64,000 nucleotides of DNA. Origin: Mya arenaria. Lineage: Eukaryota; Mollusca; Bivalvia; Myida; Myidae. The DNA is taken from contig NC_069132.1 of the NCBI RefSeq assembly GCF_026914265.1, positions 33,474,932 through 33,538,931 on the forward strand, in the 5' to 3' direction. Position numbers and translations under genes: made by a program. The notes below the pieces were generated by a model that worked only from the letters and a program-made list of their open reading frames with translations, was not told the DNA's origin and made no database searches. Shown piece by piece: positions 1-64,000 of this stretch. Each line of letters begins with the position of its first letter. The first letter of the stretch is position 1.

Positions 1-85
1 CATTCCTTTAATGCACCAGGGCCTCATTGAAATTGAATTTGTTTATATCTCCCCCCTCCAATTTGAGTTGTTTTCTTTTTCTCAG

Positions 86-410
86 CCATGATGATGACAT
101 TGAATTTGGTAAAAAAAATTATACTACCCCTCGCGGTTGGATAGTTACACGTAAACGGACCAATGAAAATCGTTGTTATCGAATGAATACATTGGCAGTT
201 GGGGTTTACTGTTATTTTGAAATTTCATATTTAATGTTTCATCAGAAAAAGAAATTGATTAAGTCTAAACGGCTCTTAAAAATTCGATTAAGTAAAAACG
301 GCTTTTCGAAAAACGGGTGCGCCAATCGGCCCGTCTACAGGTATTTCGTTGCGCCATCACGATTTTTTCTGCGCCAATGGCGCAAGGGCGCATCCTTGGC
401 AGAACACTGA
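86..410 (+). CDS. Possible terminal exon of an upstream plus-strand gene
   Basis: A strong acceptor-like tract (TTTTCTTTTTCTCAG ending at 85) precedes about 107 open codons (HDDDIEFGKKNYTTPRGWIV ... WRKGASLAEH) ending in TGA at 408-410. The product is basic and unrecognised. It would lie tail to tail with TANGO1. A chance open frame is possible. Confidence 0.25.
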
Positions 411-3400
411 AATTTAATTGCAAACATACTCTTTGTTCATGTATGCATAGACAAACCCTCCTTTGCTGACAAATCTACCTTTCCTTACGAATCTGAACTA
501 GTTTTACAAAATGTCTTCACTGTTATAAAAGAATGTTTAATGTTACTCGGAGGAAACACTTTTTTAAAGCAAGATTCAAGGACGTTGAAAAGTGTTAAGC
601 AAAGGTAATGACGTTTTTTTCGAAAAAGTATGTTTTACCTGGCTTAGCCCAACCAAAACACTTTCTTCAAAACATTTTTGAACATTTAAATAATTACTGC
701 CAACATTTGAATTTTTCCCTGTAAATATCATTGAGTTATGATATAAGATTATTGTATAATAAAATGAAGACATATTCTATGGTTTACTTTTTATGAAACA
801 CAATCAGTATCAGTCATAACACATTCTTACTTTGAATAAATAGTAATGACTTATGCTGTAAGCAATATTTATGTTGCTCCTACACTATGTATAAGCTTAT
901 AAATTTGAAAACCTGCAGTGTCTTCTTAGTACGTTAATGCCTATATACAGGTTGCACGGCGTGATTTTCAAATTAGTTGTATGTTTGGCACTAATGTACT
1001 CAAACAATTTTCTTACTTAAATAATTATATACATAATGAAATACAACACTTTTTATTTCTGGTGCAACTTGTGTGATACTGCATCGTTATTGTTGCTTAG
1101 CAGCTCAAATATTTATTTGAATATATCTTAGCTTCATTAATTTAACACCGGTGACCATTTTGAGGTGTACATTTTGTATAATCAATTGACTGCCAATTAT
1201 AACTTGAATTGTCATACCTCTGATTCTTGTGTGAAGATCTCTGGTTTAATTTTTAACCTACTTCATACCAGATGATGTTTCAAGAGCACTGCAACAGAAG
1301 TGTTTTTCCTAATCAATTAAGTGCCAGAACTATATATTTTTAAGTTGAGTCATGCTGCCTTGTGTGCATATTGTAACGCAGGTCACGTCTTCTTAGTTGT
1401 ATATATGAATATTGTGCTGCTTTTCAGTCATGGTAATGGTTGCATGCTAACATCGTCACAAACGTCATATAAATATCCCTTTTTTCTTCAAATGGAATCA
1501 GTGCTTGATCTGGCGCTCAGCATTAGCGGGCATTACAGCCTCATTATGTTGATTATTCCGTACTGTTTAAAGACAGAACCCGTGCATTACATAGTTACTG
1601 TCTGTCCAGTTGGGTTCTCTGCTCTCTCTACCAAGAGAACAGTATTTGAAATCCATTTTCAAGATCTACCCTAAAGTATTAGTAATATACTTTCTGGTAT
1701 ATACGCTCATAACAAAATATTAATCGCAAAAAGAAATGCATCTTTAACATTTTATTTGTCATTAACTATATATTTTAATCACCATTTTACAGACATAAAT
1801 CTTACTCTGCACAAATACACACAGTGCATATCAAATCAAGATCATCTCAGACCACTCACCATCATAATATGATCCATATCAGCCTTACTTTACATGTACA
1901 TTTACAACAGAAGCAGAGAAAGGATCCATTGTTATATCACTATTGAGTAGAGGCAAGTGTTTTATGCAATAATAACACATACTTTTTGGGAAATTTCATG
2001 TACTTTTAATTAGAAATTTGTGAAATAAATTCTAGTCATCAAGAGGGCCAGCCGCCTCAAAGGTCCATTATGTATCCTGTATCATTTTGAGAAGGAAAAT
2101 ATTTATCAAAGGTCAAGATACATACACCAAATTGTAGTCATTGTTTTAAATTATGATGTCATAGATATGTTGTTTATTTCATTTTGGTGCTGATAACTAA
2201 ATCAAGTAAAAACGCTTGGTGGAAGTGAGTTGGTCTTGTTTTAATACTTATTACTTACATCATTAAAATGGCAGTCACATGAAAATAAAATGTGTAACAG
2301 CCATCCATTTGTATTTCAAATTCATCATTTTAATTGAATTTACATTAGTGGATAGTAAGCTGATCTGGACCTGGCTAAAATGGTCAGTTGATTGAGATGA
2401 CCCATCCCCATACATACAACACTATTACCAACATTACATTGAAAAAAATATGGAAACTTTTTTCAGAACTAATGACTAGGCTTTACAAAGGTAAACATTT
2501 TTTGTTAGACAAATAGAACTTAATGGAATAAATGATATGCAAATGGAATAAACTGTTGTGTGCTTTCTCTTCATGCACCTAATAGAATCAAAGAAATTTT
2601 GCAAAATAAAATATTTTTTTTAAAATTTTTGGAACACATCCATTGGAGCTTTAGATAAGGCCTTAGATATACTGTCATGCTAACACATTATTGGATAGCT
2701 AGTGATAGTGACATGCGCATTATGCATAACATCATTCATATATTAAGTGAAAGAAAATTAATGGCAAAACTAGAGAAAAATAGTTGGGAAAAGGGGAGCA
2801 ACTCCGTAGCTCCTTTACCAAGCTATGCCATTGAATACAGGTTGATAGTTAATAAAAAGGATTTAAAACATAAATATTCTATTTTTGTTTTCATAAAGAA
2901 ACATCATGAACTGACTTCATAACAACACAACCATGCAAACAAAACAAGAATTGCAAATACACATGTATCTAAATGATCAAATTCAAGATGTCTTAAACAA
3001 AACAATAAATCACAGATTGCACAGAAAATAAATACATTCAGTATGGAATACATGTTTTACATATAAATTATGCATTCAACATTATGTCATCAAATTTTAT
3101 GCTTATGAATCAAATACATCAAATTAATATATCAATGTCTAAGAATTGAAATAATTGAGTATATTTGAAATTGAAAAACAACCTAACTTCTTAATGTTTT
3201 AAGATTTTATGGAAACAGATCTTAAGGTTACCAAAAAATTGTTTTACTAATTACTATAAATATAAGTAGGCACTTATAACATCTTAAGGTACATACATCT
3301 ACATTCCATTCTAGACCATTTCTAAGCCTTTATGAGCCCACTAGGGATATATCTTATATTTTCTACCATCAAGCTAAATATGCAAGTAGACTGCTACAAA

Positions 3401-4040
3401 AATATACGAAAGAGAATTTTGAGAAAATATATTTTACCGAACTGGACAGGTAAGCACAATCTTAATTAGAAGTAAATGCTATCTTACACACTTTCCTTTT
3501 CCAAAATGAAACAAAAGAAAAAATATTAGGTCCTTTAATTGTAATGTATTTACCCCCTGACTTTGTTAAATCCATTATAAAGCCCACTGTTAAATTGCCA
3601 AATGTATGAAAATGAAGGCAGTGATTTGATGCTGAGGGACAAAGCTACCAGATGTATTCTTCACATATCTTCCTATTAATTACTCTTATTAAGTACAATA
3701 CAATTATCAATGCAATTTATGGATCATAAAGTCAACATATGTGAAGGATTGGGATGGAGGGGGGATGGGGTTGATTGCAGCACGGGTGACCTTAGAACAC
3801 GAATTGTGAACCTAGTTTGGCACGTCAGTAATGAAAATGACACTAACAAATCTGTACAACCAGTATTCCATTTTTTTAGAACAGAAGCAATTCCTTTAAA
3901 ACCTGCAAATATTCCATAATACAACATCAAAACCAACATAAAACGTAACATATAACTGCTATTGCAGTTGTAACTAATGCACATTTTGTTTGTAAACATC
4001 AAGACCCTGATGGTAACCTTGGGAACTTTAATTTCACGGT
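411..4040. other. Intergenic AT-rich stretch, no gene seen
   Basis: 3.6 kb between the possible terminal exon and the 3' end of TANGO1. The open frames are short, have no recognisable protein features and AT-driven composition. No RNA gene or clear repeat was found. Confidence 0.6.
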
Positions 4041-4053
4041 GAAGCCTTTATCA

Positions 4054-4059
4054 TTTATT
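4054..4059 (-). terminator. Possible TANGO1 poly(A) signal
   Basis: AATAAA on the minus strand about 190 nt after the stop. It is the first canonical hexamer downstream that I noticed. In such AT-rich DNA chance occurrence is likely, so only transcript data could confirm it. Confidence 0.35.
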
Positions 4060-4244
4060 TTAATACTGTGCTGGTCAATTCTGGGGTATAGACTAACGCT
4101 AACAGACATTTTTGGAATGACATGGCAATGAGTTTCTCTGTGATTATAATAGTAATACAGAGAAAATACATTCTTGATAAAGGCTCTCCGGGCCCAAGGT
4201 CTCTGTTTTGGCACACTAGTCCCAGTTTCCGGAATGGTGCCTGT

Positions 4245-4327
4245 TCACACGTGGCTTTGGTGGCGGTGCTGGCGGTCTCGTCCGTCGTGGGGTGGAGGTG
4301 CTCGGTTGTACTTGGGGGACACCCGGT
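4245..4327 (-). CDS. TANGO1: TANGO1 exon 29: C-terminus and stop
   Basis: DRVSPKYNRAPPPHDGRDRQ then HRHQSHV and TGA at 4247-4245. Acceptor TTTTTACAG at the high end. The phase from exon 28 gives this frame. Confidence 0.82.
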
Positions 4328-7300
4328 CTGTAAAAACACAAGTAATACTTTTACATAACAATATGTTTACTGTGTTTGTGAAAATGAATTGTTAGGAGTT
4401 AGGCCGTGCCAAATGGATTCTATTTTATGTGCCATATGGCCGGTAGGATTCGAGCCATCCAACCATTTTTTTTCCATAATCAAAATTAAGCCACAGAAAT
4501 ATATAAAAATATATGATATAGCAAGTATATATATCTTTCAATTCAAGTTTTAAATTGCTCTGGGCGCTTTTCCGACCACCTGTAGTATATATAAGATAAG
4601 TTTAAGTATGCATGCTTGTTTTTTTCTTGATGTTTTTTTCCCCAGCTTATTAAGCAGGTTTGATCTTGGAACCCTGACGCTATACATACATAAATGAATT
4701 TGCTATGGCCTAATTGTATGTCATATGTGGAACAGTTTCAGCTAAAGGTCGAGATCTATACTATACAATCAACTTATCCTCTTAAGTTTAACTGTTATAA
4801 TGCTAGAATAATAATTGATCTAAGTATGAAATGTGATGTCGTCAACGAAATATGAGTCCCGTGAGGGCAATGATGTTACATCATATTAAATGAAAATTTT
4901 CAATGGGATCGGATTGAGAAATGAAACTGATCACAATGTGTAACATTAAATAAGGGATGAATTTTAAATGTATCGTAAAATAATTATCATTGTTTGCATA
5001 TGAAGCAAAATAAAATGCTACAAAATTTAAAGACTTCATCTATTAATACATTTAACTATAAAATTCAATTTCTTATGAGAAAAGGAATCTCCAATATATA
5101 TTTTTTTTGGTTCTTTGCTTGTTTGGTAGTTGAAGTCTCCAATGTTAGGCAAACATTCGTACAGTATTTGAAAGAGTTTTAACATAATAATAACAGTCCA
5201 ACATGCACTGAAATAATCAGACAACAGATCAAATTAACAAGAGAACCGCATATGGATTTCACGCTTGTCTGTTTTTTTTTCCATCTCCCAAGGGGCATAA
5301 CTCTACAATTACTCTTACCTGATTGCTGCACAAATGATTAACTTCATTCTTCATGAAACAAATTCAATGGTTTTTTTTATCTTAACATTAAAGATAAATT
5401 ATTTGCACAACTCTACAGGTCACAAAAACAAGGCTATGACAATACCTCAACCTTTTTAAGTTCGAAAAAAAAACAGAAAAGCAAAAATTCCCAACATGCA
5501 AAAATAAATCGCGAACTAAACAAGCTACTACCTTGAATCAGAACAGTCACTCATTTCATCATCTTGATAAAAATAAATTAGCATTTAATTTGATTCTATG
5601 TCTAATATGATATAATAAAATTTATATAAATTATTTATTTTCCTATTTTTGCTGCATCATTATTATTTTCAGATCAAACAAAAATTGGATTTAAAATGCA
5701 CCTCTAATACATGAAATAAATGTAGGAAATATAAACACTTTAATCGAATCACGTATAAAGCGAACCCTTTTGTCTTTGATACCATAGTATCAGCAAGTTA
5801 GATATACATAAATCATGTGATTTAACAACATAAAATCCAAATGCTTGTCAGTTAAAAAGCAACACACAACCAAACTAAAATCAGAAAAACACAAGCCCCT
5901 TACCCTGCCTAGAAGAATCCCTTGAATCATCAAGCTCAGAAGAATTGCCTAGGGGTGGGGGACTTCGTAAGTGAGGGGGTGGGGGTCTGGGATAGGGGGG
6001 TCTAGGTCCTCGAATGGGGGGAGGTGGGTAACGGTCAAATGGGGGTGGGGACCTGCGATCTCCGGGGTAAGGCGGTCGAATGGCGAAGGGCGGGGGAGAA
6101 GTCGCATGAGGGGGTAGGGGTCGGGCTCCAGGGGGCAGTCGTCTGTCTGGAGGGGGTGGGGGATATCCACCAACAGGTGATGCTCGATAATCATCATCCC
6201 TGAAATATGAAATAGATAAAAGTCAGTATGTTTCAAACATTTGGAAAAAACAACAACACGGTATTACACAAAGTTAAGCATTCTCTTATTACCTGATCAA
6301 AAACAAAATGTGAAATATTTATTTATGTATACACAACTTGTTTTAGTGATGATAAATGAATTGTGATATAGACATGAAATAATTCCATGTCAGTGAATAC
6401 ATACTGTATTTAATTTTGATATTCATATTATTTTTTTCGAAAGAACTGTGATTTTGATGAATAATTATGGATTCCAATAGAGCATTATTTCATTGCTTGC
6501 AGGATTTCAACACACAAAACCATTAAAATTCACACCAGGGACAAATTAAACTTTAAAAAATAAGTAAGGTTAAAAATACGGATTATAATATTTGTTAATG
6601 AAAATACATAATATATGTATACATTATATTATGGAATACATATTGCATGTTAGTAATTCTCTACAAATATATCTGTATTAAATTTAATCAATGTGAGCTT
6701 TAACTTCAATATAAATGTTGAAGCACTGTTGTATTAATATTTATAATCTTATTAGTATTAATGATCATATGTTGCTTTTATACTCACAATATAGTGTCAA
6801 CTGTTTTTTTATTTATCCAAACTAGGATGTGTTGAACATGCAGAAGAATTTCTATATACAACCTTGGCATGAATTTTAATAAACAGGGACACCAGAATAC
6901 GATTCTGTAACTTGTCCTACAGTCTAACGGTTTTTACATTATGAAAGGGGCAAAACTCTGTTATAATTAAAGCCAGTTATGGGCCTTACCACACACAGAA
7001 TGTCACTGATACCATATTTCTTTCTAAAACAATCTAAAATTTAATATTATAATTTCTATACAGTACATTGCCATTTTCTCTCTAAAACAATCTAAAAATA
7101 AATCAATGTTAGAATTTCTATATTTTCTCTTTCCATTTATTCCACTGAAATACATGAATTTAATTAAAACGCTTAACACTGTATTAATCAAATGTAAAAA
7201 TAAAAACAAATTCACTCAATGAAATATCAAAACTAAACTAGCCTACTTCAATACAGAACGTCCTATCAACAAAATCTGAACCAACACAACCGGGCTATTA

Positions 7301-10300
7301 TAAACAGTGGCAAATGGCAGTTAATTTGTTAGAGGTATACAGGTAGCAAGCAAACCTAAGCCGGGGGGTTATACGTCCTTGAACTGACCCACGGGATCCA
7401 GGGCGCTCCCCTGGGGGTGGAGGCCGGGGGCCATTCAGCATACCTGAAATAGAGCAAATATAGCTTTATGTCATGTTTTTATTAATAAATTGAATATGAT
7501 TATATTAGAAATTGTTCAATTCTCTTGCATATACTACAAGGAGCAGAATTTTTTGTTGAATATGAAGAATTAACTGCCAAAAAAATAAATAGTTAAAGTA
7601 GAGAACAATTCAAATCTAACATTGTATAGAAAATACTCATCACACCAGTTATAAGACAAGTAGCTTACTGAAAAAACAACAACAATAAATAGGACAAAAA
7701 GAAATATCTTACTTAAGGGGCATTTCACCATAAACATTAAACACACATTACTTTCAGCTTGATAGCGACAAAAGCTGGAATATTATAGAATTATATTTAA
7801 TGTGTTTTTTTGTGTGATTTTTTTGGTAGGAATATTCTGAGTGGCCACGAAAAAAACACCCATGGTGGGGAATGTACCCTATACCTATAAGATGAGCAGC
7901 AGAAACATAAACTACTAGAACATCTTCAATTTAATGACAGTTTAACATTGACCTCACAAAATAACAAGTTCAATACTTACCAGGTGGAGGCATTGGACGG
8001 TGGGTGATGGGTCGGATAAGACCAGGTGGTGGCCCCTGCATAAGTTTCCTCTCCAAATCTGTCAACCTGATGAATATAAAGATTTTTCGTTACAAACCAT
8101 CCACTGACTGACATTCATGTTTGTTTAGCCTTTGTCATCCTTTTTTATATGACAAAATTATTTTATGCGTCTATGAATCTGTTTTAAAACTAATGACCCA
8201 TGGAGTTAACAACGATGCTTAACTGTTTAATACAATTAAAAAAGGGGCATAACTCAACAATCATTAAAGCCAGAGTTATGGACCTTGCTGTACATGTTTT
8301 AATTGTCTAAGAAACATGTGTACAAAGTTTCATTTTAATATCTTAAACGGTTAGGCCCGATTTTAAAGATTTCGCACAACACTGATGACACAACCAATGA
8401 CTACACCAAGCCTATAACACTACCTCAACTTATTAATTTTGAAAAACACACAAGCTAAAAATTACTTAGAAGCAAATTTTGGATGGAATATTTTCATTTT
8501 AATCAAATCAAGAAAACTTTTTGAATTCCTTTAATGAATTTATACGGCGGAGTTCGGAAAGAAGGCTGAGACTGTAAGCTTACGAAATCACAGAAAAAGA
8601 ACGAGAAATGAAACAAAAATCATAACAAGTTTGAGCATTTACGATGTTCAAAATGCTTGCAGCGTTTCGAATATTCACTTTATATTTTGACAACCTGAAG
8701 CAGTTACAAGAGCATTCTGAGGGAAATCCAATGCATGTCTGTTGATTCTCAGTCAAAAAGTTGCACAACTCAATGAAGTTTACAGCCAGCATTAAGGGTC
8801 TTGCTGTACATGTGCCTATTGTTTCTAACAACATCTGTTCAAAATTGCATATGAATTTGTAAGAGCAGTTTTTTGAAATATGGCCAAGTAAAAAAAGAAC
8901 TTAAAAGAGATATACTTTGAAACTGATATATTATACATGCACTACAATTTGCTAATGATTGATCTAATCTCAAAGAAATAATTTCCATCAACAAAGTAAG
9001 TCAGAGATCTTTTTTAAATTTAATATCTTCATTTGTTAAAGATTTAAATAAAAATAAAACCTTCAAAAATCAGTTCCTTTCTGAGAAATCTTTAGTTTAT
9101 TAGGACAATTCGTTCAGCGTCAGTTATGAGATGAACAAAAGCACTGCAGAACATACACCATCACTCAACTGTTGTTTTTCAGTCAAAAAAGGGGCATTAT
9201 TAAAAAAAAAAGAGTTATGGGCCTGGTTGTACAAGTACCAAATGTCTGAGGAAATATGTGTACCAAGTTTCATATGAATATCTTGAAAGGCTTTTGATAT
9301 ATGCCCATGTTTCAAGTTTTGAACATTGATGACAACTGTGCCAAGGCTATGACTATTCCTCAACTTCTTTTTCTTCGAAAGACAGACAAGCTTTAAATTA
9401 TTTCTTCCAAATATCTGAAAGGAATAATGATAAATGCTGAAGAAAAAGAAATCCTTTACAGTGTATGCTACTTACGATAGTAATCTTGCAGATAACATAA
9501 ATGATATATACATATACGTAAAACAGCTCGAGTTCTTCATAATAACATTACAAAACGATTCAAAATACTGGTAATTCTTATTTTAATGAAGATTGTGACA
9601 CATTTAATCTTTTAATCTAATCTACATGTATAATACCATTGGAGAAAGTTTGTCAGTGGAAAGAATAAAAATTAGCACCTCACACTGAGGTTTTACTGAC
9701 AAGTTTATTCCATACTTCTCTTACTGAATTGCACAACAGCAAGTTGACGTTAGTATTTTTCTTTCTTTCTATTTCAGTGCTTTTATAATGTACAAACAAT
9801 GCTTTTTTCTCAATATTTTGTAAATGGGGCCAAAACAATGAATATAATACATGTGGAAAGAGCTAGAAATGGGTCTTATACCATTGCTTACATTGAATTC
9901 TATGTTGAGAAACATCAACAGGGGGATTTTATAAAGTCCATCAACAAATCCATACCAGAAAATGCTGTTAATGTTTGCCAAATTCTGAAAAAGTGAATGG
10001 GGCCCGAACTTGGCCAAATTTTAGGAAGAAAAAATCCCCACAGTGGACCTAAAGGTTGTAAACTTTCAGAACTTACTTCTGTCTGAGCATGCCACACTCG
10101 TGTCGGGATTCCTTCAATTCACGCTCTGCAGCTCGCGTGGCCAACTGGGATGTAAAAAAATACTTTATATACATATGCTTACAAGCTTATTAACATTCCA
10201 ACATAAATTTGTTTTTCAAATCTAATTTTAGAATAAACCAATTCATAATTTATTTTTTCTTGGCTCTTGTTGACATGCTCTTATTGTGTGAGGCTGTTTC

Positions 10301-13300
10301 AGTCATCTACATAGTCTTTACATTTACATATCATCAGAAATAAGTAAACTAAACATTTAACAAAATTACAAATTTATTCAGTACATGACTATTGTAGAAA
10401 CAATTGTTTTCTTAACTAGGAAAAAGCATAACAAATGAAATTAAATTGTAAAATTATGCCATGTGATTATTAGAGAGGTCGCAAAACACTACTTGGATAG
10501 GTGTGTGTATGTGTTGACTGCTTTTTGTGAACTGTCTTAACCAGGTGTGTGTGCTTATGGACTACTTTTTGTGAAGTATGTAATCCAGGATTGTGTATGT
10601 GTGAACTACTTTTTGTTGATCCAGGTATGTGTACATTGTACACGTTAAAAAAGCAAAATTTTGCAAACACCTTTTAAACTTAACAGCAACATTCACATAT
10701 ACATACAAGAACAGGTAAAACATACCCAATTTTCATGCGCTTTCTTCTCGTTTGCAGCAATCTAAAACAAACCCAAACAAGTATGATGAAAACAATGGCA
10801 TTGCAAGCTGATGTCAACATTTATCTGATTCTTTTTGCAGCGATGAGATTGAACTTGCAGCCAGAGGACTGAAGCCTATTCGGCAAGGGGCTTGGCGGCG
10901 CTTTGAAACCAACCATTGACAACATGAAGGCTATAAGAATATCTCAAAACATCTTTGAAAAAATGAGAGAAAATAATGTGAACAAGAGGGGCAATATGCT
11001 ACTCAACTAAGCTTATAGATTTCTTTGTAAGAGATCCCTATTACGCTGACAATTAAAATTAATAAATCATTTATATTACATCTCATTGCATACTACATAC
11101 GGTAGATATAAATGTGTAGAGGATGAACATTCACCTGAGATCTGAAGTCTCTTTCAGCCTTTGTGATTTCTGTTTTGAGATCATCCACTTGTTGCCTGAA
11201 ATGAAAATGAAAAATACTTCATAATTGAGGTTACTGTGACCATTGTTACTGAAATGTATTTACCGAGCTGGAGGTTTGTGAACTGATCCTTGTAACACTA
11301 GAAATACTTTAGCAACTTGTCAAAATCATAATTAACACACTGATAAGTGTAATTAATGTTTCTAAATTTAAACAGAATGCAAATTCAATAATAATAGATG
11401 TAGTAGATGCTGTTTTCTAGGGATATTAAGGTTTGTTGATGTGATTTTGGCCTTAAATGAAGAAGGTCTAGATAGATGCACAAGAAATGTAATCATCTTA
11501 AAAATACTAGCCTTTGTAATTGGGTTTTCAATTAAAAGATACCTGGCCACTAATTCCCCAGTTAAAAATAAGTGCCATATGCTCAAATATCTTCTTTTTT
11601 TCTGTCCCTACACAAATCATACACTTTTTTTATATTTTGATCATTAAGGTCAAGTGAGTTACCAGTACGTATCTATTATTATGTTTATTTTGTACATTTA
11701 TCTAGACTTTCTATCTTTATATCAACAATTCTACTGGTTTCATTAAATAAAATATTATATATAATACATAGTTATATTCATATTCAAGATTGCGTTATAA
11801 GGCCTTCAGCTCATACAAACAAGAGCTGTCACAGAGACAGCGCGCTCGACTTTTCCGCCGCTTTTCGGTGTATGGATTGAAAAGTTTTGGCAAAACATGC
11901 ATAGAACACTGTTAGATTAGATTTCAATGCAATACATGATGTGCTGAGATATTTATATAAATTGAATGGAAAATATTTGAGATGGTACGTAATTTCTAAG
12001 TCGAAAAGGGGGCATAATTTTGTCAAAATGCTTGATAGAGTTACCTCCTCCTGTGTACAGGTTGGGGGTATGATGGTGAACAAGTGTGCAAAGTTTCAAA
12101 GCCAGATGTCAATGGAATTTGAAAATATTTGAGGTGGTACGCAAACTTTAAAGTAAATTCTAAGTAAAAAAAGGGCATAATTTTGTCAAAATGCTTGATA
12201 GAGTTACCTCCTCCTGTGTCAAGTTGGGGGGCATGATGTTGAACAAGTGTGCAAAGTTTCAAAGCCATATGCCAATATTTGAGGTGGTACACAAACTCTT
12301 ACAAAAACTTTAACATAAGTGGTTACGCCGACGCTGACACCGACGCTCGGGTGACTAGGATAGCTCTCCTTATTCTTCGAATAGTCGAGCTAAAAATAAC
12401 TCTGATATGTATACAAGGATGATGAGGGGTCAAGCAAACATAGACTCGTTGTGAGAGAACAATTAGGCCAATTTTCATCATGACTGAAATTTTTGGTTTT
12501 CTTATAAAATGATAACCAAGTTTTGATGACAACAATTGCTGAATATATTACGTATGAGTAGTTTCACCCCTATTTGTTAACCTTTTGTTAAAAAGAATAT
12601 TAAGGACATAAAAAGTATATATATTTATAAAAAATCATATAAAATATGATCAAATATCATGTTTTATCCATCCACTTAATATATATTAAAGTGACAGTAA
12701 CCATAATATTCATCTAATCATGCCCACCTGTAAAGCTCTTTCTCCTGTGATAGCTCCTGTGTGAAAGAGTCTGAGGACTGGAGCTTGGAAATGTTTTGGT
12801 TCTTTAGCACCTCCTGCTCACCCAGTTGCCTGAAATGAAGAGCATACTGTACATCAGTATGGCTGTCTGAAAATTGGTGCATACTGTGAAATCATACATG
12901 AGTAAGATTGCCAGAAATTACAGGAATACAGTCCAAACCCACCTTGTCAATCTCTGATAATGTATAAATTTTCTGGTAGTGTCAAATTTTCCCCCGGTCC
13001 CTAATTTATTCCTTCATTTTATATATATAAATAATTCCGCTTATGTCGATTTTTCTATCAAGATTTTTTCGCTATGTCGAAATCATATTTCAGTGTCTGT
13101 TGTTCAAAAGAGAGATCAAAGTGGAAGCACATGGAGTTCAAAATGGCAGCACAGAGAGTTAAAAATGGCAGCACAGAGTTTAAAATGGGTGACAGAGAGT
13201 TCCAAACCGGAGCATGAAGAGTTTCAAACCAGAGCACAGGGAGTTCAAAATGGGAGTAACTGAGGCGGAGACACAGGTTTTCTGCATTAGTGATAATAGC

Positions 13301-16300
13301 TGAGTTTACAAGATTGAAAACATGTGTGCAAACCTTGTGAGCTCTGTCTCTTTCTCCCTGAAGTATTTGGAGAGGACTTCCAGCTTAGTCTGAGCTTCCT
13401 GGCACTGTCTCTCAGCCTTCATTTTGTCTGTCTGTCCGCCCTCCAACTTGCGCTTCAATGACTGCATCTGGTCTGTAAAGATAGATGGATTGGTTAAAAA
13501 AATATTCCTTTTAACTCTTGTCTAAATAAATAAATAAATAATGAAACCAAACCATTAAGCAATTTTCATTTTAATTGTGAATTTACAGTACTGCAAAAAT
13601 GAAAAATTAGACAGCAAGGTTAAAACGAATCCCTTTACGATGCAGCTAGCACATTTGCTTCTTACCAAAACATCTGAAATTCTATTTTAATTCCGATATG
13701 CCTAACAACACAAGTCCACATTATCACAAATAGTTACATAAACAATGAAATGTTAACACAACTTGCTTCACAAACGTTTGAAAAGAAATGAAATTTTAAT
13801 TGCCCCTACCCTCCATTTCTTGGCGAGACTCAATCTCAATGGCAAGTTTGTTGTTGAGGACGTCCCTCTCCTCCTCGACAGCTCGCAGTGACGCGTTCAC
13901 ACGAGAAACATCCATCATCTGCTTTAATTTCTCACTGAGATCTGCAGGTGTCTCATCTAAAAGTCAAACATTTGTCAATCATAAACATTAATGATCTTAT
14001 TCTATAGCCTCGAATATTTGTGTGTTTTCAGGTTTAATACACGGTTTCAATTTTTTTATCAGTGATTAATATTTTCCATAAATGCATTTATGTTTGTTAT
14101 AAATGTGTTACATGTATATATTGATTTTTAATATGAGAGTCACTTTAAGCATTTTTTCAATACCATGGACCAATTGCGTTTAATAAAATTGAAAAACTTA
14201 TCAGGTGTTGAATGTAAATGTTCATTAGAAATACAGTTTGGATAGTTTCCGTTTCGATTATTGATTACACATATCTATTTCAATATTATAATAGATTATG
14301 AAATTTGTCTGATATCTACCACAAGCCAACATTACCTTGTTCTTCCTGGATCACGTCCTCTCCCTGGAATGCCTTTACCTGCAGGAAACAATCCCGCAAC
14401 ACCTGTAACACATCATATATCCTATTAATACATTGCAAACAGAACATGACCGGGAAGATCAGTACCAGTACATAAAACGGGCCTTAATGTCATGAAAATA
14501 CTCAAGCCCAACTCACTTTTCTACAATTATGCATAGTATTATTCAAAATTTCTTATGTTTTACTCATCTCTTACGGAATATCTTGATAAACATCATTGCT
14601 CAATATTTTTAAGAATGATGTTTCATGAGCACAAAATGTTCTTCAGTACAAACATAATAAACATAAACATGTATCAACAATATCTATGAGATAGTGTGCA
14701 TTTAAAAAGAGTGAAACAGAAAATTTTGAATTGTGCTATGCTCCTATGTGATAAAATGCTTTGAGACTGATAACTGACTGAGTTTTTTGTGACTGTTGCA
14801 TACCAAAATTATGTCAAGAATCAGTCATATTGTGGATACTATCTGTATCAAGTCCCATACAGCTATAAATGTAAAATTGCATAAATCAAGAATGGGTTTT
14901 CCAAGGGCAAAGAAACAATATGTCAGTCAAAAGTACACAGTCATCTTGGTGAAAATGTGTACTGGATATCTGAGCAAATTCTCATAATCTTCTGAAAATA
15001 GTTTGTTCCACCTGGCCAGCCAGGCTGACTTAACTGATCCCTTCAAACTTTATTTGCTGGGAAATATTAAGGCCTGGGCATACCTCGAGTTCATTTTCCT
15101 TGAAGGCCAGGTCCTCCTGCATTCTACGAGTCTCCACGCTCGACTGCTCCACCTGCTCAGACAACTCCTTCACTCTGCAAACAACACACACATGAACTGT
15201 AGATCATGTAACAGTTGAAATGCCATTCTTACAAAATATCAAGATGACAGAAGATGAAATCATATTTAGAACTGGTGACAAATGACCATTAAAAATCATT
15301 TGAAATAAGAATGTCTCAACATGACCTTGCCATTACCAAATATTTACAACATAATTCGGGTAAATCCCAAATCCCAAATTAATAAGCAGAGCTTTTTCTC
15401 TGTTAATTACTTGATCTTGAATCTTAGAACCTCAAATAGAATCTCTGATATGTCTCCAAATGAGCTTGCTACATACTCATTACAGGCAGTCATCCCTATA
15501 ATCATATCATTCCTTAAATGAATGTCAAGAAACCTGCAGATTGACTCCGGTCAAACTGCCCATTTAACTTTATCTCTGTCCTAAACAATTCATTTAAAGA
15601 CAGCAACATATAGGAGCTTACTTCTCAGACCAGTCTGTAGACTCATCTTCCAACTGAAAACAGAGGCATTTATCATAAAGTATCATGATATAAGCATTTT
15701 TTTATAATTTATTATTTCATTCTTATTATTATATGTAAAATGTATCAACCAATACATGATCATGCCTGCTTAAGAAAACAAAAATTTATACAACTTCCAA
15801 CAGATTTAATTAAAAAGATTTTTGGAGAGAAGCGTAGCCTGTCTGACCTGTTGTTTCCTGGTTTCGAGACGCCGGACCTGCTCTGTGAGACTCTCCACCA
15901 GTTGTGTAGCCTTCATTAGCTCCTCCCCCTTCTCTGACAGGCTTGTAAATGCCTACATGGGTACAATTTATTCTAATGTTAAATGCACGCAAAATACCAA
16001 GTGACATTGAATTATACATGGCTTTGGACCTTCTTGCATGCTTTCCACAAATTATTATTTTCATTCATGTTGCATGTATTTTTTCATGTTTCATTTTCGA
16101 CAAAATAAATCATTTTTCGAGTTTCATTTTTGACATAATATACCATTTTTCAAGTTTCATTTTTGACAAAATATACATTTTTTTTAAGTTTCATTTTTGT
16201 TTTTAAGTTTCATTTTAGGTTTTCATTAAATATATCAACGTTAATTGAGCTGAAAATATTTTATTAATATTAATTTGTTTACACGAAAATATTTCACAAA

Positions 16301-19300
16301 ACAACAGACGCTCCTACCTTTTTCAAGGCAAGATCTGCCTCATTAGCCCTGTGTTCGAGGTGTTCAACATCTGTGGCATAGGCCTCCACCTCTCCTGACT
16401 TCTGAGCACACTCTTGCTCCAGCTCGGATATCATGTGCTTGTTGTCTGTGATCTCCTGGTGCAGCATGGAGACTTGTTGCTTTAAAGACTCGTTATGGAG
16501 CTGGAGACACACAAAACATCATTATACACATGCACAGGTCAAAATAGCAAATACCAGCAGGCTATTGTATAAAACTGGTTACTTCTTTGGTTTGGTTAAA
16601 GTAAGCAAAAAACTACATGTGATATTGACCACATTGCCATTGAATTAAGGAGATGCAGACATAAGCGCATTCTTTTATAAACAAACCAATGACAGACCTG
16701 GATGGTTTTGAGGTCTGTTTCAAATGTGCCAGAACTCGACTGCTGACTGTCCACCTCCACTTTCAGCTCAGAAATCTGGAATGAGTTGAAACAATACTTA
16801 ATCAATATTTAACTTTAATCATGAAGTTTCACAGTAAACGGTTTCCTGTCATGTGACCAGTGTAGAAAAATCAATATTTCAACACCAATGAATAATGAGT
16901 CAGGCAAAACAATGAGCAAAACATGTATATATTTGATGCTGTTTGAAGTGTGTCATTTCTAAATAGCATAATCAAATTAATGACTTGTTGAGAAAAAAAA
17001 TAATGATATTACAAACAAAGCGATTTAGTACTGTGCAACCCTTCTGACATGTCACTTCAGATAAGATTAATTGTTATTAATTGTTTAAATCTCCTGGAAC
17101 ACATGGACAGGAAGTTTGAACAAAGTTACCTCCCTTACAATAAAGCAAAATTTAATGTATGAAAATAAACATATTTTTATTTTTATTTTCTACCTTCTGC
17201 TCTTTGAGTTGCACTTCATCCTCAAGATTCTCCTTCTCCTTGGTCGCAATAAACAGTTTCTCCTCCAGGGAGCGGATAACCACTGGAAAACAAGACTGGA
17301 TCATTATTGTCAAGTGGTGCATTCAAAAATGATTCACATAGTGAAATAAAATTGTCACTGAATATCAAGAATGAACACTTGGAAGGAGTGACATTTCGAA
17401 ATGGTTCACAATATAGACTAACAAAATGTTTAGTGATTTTCCTGTGCCTTCCCCGGGTCATCAACATTTGATCAAACATTCTTTTTGTTGCTGTTGAATT
17501 CAGGATCATCTTAATACAATCCCAATTTCTCAAAACCTCTTAAGTCCCTTATAACAGGATTAAGCTAAGCTCACTATTATTGTATTTCAATAATTTGTGT
17601 AACATCAACTTTTTAAGTGTCTTTATACTTTTGGTAGGAATTATCTTTATGATAATCACAATAAACCATTTTCCATTCATCAAAATTTGATTTAAGTATG
17701 TATTTCAGCTAATTGAAATAAGCTACTTAAGCCTGTTAAGCTTAAGAAGTTTCGAGAAATTGGGGCCAGTACTAAAGCATAGACAGGGAGCATGTAAAGG
17801 GCTCATATAATACTATGTCAGATTAATTAAGCAATAGTAAGCAGTACTGTACAATATTGAAGTAACAAGTCTTCTCTCTCATGAAACTTACCAAGAGGGT
17901 CCTTTTTCTCAAGCCTTGTTTTTCCACCCTGGAAATAACAGGACAATTCTGAATGTAGTAACAATATAGTAAAAACAAGAATATCAGATCTGTTAATTTG
18001 AAAAACATATAGCACCAAGACAAATTCAACATAATACAAGCATGAAGTTTAAACATCGAACAAGCATGAAGATAAAACATCGAACAAGCATGAAGATAAA
18101 ACATCATACAGAGATGAATATATTGAAGATCATATAAACATGAAGATTAAACATCATACAGAGATGAATATATTGAAGATCATATAAACATGAAGATTAA
18201 ACATCATACAGAGATGAATATATTGAAGATCATATAAACATGAAGATTAAACATCATACAGAGATGAATATATTGAAGATCATATAAACATGAAGATTAA
18301 ACATCATACAGAGATGAATATATTGAAGATCATATAAACATGAAGATTAAACATCATACAGAGATGAAAATTAAACATCATACTAACATGAACATTAAAC
18401 ATCATCCTAACATGAATATTAAACATCATACTAACATGAACATTAAACATCATCCTAACATGAACATTAAACATAATACTAACATGAAAATTAAACATAC
18501 TAACATGAACATTAAACACCATACTAACATGAAAGTTAAACATTATACTAACATGAACATTAAACATCAATCAAACATGAATATAAAACATACATTTTAA
18601 ACAAGATACAAATGTGAATAGAACTAAGTCCGGTAAATAATTCTTTTAAAATATTTAGAATACTGGTAAAACACAATTAGGATTTTCAATGTCAATAAAG
18701 AATAATTAAATGATTGTGCTAAGGTATGTTAAGTTATGAACACAAGACAAAGTTTTACTGTTTGATAAAGAATCTAAATATTACTTACTGTACACAAGCA
18801 TCCTACACATGTAAGGACACCCAGAACGCAGGTGGATAGCATTGACACAAGCAGTGTAAGGGGTGGGGACAGACCCAGGGGCTCCTCCTCCAGCATTGAC
18901 TGCATGCTTCCTGGCAGCTGGAAAACATAGTTTATCAATAATAATTTCTGTTTGAGTGGGTGTAAAAATAAACCAAAAAACCCCCCGCAAAAATAGCTTA
19001 TGATGCTTGATACCATTTCCTGTGTAGAAACCAGTACATGTGCACTGCCAAAAATGTTTACTTAAACTTAAAATGAAACAATTAAATGAAGACATGCTTT
19101 TATATTTATTTGAATTGGGTTCTGTAACGATATAATCTGCTCTTCATGTAGCTTAATGTTTGGCATACTATGAAAAATGCCCTTGCTCTGTGCCTATAGT
19201 CAAAAGTTTAAATCATTCATCAAATTTAAAAAAAAAAAATGTACAATAAACTTACTATGTCAATCAATGCTTTCAGGGTCTGTTCCAGTGTTTTGACGAC

Positions 19301-22300
19301 ATCCACTCCAGGCTTGTTTTCATCCTCTTCTTCCAGGGCAGGATCAGGCACTTTCCTTGAGAGCATGTGCTCACTGCTGTAAGGGTCATCAGTGGGTGGG
19401 GTATCAGTAGGCGGAGCAATTTCATAATCTGGCATTGGCTGGGTAGTTGATTCTTTAAAGTAGTCCATAACATTTTCCATCATGTTTTTCTGATTTGGGT
19501 CATTGTTGTTTTGATCAGTGTTTTGGTTAACTGAATCAGTAGTTGTTTCTGTTGATTCTGTTACGCCAGTTGACAACGGTTTTCTTGAAAGGTAAAGATC
19601 TGTTTTGTAAGCATCCTGGTCCAGGGAAGGCTGGACTTGATCCTGGACAATATGGCTATCTACAGTCTCATTGTTTTGTTGAAGTTCTGTTTCCATTATT
19701 ACTTTACCTGTTTCAATTGGCACTGTCTGCTCCCCTTCACTTGCCATTGAATGGAATTCAAATGATGTTCCAAGTGTCTGTGCAGTTTCACTTAGTGTTT
19801 GTGTTGGATATAATGTGTCAGCAGTTTTTGTAGGGACATCTTTAAATGTGCCTGTTGCTGTAAGACTATCTGTAACTGTACTTTGACTTTCAACAGCAGG
19901 AGTAGAAGTTGTATCAAGTATTCCTTCAGTTTGTTCAGAGGAAATGGTTTCAGAATGAATTTCTACTTCTGATGGTGAAAGTTGTGTATCTGTCTGACTG
20001 GGGATTTCCTGTTGAAGGTCAAGTTTGTCATCTTTTGGTAAATGCATATCACTGTCAGATTGCATTAAAGGCTGATATTCTGTACTTGCAACTTGTATAC
20101 TGTCTTTAACATCTTGGATTTCAGAAATATAATTTGCTGGTATATGTGTTCCATCAAAATCTTCAAATTCAGCAACTACTGTTGAAGGTTCAATCTGGTC
20201 AGAATCTGTCTGTGTTGTATAACCTTGAACAATGACTTTTGTTTCCACTAAGGATTGTGTTACAGAGGCCACTGTCTCATCCAAATAATCAGCAGCAAAA
20301 GTAGTTCCATCAATAACAGTACCTTTATTTTCACCAATATTAGTACCTTGTGTTTCTATAAACTCGGAGCTAGAGGTTGCGTCAATCATTGTTGAATCTG
20401 TGTTCTCAGTTTGTGTCTCTAAACTTCCAGTTTCAATAACAGTGTCTGATAGAATATCAGCAATTGACTCATCATTTTCATTAGGTAGTTCACTCACAAC
20501 TTCTTTCTGTACAGGCTCTTTTATTTCCATTTCTTCTACAGTTTCTCCTCTCTTGTGTATTTGTTCATCATCAATTTCCCCCTGTTCATTAACAAACTTT
20601 AAACTTTCATCATCATCAGAAGGATCAGTCTTATCCTTAGCCATTGCTTCAAATGCCTTCTCAAATTTCTTCAAAACCTGGTCAGTTTCAGCCTTTTCTT
20701 TATCACTTTTTGCTTTTTCTTTTTCTTCTGACATAGCCTCAAATGCTTTTTCAAATTTACCAAGAATACCTTCATCAATAATATCTTCTTTTTTATCTAA
20801 CTCTTCAGGTGTTTGCTCATTTCTACCATCTTCCCTTTTACTAGTAACATCTACTGGCTCCTGGTCTATATTTTCTGTTCCAGATATTTCTTTGACCTTT
20901 TCTGGTTCAGCTTGTTGAATGTCTTCTGTTTTTTCTTCCTTTTCAACTTCTGCCGGCTTGGAACCAAAAAAGGCTGAAACGATATTGAAATGATTTTACT
21001 GTCAAATTCATTAAAAAGACATCCTCACAGTATGTAAAAATGACAATTATAATAACAAGTAAAAACGCTGTTTACAATATCAAAATTCTCTCTTAAGTTA
21101 ATGATTTAAATCATTAGGAACAAGAAACAAATCCAAGTTGAACAACTACCAATAGTAATAGGTTTTAAATGTTAATATAGAAAATTATTGATACAGTAAT
21201 GACGGTAAATAACAATTAATAAAAGATATGCAACAAAAGCTTCTAGCGAAATATCTTCAACTAGCCCTGAAACCTAAAAGAAAGAAAGCTTAAAAATCCC
21301 TTTAATGGTTTGTTAAAACATTTATTAAGTCAGGCAATATATAACATATATGTCTGCAGGGAAACACACATACAAAGAACTGATTAAACTTTAAATGCCT
21401 TCAATGGTTTGTTAAAACAATTATACTAAATCTATATTATTTTAACCATATATAACATAAATGTCTGCAGAGAAACATTAATCCAAAGATCTGACTAAGA
21501 AAACACATTCCTTAGGTAAGAGGCAGCTTATTCTGGTAAACAAAATCATAGCAGAAATACAAATAGATAGATAACATAAATTCATATATGTTTTGATAAA
21601 ACCACTTATAAAAACTTCATAACTGAGAATTATGTTTTCACACAGAATTATTTCTGTTCCGAATTTTACTCTAAGAATCAATTAAATTTGTGTTAAAAAA
21701 TATTATTTGAACATCTCTGGTCAAACCATTAAATGATATATAGAATTCCTTATAACAATAAAAACAAAATGCAATAACTGAAATTAACAGTGCTATTGAT
21801 ATGTGTCTAACAAACATGTTAATCAGAACTTTCTTCTATATCTAGTAGGCACTATTGTGTTAGTATGTACATGTACATAAGTAGCTGAAAACAAAGAGAG
21901 TGAGTTTGAAGAACACACACAAGCTGTGACAGATGAGTCTAAAACCAGCAACACAGTGCAACAACAAACCTCTGGCCCTAGCTAAAACACTTTCCCTAGC
22001 TGCAGTATCAAGTGGGTCAGCCACCTTATCTTCATTGGTAGTTTTCTGGTCTTTTTCAGAGTTAGGTTTATCAACATGCTCTTCAGATTTCTGGACATTT
22101 TCTTTGGAACGATTTGTTGAGTCAGCTGTGCTTTTACTATCATCATTTTTAAGACCTTGACTTTTGACTTCCAATTGACTGTTTTCTTGTTCAATTATTT
22201 GTCTTTCAATTTTTTTGTTTTTAGTTGTAATTTCATTAAAATCATGACCAGTGGCAGTTTTTTCAGTTAAATCATCACTTTTATCATTTTCCCTCTGTCC

Positions 22301-25300
22301 ATCAGCTTTGTTAAGGTCAATGGATTTACCAACACCAGCAAAGGAACTTAAATGATTAATAGTCTTATTTTCTTCCCTTAAATTGTCTTTTTTATCTGAC
22401 TTTACTTTAAGCATCTCAGTAATTTCTATACTTCCATCTATAATCTCATCATAAAGAGAATCTTCAATTTCTGAGTCTTCATTGTTGTCATACAAACTTC
22501 TTGACTCCCCTTTCTCCATAGACGCAGCCCATCCTTCAGCCATTTCAAACTCTTCCTCCTCCATTTTCGCAGCAAGTAGATCATGGAGCAAGTTATTATG
22601 ATTATGTAAATGACTACTAGAATGTTGAGCTTTTGCAGCTAGTTCAAATTCATTAAAATCTGTATCATCAGTGTTCTCCAGCTTACTTGCCACATTTTTA
22701 TTGGTCAAGCCAACTAATGGTTCAGTGTCCATAACAGTTTTCATTGTAGTATATGATAAAGTTTGATCTGTGTTTGGAAAAGGTTTTGTTGGTTGTATAG
22801 ACGAGAACTCTGTAGTACCAGGTATGAATGTTTCAGAACTAACTGACTGTTTCTTTAATTCAGAGCTAACTTGACTTTTGTATACAGAATCAGGACCAGC
22901 ATTAGTTTCATCAACAATTGACAAATCAGTTGCTGTATTTGGGGCTATGGCAGCAAGCAAATCCATATTAGTTTCATCCAAAGGATGGGTATTAGTGGAT
23001 TCACTGTTAATATCTAAAACAGGTGTTGGGCGTATCATATCATGTAAATTAAGGCTTTTGGTTTCTGTGCTTGACTCAGTGTTTACTTCAACAGGCTCAA
23101 CATGCTTGTCCATGCCTTTGATATTACCCATTGCAGCATTCTGATCTGTTACACTCAAGGTTGAATCTACATGTGAGTACAACATGCTACTTATATCTAT
23201 GTTACCTTCGCGTGTATGATCCCTGTGCATTCTAGTATCTTCATCTTCCTTTTCATCACTAAGATTAACTTCTCTTGCATCAACCTGTGGTATGTTTTCT
23301 ATGACCTGTTGTTTGTCAAGAAGCTCTTTAGCCTCAAAGGTATCTGTATCACCAATGTGATATTCATGTTCATCATTATCAGGGGCTGACTGCATTGTGC
23401 GGTCTTTTTGTTCAAAAGATGCCCTTTCCTTTTGTTTATCCTCATTGCCTACCTCATTTAATTGTTCAGAGTGTTGACTCCCTGCATTTGAGTCACTTTG
23501 TTCAATTTTTGTTTCACTCTTTACCACATCAGAATCATGAGAAACAACCATGTTCACATTAGGCTCATTTACATCATTTTCCTCATCTTGAATTGTTTCG
23601 GCATTGTTTGTTACATCTTCAACCTTTCCAGCTATAATATCAAGATATATCAAGATATACAGTTTCAATACCATTAAAAACAAGATCTCAAAAACTCATG
23701 ATTAACAGAATACAAATGAGTATATCCAGTACTGTAGCCACTAAATGCAAACATACATATGAGCTGCAACAAGCAAAGATGTTATTCAGAAAAGAAGTGT
23801 CAACTACCTCTAAATGTACCATGGACTTTAAAGGTTGATAGTATATAAATTTGAATGCATTTTATGTACAGATAAAAATAAATTAATAATATTAGCCTTT
23901 TTAAATGGGGTTTTCAATTTATAGCTACATGGCCACAAAATCCCCAGTATCGCAAATATGTTTTTATTTGTACACAAATCATATGCTTTTTTTTGTTTTT
24001 ATCGTTTAAGTCAAAGGAGCTAAACATAATAAATCATTAAAATTAATATGCTTCTTTTCTGCATATACCTAGACTGGGTAAGGTGTAAAACCACGGGTCA
24101 AATTGACTACAATACCAATATCTGCTTGTTGCCGATCATATATTGGTTCCACCTAACACCAAGTCTCTAACACAGCGGTGAACATAATGATGAAAGCATT
24201 GATTTTGGTAATTCAGATTATACTGTGTTTAAAACAAGAAAGTAAATAGTTAATACAAATTATAATGATGTCATACATTTCTACTGAACTGCCCGATCCC
24301 AATATATATCATGTCAATTTGTTTCTTTTATTTATTTTTGTTTATGTATTTTTGTTGTTTTGTGATTTTTTGCTATTTACACTGCGGATATTTTCACAAG
24401 TCTTTCTGTTTCAGTGCTGTACTATTTTAATCACTGTAAAGCATGAGTTATCATTGGCACAAAAGAAACAAAAACAAAAGCTGAATTTCTGTGCAAGATA
24501 AATATTGATTTCACCTGTTATCACAGAAATTAAATATGCTACAGTACTCATAAAAGTATTGCACCATTCAGTAATCCCATTGTGACAAAAATTGATATTG
24601 CACCAAAATTCAACAAGTAATCTCGCTAAACAATAACTGCCGTATAACGTTTCAGTGCAGGGCACCTTACCTTCCGAATTTTCTGCAAGATTAAAGTCCA
24701 AAAATACAATATATAAAGAAAAGGTAAAAAAAAATGACAAGGCATGTACAACAAACTCACGCTTACCCTAAAGAAAAAATATGAAAAGAGCATAAAAATA
24801 ATGTAGATTAAAAGTTCACAAAGACATACAATCTTTTTTAAATGCCTCAAAGATAAAATACTTGAAATAAAAACAAATACTTACCACCAAACATGCTCCC
24901 CAGTATAGATCCCCCTTCCTCTTCTTTGCCCGGTACTTCAGTCTCATCTGATTTAACACCAACTGTATCTCCTTCAGCCTTATCACCTCCATCATGTTTT
25001 TTTTCCTGCACCGTAGCACCATCCTCTGCTGGTGGCTTTTCTGTAGTTTTCTCACCATTTGTTTCCTTTGCAATACCATCTTCAGCTTCAACACCTTCTG
25101 CATTTTTTTCAGCTGATTCAATATTTTTTTGAGTTTCTTCTGCATTTCCTTCCACTTCAGTTCTGTCATTTTCAAGGTCAGCACCATCTACTTCTGTACT
25201 GTCATCTTCATTGACTATTGTATCTGCTTTTATTTCTGGCATTCCCTCTGACTTTTCATCAGGATTTTCTGATAGCTTTTCTTTAGTAGTTGAACTGTCA

Positions 25301-28300
25301 AGGTCTGTATCATCTACTTCTGTACTGTCTTCATCTGGAACTTTATCATTAGGTGTTGGAACAGGCTTATGTTCTTCCCTCATGTCATGCGGTTTTTGAT
25401 CTTCTGGTTCTTGTTCAACCTCATCCATCTCCGTCTCATCTGAAAGGGAAATTTCAAGTTTATTCTCGAGCTTTCAGATGTAGCTATACAAAATATTCAG
25501 CTAAAATAAAAGTGATCAAGACCACAGCAAGCAGATGTCAACAGTCTTCTCATTGGATCAAAGGGTATTACTTTACAATTCTTCAACCCAATGTTATGGA
25601 ACTTGCTACACATGTATGTATTGTCCTTGTGAACATCATAATATACAAAAGCTCATTTTAATAACTATCACAGTTTTTAATTTAACACACTATCAGCCTT
25701 TATGATCAATCTGTTATAAGAGGTAAACGAAATCCCTTTAAACATGTCAATTCCTTTCTCTTGGCATCAAATAAGTATCAAAATCCCTTTCATTTCTTGC
25801 ACAAAACACCAATACCTTCAGATATATCCGTCTCATCTTCAATCTCAGTTTCATCCACCTCTGTATTGTCAGCAGGCACATTTTGATCAATATCATCATT
25901 CTTCTTATCATCTGTTTCCTGTAGTAAATTAACACCTCAACTATTACTTTTCAGAAACATAATTTTGCCGTCTGTTGTCATACCAGAAACGAATAAATAT
26001 TGCAAAATATATTATGGAAATAAACTATGTTATATAGTTCCATATATATATATATATATATATATAAACTAAATTATATTTTAATGAGAGAAACAATAGC
26101 GTGAAAATAATGTACAAACACATAAACAATTTTTTTTATCAGGGTTTTATAATGAGAATCTCTCCTGTTTATATTTATGTATGTGAGCACATGATCAAAT
26201 ATTTCATGTTTAAATTTAAAAATAAAAGTTAACAAGGATGTCATAATTCACTTTGTTAAATTAAACAAAGTTCTGAACATTCGGTCCTATGTCCCTTTGA
26301 AACTGTTAGAATGACCAAGAACAATGTGTTTGGGCACAAACCTGATGTTTCTCACTACTCTTTTCCTCCTCTGAGATGTCTGTTTCCTCATTTATCTCTG
26401 TCTCATCCACTTCAGTCTCATCTCTCTCTGTTTCATCACCTTGTGCCTCTTCTCGTACATCCTTAAGTGTTTATAATAAAATAAACTTTTGTTAGAAAAT
26501 GTGAGCACATCTCTGTTTCATTGACAGAAATTTTACGTTTTTCACTACCATTTAACTTAGTCCTGGAATTAACATGTCACTGGATGTCATTCAAGCATTT
26601 AATTAACCAAAGCATTTAATTAACCAATGAAGGGATTATATTTCGTCAATTAATATAAGCACACAGTATTTGTATGTATAATCCAATGAATTATTTTTAC
26701 AACCTCGGACAAGAGGAAGAGCATGGCTCTTAATCCATTTTTGTTAGTTGGTACTTTTTCGTTTGATATCACAATTTTCACAGTAGAAATTACAATAGAC
26801 ATTAACTAAGGGGTTTGAATTTAATTTTCCAAGGCAGAGGTTCTCATTCAAGTCCTGTTTATTGGTACATTTTTGGTTAGTATCACATTTAGCCTTACCA
26901 CAGTAGAATTACATGGACATGGAGTCAGGGTTCTAATTTAACTTTCCAAGGAACTTGCAATTTTTTGAGAGTGCCTTATGATCAAAATGACAATGCCACT
27001 TAAAATTATTTTTTCCTTAAATAACATTGATTTGGACTATTAACAAATGAATGCAAGGGTACCATGATAATTTCATTTAATAATTCAGTTGCGTAACCAA
27101 TTTTTACCACTCGAACATCCCTTGCAAGTGAAATAACTATATTTTCAACATAATCTCTGGGTCTTTTCAGTTTTTGTTCTGTTTTAAAATAAGTTATTGA
27201 AGAATGACCCTGTACGACAGTGTTATGAAGTAAATACACTCTGACAGTTATGAATTATTCCATAGACCAGCAGAGTAGGCAACATGTTGAACTAAAAACC
27301 CACTTGCAAACTTAAATTTAAGTCATTCACAATTTTTAAATATCAGTCGCATTTTACGAGTACGCTGTCCAAATTTGAACCTTGTATACTAAAATTTACA
27401 GTTAGTGAACAAAATATTGCGTCAACTACTTCCTGGATAATGCCTTTAAGGACACAGACTTGGGATTATGAATACAGTGAACTAAAGGGGTCACTAACTG
27501 TGATTTAAATTAAATTTAGTACCTGTGTATTAGTATTTCTCTGATCAGCTTGTGCCTGCTGTACATCTTGACCAGTCTCTTTAGCAGCTTCTGTCCCCCT
27601 GGTCTCAGTCTCAATAGCGTCCATGGCCTGCTTGACAACAGGGACAGTTTCTGGTTCCCTACCACTGGGAGGCTGGTCCCCTGCAGATGGTTCCTGGTTT
27701 GGAGGGGGCTGCCTTGTAGGTTTAGATTCATGGCTGGCTGTTCTGCCCATTATCCGGTCCTCTATTGGAACATGGGGCTGAAATGGGGTAATTTTGTATT
27801 TGTATGGATTTTTCTAATTATATATATTTTATATCAATTATACAGTAAGAGAAAATATTACACACGTCACACAGGCTTATGAAAAAAGAATCTTTTTGTC
27901 ATTACTTTCAAACACATCATATCGAAATACAAGAGCTAAGAATATAATAAAATGATGGTGCTAATGCTTTGAATTTACATGTACATCTATGTGTAAAACA
28001 TATTAAGCTTATCAAACTAATTGCTTGTTTATCATGGTTTCCTGACCTTTCGTTTTCTTTGCAATAGACCCTAACATTTCAATTGCCGTTAGAGCAGAAG
28101 GCCATTATTTTTCTCTCCTTTTAATAGGGATAAGTTTTCGATAGTTTCTTGCACAGGAAAGATGCGTAAATGTACCCAAACAAAATGAAACCAGTTTCAC
28201 TATAAATATTATATTCAGACACAACTGTATTAAAGAAAAAAAACAAATCCCGACTTAGCAACCCTATCTATTTTGATAGTGAAATCTGAAACAGTTTTTT

Positions 28301-31300
28301 GTTTCGGCCTTAAGTGAAAACATTTCATATATTTTTTTCAATTTAAACATGATGTAAAACATGACATTTATATGACAATACATGTAGCTTTACCTCTGTT
28401 TCTACAGTATGCTGAGGGTTTGGAATTTCTACTTTATATTCCCTCACAAAGGAGCGTGGAAAATAGCCTCTCTTTCCATTGACCTAAAACATATGATAAG
28501 CAATAATGTATGATTTTATTACCATCAGATTAGCAGAATGTTGTTCAATGACCTCGAATAAATGTTGACCAATTTATAAATTGACTTTGTCAGATGTCTA
28601 TCCCCTTAAATTAAAGCCGTTATTATAATTATCTTTACAATTACAATCAGACAACCTTACTTTGAAAGTATATTAAAAAAAACTTTTGCGAAAAAAATCA
28701 AAAAATCTTTAAACTTGCAAATATCTATTATTTAGCAAATCTTTTTTTCATGACAATTTGATTAAATATCAAGAAATTACTAATGGGATGCACAAGTCTG
28801 CCACCAATTGGCCAACAGTTAATGTTTTTGCATGAATAGAATCAAAATGATGTAATTCTTTAAATATGATTTCTCTTAAATCCACTTCAAATTAATTTAG
28901 TATGTTACATGTAGTTAAGTGTTTAAGAAAAAGTCAAGATGAAATACATAAAAGTATTAATTTCACAATAGTTGTTACCTCTCCTCCCCAGAGGTCCTGC
29001 CTTGTGCCTGCAGACTTGCTGTACACATTAATAATGTCTCCTCTATCGAATGCAAGGAAAGCAGGATCTGTTGGTTTGTTTCTTGCTAATGATCTTGCTT
29101 TTGAAATAATTGCTGAAAGGGAGATGGTTAGAGAAACATTGATAAAACAAAATTGAAACCAAGACATTCACTATGTTTTAAGCAGGAATGCCAAAATGAC
29201 ATTTGACCTGGAATTTAACTCCAAAAATTCAAGAACTGCGGACAAACAAATGGTCAGTGGTTATAGGAGAAAGATAATACGGGATGTGATTAACCTGTCA
29301 GCTGAAACCATTTCAGGCCTCTTTGAGACGGATATATACATGTATAGGAAGTTGAAGTCGGAGTTGATTGAGGAGTTTCATCTTTCAACTAACACTTATC
29401 ATTTTTTTTGTGCAAAGAAACATACGTAGAGATATAACCTCTTCCACCATCAAATGTTACATAAACATTGCTTTAACCTCAAATGTAGATCAAATCTTAA
29501 ATGTGTGAGATTTCCAAGTCTTTTAGTGTCTGAGTGAGACTGAGAATGTGATTCCAGTGACATGAATGTTTTATTATTCATATTGATGAATAATGTCTTT
29601 CAAACAAGTTCTAAATTTTATCACATCAATACAAATGAGAATTATGCATCATATTTTACATATTTAACATTACTATTTCTTACCAATATGTCACCTAAGG
29701 TAAAGTGATGAAACACAATGTTTCCAAACTTATATATTCAATTTAGAAAATCTTTATTCACAATAACTAAATGAAGAGTGAAAACAACATAACAACAACC
29801 CAAGTTGAAATATTAACTTATTAATATCAATAAATTAAAAAAATCAACCAATATTGCATCATATCGAGGGCTCAACGCAACACTATTGTAACTGCAATTT
29901 TTACAGAATTTAGCTTTTTGGCATTTTTGAGTGTATTTTGTTAAGATGCATTAACTCATAAAATATTTTAGATGTATTCCTAAAATAAGTGTATCTTTAA
30001 AAATATTTGCTACCTAATTGTATCTCTGATGTGTTAAATTCCAAATTGCAACACTATTGTAACTCCAGTTACAATAGTGTTGCATAAAAATTATAAACAC
30101 TTTGAAAAAATGTCACAGTGCAACACTATTGTAACTCTGTTATACTATATCACTATGATGTCATAATGTTTGATTACATCATCAGTTTCTTGGAAAAGAA
30201 GCTAAATATAGTAAGTACAATGTAGATTACAACTTTACAACTCCAAGTATGGAAGAAATCAATAAACAGTATGAAGTTTATTTATAGAATTATACAGGGT
30301 TGACCATGGCTTTTGGTTGATAATTGCCCCAGTGGAAGAAATAATTATTTTCACTGGGGCAATTATCAACCAAAAGCCATGGTCAACCATTATTATCCTG
30401 TATAATACATATGTTTTGTCATTTGTCAATGATTTCAAATGGATTTAAAGAACATGATTTTGTGGAACAATAAAGGATATGCATTATGATTAGCATTCGT
30501 ACAATAGTGACTTAAGTCTTAACGTTTTAAAAATGTAAAATAACAAAATGGTTTTGAATGGCATTAGCTGTGAAAAATAACGAGTGACTGGAAATCACAT
30601 TAGCAAACCTTTTCGTATGTGTTTTCAGAATAAGCCTGCAATATTCTCATTCTTCAAATATTTCATGTTTTACATTGGCTGTTTTGGTTGTTCACTTCAA
30701 TTATAAGGTGGGCACAGCCAGGGTCGTCAAGCCTAGGAGCAATTTCATAAGCATCTCGACTTAAATGACTCTAGCCATTCTGCTGGAATAATTAAAAATT
30801 CTCAGCGAGTAAAGTAAAAAAAACAACGTTTCTACAAAACATTTCCTTGCCTCAGTGCTTTATGACCTTTAACGGATGTAAACATCTGGTACAGTTTCGG
30901 GTAGTACTCATTACTGAATCAAAATGTTTGCCTACCAAGTATACAGCGGCCATTCTTATTAACGTGAAATTGATGTCAGTCTTTACGTTCTCGTTCTCAT
31001 CGGGCAATTATGCAATAATCGTAATAATCTCACAGGTTGGGACGATAATCATTAATCATATCACATCATAAGTGTCCACTAAAGATTGTGTCAATATTGC
31101 AATATAAATGCATAGAAATGTTTGAGAGGCTTGCGCTTTATACAGAAGTGTTTTACTTTTCATATAAACAATTTCTTATTGTAATAATATCTTATGAAAT
31201 TATAAATTAAATAACAAGAAAAATATTATTATGTTATGTTCATTACAAGGTAAAAATAAACTGATTTCTTTTATTTTTTTAATAGTTGGCTGTACTGTAT

Positions 31301-34300
31301 ATGAAGATTAATATGTGTAACCATTCTAAACATTTTCTTTAATTATTTTTTTGTTATATTAATAGTTCAATTTTATTACAGATTTAACTTTAATTATGTG
31401 GCCCTGACACCATAGAACCATAATCTATTTAAGTGAATACCATGACATTTTGGTACATGTAGTTCAGGTGTTATATAACATCCCAATGCAATACAACGGA
31501 AATTAAAAAAAAAACACTCACTTTTTTAATACTATGGTCTAAATAATTTTATAATTGACCTAATTAGGAAAAATATCATTTAGTAGTGTCCTAAAATGTT
31601 AATACAAACAATGTCAACAAATCTGTTATAAGACCCTGATACAAGTCATTTAGTCCAGTCAATTTAATGTTTTTTTCATAAAAGTTCTTAGAAATATGCC
31701 ATATTTGCATTCCATCCGATTTGTTAAGGTTCTGTGGGATAATAGAAGTATTTGCTGAAAAAAATGCTACTTTTTCTGAAAAAAGGGTTTTATCCATAAT
31801 AACAACATCCTATAAAATATTTAATCCATTTTTTTGTATCTAGGAAACAGATAATATGTTGCAAGATTTTAAACACCAGGGACAAGCTTCCCATAAAGGA
31901 TGTGACCGGCAGTGTGTTGCAAACTCAGTAGCTGCCATATGGCAAGGCTACCAGTAGCCTCATGCAAAGGGGGAGCAACAAACTATGGACAATCACACAT
32001 AATTATTTGCAAAAAGATTATACACAAAATGAAGGAGATTCAATACATGCTGAAGTTGAGAGAGCATCAAAACATGACAGTGTGTATACAAGTGGGCAGT
32101 GGGCAGCAATTGTCCGAACTGCTTTACATAAAAGGCCATATTTTGTGAAAGAAATGAGTACGACTGACATTTTAGACATTAAACAGGTTGCAAGCAATGT
32201 GAATTTTTTTTCAATAACTGAAGTTAATGAAAAGGTCAAATACAATGAAATAAGGACGTTATCATATACCTCAGAGAGGCCAAATAGCTTCTTTTATCAA
32301 ATAAGCTATATCATGGTCCTCAGAAGGAAGTGAACTTGATTCACAGAGATTATAAGTATCTTCCATGACTGAGATTGTAAGACGAGGTTTACTGAGTTCC
32401 CGCAAAACACCCTGCGCGAGGGTCGGGATGAACCTATAATCTTACACGAGCGGCTATGGTAGATACTTATAATCTCTGTGAATCAAATTAACTATTAAAC
32501 CAAAACAGTACTATGCCACTAGTACAGTGTTCTTTAAAAATTAGAACATATGATAATTATGAGATCAATTATAGAAGTATAAATCTATAGATTAATTTAT
32601 TTATATCTAATTATTCATTGTCAGATCAACATCGCTATGCTTCATTGTGTATGAAATTTAACAGAAAAAGTACTGTAGTTGCCAACGATGCTAATATTAT
32701 GATGTATTAGTTTAACATCAGATTATTAATTTGAATGCCTAATTGTGATTTCAGTGTATTCCCCGTTTGCCAAACATAGAGGATAGCATGAGTGTTCGTT
32801 CAATAAGGAATTTATTTTTCATTTATTTATTAAAGTTTTCTAAAATTGATTGAAATACCGTAAGCTGTGAAAACTTTCTATCAATTTTTGACACTTCAGT
32901 AAACATAACTTAATAAATTTTGTTTAAATGACCACGAATGGGATATTCTATTTATATAATAAATTACATTTCTATGATTTACAGGGCATTTTATGATGGC
33001 AACATCATGTTATAAAATATTTTTAAAAAGCTGCACTCTCACAGATTGAACGTTTTGACAACTTTCATTGAATGCAGGTTATCTAACTTGATTAATTTAG
33101 GAGGATGGATGGTATAAAGTCTCAATGCAATACCTCAAGTAGTTGCTGAGATATTAACCTATGTGTGCTTGCACGCAAAACCTTAACCAGAATTTCTAAG
33201 TTGAATAATAAAGGGCAATTATTTGCATTAAATGCAAACTAGAGTTATCATACCTGGTTAATAATGTATGTTGGATGGTTGAGTACCATTGTATCGAGTC
33301 TCAATGCAATACCTCAAGTAATTGCTGAGATTTTAACCAATGTGTGCTTGCACGCAAAACCTTAACCAGATTTTTGTAAGTCGAATAATAAAGGGCAATT
33401 ATTTGCATTAAATGCAAACTAGAGGTATCTAACCTGGCCCCAATATCACGAAAATACTTAAGTCAAATCTCAAACTCAATCTCAACACATTTAACCATAT
33501 TATACAAAATTTATTGGAAACAAGAATATGTTTTCACATTTTTTTTTAAAACGCATTCTTTCATTGAATATGTTGATCACACCTTTGGTCTCGATTCCAA
33601 TTGAAAACTTTTTTATTGCCAAAAAATGTACTTGAGTTCAATTCATTGCCTTTTATCAAATACTCAAGTATATATTTTGTTCTAGAATAAGATTTCTTTG
33701 AAATATTGACAAAATCTTTCAATAACACATTCTATGAGAAAATAGGTTGACAAAAAGTATGAAAACATGCAAGATTTTGAATAATACTATGCTTCTATGT
33801 GGTAAAATGAATTGAGATAGAGATTGAGATTTGACTTTTAAAAGTATTTGCGTGATATCGGGGCTGGGTTATTTAAGTACATTGGATGGTTGAGTACCAT
33901 TGTATAAAGTCTCAATGCAATACCTCAAGTAGTTGCTGAGATATTAACCTATGTGTGCTTGCACGCAAAACCTTAACCAAGGTGTGACGCCGATGCCGAC
34001 GCTTGGGTGAGTAGTATAGCTCTCCTTATTCTTCGAATAGTCAAGCTAAAAACTACAAAGAACTATGAGGAATTAAATGTGTTTTCAGCTATGTTTTAAA
34101 TTAATATGTAAGCACAACTTAAAAAAAAATATCATTGTGTTGCTCTGCAAATTGTAAATATAACTGGAAAACTGGTAAAAAAAGATAAATGCAACACTAT
34201 TGCAACTTCAGTTACAATTGTGTTGCGTTGAAAAATTAAATGATATTTTCTCATTTTCAGAGGCAACACTATTGTAACTAATATTTATTCAAATATAATA

Positions 34301-35036
34301 AAAACACAACATTATACTTCAACTTTCTATTTGGATTATTAAATTGATTCTACTTTCAAAGACAAATATACTAAGAATCTTACAAAATATGTATAATACA
34401 AAAAAATGTGAAGTTTTTTCAACCTCCTGTAAAATTTGAAAAAAATGAGTTACAATAGTGTTGCATTGAGCCCTCGATATTGACTAAAACAACACTTGAA
34501 TAGTGGTGTGGAGGGCCATGTTTTATCACTTTATCTTTAAGAAGCTATGTGAGTAAAATAGACATATTCATGAAGCACAATGATTTATAACTGAATTTAT
34601 GCTTATGCATGCTTTTTGTTTAATACAATGATATCACTTAAAATCGTTATTATAAAGATTTAAAAGTGTAATTTTTGTTTTTGATAAATGAGTCAAATTA
34701 AAACAGTATTCCAAAATCACAGAGTGTGATTCTGTGCTCAAAATGAGTTTTGGATGCAGTCTCAGGCTAAAAAAGAATACTAAATGGCAGGATAAGGAAA
34801 CTACAATACCTATTTACAAAACTTAGTACACTTAATTGATAAATTTTGAGCAGGTAAACAGAAAATAACAATGAATTTATGAGAGAGAAAAATGAAATAA
34901 GTGACATACTTTCACAGTATCTGTCTGCGCATAATCGTAAGTTTGATATCTTCTCAGCATATGCAAACGAAGATATCAATTGAAGAAGTAAAACAGCCAA
35001 ACCGGCATAAGAAATCTTATAAATCAGCTTCAGCAT
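4245..35036 (-). CDS. TANGO1: TANGO1/MIA3 homologue, 29 coding exons, 2230 aa
   Basis: Transport and Golgi organisation protein 1. In the known family it is an ER-exit-site membrane receptor that binds bulky cargo in the lumen and recruits COPII through its cytosolic coils and proline-rich tail. Seen here: signal peptide (residues 1-27); MIA/SH3-like domain (about 36-115) with LCADRYCE, FDRGDIINVYSK, DLWGGE and GYFPRSF; acidic lumenal region (118-1592); one transmembrane segment (about 1611-1634); coiled coils (1636-2055) with QMMDVSR, EKKAHENW and RAAERE, all close to vertebrate MIA3; proline-rich tail (2055-2230). Total coding length is 6693 nt, all junctions are GT-AG, and phases join without a stop. 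The ATG at 35036 is followed directly by the signal peptide. The closest alternative, MIA2/cTAGE5, is a vertebrate paralogue of the same family. Exons are listed separately. Confidence 0.93.
4328..5903 (-). other. TANGO1 intron 28
   Basis: 1.6 kb AT-rich intron. About 5281-5480 resembles the dispersed family at 8236 and 9180 (GGGGCATAACTC ... GGCTATGAC ... CCTCAAC). Otherwise nothing recognised. Confidence 0.55.
5904..6199 (-). CDS. TANGO1: TANGO1 exon 28: proline-rich domain core
   Basis: Residues 2105-2204. Many PPP blocks separated by Arg and aromatic residues (GGYPPPPPDRRLPPGARPLP; FDRYPPPPIRGPRPPYPRPP), then an acidic Ser-rich end (SELDDSRDSSRQ). GC-rich and C-rich against AT-rich introns. 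The true frame is not the one with the longest open run here; phase from exons 27 and 29 fixes it. Confidence 0.88.
7356..7443 (-). CDS. TANGO1: TANGO1 exon 27: proline-rich domain
   Basis: GMLNGPRPPPPGERPGSRGS then VQGRITPRL. 88 nt, phase 1 to 2, with a GTTTGC donor. Confidence 0.85.
7981..8066 (-). CDS. TANGO1: TANGO1 exon 26: start of proline-rich domain
   Basis: KLTDLERKLMQGPPPGLIRP then ITHRPMPPP. The coil ends and a proline-rich tail begins. In the family this tail binds SEC23 through PPP motifs. Confidence 0.88.
8236..8460. repeat. Dispersed intronic repeat (GGGGCATAACTC family), copy 1
   Basis: Contains GGGGCATAACTCAACAATC, AGAGTTATGGACCTTGCTG, TGTGTACAAAGTTTCATTT and CCTCAACTTATTAATTTTG, shared in the same order with 9180-9400 and in part with 5281-5480, 6940-7000 and 8700-8900. 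Similar sequences are common in bivalve genomes; the class is unknown to me. Confidence 0.6.
9180..9400. repeat. Dispersed intronic repeat (GGGGCATAACTC family), copy 2
   Basis: Shares GGGGCAT, AGAGTTATGGGCCTGGTTG, TGTGTACCAAGTTTCATAT and CCTCAACTTCTT with copy 1, in the same order and spacing. A weaker third copy lies at 8700-8900. Confidence 0.6.
10077..10144 (-). CDS. TANGO1: TANGO1 exon 25: RAAERE motif
   Basis: LATRAAERELKESRHECGML then RQK, matching [20 protein letters not shown] in human MIA3; end of the coil. 68 nt, phase 0 to 2. Confidence 0.93.
10487..10640. repeat. Degenerate GTGTGTATGTG / CTTTTTGTGAAC tandem repeat
   Basis: About three imperfect units of roughly 50 bp, each with a GTGTGT run, an ACT(A/G)CTTTTTGTGAA block and a CCAGG end, in intron 24 of TANGO1. 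Confidence 0.6.
10726..10761 (-). CDS. TANGO1: TANGO1 exon 24: EKKAHENW microexon
   Basis: 36 nt encoding IAANEKKAHENW, almost identical to human IATHEKKAHENW. Too short for simple ORF finding but certain from the match and the TTTTAG / GTATG splice sites. Confidence 0.93.
10841..10920 (+). pseudogene. Possible exon remnant of another gene inside a TANGO1 intron
   Basis: An acceptor-like tract (ATTCTTTTTGCAG) is followed by a relatively GC-rich open run, DEIELAARGLKPIRQGAWRR then FETNH and a stop. It is plus strand, opposite to TANGO1. The product is not recognised; it could be a captured gene fragment or chance. Confidence 0.25.
11135..11195 (-). CDS. TANGO1: TANGO1 exon 23: coiled coil
   Basis: RQQVDDLKTEITKAERDFRS then Q, aligned to [20 protein letters not shown] in human MIA3. 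61 nt, phase 2 to 0. Confidence 0.9.
11509..11660. repeat. Dispersed repeat pair, copy 1
   Basis: Shares TAGCCTTT, GGGTTTTCAATT, CTGGCCAC, CCCCAGT and ACACAAATCATA in order with 23893-24020, indicating an old mobile element of about 130-150 bp. The family is unknown to me. Confidence 0.55.
11818..12400. mobile_element. Bivalve-type dispersed element with internal tandem units
   Basis: Starts AAGAGCTGTCACAGAGACAG and ends CTCTCCTTATTCTTCGAATA GTCGAGCTAAAA. Between them a unit of about 160 bp (GGCATAATTTTGTCAAAATG ... GTGTGCAAAGTTTCAAAGCC ... ATTTGAGGTGGTAC) occurs twice with part of a third. The 3' end matches the one at 33985-34050. It looks like a non-autonomous repeat family found widely in bivalves; class uncertain. 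Confidence 0.6.
12728..12829 (-). CDS. TANGO1: TANGO1 exon 22: coiled coil
   Basis: RQLGEQEVLKNQNISKLQSS then DSFTQELSQEKELY. 102 nt, phase 2 to 2. Confidence 0.87.
13118..13262. repeat. Minisatellite, about 22-24 bp unit
   Basis: About six imperfect copies of GAGTTCAAAATGGCAGCACA in intron 21 of TANGO1. Confidence 0.75.
13334..13472 (-). CDS. TANGO1: TANGO1 exon 21: coiled coil
   Basis: DQMQSLKRKLEGGQTDKMKA ... EVLSKYFREKETELT, matching EILNELYQQKEMALQ in the human protein. 139 nt, phase 1 to 2. Confidence 0.9.
13810..13956 (-). CDS. TANGO1: TANGO1 exon 20: second coiled coil, QMMDVSR motif
   Basis: Contains [20 protein letters not shown], a strong match to [20 protein letters not shown] of human MIA3/MIA2. 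This is the most diagnostic family block in the gene. Phase 1 to 1. Confidence 0.93.
14336..14402 (-). CDS. TANGO1: TANGO1 exon 19: coiled-coil break
   Basis: VLRDCFLQVKAFQGEDVIQE then EQ; corresponds to the gap between the two main coils of the family. 67 nt, phase 0 to 1. Confidence 0.85.
14478..14790. mobile_element. Degenerate MITE copy
   Basis: Starts GGGCCTTAATGTCATGAAAA TACTCAAG and shares TATGCTCCTATGTGATAAAA TG with the better preserved MITE at 33436-33866. It is older and lacks a clean right inverted repeat. Intron 19 of TANGO1. Confidence 0.5.
15084..15174 (-). CDS. TANGO1: TANGO1 exon 18: coiled coil
   Basis: VKELSEQVEQSSVETRRMQE then DLAFKENELE, matching [20 protein letters not shown] in human MIA3. 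Phase 2 to 0. Confidence 0.88.
15622..15653 (-). CDS. TANGO1: TANGO1 exon 17: coiled coil, DWS motif
   Basis: 32 nt encoding LEDESTDWSE(K). With exon 18 it aligns to EDWSKLHAELSEQI of human MIA3. Phase 0 to 2. Confidence 0.85.
15848..15952 (-). CDS. TANGO1: TANGO1 exon 16: coiled coil
   Basis: Residues 1765-1799, AFTSLSEKGEELMKATQLVE ... RRLETRKQQ. 105 nt, phase 0. Confidence 0.87.
16040..16235. repeat. AAGTTTCATTTTTGACA tandem repeat
   Basis: About four to five imperfect units of 35-40 bp, each with GTTTCATTTTTGACA(A) and ATACATTTTT, in intron 15. Confidence 0.7.
16318..16500 (-). CDS. TANGO1: TANGO1 exon 15: coiled coil
   Basis: Residues 1704-1764, a long charged helix (LHNESLKQQVSMLHQEI ... 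ANEADLALKK). 183 nt, phase 0. Confidence 0.88.
16698..16775 (-). CDS. TANGO1: TANGO1 exon 14: coiled coil
   Basis: Residues 1678-1703, ISELKVEVDSQQSSSGTFET then DLKTIQ. 78 nt, phase 0. Confidence 0.85.
17194..17282 (-). CDS. TANGO1: TANGO1 exon 13: start of coiled coil
   Basis: Residues 1648-1677: VVIRSLEEKLFIATKEKENL and so on, a heptad-like charged helix that begins the cytosolic coil. Phase 1 to 0. Confidence 0.86.
17520..17767. mobile_element. MITE with TIR GGCCCCAATTTCTCGAAAC
   Basis: About 248 bp. Left CCCAATTTCTCAAAACCTCT TAAG is the inverted partner of right CTTAAGAAGTTTCGAGAAAT TGGGGCC. No coding capacity. Intron 12 of TANGO1. Confidence 0.72.
17892..17928 (-). CDS. TANGO1: TANGO1 exon 12: juxtamembrane basic linker
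   Basis: 37 nt encoding GGKTRLEKKDPL. The basic residues after the helix fit a cytosolic flank. Acceptor TTATTTCCAG, donor GTAAGT, phase 0 to 1. Confidence 0.82.
18105..18360. repeat. 50-bp minisatellite, five copies
   Basis: Exact 50-bp period. The unit contains AGAGATGAATATATTGAAGA and CATATAAACATGAAGATTAA. Copies are almost identical, so expansion is recent. It lies in intron 11, between the exons for the membrane helix and the juxtamembrane linker. Confidence 0.9.
18361..18598. repeat. 24-bp minisatellite adjoining the 50-bp array
   Basis: About ten copies of a unit like ATGAACATTAAACATCATAC, some 21 bp. The same ATGAARATTAAACATCA core is part of the 50-bp unit next door, so the two arrays share an origin. 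Confidence 0.87.
18789..18917 (-). CDS. TANGO1: TANGO1 exon 11: transmembrane segment
   Basis: Residues 1593-1635. An acidic stretch (MLEEEPLG) is followed by one hydrophobic helix (LTLLVSMLSTCVLGVLTCVG) with Cys residues at its cytosolic end (CVGCLC). Human TANGO1 has a membrane-dipping helix plus a transmembrane helix; only one clear helix is seen here. Confidence 0.88.
19256..20973 (-). CDS. TANGO1: TANGO1 exon 10: long lumenal exon
   Basis: Residues 1020-1592, 1718 nt open throughout. It starts AFFGSKPAEVEKEEK and has two copies of KFEKAFEAM near its start, a long Thr/Ser-rich stretch, then SEHMLSRKVPDPALEEE and the amphipathic VVKTLEQTLKALIDI just before the membrane exon. It leaves phase 0 at a GTAAGT donor. 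Confidence 0.88.
21297..21500. repeat. Tandem duplication, about 105 bp unit
   Basis: TTTAATGGTTTGTTAAAACA ... TATATAACATATATGTCTGC AGGGAAACA repeats as TTCAATGGTTTGTTAAAACA ... TATATAACATAAATGTCTGC AGAGAAACA. Intron between exons 10 and 9. Confidence 0.72.
21970..23631 (-). CDS. TANGO1: TANGO1 exon 9: long lumenal acidic/Ser-Thr-rich exon
   Basis: Residues 466-1020, 1662 nt open throughout, phase 1 to phase 1. Very acidic and rich in Asn, Ser and Thr. It contains AAKMEEEEFEMAEGWAASM, a run of acidic SEIEDSLYDEIID, and ends ESVLARARG. No catalytic domain is seen; it corresponds to the poorly conserved lumenal spacer of TANGO1. Confidence 0.88.
23893..24020. repeat. Dispersed repeat pair, copy 2
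   Basis: Partner of 11509-11660: TTAGCC, GGGGTTTTCAATTTATAG, ATGGCCACAAAATCCCCAGT, TACACAAATCATA. It lies in the long intron between TANGO1 exons 9 and 8. Confidence 0.55.
24671..24682 (-). CDS. TANGO1: TANGO1 exon 8: 12-nt microexon
   Basis: Only 12 nt (adds ENSE), flanked by a good acceptor (TTTAATCTTGCAG) and donor (GTAAGG). It keeps phase 1, so the reading frame is intact with or without it. It may be alternatively spliced or a chance pair of splice-like sites. Confidence 0.5.
24885..25439 (-). CDS. TANGO1: TANGO1 exon 7: acidic region
   Basis: Residues 277-462. Begins DETEMDEVEQEPEDQ and carries further STEVDDTDLD, STEVDGADLE and RTEVEG variants of the exon 5/6 motif. It ends SILGSMFG at a GTAAGT donor. 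Predicted disordered lumenal sequence. Confidence 0.87.
25816..25918 (-). CDS. TANGO1: TANGO1 exon 6: acidic repeat unit
   Basis: Residues 243-277. Contains NTEVDETEIEDETDISE, a close copy of the exon 5 motif. 103 nt, leaving phase 1 at a GTATTGG donor. Confidence 0.85.
26043..26066. repeat. (TA)n microsatellite
   Basis: Uninterrupted TA dinucleotide run of about 12 units in intron 5 of TANGO1. Confidence 0.9.
26342..26461 (-). CDS. TANGO1: TANGO1 exon 5: acidic repeat unit
   Basis: Residues 203-242. Acidic sequence with EVDETEINEETDISEEE. Nearly the same peptide recurs in exon 6, which points to an internal exon duplication. 120 nt, phase 0. Confidence 0.85.
26744..26955. repeat. Degenerate tandem duplication, about 117 bp unit
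   Basis: TTGATATCACAATTTTCACA GTAGAAATTACA ... TTTAATTTTCCAAGG is followed by TTAGTATCACATTTAGCC ... ACAGTAGAATTACATGGACA ... TTTAACTTTCCAAGG. Intron 4 of TANGO1. Confidence 0.55.
27523..27777 (-). CDS. TANGO1: TANGO1 exon 4: lumenal Pro/Gln/Glu-rich segment
   Basis: Residues 118-202, phase 0 at both ends. Low-complexity sequence with PPPNQEPSAGDQPP and a charged Gln-rich end (QDVQQAQADQRN). It is likely a disordered linker between the SH3 domain and the acidic region; no fold is recognised. Confidence 0.85.
28394..28483 (-). CDS. TANGO1: TANGO1 exon 3: end of SH3 domain
   Basis: Residues 88-117: VNGKRGYFPRSFVREYKVE, matching GRTFGYFPKDLIQVVHEY of human MIA3. Acceptor TGTTTTAG, donor GTAAAG; 90 nt in phase 0. 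Confidence 0.9.
28979..29112 (-). CDS. TANGO1: TANGO1 exon 2: SH3 domain core
   Basis: Residues 43-87, entered from a CCCTTTCAG acceptor and left at a GTAAC donor. It carries FLAFDRGDIINVYSKSAG and DLWGGE, matching the FKKGDPVYVYYKL and EVWAGSV stretches of the human MIA3 SH3 domain. It is separated from exon 1 by a 5.8 kb intron filled by transposons. Confidence 0.9.
30298..30388. repeat. Perfect 37-bp-arm hairpin
   Basis: Arms 30298-30334 and 30352-30388 are exact reverse complements (GGTTGACCATGGCTTTTGGT ... GCCCCAGTG) around a 17-base AT-rich loop. TATACA and TGTATA extend the symmetry further out. It is a tiny foldback element or a very young inverted duplication inside D. Confidence 0.9.
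31962..32333 (+). pseudogene. Transposase-like fragment inside element D
   Basis: The open stretch carries EGDSIHAEVERASKHDSVYT, then SGQWAAIVRTALHKRPYFVK EM. I recognise this as like the (G/S)HTQNEGDS-H--IERA ... QW ... PY-V-EM block near the C-terminus of invertebrate DDE-type transposases, by memory only. Nothing upstream in the element keeps a long frame, so it is a relic. Confidence 0.5.
32336..32486. mobile_element. Small foldback MITE, 26-bp perfect arms
   Basis: Arms 32336-32361 and 32461-32486 are exact inverted copies (TTGATTCACAGAGATTATAA GTATCT). The inner part holds a second looser pair (ATTGTAAGACGAG and ATCTTACACGAG). About 151 bp, no coding capacity. Confidence 0.8.
33025..33075. 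mobile_element. End fragment of the AAAGCTGCACTCTCACAG MITE family
   Basis: AAAGCTGCACTCTCACAGAT TGAACGTTTTGACAACT matches the left end of the complete MITE at 53226-53592. Only this end is present. Confidence 0.7.
33101..33430. repeat. 180-bp tandem repeat in element D
   Basis: Two copies (CTCAATGCAATACCTCAAGT at 33120 and 33300) and a third at 33911 that is split off by a MITE. The units contain TGTGTGCTTGCACGCAAAAC. The array then runs into the same 3' end (GGTGAGTAGTATAGCTCTCC ... CGAATAGTC) as the element at 11818-12400, so it belongs to that family. Confidence 0.75.
33436..33866. mobile_element. MITE with TIR GGCCCCAATATCACGAAAATAC
   Basis: About 430 bp. Left end GGCCCCAATATCACGAAAAT ACTTAAGTCAAATCTCAA is mirrored by right GAGATTTGACTTTTAAAAGT ATTTGCGTGATATCGGGGC. 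It sits inside the 180-bp tandem repeat, so it is younger than that array. Related degenerate copy at 14478. Confidence 0.82.
34910..35036 (-). CDS. TANGO1: TANGO1 exon 1: start, signal peptide, first SH3 cysteines
   Basis: Encodes residues 1-42 and ends in phase 1 at a GTATGT donor. A hydrophobic signal peptide (AGLAVLLLQLISSFAYA) precedes LRLCADRYCE, the cysteine motif that opens the MIA SH3 domain (human LCADDEC). Hydrophobicity right after the ATG supports this start. Confidence 0.88.
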
Positions 35037-35240
35037 CTTTAAAATCGGTTGTACACGTCAGCCGAAGATGTCTTGTCCACCATATTATAGTTGAAAGTGA
35101 CCTCCCCTGTTTACGAAATTTTACGTTGTTAGAATCGCGTCTAACTTTTTTGCGAAAGTAACACAGATATAGTTATATGGTTTGAAAAGTACGATGTGTC
35201 AAGCTCAAAATATGACCCTTGCAATTAAGTTATATAAACA
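35037..35240 (-). promoter_or_regulatory. Presumed TANGO1 promoter and 5' UTR region
   Basis: Placed only by position upstream of the start codon. It includes ACGAAATTTTACG and AGAATCGCGTCTAAC, a little richer in CpG than its surroundings. No TATA box or initiator could be fixed. Confidence 0.3.
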
Positions 35241-35480
35241 TCTAGTTATTTAAGCGGATTGGTACGGTTTTACTAGAATGTGGTACATGTTTGAAGATGA
35301 ATTATTACCCATTTCGGATAACAAATTCGGACATTTTGACAATCTGTAGGTTATACACTACTAATTAATTTCCCAGTACATTTCAATGCTAACTGGCAAC
35401 AGATTGAAAAAAAATGCCATTGACTGAATTTAAAGAATTACAACTTTAAATTGTGTGCATCACCCAGACAAATTATCATT

Positions 35481-35516
35481 GATTTAGAATGCTTACTTCA
35501 AGTAGCATTCTAAATC
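35481..35516. repeat. Short hairpin
   Basis: GATTTAGAATGCT and AGCATTCTAAATC form a 13-bp perfect stem around ten bases. It may mark the edge of the GC-rich repeat that follows. Confidence 0.6.
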
Positions 35517-35529
35517 TTGAAACAAACTG

Positions 35530-35735
35530 CTGGTAAAATCCCTGCCAAATGCCCCCGCACCCCAGGGACCCTAGGTAAGGCCCATCCCCCGCTATTTTTT
35601 GCGCGAAGACAAAACCACCACATTCACCCGGCACTGCTGGGCCACCTGGAAGGTAAAAACACAGCCCATTTCCCTAGCTATCCCCGGTATACCCCCGGAT
35701 CTAGGGGGCGGTGGTTACAATTGACTGGTGCAATA
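35530..35735. repeat. GC-rich repeat-like block
   Basis: A sharp rise in GC with GCCCCCGCACCCCAGGGACC and CCCCGGTATACCCCCGGATC in otherwise AT-rich DNA. It includes a chance open frame. It looks like an old dispersed repeat or SINE body; I cannot name it. Confidence 0.45.
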
Positions 35736-35915
35736 AGCAAAAGATACTTATTTTCTAATAGAAAGTGTGTTTTACGTTAATCTCTGTTAAGATGAATTTG
35801 AATGAATTCTTCATTTGTTTTGCAATACATTCTCAACGTTTTGGATTGATCTGATATTTTTAGTACTTGTATACGTATTGTAGTGCGTGAAATTCTGTGT
35901 AAGAACCAGCTGCAC

Positions 35916-36090
35916 AGTTAGCTCAGTTGGTTAAGAGTATGACTGCCAGAGTTCCGTCAGACATGGGTTCGAGCTCCAAACCAGGCACACTCATAAGTTT
36001 ACTTTACTGGTGTCAGAAGTCAAAGGCAGGAGTGGAAAGATTGGCATAAAAATTTAATAGAGGAGGAGTGTGCAGTGTGTGTGGATTATA
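35916..36090 (+). mobile_element. tRNA-derived SINE
   Basis: A tRNA-like head with A box (TTAGCTCAGTTGGTTAAGAG) and B box (GGGTTCGAGCTCC), followed by an unrelated body. Flanked by a 15-bp target duplication with two mismatches (AAGAACCAGCTGCAC at 35901, AAGAACCAACCGCAC at 36091). Too long, and without an intact cloverleaf, to be a tRNA gene. Confidence 0.82.
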
Positions 36091-37157
36091 AAGAACCAAC
36101 CGCACTGAACTTGAAATGTATTCAAATTCATTTATTTTACTGTTAGTGTATATGATTAAAAGAAAAAAAATCATAAATATCAATGATGAGAAAATGTAAC
36201 TATTTTATACATGTCAATCTATTGCAAATTCTTCATACATTGTCAGTAACCTCTGGAAATGATGAATAATGTTGAGACAAGAAAATAGAGGTCTAGATGC
36301 TATTCTTAACTGTTATCAAATTGTTTTTTAACATGCACAGTGTGAAGTATTGATACAACTTTCATAGGGTCGCACTTAAGTGCGGTCTTTACAGCGGCCG
36401 ATATAGAAAGCGTTGAATAGTGCGGACTACATAAACAAAGAAGGGTTTTGAAAACTGCGGCCAATATAGACAAAGAAGGAAATATAATATTTGCATTTTC
36501 CTCGATTCACGATAGATAAATTTTACAAATGTTAATGATTTAATTATAATTAATGTCTAGCATGTAAAAAGAGCTTTTATTTGCTTATTATTTATGTTTT
36601 AAGTATCGAAACCTCGGCTTTATTGTGGAGAAAATAAGCAAATCGTGTTATTGTATTTATTTATATCAAATATATAATCAAGTGATTAACAGCAATATTA
36701 ATATGACATAAAATCATCTTGAAAAATTATAACGTGTGATACAAATGCAAACATAATCATCCATCATATGAAGATAAATGAACTCAAATACACTGTGTGC
36801 ACATAAATTCGACGCCGATATGGGAAATATCACATGGTGCATTTACACAGTGCTTATGGTACCACTGTGAACACTTATCACTTTGTACACTTATCACTTT
36901 GTACTTGATCCCCTAAACATTCTGGTAAATTGCATATACAATAATTTTCGATGACAATATTAAATATATGTTCTGTTTTTACGTCGCACACAGATTGTCT
37001 TTTTAGTAGTTGAAAATTCCGTCATTTTCCGGATTCAAAACATTGTATTAAGTGTTCCCTTAGTTTAACAGAGTTGAATATGAAATCATGACAAGGTTTT
37101 TTATGTAAACAAAATGATGTCGCATGTGCGATTGCGTATAGCCCACAATCCACAGAA

Positions 37158-37487
37158 TTAGCTTACCTTTAAACAGCAGGCACAATAATTTGAATACTGT
37201 TTTTTATTTTTACCATAAATTTGCGAAAGTTTTTTTAAACCGTCTGGTATTATTCTATCATTTGGTCTGTCACATCCTAAACTGTCTATGGGGTAAGTAT
37301 TGTTTTTATAGTTCATTAAAGTTACCCAGTGCTCTTTATGTGTATGGTGAATTTGGCAGGAAAATTCTTCATCTGTTGGTTGCAGGGGAATGTGTGGGGT
37401 CCATATCTTCTTGTTATCGTCATATATCGGCATCGTCGTATATCGGCACCCTTTCCGGTAATTGTAAACCGCCAATTTTATTTCCAA
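37158..37487 (-). CDS. Ulp1/C48-like cysteine protease domain segment of element A
   Basis: The meaningful part starts near 37435 (MPIYDDNKKIWTPHIPLQPT). HHTHKEHWVTLMNYKNNTYP IDSLG carries the catalytic His (HW) and Asp (IDS) positions of the Ulp1 fold, and KKQYSNYCACCLK the Gln and Cys positions. It stops at a GTAAGC donor (intron start 37165 or just below), so the C-terminal part of the fold is expected in a further exon towards 36.5 kb that I could not identify. Such domains are often fused to MULE and KDZ transposases. Confidence 0.6.
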   Translation of the reverse strand: MEIKLAVYNYRKGCRYTTMPIYDDNKKIWTPHIPLQPTDEEFSCQIHHTHKEHWVTLMNYKNNTYPIDSLGCDRPNDRIIPDGLKKLSQIYGKNKKQYSNYCACCLKVS

Positions 37488-38292
37488 ATTGATTTTTTAA
37501 AAGTTTATTTGCTGCATCAATATGTTGTGAGTTTAATTTCCCAGATCGGTCATTTAAAAGATTTTTTTCTTCATTTGAAAGTCCAAGATTTTTTATCCAT
37601 ACATTATCAATTTCATAGGCACTGTCATCACGGTGACTGCTTAGTTCAATGAGTTCGTCTACTTCTGTAATGTTGGAAAGTTCTGATAATTTGGCGTATT
37701 TACTTTTAGTATTGGAATCTGGAGACATACACGAAAGCTTTCTTTTTCTTTCAGTTCTGGGTTGTTTTGGAGTCATTAAAATTGACTTAGGCGTTGAAGC
37801 AAATAAACTTCTTCGAACTTCACTATTAGTTAAGCTTTGTTCACTTTCTGCAATTGTATTTAAAGCGGGAGTTTTGAGAATGTCTTTATTTTCTTTTTTA
37901 ATGGTTGAATCAGGCGCCGGATTAACAACTATATCCGGTTTCAATTCCGTAATGTGGGAAAGTTCCCCTTTTATATATTCTATCATTTTTATCTGGATGG
38001 GTACGTTTTTAGGTAGTGACACTGTTTCAGGATCGAGGGCCGCATATTTGAGCGTCAATTCACCTTCTCCACAAAAAACACGTGCTAATTCAGAAAGTTC
38101 ATTCCCATGTAAATAATACAAATACAGCACAATTTCGTCTATTGCCTTTTCTTTATAGTCGATTAAACGTTTTAACTTAGCATTGAGACTTTCACTAACG
38201 TTATTAGTAATACCTGAATATGGACATAGAAGTAGAACAAATCTCAATATAGTATCTATCTTAATACTGCGGACGACATAGAAATATAACAA
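37420..38292 (-). CDS. MULE-transposase-like C-terminus and N-part of Ulp1-like domain
   Basis: The real exon probably begins at 38209, after an acceptor (CCATATTCAG), with GITNNVSESLNAKLKRL; the open frame upstream is satellite. NVSESLNAKLKRLIDYKEKA then IDEIVLYLYYLHGNELSELA resembles the region after the catalytic core of MULE-type transposases. A charged linker with KRKLSCMSPDSNTKSKYAKL (possible nuclear signal) follows. The end, DNVWIKNLGLSNEEKNLLND ... HIDAANKLLKNQFGNKIGGL Q, is the stretch that usually precedes Ulp1-like domains in invertebrate transposons. The frame ends at 37420, where a 16-bp repeat shifts it relative to the next segment. Confidence 0.65.
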   Translation of the reverse strand: MLYFYVVRSIKIDTILRFVLLLCPYSGITNNVSESLNAKLKRLIDYKEKAIDEIVLYLYYLHGNELSELARVFCGEGELTLKYAALDPETVSLPKNVPIQIKMIEYIKGELSHITELKPDIVVNPAPDSTIKKENKDILKTPALNTIAESEQSLTNSEVRRSLFASTPKSILMTPKQPRTERKRKLSCMSPDSNTKSKYAKLSELSNITEVDELIELSSHRDDSAYEIDNVWIKNLGLSNEEKNLLNDRSGKLNSQHIDAANKLLKNQFGNKIGGLQLPERVPIYDDADI

Positions 38293-41200
38293 CTCTCAAC
38301 AAGTCAATTATTGGAATACTGCGGACATTATAGAAGTAGAACAAATCTCAATATAGCATCTATCTTAATACTGCGGACATTTAAGAACAGAACAGAACAG
38401 AACAGATATTTTATTAAGACTTGTACAAAGTACATCATCTTCCTAACCACATATGAATAATAAATAAACAAACACATGGTATGACATTACATACAGGTTA
38501 TACATAATATGGAATAGAATCATAAATACATTCAAAAAAATAAATAAATATATATGCAAATCAGGTGAGGATGAACAAAACTATAAACTATTATAATTAT
38601 AAGTCAATATTTAAAATTGATCTTCTAATACTCAGAGCTTGTTTGACAAATAAGGACAGTTTTATAAGTTCTTGTTTATTTCTTGTGTTTAACAGTTCGA
38701 TGAACTTAAAAACAGACGGACGTAAATAATAATACCGTACATTTATAATACGGACATTTAAGAAGTAGAACAAATCTCAATGTAGCATCTATCTTAATAC
38801 TGCGGACGACATAGAAATAGATCAAATCTCAGCAAGTCAATTATTGGAATACTGCGGACATTTAAGAAGTAGAACAAATCTCAATATAGCATCTATCTTA
38901 ATACTGCGGACGACATAGAAATAGATCAAATCTCAACAAGTCAATTATTGGAATACTACGGACATTATAGAAGTAGAACAAATCTCAATATAGCATCTAT
39001 CTTAATACTGCGGACGACATAGAAATATAACAACTCTCAACAAGTCAATTATTGGAATACTGCGGACATTATAGAAGTAGAACAAATCTCAATATAGCAT
39101 CTATCTTAATACTGCGGACGACATAGAAATAGATCAAATCTCAACAAGTCAATTATTGGAATACTGCGGACATTTAAGAAGTAGAACAAATCTCAATATA
39201 GCATCTATCTTAATACTGCGGACGACATAGAAATATAACAACTCTCAACAAGTCAATTATTGGAATACTGCGGACATTATAGAAGTAGAACAAATCTCAA
39301 TATAGCATCTATCTTAATACTGCGGACGACATAGAAATAGATCAAATCTCAGCAAGTCAATTATTGGAATACTACGGACATTTAAGAAGTAGAACAAATC
39401 TCAATATAGCATCTATCTTAATACTGCGGACGACATAGAAATATAACCACTCTCAACAAGTCAATTATTGGAGTACTGCGGACATTATAGAAGTAGAACA
39501 AATCTCAATATAGCATCTATCTTAATACTGCGGACGACATAGAAATAGATCAAATCTCAACAAGTCAATTATTGGAATACTGCGGACATTATAGAAGTAG
39601 AACAAATCTCAATATAGCATCTATCCTAATACTGCGGACGACATAGAAATAGATCAAATCTCAACAAGTCAATTATTGGAATACTGCGGACATTTAAGAA
39701 GTAGAACAAATCTCAATATAGCATCTATCTTAATACTGCGGACGACATAGAAATATATCAAATCTCAACAAGTCAATTATTGGAATACTGCGGACATTAT
39801 AGAAGTAGAACAAAAATCTCAATATAGCATCTATCTTAATACTGCGGACGACATAGAAATATTACAACTCTCAACAAGTCAATTATTGGAATACTGCGGA
39901 CATTATAGAAGTAGAACAAATCTCAATATAGCATCTATCTTAATACTGCGGACGACAAAGAAATAGATCAAATCTCAACAAGTCAATTATTGGAATACTG
40001 CGGACATTATAGAAGTAGAACAAATCTCAATATAGCATCTATCTTAATACTGCGGACGACATAGAAATAGATCAAATCTCAGCAAGTCAATTATTGGAAT
40101 ACTGCGGACATTATAGAAGTAGAACAAATCTCAATATAGCATCTATCTTAATACTGCGGACGACATAGAAATAGATCAAATCTCAGTAAGTCAATTATTG
40201 GAATACTACGGACATTTAAGAAGTAGAACAAATCTCAATATAGCATCTATCTTAATACTGCGGACGACATAGAAATAGATCAAATCTCAACAAGTCAATT
40301 ATTGGAATACTGCGGACATTTAAGAAGTAGAACAAATCTCAATATAGCATCTATCTTAATACTGCGGACGACATAGAAATAGATCAAATCTCAACAAGTC
40401 AATTATTGGAATACTGCGGACATTATAGAAGTAGAACAAATCTCAATATAGCATCTATCCTAATACTGCGGACGACATAGAAATAGATCAAATCTCAACA
40501 AGTCAATTATTAGAATACTGCGGACATTTAAGAAGTAGAACAAATCTCAATATAGCATATATCTTAATACTGCGGACGACATAGAAATATAACAACTCTC
40601 AACAAGTCAATTATTGGAATACTACGGACATTTTAGAAGTAGAACAAATCTCAATATAGCATCTATCTTAATACTGCGGACGACATAGAAATATAACAAC
40701 TCTCAACAAGTCAATTATTGGAATACTGCGGACATTTAAGAAGTAGAACAAATCTCAATATAGCATCTATCTTAATACTGCGGACGACATAGAAATAGAT
40801 CAAATCTCAACAAGTCAATTATTGGAATACTGCGGACATTATAGAAGTAGAACAAATCTCAATATAGCATCTGTCTTAATACTGCGGACGACATAGAAAT
40901 AGATCAAATCTCAACAAGTCAATTATTGGAATACTGCGGACATTTAAGAAGTAGAACAAATCTCAATATAGCATCTATCTTAATACTGCGGACGACATAG
41001 AAATATAACAACTCTCAACAAGTCAATTATTGGAATACTGTGGACATTATAGAAGTAGAACAAATCTCAATATAGCATCTATCCTAATACTGCGGACGAC
41101 ATAGAAATATAACAAATCTCAACAAGTCAATTATTGGAAGACTGCGGACATTATAGAAGTAGAACAAAAATCTCAATATAGCATCTATCTTAATACTGCG

Positions 41201-43165
41201 GACGACATAGAAATATTACAACTCTCAACAAGTCAATTATTGGAATACTGCGGACATTATAGAAGTAGAACAAATCTCAATATAGCATCTATCTTAATAC
41301 TGCGGACGAGAAAGAAATAGATCAAATCTCAACAAGTCAATTATTGGAATACTGCGGACATTATAGAAGTAGAACAAATCTCAATATAGCATCTATCCTA
41401 ATACTGCGGACGACATAGAAATAGATCAAATCTCAGCAAGTCAATTATTGGAATACTGCGGACATTATAGAAGTAGAACAAATCTCAACATAGCATCTAT
41501 CCTAATACTGCGGACGACATAGAAATAGATCAAATCTCAACAAGTCAATTATTAGAATACTGCGGACATTTAAGAAGTAGAACAAATCTCAATATAGCAT
41601 ATATCTTAATACTGCGGACGACATAGAAATATAACAACTCTCAACAAGTCAATTATTGGAATACTACGGACATTATAGAAGTAGAACAAATCTCAATATA
41701 GCATCTATCTTAATACTGCGGACGACATAGAAATAGATCAAATCTCAGCAAGTCAATTATTGGAATACTGCGGACATTATAGAAGTAGAACTAATCTCAA
41801 TATAGCATCTGTCTTAATACTGCGGACGGCATAGAAATAGATCAAATCTAAACAAGTCAATTATTGGAATACTGCGGACATTATAGAAGTAGAACAAATC
41901 TCAATATAGCATCTATCCTAATACTGCGGACGACATAGAAATAGATCAAATCTCAGCAAGTCAATTATTGGAATACTACGGACATTTAAGAAGTAGAACA
42001 AATCTCAATATAGCATCTATCTTAATACTGCGGACGACATAGAAATAGATCAAATCTCAACAAGTCAATTATTGGAATACTGCGGACATTTAAGAAGTAG
42101 AACAAATCTCAATATAGCATCTATCTTAATACTGCGGACGACATAGAAATAGATCAAATCTCAACAAGTCAATTATTGGAATATTGCGGACATTATAGAA
42201 GTAGAACAAATCTCAATATAGCATCTATCTTAATACTGCGGACGACATAGAAATAGATCAAATCTCAACAAGTCAATTATTAGAATACTGCGGACATTTA
42301 AGAAGTAGAACAAATCTCAATATAGCATATATCTTAATACTGCGGACGACATAGAAATATAACAACTCTCAACAAGTCAATTATTGGAATACTGCGGACA
42401 TTATAGAAGTAGAACAAATCTCAATATAGCATCTATCCTAATACTGCGGACGACATAGAAATATAACAAATCTCAACAAGTCAATTATTGGAATACTGCG
42501 GACATTATAGAAGTAGAACAAAAATCTCAATATAGCATCTATCTTAATACTGCGGACGACATAGAAATATTACAACTCTCAACAAGTCAATTATTGGAAT
42601 ACTGCGGACATTATAGAAGTAGAACAAATCTCAATATAGCATCTATCTTAATACTGCGGACGACATAGAAATAGAACAAATCTCAACAAGTCAATTATTG
42701 GAATACTGCGGACATTATAGAAGTAGAACAAATCTCAATATAGCATCTATCTTAATACTGCGGACGACATAGAAATAGATCAAATCTCAACAAGTCAATT
42801 ATTGGAATACTGCGGACATTTAAGAAGTAGAACAAATCTCAATATAGCATCTATCTTAATACTGCGGACGACATAGAAATAGATCAAATCTCAACAAGTC
42901 AATTATTGGAATACTGCGGACATTATAGATGTAGAACAAATCTCAATATAGCATCTATCCTAATACTGCGGACGACATAGAAATAGATCAAATCTCAACA
43001 AGTCAATTATTAGAATACTGCGGACATTTAAGAAGTAGAACAAATCTCAATATAGCATCTATCTTAATACTGCGGACGACATAGAAATATTACAACTCTC
43101 AACAAGTCAATTATTGGAATACTGCGAACATTATAGAAGTAGAACAAATCTCAATATAGTATATT
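38210..43165. repeat. 104-bp dimeric satellite array, about 44 copies
   Basis: The unit is two related 52-bp halves, one starting AATACTGCGGACGACATAGA, the other AATACTGCGGACATTATAGA, each followed by an (A)CAAATCTCAA block. Copies differ by a few bases and by variant halves (ATATAACAACTCTCAAC for AGATCAAATCTCAAC). Excluding one inserted LINE fragment the array is about 4.6 kb. CTGCGGAC plus ACATA also occur in the element's TIR (GTGCGGACTACATAAACAAA), so the array seems derived from terminal sequence. It lies between the two coding parts of the element, presumably in an intron. Confidence 0.93.
38388..38750 (-). mobile_element. 5'-truncated LINE copy inserted in the satellite
   Basis: 363 bp flanked by a perfect 14-bp target duplication (CGGACATTTAAGAA at 38374-38387 and 38751-38764). 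On the minus strand it encodes the last codons of an ORF2 (RPSVFKFIELLNTRNKQELI KLSLFVKQALSIRRS ... stop), similar in layout to the C-terminus of the full LINE at 47.8 kb, then a 3' UTR and a (TTCTG)n tail. It is a member of the same or a sister family. Confidence 0.87.
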
Positions 43166-43535
43166 CAGGATCATTTATTTCTGATACATCTTAATATATT
43201 AAAAATGCGATCATTTGTCAAATATCAATTTTGAGAAACAAACAACAACTTATAATTGCATTGCTAAAATTAATTTCAACATAATATCTATTGGACCTTA
43301 TTTAACAATACGGGCAATATAGAGATAAATAAATTTCAACAATACATAGAAATCGAAGTAGAATAGATCTACTCAACACCTAAAATAGTGTGTGATATAG
43401 AGACAGATCTTAACACAATAATAAATATAGGCCAGTATACCACAGCATTGGCAGATTAGATAAACAAGTCATAAAATACAGGGGTCGTATGTCCCCAGGG
43501 AATTACTAAATAGGTGCGATCAACAGAAATAACCC
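43166..43535. other. Degenerate satellite-like stretch of element A
   Basis: Diverged half-units can still be seen (ACGGGCAATATAGAGATAAA, ATAGAAATCGAAGTAGAA), so the array decays into older copies toward the right. No coding sequence. Confidence 0.5.
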
Positions 43536-43724
43536 TTAACGAGACACATTTAAAGATGTAATTATAACACCAATCGAAATCACACACGGTAAATCCGGGG
43601 TAAGAATACACTGGGCACTGAAATTGTCAAAGTATTTCACATGTGAATGTCCAACAACTATAGCCATGATCACAATTATAAAAACATACACACACAAAGA
43701 ATAAATATCCAATAAGTGACACAC
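43536..43724 (-). CDS. GHS-motif 5' exon of element A
   Basis: The likely start is the internal ATG of MAIVVGHSHVKYFDNFSAQC. The same start, MALIVGHSQAKYLGNL, is found in element B at about 45.56 kb. (I/V)VGHSxxKY resembles the first block (GDS-like) of SGNH/GDSL hydrolase-like proteins seen in some invertebrate transposon ORFs; this is a guess from a short motif. After FSAQC the similarity to B continues at DNA level in another frame (CCGGATTTACCGTGTGTGAT), so this copy is probably damaged or spliced there. Confidence 0.45.
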   Translation of the reverse strand: MCHLLDIYSLCVYVFIIVIMAIVVGHSHVKYFDNFSAQCILTPDLPCVISIGVIITSLNVSR

Positions 43725-44290
43725 AAAATTTAAATACAGTTTTTAAGACACATACAAATACTAAAAAAACTATAAAAATCCTATAAACTAATTAGTATTA
43801 TAGCAATCTATTTAGCGTATATAAACACGTATATTAGAATGATTTTACACGGACAAAATCATGCTTTTTATATACACACTTTTACAAACTGTTAGTTATG
43901 TTACTAGTATTTACTTATACCATCAAAGACATTTAATGAACTAATTTGGCCGACTTCTTCAAACTGCGAGAACGACCCACTTTTCATGTCTCTTTGATCA
44001 TGATTCGTCTTTTCACAAATTCATAAATGTATAGATGATAATTAAAGTCTTGATTGTATTAACAAGCTCAACTCTAACATTTGCTTTATTAGTTTAATAT
44101 CATTAAGATATTATCAAATTATATTTACACACATTTGTCAATCAACCTTAAATGCATTTGTCAAATATCAAGTTTGAGAAAAACAAACTTACAAGTTCAT
44201 TGCTAAATTGATTTTGGGCTACATGGGAATAAATAATATAAAAAACAACAACAATTTAATGCAACTATTTTCTCTAAAACATTAAAGAAT
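43725..44290. other. Right subterminal region of element A
   Basis: AT-rich, with no open frame of note. It ends at the right TIR (44292-44389). Confidence 0.5.
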
Positions 44291-44696
44291 AAATTCCTTC
44301 TTTGTCTATATTGGCCGCAGTTTTCGAAACCCTTCTTTGTTTATGTCGTCCGCACTTTTCAACGCTTTCTATATTGGCCGCTGTAAAGATGGTCGTCCTA
44401 AACTGCTGACCGATTAGCTGACCATATAGGAATAGAAGAGATTTGCTGACGAATTGCTGACCATATGAACAAAGAAGTAATTTTTCTGTTTGTTTTGTTT
44501 GTTTTTAGTGTTTAAAATGTTTTACTGTTATATGAAATGATTAATTGAATTGACGACTGTTCTTTTTTGCTATTCCAAGAGCGTTTCTTTGCAGATAGAT
44601 GTCTTTTTATCATTAAAAGATAGAAAAAAACTGTCTACATCCATGCCACACCACGTGGAGGCGCTCTTACCATGGCCCATTTTTGTTTGAGTAAAT

Positions 44697-44900
44697 GAGC
44701 TAGTGAGTAGTGATTGATTGATAGATTGATTGTGTGAGTGAAAGAGTTATTGATAGTGAGTGATTGATTGAATGGGTGTGCTAGTGAATAAGTGAACGAA
44801 GCATATGTTACAGTGTGCTTGATGAATGAATAATGAAAGATTCAGTTAAACAAGGATTTATTTTTTGACCTATTGATTGATTGATTGACTGACTGCTTGA
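44697..44900. repeat. Degenerate (TGAT)n / GAGTGATTGATTGA repeat
   Basis: Runs such as TGATTGATTGATAGATTGAT and GACCTATTGATTGATTGATT inside element B. Confidence 0.7.
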
Positions 44901-45035
44901 TGTTTTTTGAAATCATTTAGTGGTAGATCACTGCCGGGTATGCTCTCCGCTGTGCTCGTCGGCATTATATCAATGGCAGAAATCGCAGTATCAATGTTAT
45001 ATATATATATATAAATGATAAATATATCATAGTCC

Positions 45036-45375
45036 ATTTTCCTTATATTTACATTGGTCAGCTAAGAATTTGAGTTTTCCTATACGTTACATTGGTCAGC
45101 ACTATGCAGTGAACCGTGAAGTTGACTGACCATATAGAAACAGTACAACTTTGCAATATCGAGTTCCCCTATACGTTACATTGGTCAGCTAAGAAATTGG
45201 TCAGTAACTTTTCAATACCAAGTTTTCCTATACGTTACATTGGTCAGCACTATGCAGTGAACCGTGAAGTTGACTGACCATATAGAAACAGTACAACTTT
45301 GCAATATCGGGTTTCCTTATACGTTATATTGGTCAGCTAAGAAATTAGTCAGTAACTTTTCAATGTCGAGTTTTC
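45036..45375. repeat. About 149-bp tandem repeat in element B
   Basis: CACTATGCAGTGAACCGTGA AGTTGACTGACCATATAG occurs at 45099 and 45248; the surrounding CCTATACGTTACATTGGTCA GC recurs four times. Two full units plus partial ones. Confidence 0.8.
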
Positions 45376-45584
45376 CTGTACGCATATTGAGTAAATATAA
45401 TATAATCTTCTTTCTCACTTATCGACTCCTTTGGCACCAACGGATAAAATTCCAAACTTTTATCCAGGAAATCACGCGCTTTAAATCCAGAGTATGAAAA
45501 CACGGGACACTTGGTTAAATTGCCTAAGTATTTCGCCTGCGAATGTCCAACAATCAAAGCCATAATGAAACTATTTGAAAACAC
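45360..45584 (-). CDS. GHS-motif ORF of element B
   Basis: Translation from about 45563: MALIVGHSQAKYLGNLTKCP, then VFSYSGFKARDFLDKSLEFY. The start is shared with the exon of element A at 43.6 kb. The IVGHSQ block fits a short SGNH-like first motif, but no later catalytic block is present in this short frame. Function unknown; a first exon of a longer transposon gene is likely. Confidence 0.45.
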   Translation of the reverse strand: MFSNSFIMALIVGHSQAKYLGNLTKCPVFSYSGFKARDFLDKSLEFYPLVPKESISEKEDYIIFTQYAYRKTRH

Positions 45585-46154
45585 AAAGTCCAGCTAAAAA
45601 AATATTTCACTATATGAGCACGCAAAACTGCACTAGACAAAATCCTTTTAATTTTACAAATGGAATCACACAAATTACAGAAAAAATAATGAAAAATACA
45701 TTGGTCAGCTAAGAAATTGGTCTGTAACTTTTCAATACCGGGTTTTCCTATTCGTTACATATTGGTCAGCTAAGATTTAAGAACTCCTCTCTATCATTGA
45801 GTAATAGTTAGCGGCATATAAAATAAGTAAACAAGACAACTAAGTTTCAATGCTATAATAACAAAATCAATTTGATAATAATTGGTCTGTTACAAATCCT
45901 TAACTCGTATTACTTTTTCATTTATTAACAATATCAGGCCATCAATCGGGTTAAAGGTAAAAATATTTGTCAATGACATAATGCCTACATAACAAATTTA
46001 TTAAGTATTTAGTCAACAACTTAACAATGTATCATAGTCCATTTTCCTTATATGTTACATTGGTCAGCTAAGAATTTGTTCAGTAACTTTTCAATATCGG
46101 GTTTCCATATATGTTACATTGGTCAGCTAAGAGATTGGTCAGTAACTTTTCAAT

Positions 46155-46220
46155 TCGCCTTATTCCAGAAGCCCATAATGCTTTGCGACAAAGGTGACTT
46201 CCGGTTTATTTCCGCATTCA
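46155..46220 (+). promoter_or_regulatory. Promoter-like core: ZNF143-type plus ETS-type sites
   Basis: GCCCATAATGCTTTGCGACA resembles the ZNF143/Staf site, followed 7 bases later by TGACTTCCGG, an ETS-type site. The same pair, same order and spacing, occurs inverted at 56450-56492. It is followed by a possible first exon ending at a GTGAGT donor (46278). Motif identity is from memory of the consensus. Confidence 0.4.
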
Positions 46221-46277
46221 ATTTCCTAGTTATCGATACGAGTGAAAGGAAGAGCATACTTGGCAAAATAGATCGAT
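46215..46277 (+). other. Possible first exon of a noncoding plus-strand transcript
   Basis: Sequence after the promoter-like core, ending at a GATAG/GTGAGTAAAA donor, without an ATG. A possible acceptor with a strong pyrimidine tract lies at 53670, giving a last exon of about 170 nt with AATAAA near 53826. Transposons A to C surround or interrupt it. Speculative. Confidence 0.25.
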
Positions 46278-46400
46278 AGGTGAGTAAAACATGTTAGGAA
46301 CATCAGGTTATACATTCTTCTATAAATATCTACCGTTTTTTTGTAAATGTCAATGAAGTTTTTGACGTTTATACCCAACTTCAATACACATTTAAGTGGG

Positions 46401-46560
46401 AGCAAGACAAATCGGCCCCTTACCAAATCGGCCTACTACCAAATCGGCCCCTAAGACGTTTCGGCCCTGCCATTTCGTCCCCTTAATTAAAATGACTCGA
46501 GACGTTTCGGCCCCTTAGTGATTTTCAATAGAGACATTTCGGCCCCTTAATTTTATTTTA
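46401..46560. repeat. Left terminal repeat of element C with iterated TCGGCCC
   Basis: AAATCGGCC occurs three times 16-18 bp apart, followed by GACGTTTCGGCCC, ATTTCGTCCCC, GACGTTTCGGCCCC and GACATTTCGGCCCC. The regular spacing suggests transposase-binding sites. GC-rich against AT-rich surroundings. Confidence 0.8.
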
Positions 46561-47398
46561 TTTTTTATCTTGAGTATAAAGAAAAACATTGTAGGTCGAC
46601 TTATAAATGTCAATGAGATCTGTTAATAAGTTGTAAATAAAATCTTTAAATTTAAAAATAGACAGATATGCATGAAAAACATTGATATGACTGATATAAA
46701 AATATAATAAAAAAAACTAAATAACTATTAACCCTGATTTTTAATATAAAATGTTAGAAAATCTAAGAAATTTTATTTGTTATAACTGTTAATTATTAAT
46801 TGATCATTAAAGACTTCAAAGAAAATTTGTCTTTTAACCATGCGTTCTTTTTTGCAAGGCAAACTGTTAGTGTTGTGGTGTGAAAAAGACATTCAAAGAC
46901 GTGTGAATGAATAATTGTCTTTAATTTGTTAATGTTATTTAGAGTTGATTGAAGAAGATTTGAGTAATATAAACAACATAAGTATATATATTAAATCGTT
47001 TCTAAAAGTGGGTACCATTTGTTTTAAACGTGTTGCGTTTTTTAAAAATGCCTTTTACATTTTAACCATTAATTTGTTATCTATGTGGTATACTTTGCTC
47101 CAGAATAATTATTAATTATTATTTTTGACAATTAGTGTTTTATCTAAACATAATTAGGAAATAATGTTTGTTTTATAGATATGAATTGCAAACAAGATAC
47201 AACTTGATAGTTCAAATGCATTTTAAAAAGAGTAAAACAATATATACGTAATAAAAAAAGTGAAATAATATTCTGTTTGAGGTGCGAAGAGATAATTGGT
47301 ATTAATCTTTAAGTGTGAGAATTAGCGTTTGGGAAAGTCGGAACAAACCTTGTAGACGTATTTATAAGCTTGTAAACACCAAGTGTCACAATTTCAAC
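46561..47398. other. AT-rich left interior of element C
   Basis: 838 bp between the left terminal repeat and the LINE 3' tail. No open frame or repeat recognised. Confidence 0.5.
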
Positions 47399-47832
47399 AG
47401 AACAGAACAGAATATTTATTAGACTTAAGCATTACAAGCTTATCGTCATAATAGCAAAAAACACATATATATATATATGGCATGCAACAATTTTAACACA
47501 TAGCATATTATACGCTAAATACATTTGATTTGATTGTTTCTGGGATATACATGTGAGAATGAATTAATATCATATGATATAATTTTTAATTGAATATTAC
47601 ATACTGTCGGACATTATTTAAGATTTATCAAACAGTAATCATGCATTGGTTATGTATATAGCCGCATATGACTGCGTATAATGGGTAATGAAAGTATATT
47701 TGATTACATCGTAAGGACCAGGAAAATGATGCAAACATGTACTGAAATAACAAAACATAAGGACAATACACCAACCCAATATGAGTTTTTACCCTATCAA
47801 AAATAAGATAGAAAACATCCATGACACATACT

Positions 47833-50800
47833 TTATATCAACGAATCACGAAGTTTGAACGCCTTATCACAATACATTGCTAATTTTCTAATGAGTATTT
47901 TATTACTACTTTGCATCAATAAAATATATTTCATCAAACTAATATGAGTATAAAAGTACTTAGGAATATACTGGCGTCTAAGGTCTGCATACACAGGGCA
48001 TTTAAGAACAAAGTGGAATTCGTCCTCAATATCATTTAAAATACACAATGTACATTTTCTTTCATGTCTAGGAATTTTATTATGTCGACCTATCTCTATA
48101 TTTAATTTATGCGAAGAAAGACGTAATTTAGCCAATACATTTCTATATTTTGTATTTTCTACCAGACTGAGATACGCTGATTGTTCAAAACTAGTTTTAA
48201 TTTCACGGTATACATCTAGAGCAGAGGATAGATCTAACCCAGATCTCCAATTACTTATATAAATATCTCGAAGTCTACTCCGAAGCACAGGCACAAAACA
48301 TTCAATTTTCACAGAACCAGGATAAAGCCATACTTCATTAAGACCAGATGATTGAAGGATGTCACGAACTCTTGACACCCAGCTCTTGGTTGACACGTTG
48401 TTATCTACATTATAAATTTGATCAAGTAATATAGCATTTAAAATACAGTTTTCTTGCTTTACTGAGTGGAGCTTTAAAAAGTATTTCACCATTCTAATAT
48501 GACGTTCTATGTACAATGGGAACCTACCCAACTCTCCATACAAGGCCAAAGTGTTAGTGGATTGTTTAACATTTAACACCCATTTACAAAATTTCTTATG
48601 TACTCTCTCTGAGACTTCCGCATTCATATAACCCCACACTTCAGAGCCGTAGTTTAAAACAGATAACACATAAGAGTCGAAGAGATTAAACATGATATTA
48701 ATTGGAACTGTAATATTACGAACCAGCCCCATAAGTGCGTGCAGTGATCGCAACCCCTTTCCTGCAAGTGTTTTGGCAGCTTGAATAAAAGAACCGCCAC
48801 TGGTAAAAACAACACCTAGATAATTAAAAGAACCCACAATTTCAACTTCCTGATTATTATACAACCATTTATCATTATTGCCCAACCTACCACCTTTCCT
48901 AAACACCATAACCTTAGTTTTATCAATGTTAACCGTGAGGTTCCATTTGCGACAATATGAATATAAACTATTTAAAGAGTTCTGCAAACCATCCTTTGTC
49001 TCTGAAACAATAACAGCATCGTCTGCAAATAACAGTAGATATATTGAAATTTGGTCGACAGTAATGCCGTCATTTATATTTTCTTGCAAATGCATTTCAA
49101 TATCGTTCAAGAAAAGTGAGAAAAATATCGGAGAGGTTATCTCCCCTTGAAATAAGCCAAGGTTACTGTTGAAAAAATCTGACAATGTTCCCAGGTGTTT
49201 TACACAAAGTTTCACCTCGCTATACATAGATCGAACAATGGACAAAATTTTACCGTCGATTCCCAATTTTATAAACTTATACCAAAGCCTACTTCTATCA
49301 ATGCAATCATAAGCTTTTTTATAATCAATAAAACAGCAAAACAGCTTCTTTTTTCTTTCAAACTGTTTTTGAATCAACGAGTGCAAAATAAAGACAGGAT
49401 CAACCGTACTATACTTATTTTTAAAACCAAACTGGGCATCTGTGAAAATACTATTTTCTTCAGCCCACAATTTCAGCCTTTCATTTAATACGATAGTAAA
49501 TAATTTTGAAAAACAGCTAGTAAGAGTTATCCCCCTGTAATTGTTAGGGTCTGATTGGTTTCCCTTTTTGTAGATTGGAATAACAACTCCAGTTGCCCAT
49601 GACCGAGGGAACGATTTCGTGTTCAATATATGATTAAAAAAGGAATTCAATGGTCTAATAATGTGTGGTACTGATACCTTAAAATACTCATATAAAACGT
49701 TGTCAATAGAGGGTGCCTTATTTGAACCTAACTTCTTGATAGCTTTCAAAATTTCATCATCTGAAATAGGCACATCTAATGACTCGAAAGTAGAGTTATG
49801 GTCTAAACCAGAATCAAATTCCCCAATAAAATCATTATATTCTTCCTCGCCTCTGAAATCACCACCTGACATAAGATTACTGAAGAAAGTTTGAAATTCC
49901 TCATTAGAAATAGTATCACCATTATTTGCTTTTTTCCCGTTTTTAAATATTTTCCAAAACTCCCTCGGAGACTTCCTTCTTAAATCGTTCATTTTACGAC
50001 TACGTGTAAAGTTGAATGAATTTTTTGACCTCCGACACTGATACTTATAATCTTTTTTTGCCACATACAGCGAAATTCGATCAGTATCCGAAAATGTAAG
50101 GTTAAATTGGCATACAGCGCTTTTATACACGTCATATTTGCGTTTACATTCAGCATCAAACCAATCCTGTTTAACTTTTCCGTCTTGGAAATAAGAGACT
50201 GGCGTTTGAGAAGTTTTTTGAAAATACTTATTTCCTTTATCACATATATATTTAGTAAAAATCGAAGTCAATCGATCTACATCCCCCTCCCCGCTAATTT
50301 CAGAATTTAACTCAAATATCAAATTGTCTATATTATTTGAAATATCACTCACAAAAGCGTCTTTATACTTTATATCAAATTTATAATATTTATTTTTAGT
50401 ATTGCTGCTACTCGGATCCCTGTGTACTGTATTTACCTTGAATGAAAACGTCAATGGTGCATGATTCGAAAACGTATTAAAATCACCCACTGAGAAATTG
50501 TCAAGCAGATTGACATTATCATGATGTGTCAATAAATAATCAACGACACTAGCCCCGTTATGGGTCATACAGGTAAAATTCCCACGGTCTCCCGGCCATC
50601 GACCGTTAACTATTCGCAGATTGGTTGCCTTACAAAGGTCAAGTAAAAAATCGCCAAAACGATTAGAAGTCATATCTCGCGAGGTGCGAGGCGTCGGAGT
50701 ATCTATAGTAATTACGTCATTGACATCAATACTACGATCAAATTGAATGAAATCGCCTTTACTACCAGTACGGCTATTAAAGTCACCTGACAAAAATATT

Positions 50801-51255
50801 TTCCCACGCTGACTAAACAATATAATATCTTGTTCTAGCTGTGTGAAAACATCAACACTATACATATTGTGGACCGGCGATGACTCCGGAGCAATATAAG
50901 TAAAGCAAATATATACATCATCATCAATATGGAAAAAATTCTTATCTAGTTTAACCCAAATAATGCAGTCTGTTGAATTTTGTACAAGTTTAACTCCATT
51001 TCTAATATTATCTTTAATATATACAATAAGGCCTCCACTTGACCGTTTCGCTCTTCGATGTTGGTATTTACGGTAAGAATGAATAGGGTTTGAATATCCT
51101 TTTATGTCAATAATTGAGTTCTTATTTGTCCACGACTCACTCAGGCATATTATGTCATACTCACAGATGAGATCAACAAAATCTTTCGACGACTTTTTCT
51201 GAGGAGTGAGTCCTTCTATGTTCCAGGAGAGGCACTTAAAAACATTCTCACACAC
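47833..51255 (-). CDS. LINE ORF2: APE endonuclease and reverse transcriptase
   Basis: About 1140 aa, same frame as ORF1 and two codons after its TAG. Endonuclease (5-275) with catalytic blocks LSWNIEGL, LSESW, SGDFNSRTG, VVDYLL and SNHAPL. Reverse transcriptase (about 500-800) with NYRGITLTSCFSKLF, CCFIDYKKAYDCID (near 645), LFQGEITSPIFFSLFLND and LLLFADDAV (near 743). C-terminal CTLCILNDIEDEFHFVLKC (near 1068) is a CCHC-type knuckle. The frame opens with GTG; the first ATG is near codon 132, beyond essential endonuclease residues, so initiation at ATG cannot give a working enzyme. All core residues are present. Confidence 0.92.
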   Translation of the reverse strand: MCENVFKCLSWNIEGLTPQKKSSKDFVDLICEYDIICLSESWTNKNSIIDIKGYSNPIHSYRKYQHRRAKRSSGGLIVYIKDNIRNGVKLVQNSTDCIIWVKLDKNFFHIDDDVYICFTYIAPESSPVHNMYSVDVFTQLEQDIILFSQRGKIFLSGDFNSRTGSKGDFIQFDRSIDVNDVITIDTPTPRTSRDMTSNRFGDFLLDLCKATNLRIVNGRWPGDRGNFTCMTHNGASVVDYLLTHHDNVNLLDNFSVGDFNTFSNHAPLTFSFKVNTVHRDPSSSNTKNKYYKFDIKYKDAFVSDISNNIDNLIFELNSEISGEGDVDRLTSIFTKYICDKGNKYFQKTSQTPVSYFQDGKVKQDWFDAECKRKYDVYKSAVCQFNLTFSDTDRISLYVAKKDYKYQCRRSKNSFNFTRSRKMNDLRRKSPREFWKIFKNGKKANNGDTISNEEFQTFFSNLMSGGDFRGEEEYNDFIGEFDSGLDHNSTFESLDVPISDDEILKAIKKLGSNKAPSIDNVLYEYFKVSVPHIIRPLNSFFNHILNTKSFPRSWATGVVIPIYKKGNQSDPNNYRGITLTSCFSKLFTIVLNERLKLWAEENSIFTDAQFGFKNKYSTVDPVFILHSLIQKQFERKKKLFCCFIDYKKAYDCIDRSRLWYKFIKLGIDGKILSIVRSMYSEVKLCVKHLGTLSDFFNSNLGLFQGEITSPIFFSLFLNDIEMHLQENINDGITVDQISIYLLLFADDAVIVSETKDGLQNSLNSLYSYCRKWNLTVNIDKTKVMVFRKGGRLGNNDKWLYNNQEVEIVGSFNYLGVVFTSGGSFIQAAKTLAGKGLRSLHALMGLVRNITVPINIMFNLFDSYVLSVLNYGSEVWGYMNAEVSERVHKKFCKWVLNVKQSTNTLALYGELGRFPLYIERHIRMVKYFLKLHSVKQENCILNAILLDQIYNVDNNVSTKSWVSRVRDILQSSGLNEVWLYPGSVKIECFVPVLRSRLRDIYISNWRSGLDLSSALDVYREIKTSFEQSAYLSLVENTKYRNVLAKLRLSSHKLNIEIGRHNKIPRHERKCTLCILNDIEDEFHFVLKCPVYADLRRQYIPKYFYTHISLMKYILLMQSSNKILIRKLAMYCDKAFKLRDSLI

Positions 51256-51258
51256 TTC

Positions 51259-52032
51259 CTAACAGGGTCCGCGGTAGAGATGGTTGTTGATAAACAGCTT
51301 ATCGACCTTAATAAAAGCCTCTTTGCCGTCCTTCCGGGCCTGGAGCATGATGGGAACCAGTTTCCGGCGCTGCTCCACAACCTGCTTAGGAAACTGTTCC
51401 GAGATCCCGTACTGTGTTCCCTTTAGTTCCTTCGCCGCCCGACGAACTTTCTCACGATCAGGGAAGTCGGAGAACTTGGCCACAATCGGCCGGGTCTTAT
51501 CGCCTTGGTAGGGACCGATCCGATGCGCTCTCTGCAGACGTATTACTTCTGTAGCATTGTCTATTTTTAGCTTTTCTTGAATAAACTGTAGTATCTTTTG
51601 CTCGCAGATTTCATCTTTTTCCTCAGGAATTTTGTGGAACAATAAATTGTCACGCATACTGCGGCATTTGAGATCTAATATCTCAGATTTCAGGGTATTC
51701 TCTGTTACCCTATGCTCCTCTTCAAACTTTTCCATTTTTTGGGTAAAGCTGTCTAAGTCTTTATGTTGTTTACTTATTTCGGATAAGGTTTGGCTGTCAA
51801 ATTCGCGACTCCGCTCGATGTCACGCACCTTGCTCTCAAGATCATTGATCTTTGTATCCATGCTTTGTATTCTGGTATTTATAGCGTTTACACTAGACTG
51901 TATGGAATCTAGGCGAGCAAGTTTACTATCCATACTATCTAATCGCTTAATTAGCATAGTAACTAGGTCGTTGTTCACTGACCCTGGTGAATTGGGCGCC
52001 TGATACCTCTGTGGAATGTGACAATTCGCCAT
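51259..52032 (-). CDS. LINE ORF1: coiled-coil RNA-binding protein
   Basis: 257 aa. Long N-terminal coiled coil (about 20-110: LIKRLDSMDSKLARLDSIQS ... KQHKDLDSFTQKMEKFEEEH), then an RRM-like region (RSMRDNLLFHKIPEEKDE ... VIRLQRAHRIG) and a C-terminal part (RPIVAKFSDFPDREKVRRAA KELKGTQYGISEQFP), the layout of L1-type ORF1 proteins that coat element RNA as trimers. It ends in TAG at 51259-51261, in the same frame as ORF2. Confidence 0.88.
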   Translation of the reverse strand: MANCHIPQRYQAPNSPGSVNNDLVTMLIKRLDSMDSKLARLDSIQSSVNAINTRIQSMDTKINDLESKVRDIERSREFDSQTLSEISKQHKDLDSFTQKMEKFEEEHRVTENTLKSEILDLKCRSMRDNLLFHKIPEEKDEICEQKILQFIQEKLKIDNATEVIRLQRAHRIGPYQGDKTRPIVAKFSDFPDREKVRRAAKELKGTQYGISEQFPKQVVEQRRKLVPIMLQARKDGKEAFIKVDKLFINNHLYRGPC

Positions 52033-52180
52033 AAGACCGTCTGTCTAAAATCACCGTTTAAGCCAGTATGGTTTTGCATGTACGTATTCGATATAAGATT
52101 AATAATAGTTTTTTTTTCATCCTTATATATACCTGATTTGAATATAAATAACTGAATTTCATAGAATTTATAACTTATAT

Positions 52181-52300
52181 CGAGAGCGTTACAGGGACAT
52201 CAACGCCAGGATCATGGATGAGTGGGACTCATACGATTCGCATAAGGTCACCTGCGAGGAGTTCCTGAAAAATGTTGGTGCCATCTACGGCGGGCGATAG
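52181..52300 (+). pseudogene. Captured coding tail inside element C
   Basis: A GC-richer run encodes RYRDINARIMDEWDSYDSHK, then VTCEEFLKNVGAIYGGR and TAG at 52297-52299, on the strand opposite the LINE. Codon use is unlike the AT-rich surroundings and the peptide looks natural (an EF-hand-like EEFLKNVG is possible). It may be the 3' end of an element C gene interrupted by the LINE or a captured host exon. Not recognised. Confidence 0.4.
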
Positions 52301-52439
52301 GTGTTTGGTCAAGACTGATGTTAGACAATGGACATGTCATTATACATAATATTAGCAACATAGTTATGTATAATATATAAAGATTATTTAAAAAAAAATG
52401 AAGTTTAAACATTTCTTCTTCAACTCTATTTCGTCTTAT

Positions 52440-52735
52440 AAAAATATCTCGTGAATAAATCTTTACATGTTTTCAAGTGTACAGATATTTTCTTTAAATC
52501 TATTTTTATCTATATCTTTGTATGCATGTATATAGCTTTGTCTCTTAAAATAAAAAAAAAAATGAAATTACATGTTTTTTACTTATATTTAGAAATAAAA
52601 TAAAAATATGTTTTCAAGTGTACAGATATTTTCTTTAAATCTAATTTTTATCTATACCTTTGTATGCATGTATAAAGCTTTGTCTATTAAAAAAAATAAA
52701 ATGAAATTACATGTTTTTTACTTAAACAATAAATT
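52440..52735. repeat. Tandem duplication in right interior of element C
   Basis: TTTTCAAGTGTACAGATATT TTCTTTAAATCTA ... TTTGTATGCATGTATA ... GAAATTACATGTTTTTTACT occurs twice with an offset of about 140 bp. Confidence 0.82.
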
Positions 52736-52762
52736 TAGATATAAAAAATAAAATAAAAATAA

Positions 52763-52888
52763 GGGCCGAAACGTCTCGGTAATCAGGGGCCGAAACGTCT
52801 ACGGGATGGGGACGATTTGGTAAGGGGCCGAAAAGGTAACCGTTTGAGCTATGGGCCGATTTGGTAAGGGGCCGATTTGTCTGGTAGC
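52763..52888. repeat. Right terminal repeat of element C
   Basis: Inverted version of the left end: GGGCCGAAACGTCTCGG, GGGGCCGAAACGTC, GGGGACGATTTGG, GGGGCCGAAAAGG, GGGCCGATTTGG, GGGGCCGATTTGTC. Six spaced GGCCGA-type motifs. Confidence 0.8.
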
Positions 52889-53225
52889 CATTTAAGTGGG
52901 TGGGGTAAAATAACAAATATAATGGTAAAGACTTTCATAGTAGTTCTCAAAGACTTCAAATACATATTGGTTGTTATAAAGTATGCATTCAATTGTGGTT
53001 TATTGAGTTTGTTATTAAATTAAATGAATGATATGTTGCAATTAGTGTGAAATTGTTAAAATCTGCAACTTCAAAACAGTCAAGTATATGAAGCTTAAAT
53101 GTGATTAAGAAGGGCATTTAAATACTGACTGCTGTGCTGTATGTAAACAAATATGCAGGTCTTAAAATAACAGCTTATTAATATTGTACTAGTAAATTGT
53201 AACTATTTAAATATCTGACTGATAT

Positions 53226-53592
53226 TAAAGCTGCACTCTCACAGATTAAACATTTTGACAACTGTTTTTTTTTTGTCTTCGACTGCCAATTTATGCAAAC
53301 GTGCAAGAAAACCAGTGATATGAGACTGCTGACAAAACATTGGATCGCAGATTTTCATTTTTAAGTATATAAAATAATTTTTAATGCATTTTTCTTAAAC
53401 CGTTAGTAACGCTTTTAAAATTAGCCATAAAATAATAATTTTTAAATGGAGATATGAAAATCGGTGATATGACTTTTTTTGTCAGCAGGCTTATATCACT
53501 GGTTTGCAGATATTTATGCGGAAATTGCCTCTTTCCAAGACAACAAATAAAAAAAGTTGTCAAAACGGTATATCTGTGAGAGTGCAGCTTTA
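53226..53592. mobile_element. MITE, TIR TAAAGCTGCACTCTCACAG, copy 1
   Basis: Left TAAAGCTGCACTCTCACAGA T...TTTTGACAACT and right inverted GTTGTCAAAACGG...ATCT GTGAGAGTGCAGCTTTA. About 367 bp, TA-type target likely. Inner repeats ACCAGTGATATGAGACTGCT and ATATCACTGGTTTGCAGA add symmetry. Related to 54585-54933 and 33025-33075. Confidence 0.87.
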
Positions 53593-54250
53593 ACAGTTAA
53601 GAGTCTTTTATATTTTTATTTTTTTCTGGCTAAGTTGGATGATGATAAAACTATTTATTTTATTTCAGAGATGTCCATTCTGGATGTTTGATTCCGCCAA
53701 GTTGATGCTCAACAGGAGTAGGCAGTTGATACCATTGATCTGATAGCACCTGCTATATCAGTGGTTTTACAAGAAAAATTTGTGCAAAACACAAGAGACG
53801 TAATCGGTTCAAGAACCGAGATAAAATAAATGAAGTGAGTCAATATGAATGAAAACTTTCCTTGACTGCAAGGACTAAAGAAATGCACACAAGTGACATA
53901 AATTTAAATGTTTGGTACAAAAAGTAGACATTTAGAACTTAAAATTATGACACAGGATGTGAAACAACACTTTATAGCCGATAACAGTCGAACAAGAGAT
54001 TTTTCAAAAAGAGACAAGATGTGTTTTTTTAACCCTTGGCAAATGAACCTTTAAAGGGATTATTGCATACCAAGGACAATTTATTGGTATTGAATTATAT
54101 CATGTTTAATGTTATTATTAAATTGTAAAAAATACCGTTGTTATTAATATGATTGTCTATGATCTTTTTATTCCTATGACTGTGTAAACTCCCATGGTTA
54201 ATATTAAAAAGACATAAAATCGAGTTAACGTTTGTGGGCAATAACTAGCC

Positions 54251-54312
54251 ACCCGGTTAACTTAGTTTGTAGGAGCACCGTGCTTTTTCTGGCAACCCTT
54301 GGTTCGAGCTTT
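54251..54312 (+). mobile_element. Degenerate tRNA-derived SINE head
   Basis: CCCGGTTAACTTAGTTTGTA GGAGCACCG resembles a tRNA A-box half and CTTGGTTCGAGC a B box. The arms do not pair as a tRNA, so it is a SINE relic. A direct copy lies at 62129-62190. Confidence 0.5.
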
Positions 54313-54584
54313 TTCCTATCATGTTACTTTAGTATTGTTATAGTCAATAAGCCTAGGTGTCGTTAGCGCAGTACTGTAGGCCGAATATTTTCTTGGCTCA
54401 AATTCAAACAGCCTTGAGATTTAAATGAAACTTGGTACACATGCAAATTTCCAGAAACAATAGGCTCATGTCCAGCAAGATCATACATAATATTTCAAGA
54501 CTTGAATGATTCAATACATCTGCTCCTATGTATTTTAATTTTCATAACTAAAATTGTTCATCATTGTAAATACAGTGCTCAAGT

Positions 54585-54933
54585 TTAAAGCTGCATTCTC
54601 AGACTGACCATTTTGACAAAAAAATGTCTGAAAACCAGTGATATAAGATTGCTGATGGAAGATCAAAAAACATTTTTACAGAATTATCTTGACCGTTTTG
54701 ACAAAAAAAATGTCTGAAAACCAGTGATAAAAGATCAGATAACATTTGTACGCATCTTTGTTTGGAAATGGATATATTTATGGTTAAAAAGCGTTTCTAA
54801 CGCTTTAAGAAGTCTTTTGACAGTGTTTCAAACAACTGAGATCTGTTATTTTTGTGAATCATCTTATATGACTGACTGAATTGAAGTCAATTATATCAAA
54901 ATCAGTTAATCTGTAAGATTGCAGTTTTAAAGG
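54585..54933. mobile_element. MITE related to the AAAGCTGCA family, copy 1
   Basis: Left TTAAAGCTGCATTCTCAGAC TGACCATTTTGAC and right inverted CAAAATCAGTTAATCTGTAA GATTGCAGTTTTAAAG. An internal repeat of TGTCTGAAAACCAGTGAT appears twice. More diverged than the MITE at 53226. Confidence 0.75.
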
Positions 54934-55404
54934 TGCATGTCCCTAAAGGTCAATTGGCAAGAGATCTCATCAAATTTAATGAAGAATCATACATTCAATG
55001 ATGCAATTCAACTTATTCATTTTGATGAGAATCAGCATTTAAAGAAGTTACCATAAGCACTGATTTTTTTGCTGTGCTTTTTTATGACAAATTTATCATT
55101 TCTGTAGAAAATGTCTGACACTATCATACAAATTGTAGCAAAAGAAACAAAAAATGGTTGTACATAATTAATGTTTATTTAAATATCTATAAAAAGAGTT
55201 GTTCATATAATAAAACATTATGATGCACATTGTAAATGTAAAACATAACTAAAGTACAAGGACATAAAAAAAATATTTAATTTTATATATTTATATGATT
55301 TTTGAATAATAATATTTCTTATGATAACAATAATAATAATAAGTGTTGAATACTAAGCACTTAACATATTATACATGTATGAATATCAATAATAACAGTC
55401 AAAA
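54934..55404. other. AT-rich stretch without recognised genes
   Basis: No open frame of interest. TTTATT at about 55174 could be a minus-strand poly(A) signal for the transcript proposed at 56.4-55.7 kb. Confidence 0.4.
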
Positions 55405-55645
55405 AACAACAGTTCAACCAACAAAAGAGATCCAACAAGTACTAGCAATGGGAATCAAACCAATATGACCCAACAGTGATTCAAATAACACTAGTTGTCT
55501 ATCACAAATTCTGTCCAACAAGCAGTCCAAACAACACTGGTGGTCCAACCAACACTTCCAGTCCAACCATTTATAATTGTTCAACCAACACGTATGGTCC
55601 ATCCAATATAGCGGCCCAGTAAGCAATAGATGCCAAACCAACAAT
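55405..55645. repeat. Degenerate CCAAC-rich tandem repeat
   Basis: Repeated (G)TCCAACCAACACT-like words about 20-25 bp apart (GTCCAACAAGCAGTCCAAAC, GGTCCAACCAACACTTCCAG, GTTCAACCAACACGTATGG). The minus-strand frame through it gives a Trp/Leu/Asp-rich chance peptide. Confidence 0.6.
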
Positions 55646-55747
55646 AGCATGTCGGGTACTAGCTGTCCATCACGTTGCTACCAATCTAGCAGCCCAACCA
55701 ATTGTAGTGATGTTCTTCATTGAAAGTAATGATCTCAGAAGGTAACA

Positions 55748-56441
55748 TCAGCATATTTGAATCATATCTGTAAAGAAAGGAATGGAACATAAAAAGAATA
55801 TTTTTATAAAAAAAGTAAGTTACTCTCAGACTTATTTATGAATGGGTTTTAAGACAATCTGGAACCCGATTTAATTCCAGGCCTGGGGGTATGCGACTAG
55901 TCCGGTGGCCATCATAATATTTGAAAATAACAAATCATTCAAATGACTACACAGGTGATAGCATGACATAATTACTCTAAGTAAAATGTTTATTACATAG
56001 TAATAAAATACACACAGCAGTATAAATATCATAATTTATATTGATGATGATTTATTTATGTTCATTCATAAGACTATTAGTTATACCTGGTAATGTACAT
56101 ACAGATTCCTCATTAGATTATGACTGTCAGATAGTAAAACAGACTAATGTATTATTTGTGTTAATTTTCAAAACAAATGTTTTAAAATAGATGAGAATTT
56201 GTTGTTTATAAAACTCCAATAAGAATAGTAACTGCAGTCTTTTCTGAACCATCTACCCCACCCACCAGAACTAACTGTCCAAGTAAACAGTCAAGCGATT
56301 TATAGCTCATGACATTCAAATAATATCACAATAATGTAATATAAACTCATTAAAATGACAAATCTTATAAAAATAAATAAATTATAACAAACCTGGAATG
56401 ATAATTTGTCCGTACTTATCGCTGTTATTGTACTTCGTCAT
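55748..56441 (-). CDS. Possible two-exon small ORF (22 codons) behind a promoter-like core
   Basis: Exon 1 56393-56441 (MTKYNNSDKYGQIIIP) ends at a GTTTGT donor; exon 2 begins at 55767 after CCTTTCTTTACAG and gives D-MIQIC and a stop at 55748. The ATG lies just downstream of a ZNF143/ETS-like core (56450-56492). It could be a noncoding RNA with a minor ORF. No homology recognised. Confidence 0.25.
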
Positions 56442-56449
56442 AACCCGAA

Positions 56450-56492
56450 AATAAACCGGAAGTCACCATGCCGCAAAGGATTATGGTCTATT
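56450..56492 (-). promoter_or_regulatory. Promoter-like core, inverted partner of 46155-46220
   Basis: On the minus strand: ACCATAATCCTTTGCGGCAT, then GGTGACTTCCGGTTTATTTT. It matches the plus-strand core at 46.17 kb in order and spacing (CATAAT-CTTTGCG, then GTGACTTCCGGTTTATTT). Confidence 0.4.
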
Positions 56493-56536
56493 GGAAAGTC
56501 GAGAATTCATATAACCCCACACTTCAGAGCCGTAGT

Positions 56537-59134
56537 TTAAAACAGATAACACATAAGAGTCGAAGAGATTAAACATGATATTAATTGGAACTGTAATATT
56601 ACGAACCAGCCCCATAAGTGCGTGCAGTGATCGCAACCCCTTTCCTGCAAGTGTTTTGGCAGCTTGAATAAAGAACCGCCACTGGTAAAAACAACACCTA
56701 GATAATTAAAAGAACCCACAATTTCAACTTCCTGATTATTATACAACCATTTATCATTATTGCCCAACCTACCACCTTTCCTAAACACCATAACCTTAGT
56801 TTTATCAATGTTAACCGTGAGGTTCCATTTGCGACAATATGAATATAAACTATTTAAAGAGTTCTGCAAACCATCCTTTGTCTCTGAAACAATAACAGCA
56901 TCGTCTGCAAATAACAGTAGATATATTGAAATTTGGTCGACAGTAATGCCGTCATTTATATTTTCTTGCAAATGCATTTCAATATCGTTCAAGAAAGTGA
57001 GAAAAATATCGGAGAGGTTATCTCCCTTGAAATAAGCCAAGGTTACTGTTGAAAAAATCTGACAATGTTCCCAGGTGTTTTACACAAAGTTTCACCTCGC
57101 TATACATAGATCGAACAATGGACAAAATTTTACCGTCGATTCCCAATTTTATAAACTTATACCAAAGCCTACTTCTATCAATGCAATCATAAGCTTTTTT
57201 ATAATCAATAAAACAGCAAAACAGCTTCTTTTTTCTTTCAAACTGTTTTTGAATCAACGAGTGCAAAATAAAGACAGGATCAACCGTACTATACTTATTT
57301 TTAAAACCAAACTGGGCATCTGTGAAAATACTATTTTCTTCAGCCCACAATTTCAGCCTTTCATTTAATACGATAGTAAATAATTTTGAAAAACAGCTAG
57401 TAAGAGTTATCCCCCTGTAATTGTTAGGGTCTGATTGGTTTCCCTTTTTGTAGATTGGAATAACAACTCCAGTTGCCCATGACCGAGGGAACGATTTCGT
57501 GTTCAATATATGATTAAAAAAGGAATTCAATGGTCTAATAATGTGTGGTACTGATACCTTAAAATACTCATATAAAACGTTGTCAATAGAGGGTGCCTTA
57601 TTTGAACCTAACTTCTTGATAGCTTTCAAAATTTCATCATCTGAAATAGGCACATCTAATGACTCGAAAGTAGAGTTATGGTCTAAACCAGAATCAAATT
57701 CCCCAATAAAATCATTATATTCTTCCTCGCCTCTGAAATCACCACCTGACATAAGATTACTGAAGAAAGTTTGAAATTCCTCATTAGAAATAGTATCACC
57801 ATTATTTGCTTTTTTCCCGTTTTTAAATATTTTCCAAAACTCCCTCGGAGACTTCCTTCTTAAATCGTTCATTTTACGACTACGTGTAAAGTTGAATGAA
57901 TTTTTTGACCTCCGACACTGATACTTATAATCTTTTTTGCCACATACAGCGAAATTCGATCAGTATCCGAAAATGTAAGGTTAAATTGGCATACAGCGCT
58001 TTTATACACGTCATATTTGCGTTTACATTCAGCATCAAACCAATCCTGTTTAACTTTTCCGTCTTGGAAATAAGAGACTGGCGTTTGAGAAGTTTTTTGA
58101 AAATACTTATTTCCTTTATCACATATATATTTAGTAAAAATCGAAGTCAATCGATCTACATCCCCCTCCCCGCTAATTTCAGAATTTAACTCAAATATCA
58201 AATTGTCTATATTATTTGAAATATCACTCACAAAAGCGTCTTTATACTTTATATCAAATTTATAATATTTATTTTTAGTATTGCTGCTACTCGGATCCCT
58301 GTGTACTGTATTTACCTTGAATGAAAACGTCAATGGTGCATGATTCGAAAACGTATTAAAATCACCCACTGAGAAATTGTCAAGCAGATTGACATTATCA
58401 TGATGTGTCAATAAATAATCAACGACACTAGCCCCGTTATGGGTCATACAGGTAAAATTCCCACGGTCTCCCGGCCATCGACCGTTAACTATTCGCAGAT
58501 TGGTTGCCTTACAAAGGTCAAGTAAAAAATCGCCAAAACGATTAGAAGTCATATCTCGCGAGGTGCGAGGCGTCGGAGTATCTATAGTAATTACGTCATT
58601 GACATCAATACTACGATCAAATTGAATGAAATCGCCTTTACTACCAGTACGGCTATTAAAGTCACCTGACAAAAATATTTTCCCACGCTGACTAAACAAT
58701 ATAATATCTTGTTCTAGCTGTGTGAAAACATCAACACTATACATATTGTGGACCGGCGATGACTCCGGAGCAATATAAGTAAAGCAAATATATACATCAT
58801 CATCAATATGGAAAAAATTCTTATCTAGTTTAACCCAAATAATGCAGTCTGTTGAATTTTGTACAAGTTTAACTCCATTTCTAATATTATCTTTAATATA
58901 TACAATAAGGCCTCCACTTGACCGTTTCGCTCTTCGATGTTGGTATTTACGGTAAGAATGAATAGGGTTTGAATATCCTTTTATGTCAATAATTGAGTTC
59001 TTATTTGTCCACGACTCACTCAGGCATATTATGTCATACTCACAGATGAGATCAACAAAATCTTTCGACGACTTTTTCTGAGGAGTGAGTCCTTCTATGT
59101 TCCAGGAGAGGCACTTAAAAACATTCTCACACAC
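56537..59134 (-). pseudogene. LINE ORF2, copy 2, frameshifted and truncated
   Basis: Endonuclease and reverse transcriptase regions match copy 1. Single-base losses fall in the T run near 57933, in the CCC run near 57025, in the AAA run near 56995 and in the AAA run near 56670. The 3' part of the ORF is absent past the duplication junction. Confidence 0.88.
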
Positions 59135-59137
59135 TTC

Positions 59138-59910
59138 CTAACAGGGTCCGCGGTAGAGATGGTTGTTGATAAACAGCTTATCGACCTTAATAAAAGCCTC
59201 TTTGCCGTCCTTCCGGGCCTGGAGCATGATGGGAACCAGTTTCCGGCGCTGCTCCACAACCTGCTTAGGAAACTGTTCCGAGATCCCGTACTGTGTTCCC
59301 TTTAGTTCCTTCGCCGCCCGACGAACTTTCTCACGATCAGGGAAGTCGGAGAACTTGGCCACAATCGGCCGGGTCTTATCGCCTTGGTAGGGACCGATCC
59401 GATGCGCTCTCTGCAGACGTATTACTTCTGTAGCATTGTCTATTTTTAGCTTTTCTTGAATAAACTGTAGTATCTTTTGCTCGCAGATTTCATCTTTTTC
59501 CTCAGGAATTTTGTGGAACAATAAATTGTCACGCATACTGCGGCATTTGAGATCTAATATCTCAGATTTCAGGGTATTCTCTGTTACCCTATGCTCCTCT
59601 TCAAACTTTTCCATTTTTGGGTAAAGCTGTCTAAGTCTTTATGTTGTTTACTTATTTCGGATAAGGTTTGGCTGTCAAATTCGCGACTCCGCTCGATGTC
59701 ACGCACCTTGCTCTCAAGATCATTGATCTTTGTATCCATGCTTTGTATTCTGGTATTTATAGCGTTTACACTAGACTGTATGGAATCTAGGCGAGCAAGT
59801 TTACTATCCATACTATCTAATCGCTTAATTAGCATAGTAACTAGGTCGTTGTTCACTGACCCTGGTGAATTGGGCGCCTGATACCTCTGTGGAATGTGAC
59901 AATTCGCCAT
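59138..59910 (-). pseudogene. LINE ORF1, copy 2, frameshifted
   Basis: Identical to the first ORF1 except one T fewer in a T run near 59618, which separates the first 97 or so codons (59910-59584 frame) from the rest (59614-59138 frame). Coiled coil and RRM-like parts are both still readable. Confidence 0.88.
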
Positions 59911-60059
59911 AAGACCGTCTGTCTAAAATCACCGTTTAAGCCAGTATGGTTTTGCATGTACGTATTCGATATAAGATTAATAATAGTTTTTTTTTCATCC
60001 TTATATATACCTGATTTGAATATAAATAACTGAATTTCATAGAATTTATAACTTATATC

Positions 60060-60179
60060 GAGAGCGTTACAGGGACATCAACGCCAGGATCATGGATGAG
60101 TGGGACTCATACGATTCGCATAAGGTCACCTGCGAGGAGTTCCTGAAAAATGTTGGTGCCATCTACGGCGGGCGATAGG
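60060..60179 (+). pseudogene. Captured coding tail, copy 2
   Basis: Duplicate of 52181-52300 (DINARIMDEWDSYDSHK ... GAIYGGR and stop), identical as far as I can see. Confidence 0.4.
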
Positions 60180-60640
60180 TGTTTGGTCAAGACTGATGTT
60201 AGACAATGGACATGTCATTATACATAATATTAGCAACATAGTTATGTATAATATATAAAGATTATTTAAAAAAAAATGAAGTTTAAACATTTCTTCTTCA
60301 ACTCTATTTCGTCTTATAAAAATATCTCGTGAATAAATCTTTACATGTTTTCAAGTGTACAGATATTTTCTTTAAATCTATTTTTATCTATATCTTTGTA
60401 TGCATGTATATAGCTTTGTCTCTTAAAATAAAAAAAAAATGAAATTACATGTTTTTTACTTATATTTAGAAATAAAATAAAAATATGTTTTCAAGTGTAC
60501 AGATATTTTCTTTAAATCTAATTTTTATCTATACCTTTGTATGCATGTATAAAGCTTTGTCTATTAAAAAAAATAAAATGAAATTACATGTTTTTTACTT
60601 AAACAATAAATTTAGATATAAAAAATAAAATAAAAATAAG

Positions 60641-60766
60641 GGCCGAAACGTCTCGGTAATCAGGGGCCGAAACGTCTACGGGATGGGGACGATTTGGTAA
60701 GGGGCCGAAAAGGTAACCGTTTGAGCTATGGGCCGATTTGGTAAGGGGCCGATTTGTCTGGTAGCC
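60641..60766. repeat. Right terminal repeat of element C, copy 2
   Basis: Duplicate of 52763-52888. No matching left end exists in this copy, since the duplication starts inside the LINE. The element is therefore a half copy. Confidence 0.85.
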
Positions 60767-61102
60767 ATTTAAGTGGGTGGGGTAAAATAACAAATATAAT
60801 GGTAAAGACTTTCATAGTAGTTCTCAAAGACTTCAAATACATATTGGTTGTTATAAAGTATGCATTCAATTGTGGTTTATTGAGTTTGTTATTAAATTAA
60901 ATGAATGATATGTTGCAATTAGTGTGAAATTGTTAAAATCTGCAACTTCAAAACAGTCAAGTATATGAAGCTTAAATGTGATTAAGAAGGGCATTTAAAT
61001 ACTGACTGCTGTGCTGTATGTAAACAAATATGCAGGTCTTAAAATAACAGCTTATTAATATTGTACTAGTAAATTGTAACTATTTAAATATCTGACTGAT
61101 AT

Positions 61103-61470
61103 TAAAGCTGCACTCTCACAGATTAAACATTTTGACAACTGTTTTTTTTTGTCTTCGACTGCCAATTTATGCAAACGTGCAAGAAAACCAGTGATATGAG
61201 ACTGCTGACAAAACATTGGATCGCAGATTTTCATTTTTAAGTATATAAAATAATTTTTAATGCATTTTTCTTAAACCGTTAGTAACGCTTTTAAAATTAG
61301 CCATAAAATAATAATTTTTAAATGGAGATATGAAAATCGGTGATATGACTTTTTTTGTCAGCAGGCTTATATCACTGGTTTGCAGATATTTATGCGGAAA
61401 TTGCCTCTTTCCAAGACAACAAATAAAAAAAAGTTGTCAAAACGGTATATCTGTGAGAGTGCAGCTTTAA
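61103..61470. mobile_element. MITE, TIR TAAAGCTGCACTCTCACAG, copy 2
   Basis: Duplicate of 53226-53592, differing by poly-T and poly-A length. Confidence 0.87.
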
Positions 61471-62128
61471 CAGTTAAGAGTCTTTTATATTTTTATTTTT
61501 TTCTGGCTAAGTTGGATGATGATAAAACTATTTATTTTATTTCAGAGATGTCCATTCTGGATGTTTGATTCCGCCAAGTTGATGCTCAACAGGAGTAGGC
61601 AGTTGATACCATTGATCTGATAGCACCTGCTATATCAGTGGTTTTACAAGAAAAATTTGTGCAAAACACAAGAGACGTAATCGGTTCAAGAACCGAGATA
61701 AAATAAATGAAGTGAGTCAATATGAATGAAAACTTTCCTTGACTGCAAGGACTAAAGAAATGCACACAAGTGACATAAATTTAAATGTTTGGTACAAAAA
61801 GTAGACATTTAGAACTTAAAATTATGACACAGGATGTGAAACAACACTTTATAGCCGATAACAGTCGAACAAGAGATTTTTCAAAAAGAGACAAGATGTG
61901 TTTTTTTAACCCTTGGCAAATGAACCTTTAAAGGGATTATTGCATACCAAGGACAATTTATTGGTATTGAATTATATCATGTTTAATGTTATTATTAAAT
62001 TGTAAAAAATACCGTTGTTATTAATATGATTGTCTATGATCTTTTTATTCCTATGACTGTGTAAACTCCCATGGTTAATATTAAAAAGACATAAAATCGA
62101 GTTAACGTTTGTGGGCAATAACTAGCCA

Positions 62129-62190
62129 CCCGGTTAACTTAGTTTGTAGGAGCACCGTGCTTTTTCTGGCAACCCTTGGTTCGAGCTTTT
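62129..62190 (+). mobile_element. Degenerate tRNA-derived SINE head, copy 2
   Basis: Duplicate of 54251-54312. Confidence 0.5.
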
Positions 62191-62461
62191 TCCTATCATG
62201 TTACTTTAGTATTGTTATAGTCAATAAGCCTAGGTGTCGTTAGCGCAGTACTGTAGGCCGAATATTTTCTTGGCTCAAATTCAAACAGCCTTGAGATTTA
62301 AATGAAACTTGGTACACATGCAAATTTCCAGAAACAATAGGCTCATGTCCAGCAAGATCATACATAATATTTCAAGACTTGAATGATTCAATACATCTGC
62401 TCCTATGTATTTTAATTTTCATAACTAAAATTGTTCATCATTGTAAATACAGTGCTCAAGT

Positions 62462-62808
62462 TTAAAGCTGCATTCTCAGACTGACCATTTTGACAAAAAA
62501 ATGTCTGAAAACCAGTGATATAAGATTGCTGATGGAAGATCAAAAAACATTTTTACAGAATTATCTTGACCGTTTTGACAAAAAAAATGTCTGAAAACCA
62601 GTGATAAAAGATCAGATAACATTTGTACGCATCTTTGTTTGGAAATGGATATATTTATGGTTAAAAAGCGTTTCTAACGCTTTAAGAAGTCTTTTGACAG
62701 TGTTTCAAACAACTGAGATCTGTTATTTTGTGAATCATCTTATATGACTGACTGAATTGAAGTCAATTATATCAAAATCAGTTAATCTGTAAGATTGCAG
62801 TTTTAAAG
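62462..62808. mobile_element. MITE related to the AAAGCTGCA family, copy 2
   Basis: Duplicate of 54585-54933 with one T fewer in an internal run. Confidence 0.75.
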
Positions 62809-63279
62809 GTGCATGTCCCTAAAGGTCAATTGGCAAGAGATCTCATCAAATTTAATGAAGAATCATACATTCAATGATGCAATTCAACTTATTCATTTTG
62901 ATGAGAATCAGCATTTAAAGAAGTTACCATAAGCACTGATTTTTTTGCTGTGCTTTTTTATGACAAATTTATCATTTCTGTAGAAAATGTCTGACACTAT
63001 CATACAAATTGTAGCAAAAGAAACAAAAAATGGTTGTACATAATTAATGTTTATTTAAATATCTATAAAAAGAGTTGTTCATATAATAAAACATTATGAT
63101 GCACATTGTAAATGTAAAACATAACTAAAGTACAAGGACATAAAAAAAATATTTAATTTTATATATTTATATGATTTTTGAATAATAATATTTCTTATGA
63201 TAACTAATAATAATAAGTGTTGAATACTAAGCACTTAACATATTATACATGTATGAATATCAATAATAACAGTCAAAAA

Positions 63280-63520
63280 ACAACAGTTCAACCAACAAAA
63301 GAGATCCAACAAGTACTAGCAATGGGAATCAAACCAATATGACCCAACAGTGATTCAAATAACACTAGTTGTCTATCACAAATTCTGTCCAACAAGCAGT
63401 CCAAACAACACTGGTGGTCCAACCAACACTTCCAGTCCAACCATTTATAATTGTTCAACCAACACGTATGGTCCATCCAATATAGCGGCCCAGTAAGCAA
63501 TAGATGCCAAACCAACAATA
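63280..63520. repeat. CCAAC-rich tandem repeat, copy 2
   Basis: Duplicate of 55405-55645. Confidence 0.6.
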
Positions 63521-64000
63521 GCATGTCGGGTACTAGCTGTCCATCACGTTGCTACCAATCTAGCAGCCCAACCAATTGTAGTGATGTTCTTCATTGAAAG
63601 TAATGATCTCAGAAGGTAACATCAGCATATTTGAATCATATCTGTAAAGAAAGGAATGGAACATAAAAAGAATATTTTTATAAAAAAAGTAAGTTACTCT
63701 CAGACTTATTTATGAATGGGTTTTAAGACAATCTGGAACCCGATTTAATTCCAGGCCTGGGGGTATGCGACTAGTCCGGTGGCCATCATAATATTTGAAA
63801 ATAACAAATCATTCAAATGACTACACAGGTGATAGCATGACATAATTACTCTAAGTAAAATGTTTATTACATAGTAATAAAATACACACAGCAGTATAAA
63901 TATCATAATTTATATTGATGATGATTTATTTATGTTCATTCATAAGACTATTAGTTATACCTGGTAATGTACATACAGATTCCTCATTAGATTATGACTG
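63521..64000. other. End of window within duplication copy 2
   Basis: Matches 55646-56126, including the possible exon 2 acceptor (now near 63641). The promoter-like core would lie about 330-370 bp beyond the window. Confidence 0.6.

Follow-up and report, generated by a model that had tools for sequence, protein, structure and literature searches.

Element A, at positions 36367-44389 of the window (the whole 64,000-nucleotide stretch of Mya arenaria DNA that was analysed), contains a long tandem array whose unit resembles a piece of the element's own terminal inverted repeats (TIRs). The question raised by this locus is whether the array indeed derives from the TIRs, and whether it serves the transposon or is a by-product of its decay.

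Structure and classification of element A

The two TIRs of element A, each 96 nt as aligned, are 96% complementary. Comparison with the flanks of other copies showed that the left end extends a further 19 bp (GGGTCGCACTTAAGTGCGG); the right end lacks these outermost 19 bp and adjoins directly element B, a member of a related family with a different TIR motif (CTGACCA). The full TIR of family A is about 115 bp long. The motif of element A, TGCGGAC...ATA, occurs three times per TIR, at spacings of 28 and 35 bp in a scan of the C3 and C4:70294629 copies.

Without the insert that interrupts it, the array amounts to 4.6 kb, i.e. 57% of the 8,004-bp element, in agreement with the first-pass annotation, which had described the element as more than half array. 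Its unit consists of a TIR-like core and about 13 bp absent from the TIR, and tandem-repeat detection found 95% matches among the units of the main stretch. The dozens of extra TIR-motif copies postulated earlier are present: one scan counted 88 anchors in the array, a second one 84 interior motifs. Single arrays carry private variants, and the 1,354-bp higher-order block has 96.5% self-identity. An origin of the insert as a copy of the neighbouring retroelement was considered and dropped; the match extends over 32 bp only.

Table 1. Features of element A and of the adjoining part of element B (window positions).
Feature	Position	Strand	Basis and remarks
Outermost left terminus GGGTCGCACTTAAGTGCGG	36367..36385	+	From 32 TIR ends and their flanks, those of the window among them; similar in many copies, not all
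Left TIR, three motif copies	36386..36481	+	Inverted-repeat alignment
PHD-finger remnant	36800..36970	-	In two frames, with the break at a 16-bp tandem duplication (36863-36904); intact homologue in L062 (PHD, 1.8e-8)
Ulp1-like protease remnant	37158..37496	-	ORF; L062 homologue matches Peptidase_C48 (2.6e-5)
Transposase C-terminal remnant	37420..38226	-	Begins CPYSGITNNVSESLNAKLKRL at array end; SWIM part absent compared with L062 and L074
Array of 52-bp monomers	38226..43159	+	104-bp A/B dimers; 1,354-bp higher-order block; motif oriented as in left TIR
Unrelated insert within array	38380..38750	.	371 bp; starts with (ACAGA)n-like stretch
Right non-coding part	43160..44293	.	Array junction common with C3 copy (43160-43561, 87%)
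Right TIR, outermost 19 bp missing	44294..44389	-	Inverted-repeat alignment; flanks of TIR ends
Left TIR of element B	44391..44490	+	Two CTGACCA copies at a 39-bp spacing; homologous to A TIR (TIR A vs TIR B, 0/500 shuffles)
Element B array	45073..45382	.	148-bp unit, 2.1 copies; CTGACCA on both strands
Element B second array stretch	46043..46154	.	59-bp unit, 1.9 copies

The gene, annotated in the first pass as transposase-like and Ulp1-like, survives in pieces only: a C-terminal transposase part, an Ulp1-like part and a frameshifted PHD finger (Table 1). A Pfam search of element A's own ORFs in the window found no transposon domain, nor any meaningful match for the Ulp1-like ORF, thus the domains were read in relatives. 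The ORF of the relative L074 gives a weak match to the MULE (Mutator-like element) domain, at 0.0026 and 18.6 bits where Pfam requires 27.6, in a part that is absent from the window copy, and L074 alone has a WRKY match (24.1 bits, above the cut-off of 21). A possible SWIM zinc finger in the relative L062 scored 16.6 bits, short of the 19.6 required. WRKY/GCM1-type zinc fingers preceding the transposase domain are associated with MULEs. The long TIR and the 8-bp target site duplications (TSDs) of two copies also agree with the long TIR and 8-10 bp TSD that characterize MULEs. These perfect duplications, read by eye, are ATTCACAA (C4:70294629-70295798) and TCTATATT (C4:66185210-66186411); in the other A copies the TSD is imperfect or unreadable, in the window copy because its right end is fused to element B. 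The window copy lacks the N-terminal part of the transposase, whose place is occupied by the array, and therefore it cannot move itself. Element A is most likely a broken, decayed, non-autonomous MULE.

Array and terminal repeat among copies of family A

The resemblance between TIR and array, which had been noticed by inspection, held for both monomers when their consensus sequences were dinucleotide-shuffled and compared on both strands (n = 2000). The score of monomer A was reached by 6 shuffles against the left and 2 against the right TIR, that of monomer B by 0 and 1, respectively. In the duplicated pair C4:65553041 / C4:66185210 the TIR passes straight into array units, and in the C8 copy L094 it is followed by about 25 bp and then by array units. 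A core scan allowing up to 2 substitutions also covered 75,297 bp outside A elements, taken from six loci and from the remainder of the window, and found the motif there once. Without gaps, the match extends over no more than about 20 of the unit's 52 bp, as might be expected of a chance resemblance or of the capture of an unrelated satellite; this explanation is contradicted by the shuffle tests, the TIR-to-array transitions, the many copies and the motif swap described below, and we give it hardly any credence.

The array is not private to the window copy. Sixteen copies of family A were chosen by TIR similarity alone. As some of them are duplicated loci (the C4 pair, four C12 copies; in family B, the pairs L087/L088 and L090/L091), we give counts both per copy and per insertion, the latter numbering 12 when loci with shared flanks are counted once. 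Five or more interior motifs were counted in 11 of the 16 copies, and in 7 of the 12 insertions. The remaining five (5 of 12 insertions) have fewer, and 24 of 48 TIR clusters have no array match within 9 kb among the matches listed, thus the array is not required for family A. The right array junction is common to the C11 (window) and C3 copies, and the array has moved together with the element. Its orientation is mixed in C11:19472600 (10 +, 13 -) and in the C8 copy L094 (8 +, 2 -), and each member of the C4 pair has one reverse motif; the remaining arrays scanned have a single orientation.

It had also been proposed that such elements seed satellites. Local amplification with higher-order blocks would fit an array on its way to free satellite DNA, as in Tetris of Drosophila virilis. 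However, 25 of the 32 array clusters have a TIR match within 9 kb (about 0.02 expected, from a genome fraction of 0.0007) and in each of the other seven the listed matches extend over 391 bp or less. The match lists are lower bounds, and satellites can be lost from assemblies. Our genome search for array and TIR clusters found no large free satellite of the array unit among the matches listed. The seeding of free satellites was thus not borne out, and we consider this route very improbable.

Sister family B and the motif swap

The interiors of the A and B families contain different motifs. In 17 A interiors TGCGGAC was found 219 times (0.80 expected) and CTGACCA not at all, whereas 13 B interiors contained CTGACCA 192 times (1.53 expected) and no TGCGGAC. 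A motif-free test, in which 15 A and 13 B interiors were searched for TIR words with reversed words as control, gave a similar picture. At k=10 the A interiors matched TIR-A words 692 times (control 10) and TIR-B words 25 times (control 23), the B interiors 0 (control 1) and 255 times (control 37), respectively. At k=7 the contrast was weaker, A interiors matching TIR-B words 1399 times against 786 in the control. In alignments with 500 shuffles, the score of the A array was reached by 0 shuffles against TIR A and by 65 against TIR B, that of the 148-bp B array by 1 against TIR B and by 133 against TIR A. The whole 59-bp B unit did not match TIR B significantly (150/500), only its short core aligns. 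Homology between the A and B arrays is weak (15/500).

It must be noted that this co-variation of TIR and array motif represents at most two independent families. For family C, where the prediction was written before the search, the rule found no support: there were 42 TIR matches listed, a pattern for three successive C units had 0 matches, and a loose paired-core pattern lacked specificity (505 matches vs. 168 in the control), with 1 of the 100 matches listed (C4:40561682) lying within a C TIR match. A possible intermediate family at C3:76507500 (TIR core GCTGAC) was set aside, its few degenerate array-like units contain none of the three cores.

The explanation towards which we lean, if only slightly, is that element A belongs to a foldback-like MULE family whose TIR motif was amplified into an array. 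The motif would be the site recognised by the DNA-binding part of the transposase, the array would have arisen when this TIR motif was duplicated, and its sites would recruit the enzyme in cis. Array-bearing copies would be favoured or at least tolerated; slippage, faulty gap repair or unequal exchange would set the array length in each copy. Single copies have since expanded the array with their own variants. That the arrays of sister family B repeat a different motif, the one found at B's own ends, suggests a role of arrays as extra docking sites for the transposase. Of the transposase-binding-like sites named in the first-pass annotation, the extra motif copies are real; the case for binding gains weight, short of proof, from the different motif common to TIR and array in family B. 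Monomers within one copy are not always closer to each other than monomers of different copies (distances 0.362 in C2, 0.293 in C12 and 0.254 in C6, compared with 0.17-0.34 between copies), which counts against this explanation. Tentatively, and with more doubt than conviction, we also propose that the arrays are selected recruiting sites co-evolving with the transposase, TIR and array having changed together between TGCGGAC and CTGACCA.

It is possible that the arrays have the same origin and no function. A repetitive TIR combined with an internal deletion could lead to slippage or faulty gap repair, the arrays being reborn from the element's own TIR, neither selected nor bound; rebirth from each family's own TIR would by itself explain the motif match. 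This would be in line with the different array sizes of B copies whose first 480 bp are at least 99% identical, with the different periods and main motif orientations of A and B arrays, and with the existence of array-free copies, one of which, C4:70294629-70295798, has a perfect 8-bp TSD. The A arrays, however, share the block TAGAACAAATCTCA, which is absent from the TIR, thus they look inherited rather than reborn. Moreover, the unit core is about 0.74 alike between copies (9 columns) compared with about 0.43 for the other-side spacer (16 columns), although the units were picked by the spacer and spacer indels lower its apparent conservation. We regard an array without function as conceivable but doubtful.

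The many extra motif copies in the interiors could also act as a sponge, titrating the transposase and lowering the activity of the whole family (dosage control), roles that were named in the first pass. Nothing here separates a sponge from recruitment in cis; family B has recent copies despite its arrays, and among the 16 A copies sampled the number of interior motifs exceeds 20 in only 4. We think that such a role is unlikely.

Precedents and implications

Close precedents exist in Tetris, Galileo, Muta1 and Rehavkus. In Tetris, a foldback transposon of D. virilis, the TIR-220 tandem repeats and the terminal part of the TIR have a 37-bp stretch in common (about 80%); repeat number varies between copies, and the authors propose extra transposase sites (PMC4079207). 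Element A is similar in that its tandem repeats share a terminal TIR stretch and vary in number. Tetris has its repeats within the TIRs and, in addition, as long satellite-like arrays, and its transposase was not found (PMC4079207), whereas the array of element A is internal and mostly of one orientation, relatives indicate the type of its transposase, and we saw no large array free of the elements. Foldback elements have tandem repeats in both TIRs; the A and B TIRs hold 2-3 motif copies.

In Galileo, a Drosophila element of the P superfamily, tandem repeats in the long ends are extra sites for the THAP domain of the transposase, and THAP binding differs between subfamilies (PMC3688188, PMC3573991). 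Galileo belongs to another transposase superfamily and has two additional sites per end, not dozens (PMC3688188). Its binding has been demonstrated, whereas we infer that of the element A array from sequence.

Foldback MULEs are found in Aedes aegypti (Muta1 and others; PMC5225508) and in root-knot nematodes (Tm1; PMC3169594). They share with element A TSDs of 8-9 bp, subterminal tandem repeats of variable number in the TIRs and many non-autonomous copies, and probably the MULE transposase. Their repeats are about 12-15 bp long and lie in the TIRs, and the available parts of these papers describe no kilobase array replacing the gene (PMC5225508, PMC3169594).

By description, element A is also like Rehavkus, which is MULE-like, with a PHD finger, TIRs of 26-400 bp and a minisatellite near one end (PMC6446971); in Tribolium, Rehavkus-1_TC has a 164-bp satellite unit arranged in short arrays within its inverted ends (PMC10218199). 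The PHD finger is present in L062 and as a remnant in the window. Rehavkus, known from arthropods and annelids, has a 9-bp TSD and its minisatellite precedes the 3' TIR (PMC6446971). In contrast, our element has a mollusc host and an 8-bp TSD in both copies with a perfect one; as its gene is on the - strand, its 3' end is the left end and the array lies 5' of the gene.

The purpose of tandem repeats within foldback-like transposons has been an open question, and in 2013 the Galileo authors stated that a role of the repeats of Foldback and Phantom elements as binding sites was untested (PMC3688188). Two related families in one genome, each with an array matching its own end motif, bring the function within reach of a test that needs two protein domains and four DNA fragments, and the near-identical family B copies with differing arrays are a natural length series. 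If the arrays are indeed selected recruiting sites that co-evolve with the transposase, the two sister families would be a natural swap experiment, and the competition of non-autonomous copies for transposase would take the form of ever more docking sites in their arrays.

Structure and classification of element A

The first-pass annotation described element A, the transposon copy at 36367-44389, as having long terminal inverted repeats (TIRs) and as being more than half tandem array. Both statements held: the TIRs are listed in the table, and the array, without the insert that interrupts it, accounts for 57% of 8,004 bp. Comparison with the ends of other copies placed the true left end 19 bp further outward (GGGTCGCACTTAAGTGCGG, 36367-36385); the right end lacks these outer 19 bp and directly adjoins the neighbouring element B. 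Perfect 8-bp target site duplications (TSDs), read by eye, flank two copies of family A, i.e. of the relatives sharing the TIR core TGCGGAC (ATTCACAA and TCTATATT).

Features of element A and of the related families (window coordinates unless a contig is given)
Feature	Position	Strand	Description
Inverted repeats of element A	36386-36481 / 44294-44389		96 nt, 96% complementary
Array	38226-43159		52-bp monomers arranged as 104-bp dimers
Insert within array	38380-38750		371 bp, unrelated to array
C-terminal transposase piece		minus	starts with CPYSGITNN where the array ends
Ulp1-like piece		minus	
PHD finger remnant		minus	broken at a 16-bp duplication
Element B	44391-46160		truncated copy of a related Mutator-like family that has a TIR motif and arrays of its own; left end adjoins right TIR of A
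Family C	C12:39636284, C2:16649106 and others		third related Mutator-like family, TIR core GCAGCCAAT

Of the transposase-like/Ulp1-like gene ascribed to the element both pieces are present, but the coding part consists of remnants only, and the C-terminal transposase and Ulp1-like pieces gave no meaningful match in Pfam. Two loci of the same genome are more informative. L074, 63% identical to the window copy over 91 aa, matched WRKY (4.3e-5) and MULE (0.0026, score under the Pfam cut-off), and L062, 59% identical over 99 aa, matched SWIM (0.0058, score also under the cut-off), Peptidase_C48 (2.6e-5) and PHD (1.8e-8). The latter carries the family C TIR at 94%, thus it is a cousin and not an A copy. 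Going by the domains in these relatives and the 8-bp TSDs, element A most likely belongs to the Mutator-like elements. In the L074 frame, which is open at the 5' end, FSGITNN, the counterpart of CPYSGITNN, lies at residue 532 of 710, therefore the array occupies the place of some 530 residues, WRKY and MULE domains included. Compared with L062 and L074, the window copy lacks the SWIM part as well. No A copy with intact transposase was found among 26 matches.

The array insert contains an (ACAGA)n-like stretch and shares 87.5% identity in a 32-bp segment with sequence near 47396, next to a non-LTR-like retroelement (46386-52901; RVT_1 2.1e-32, Exo_endo_phos 5.2e-12). Inverted repeats that contain CAAATCGGCCCCTTA units flank the retroelement (46386-46433 / 52854-52901, 85%). 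A pair of tandem repeats occurs twice, at a distance of about 7.9 kb (52467-52733 with 60345-60610; 55523-55569 with 63397-63443), which suggests direct duplication of some kilobases. A tRNA-like stretch seen by eye only at 35917-35976 (GTTAGCTCAGTTGGTTAAGAG...GGTTCGAGCTCC) is perhaps the head of a SINE.

A motif shared by TIR and array in two sister families

The proposed resemblance of the array unit to the TIR was confirmed for both monomers at both ends: the observed scores against the left and right TIR were reached by 6 and 2 of 2000 dinucleotide shuffles for monomer A, and by 0 and 1 of 2000 for monomer B. Ungapped alignments of the consensus monomers with the TIR spanned 17-21 bp, the gapped alignment of monomer B with the left TIR 38 positions, and a closer match was found in other copies, between TTTGAATAGTGCGGACGACATAGA in C4 arrays and GTTGAATAGTGCGGACGACATAAA in most TIRs. 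The TIR contains three copies of the motif, spaced 28 and 35 bp apart in a scan of the C3 and C4:70294629 copies. As the window array has 88 anchor sites (84 interior motifs in a second scan), the dozens of extra sites proposed earlier do exist as motif copies; as transposase-binding sites they are putative.

The array-unit pattern had 286 matches in the genome and the TIR pattern 46, with none for the reversed array-unit control or the TIR control. A TIR match lay within 9 kb of 25 of 32 array clusters (about 0.02 expected), and 24 of 48 TIR clusters were without an array match, the underlying numbers of matches being lower bounds. To avoid selection by the array, 16 copies, several of them only partly read, were sampled by TIR similarity alone: 11 had at least five motifs in the interior (the part between the TIRs), two had one or two, and three had none. 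Common flanks among four C12 copies and in the C4:65553041 / 66185210 pair reduce the sample to 12 insertions, seven with at least five motifs. Copies with and without arrays, for which the annotation had recommended a search, thus both occur; C4:70294629-70295798 is a complete copy with perfect TSD and no array. Beyond A elements the same scan found one motif in 75,297 bp.

Family B, to which element B belongs, is large (339 candidates, 40 of them scored). The A and B TIRs are homologous (0/500 shuffles), and locus L058 combines a B TIR (92%) with a related coding region, 66% identical to A over 816 bp of DNA. The two families differ in parallel, in the TIR and the array motif alike. At the position of TGCGGAC the B core is CTGACCA, and arrays of 59-bp or 148-bp units with this core lie inside B interiors. 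TGCGGAC occurred 219 times in 17 A interiors (0.80 expected; in 16 of the 17) and CTGACCA never, CTGACCA 192 times in 13 B interiors (1.53 expected) and TGCGGAC never, the A set including copies chosen via array matches and both sets containing duplicated loci. Ten-base TIR words, with no motif chosen, gave the same contrast in 15 A and 13 B interiors, 7- or 8-base words a weaker one. Array A and the 148-bp array of B each align to the TIR of their own family and not to that of the other; the whole 59-bp B unit had no significant alignment with TIR B.

Because monomers and copies are related, the co-variation represents at most two independent cases. Family C, reached through L063 and L062, was considered as a further one, with the prediction, fixed before the search, that its arrays should contain GCAGCCAAT. 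The prediction was not supported: a pattern for three C units in succession had no match (another pattern was too loose to judge), thus the co-variation rests on A and B.

Inheritance and local expansion of the arrays

The right array-flank junction is common to the window and C3 (83960133) copies, with 87% identity beyond it, so the array was present before the two copies separated, and travelled with the element. On the left the junctions are at different places (38225 and 37830, respectively). Arrays also expanded locally: the variant TAGATCAAATC, with 26 copies in the window array, is absent from the eight others examined, and among the arrays examined CATTATGGAAG (10 copies) is private to C3. 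The C2, C12 and C6 arrays are not more uniform within a copy than between copies. The window array matches itself best when displaced by 1,354 bp (96.5% vs 90.7% at 104 bp), a sign of block duplication. In their first 480 bp, five B loci (L089-L093, on contigs C15, C13 and C8) show at least 99% identity, and the portion read of their tandem repeats ranges from 4.5 to 17.9 copies of the 59-bp unit. Since L090 and L091 have common flanks the five represent four insertions, and such near-identity at distinct sites points to recent activity of family B.

Tandem repeats that derive from transposon ends, or are located close to them, are already known (Tetris, Galileo, Muta1, Tm1, Rehavkus), with binding demonstrated for Galileo, and for aphid Phantom elements a table lists a minisatellite that follows the transposase ORF (PMC6446971). 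Rehavkus is close to element A in parts, but two Rehavkus features that we tested were absent here. In the portions of the open-licence literature covered we found no description of sister families in which the motif of an internal array changes along with that of the TIR, and none of such elements from a mollusc.

The array probably arose when the repeat within the TIR was duplicated: in the C4:65553041 / 66185210 pair the first array unit is the second TIR motif, and in the C8 copy the array starts about 25 bp after the TIR. A neutral explanation, that a repeat-rich end simply generates arrays, would account for most of the facts. It leaves unexplained the extra block inherited by A arrays, and also the conserved core: in units from 15 A copies, chosen by the spacer word AACAAATCTCA, identity between copies was about 0.74 in the core (columns -22 to -14) and about 0.43 across the anchor on the opposite side (columns +11 to +26), these being means calculated by hand from the listing, with spacer indels responsible for part of the difference. 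Under the somewhat more likely reading that the array has a function, the transposase would recognise the motif common to TIR and array, and the array may give the element a benefit in cis.
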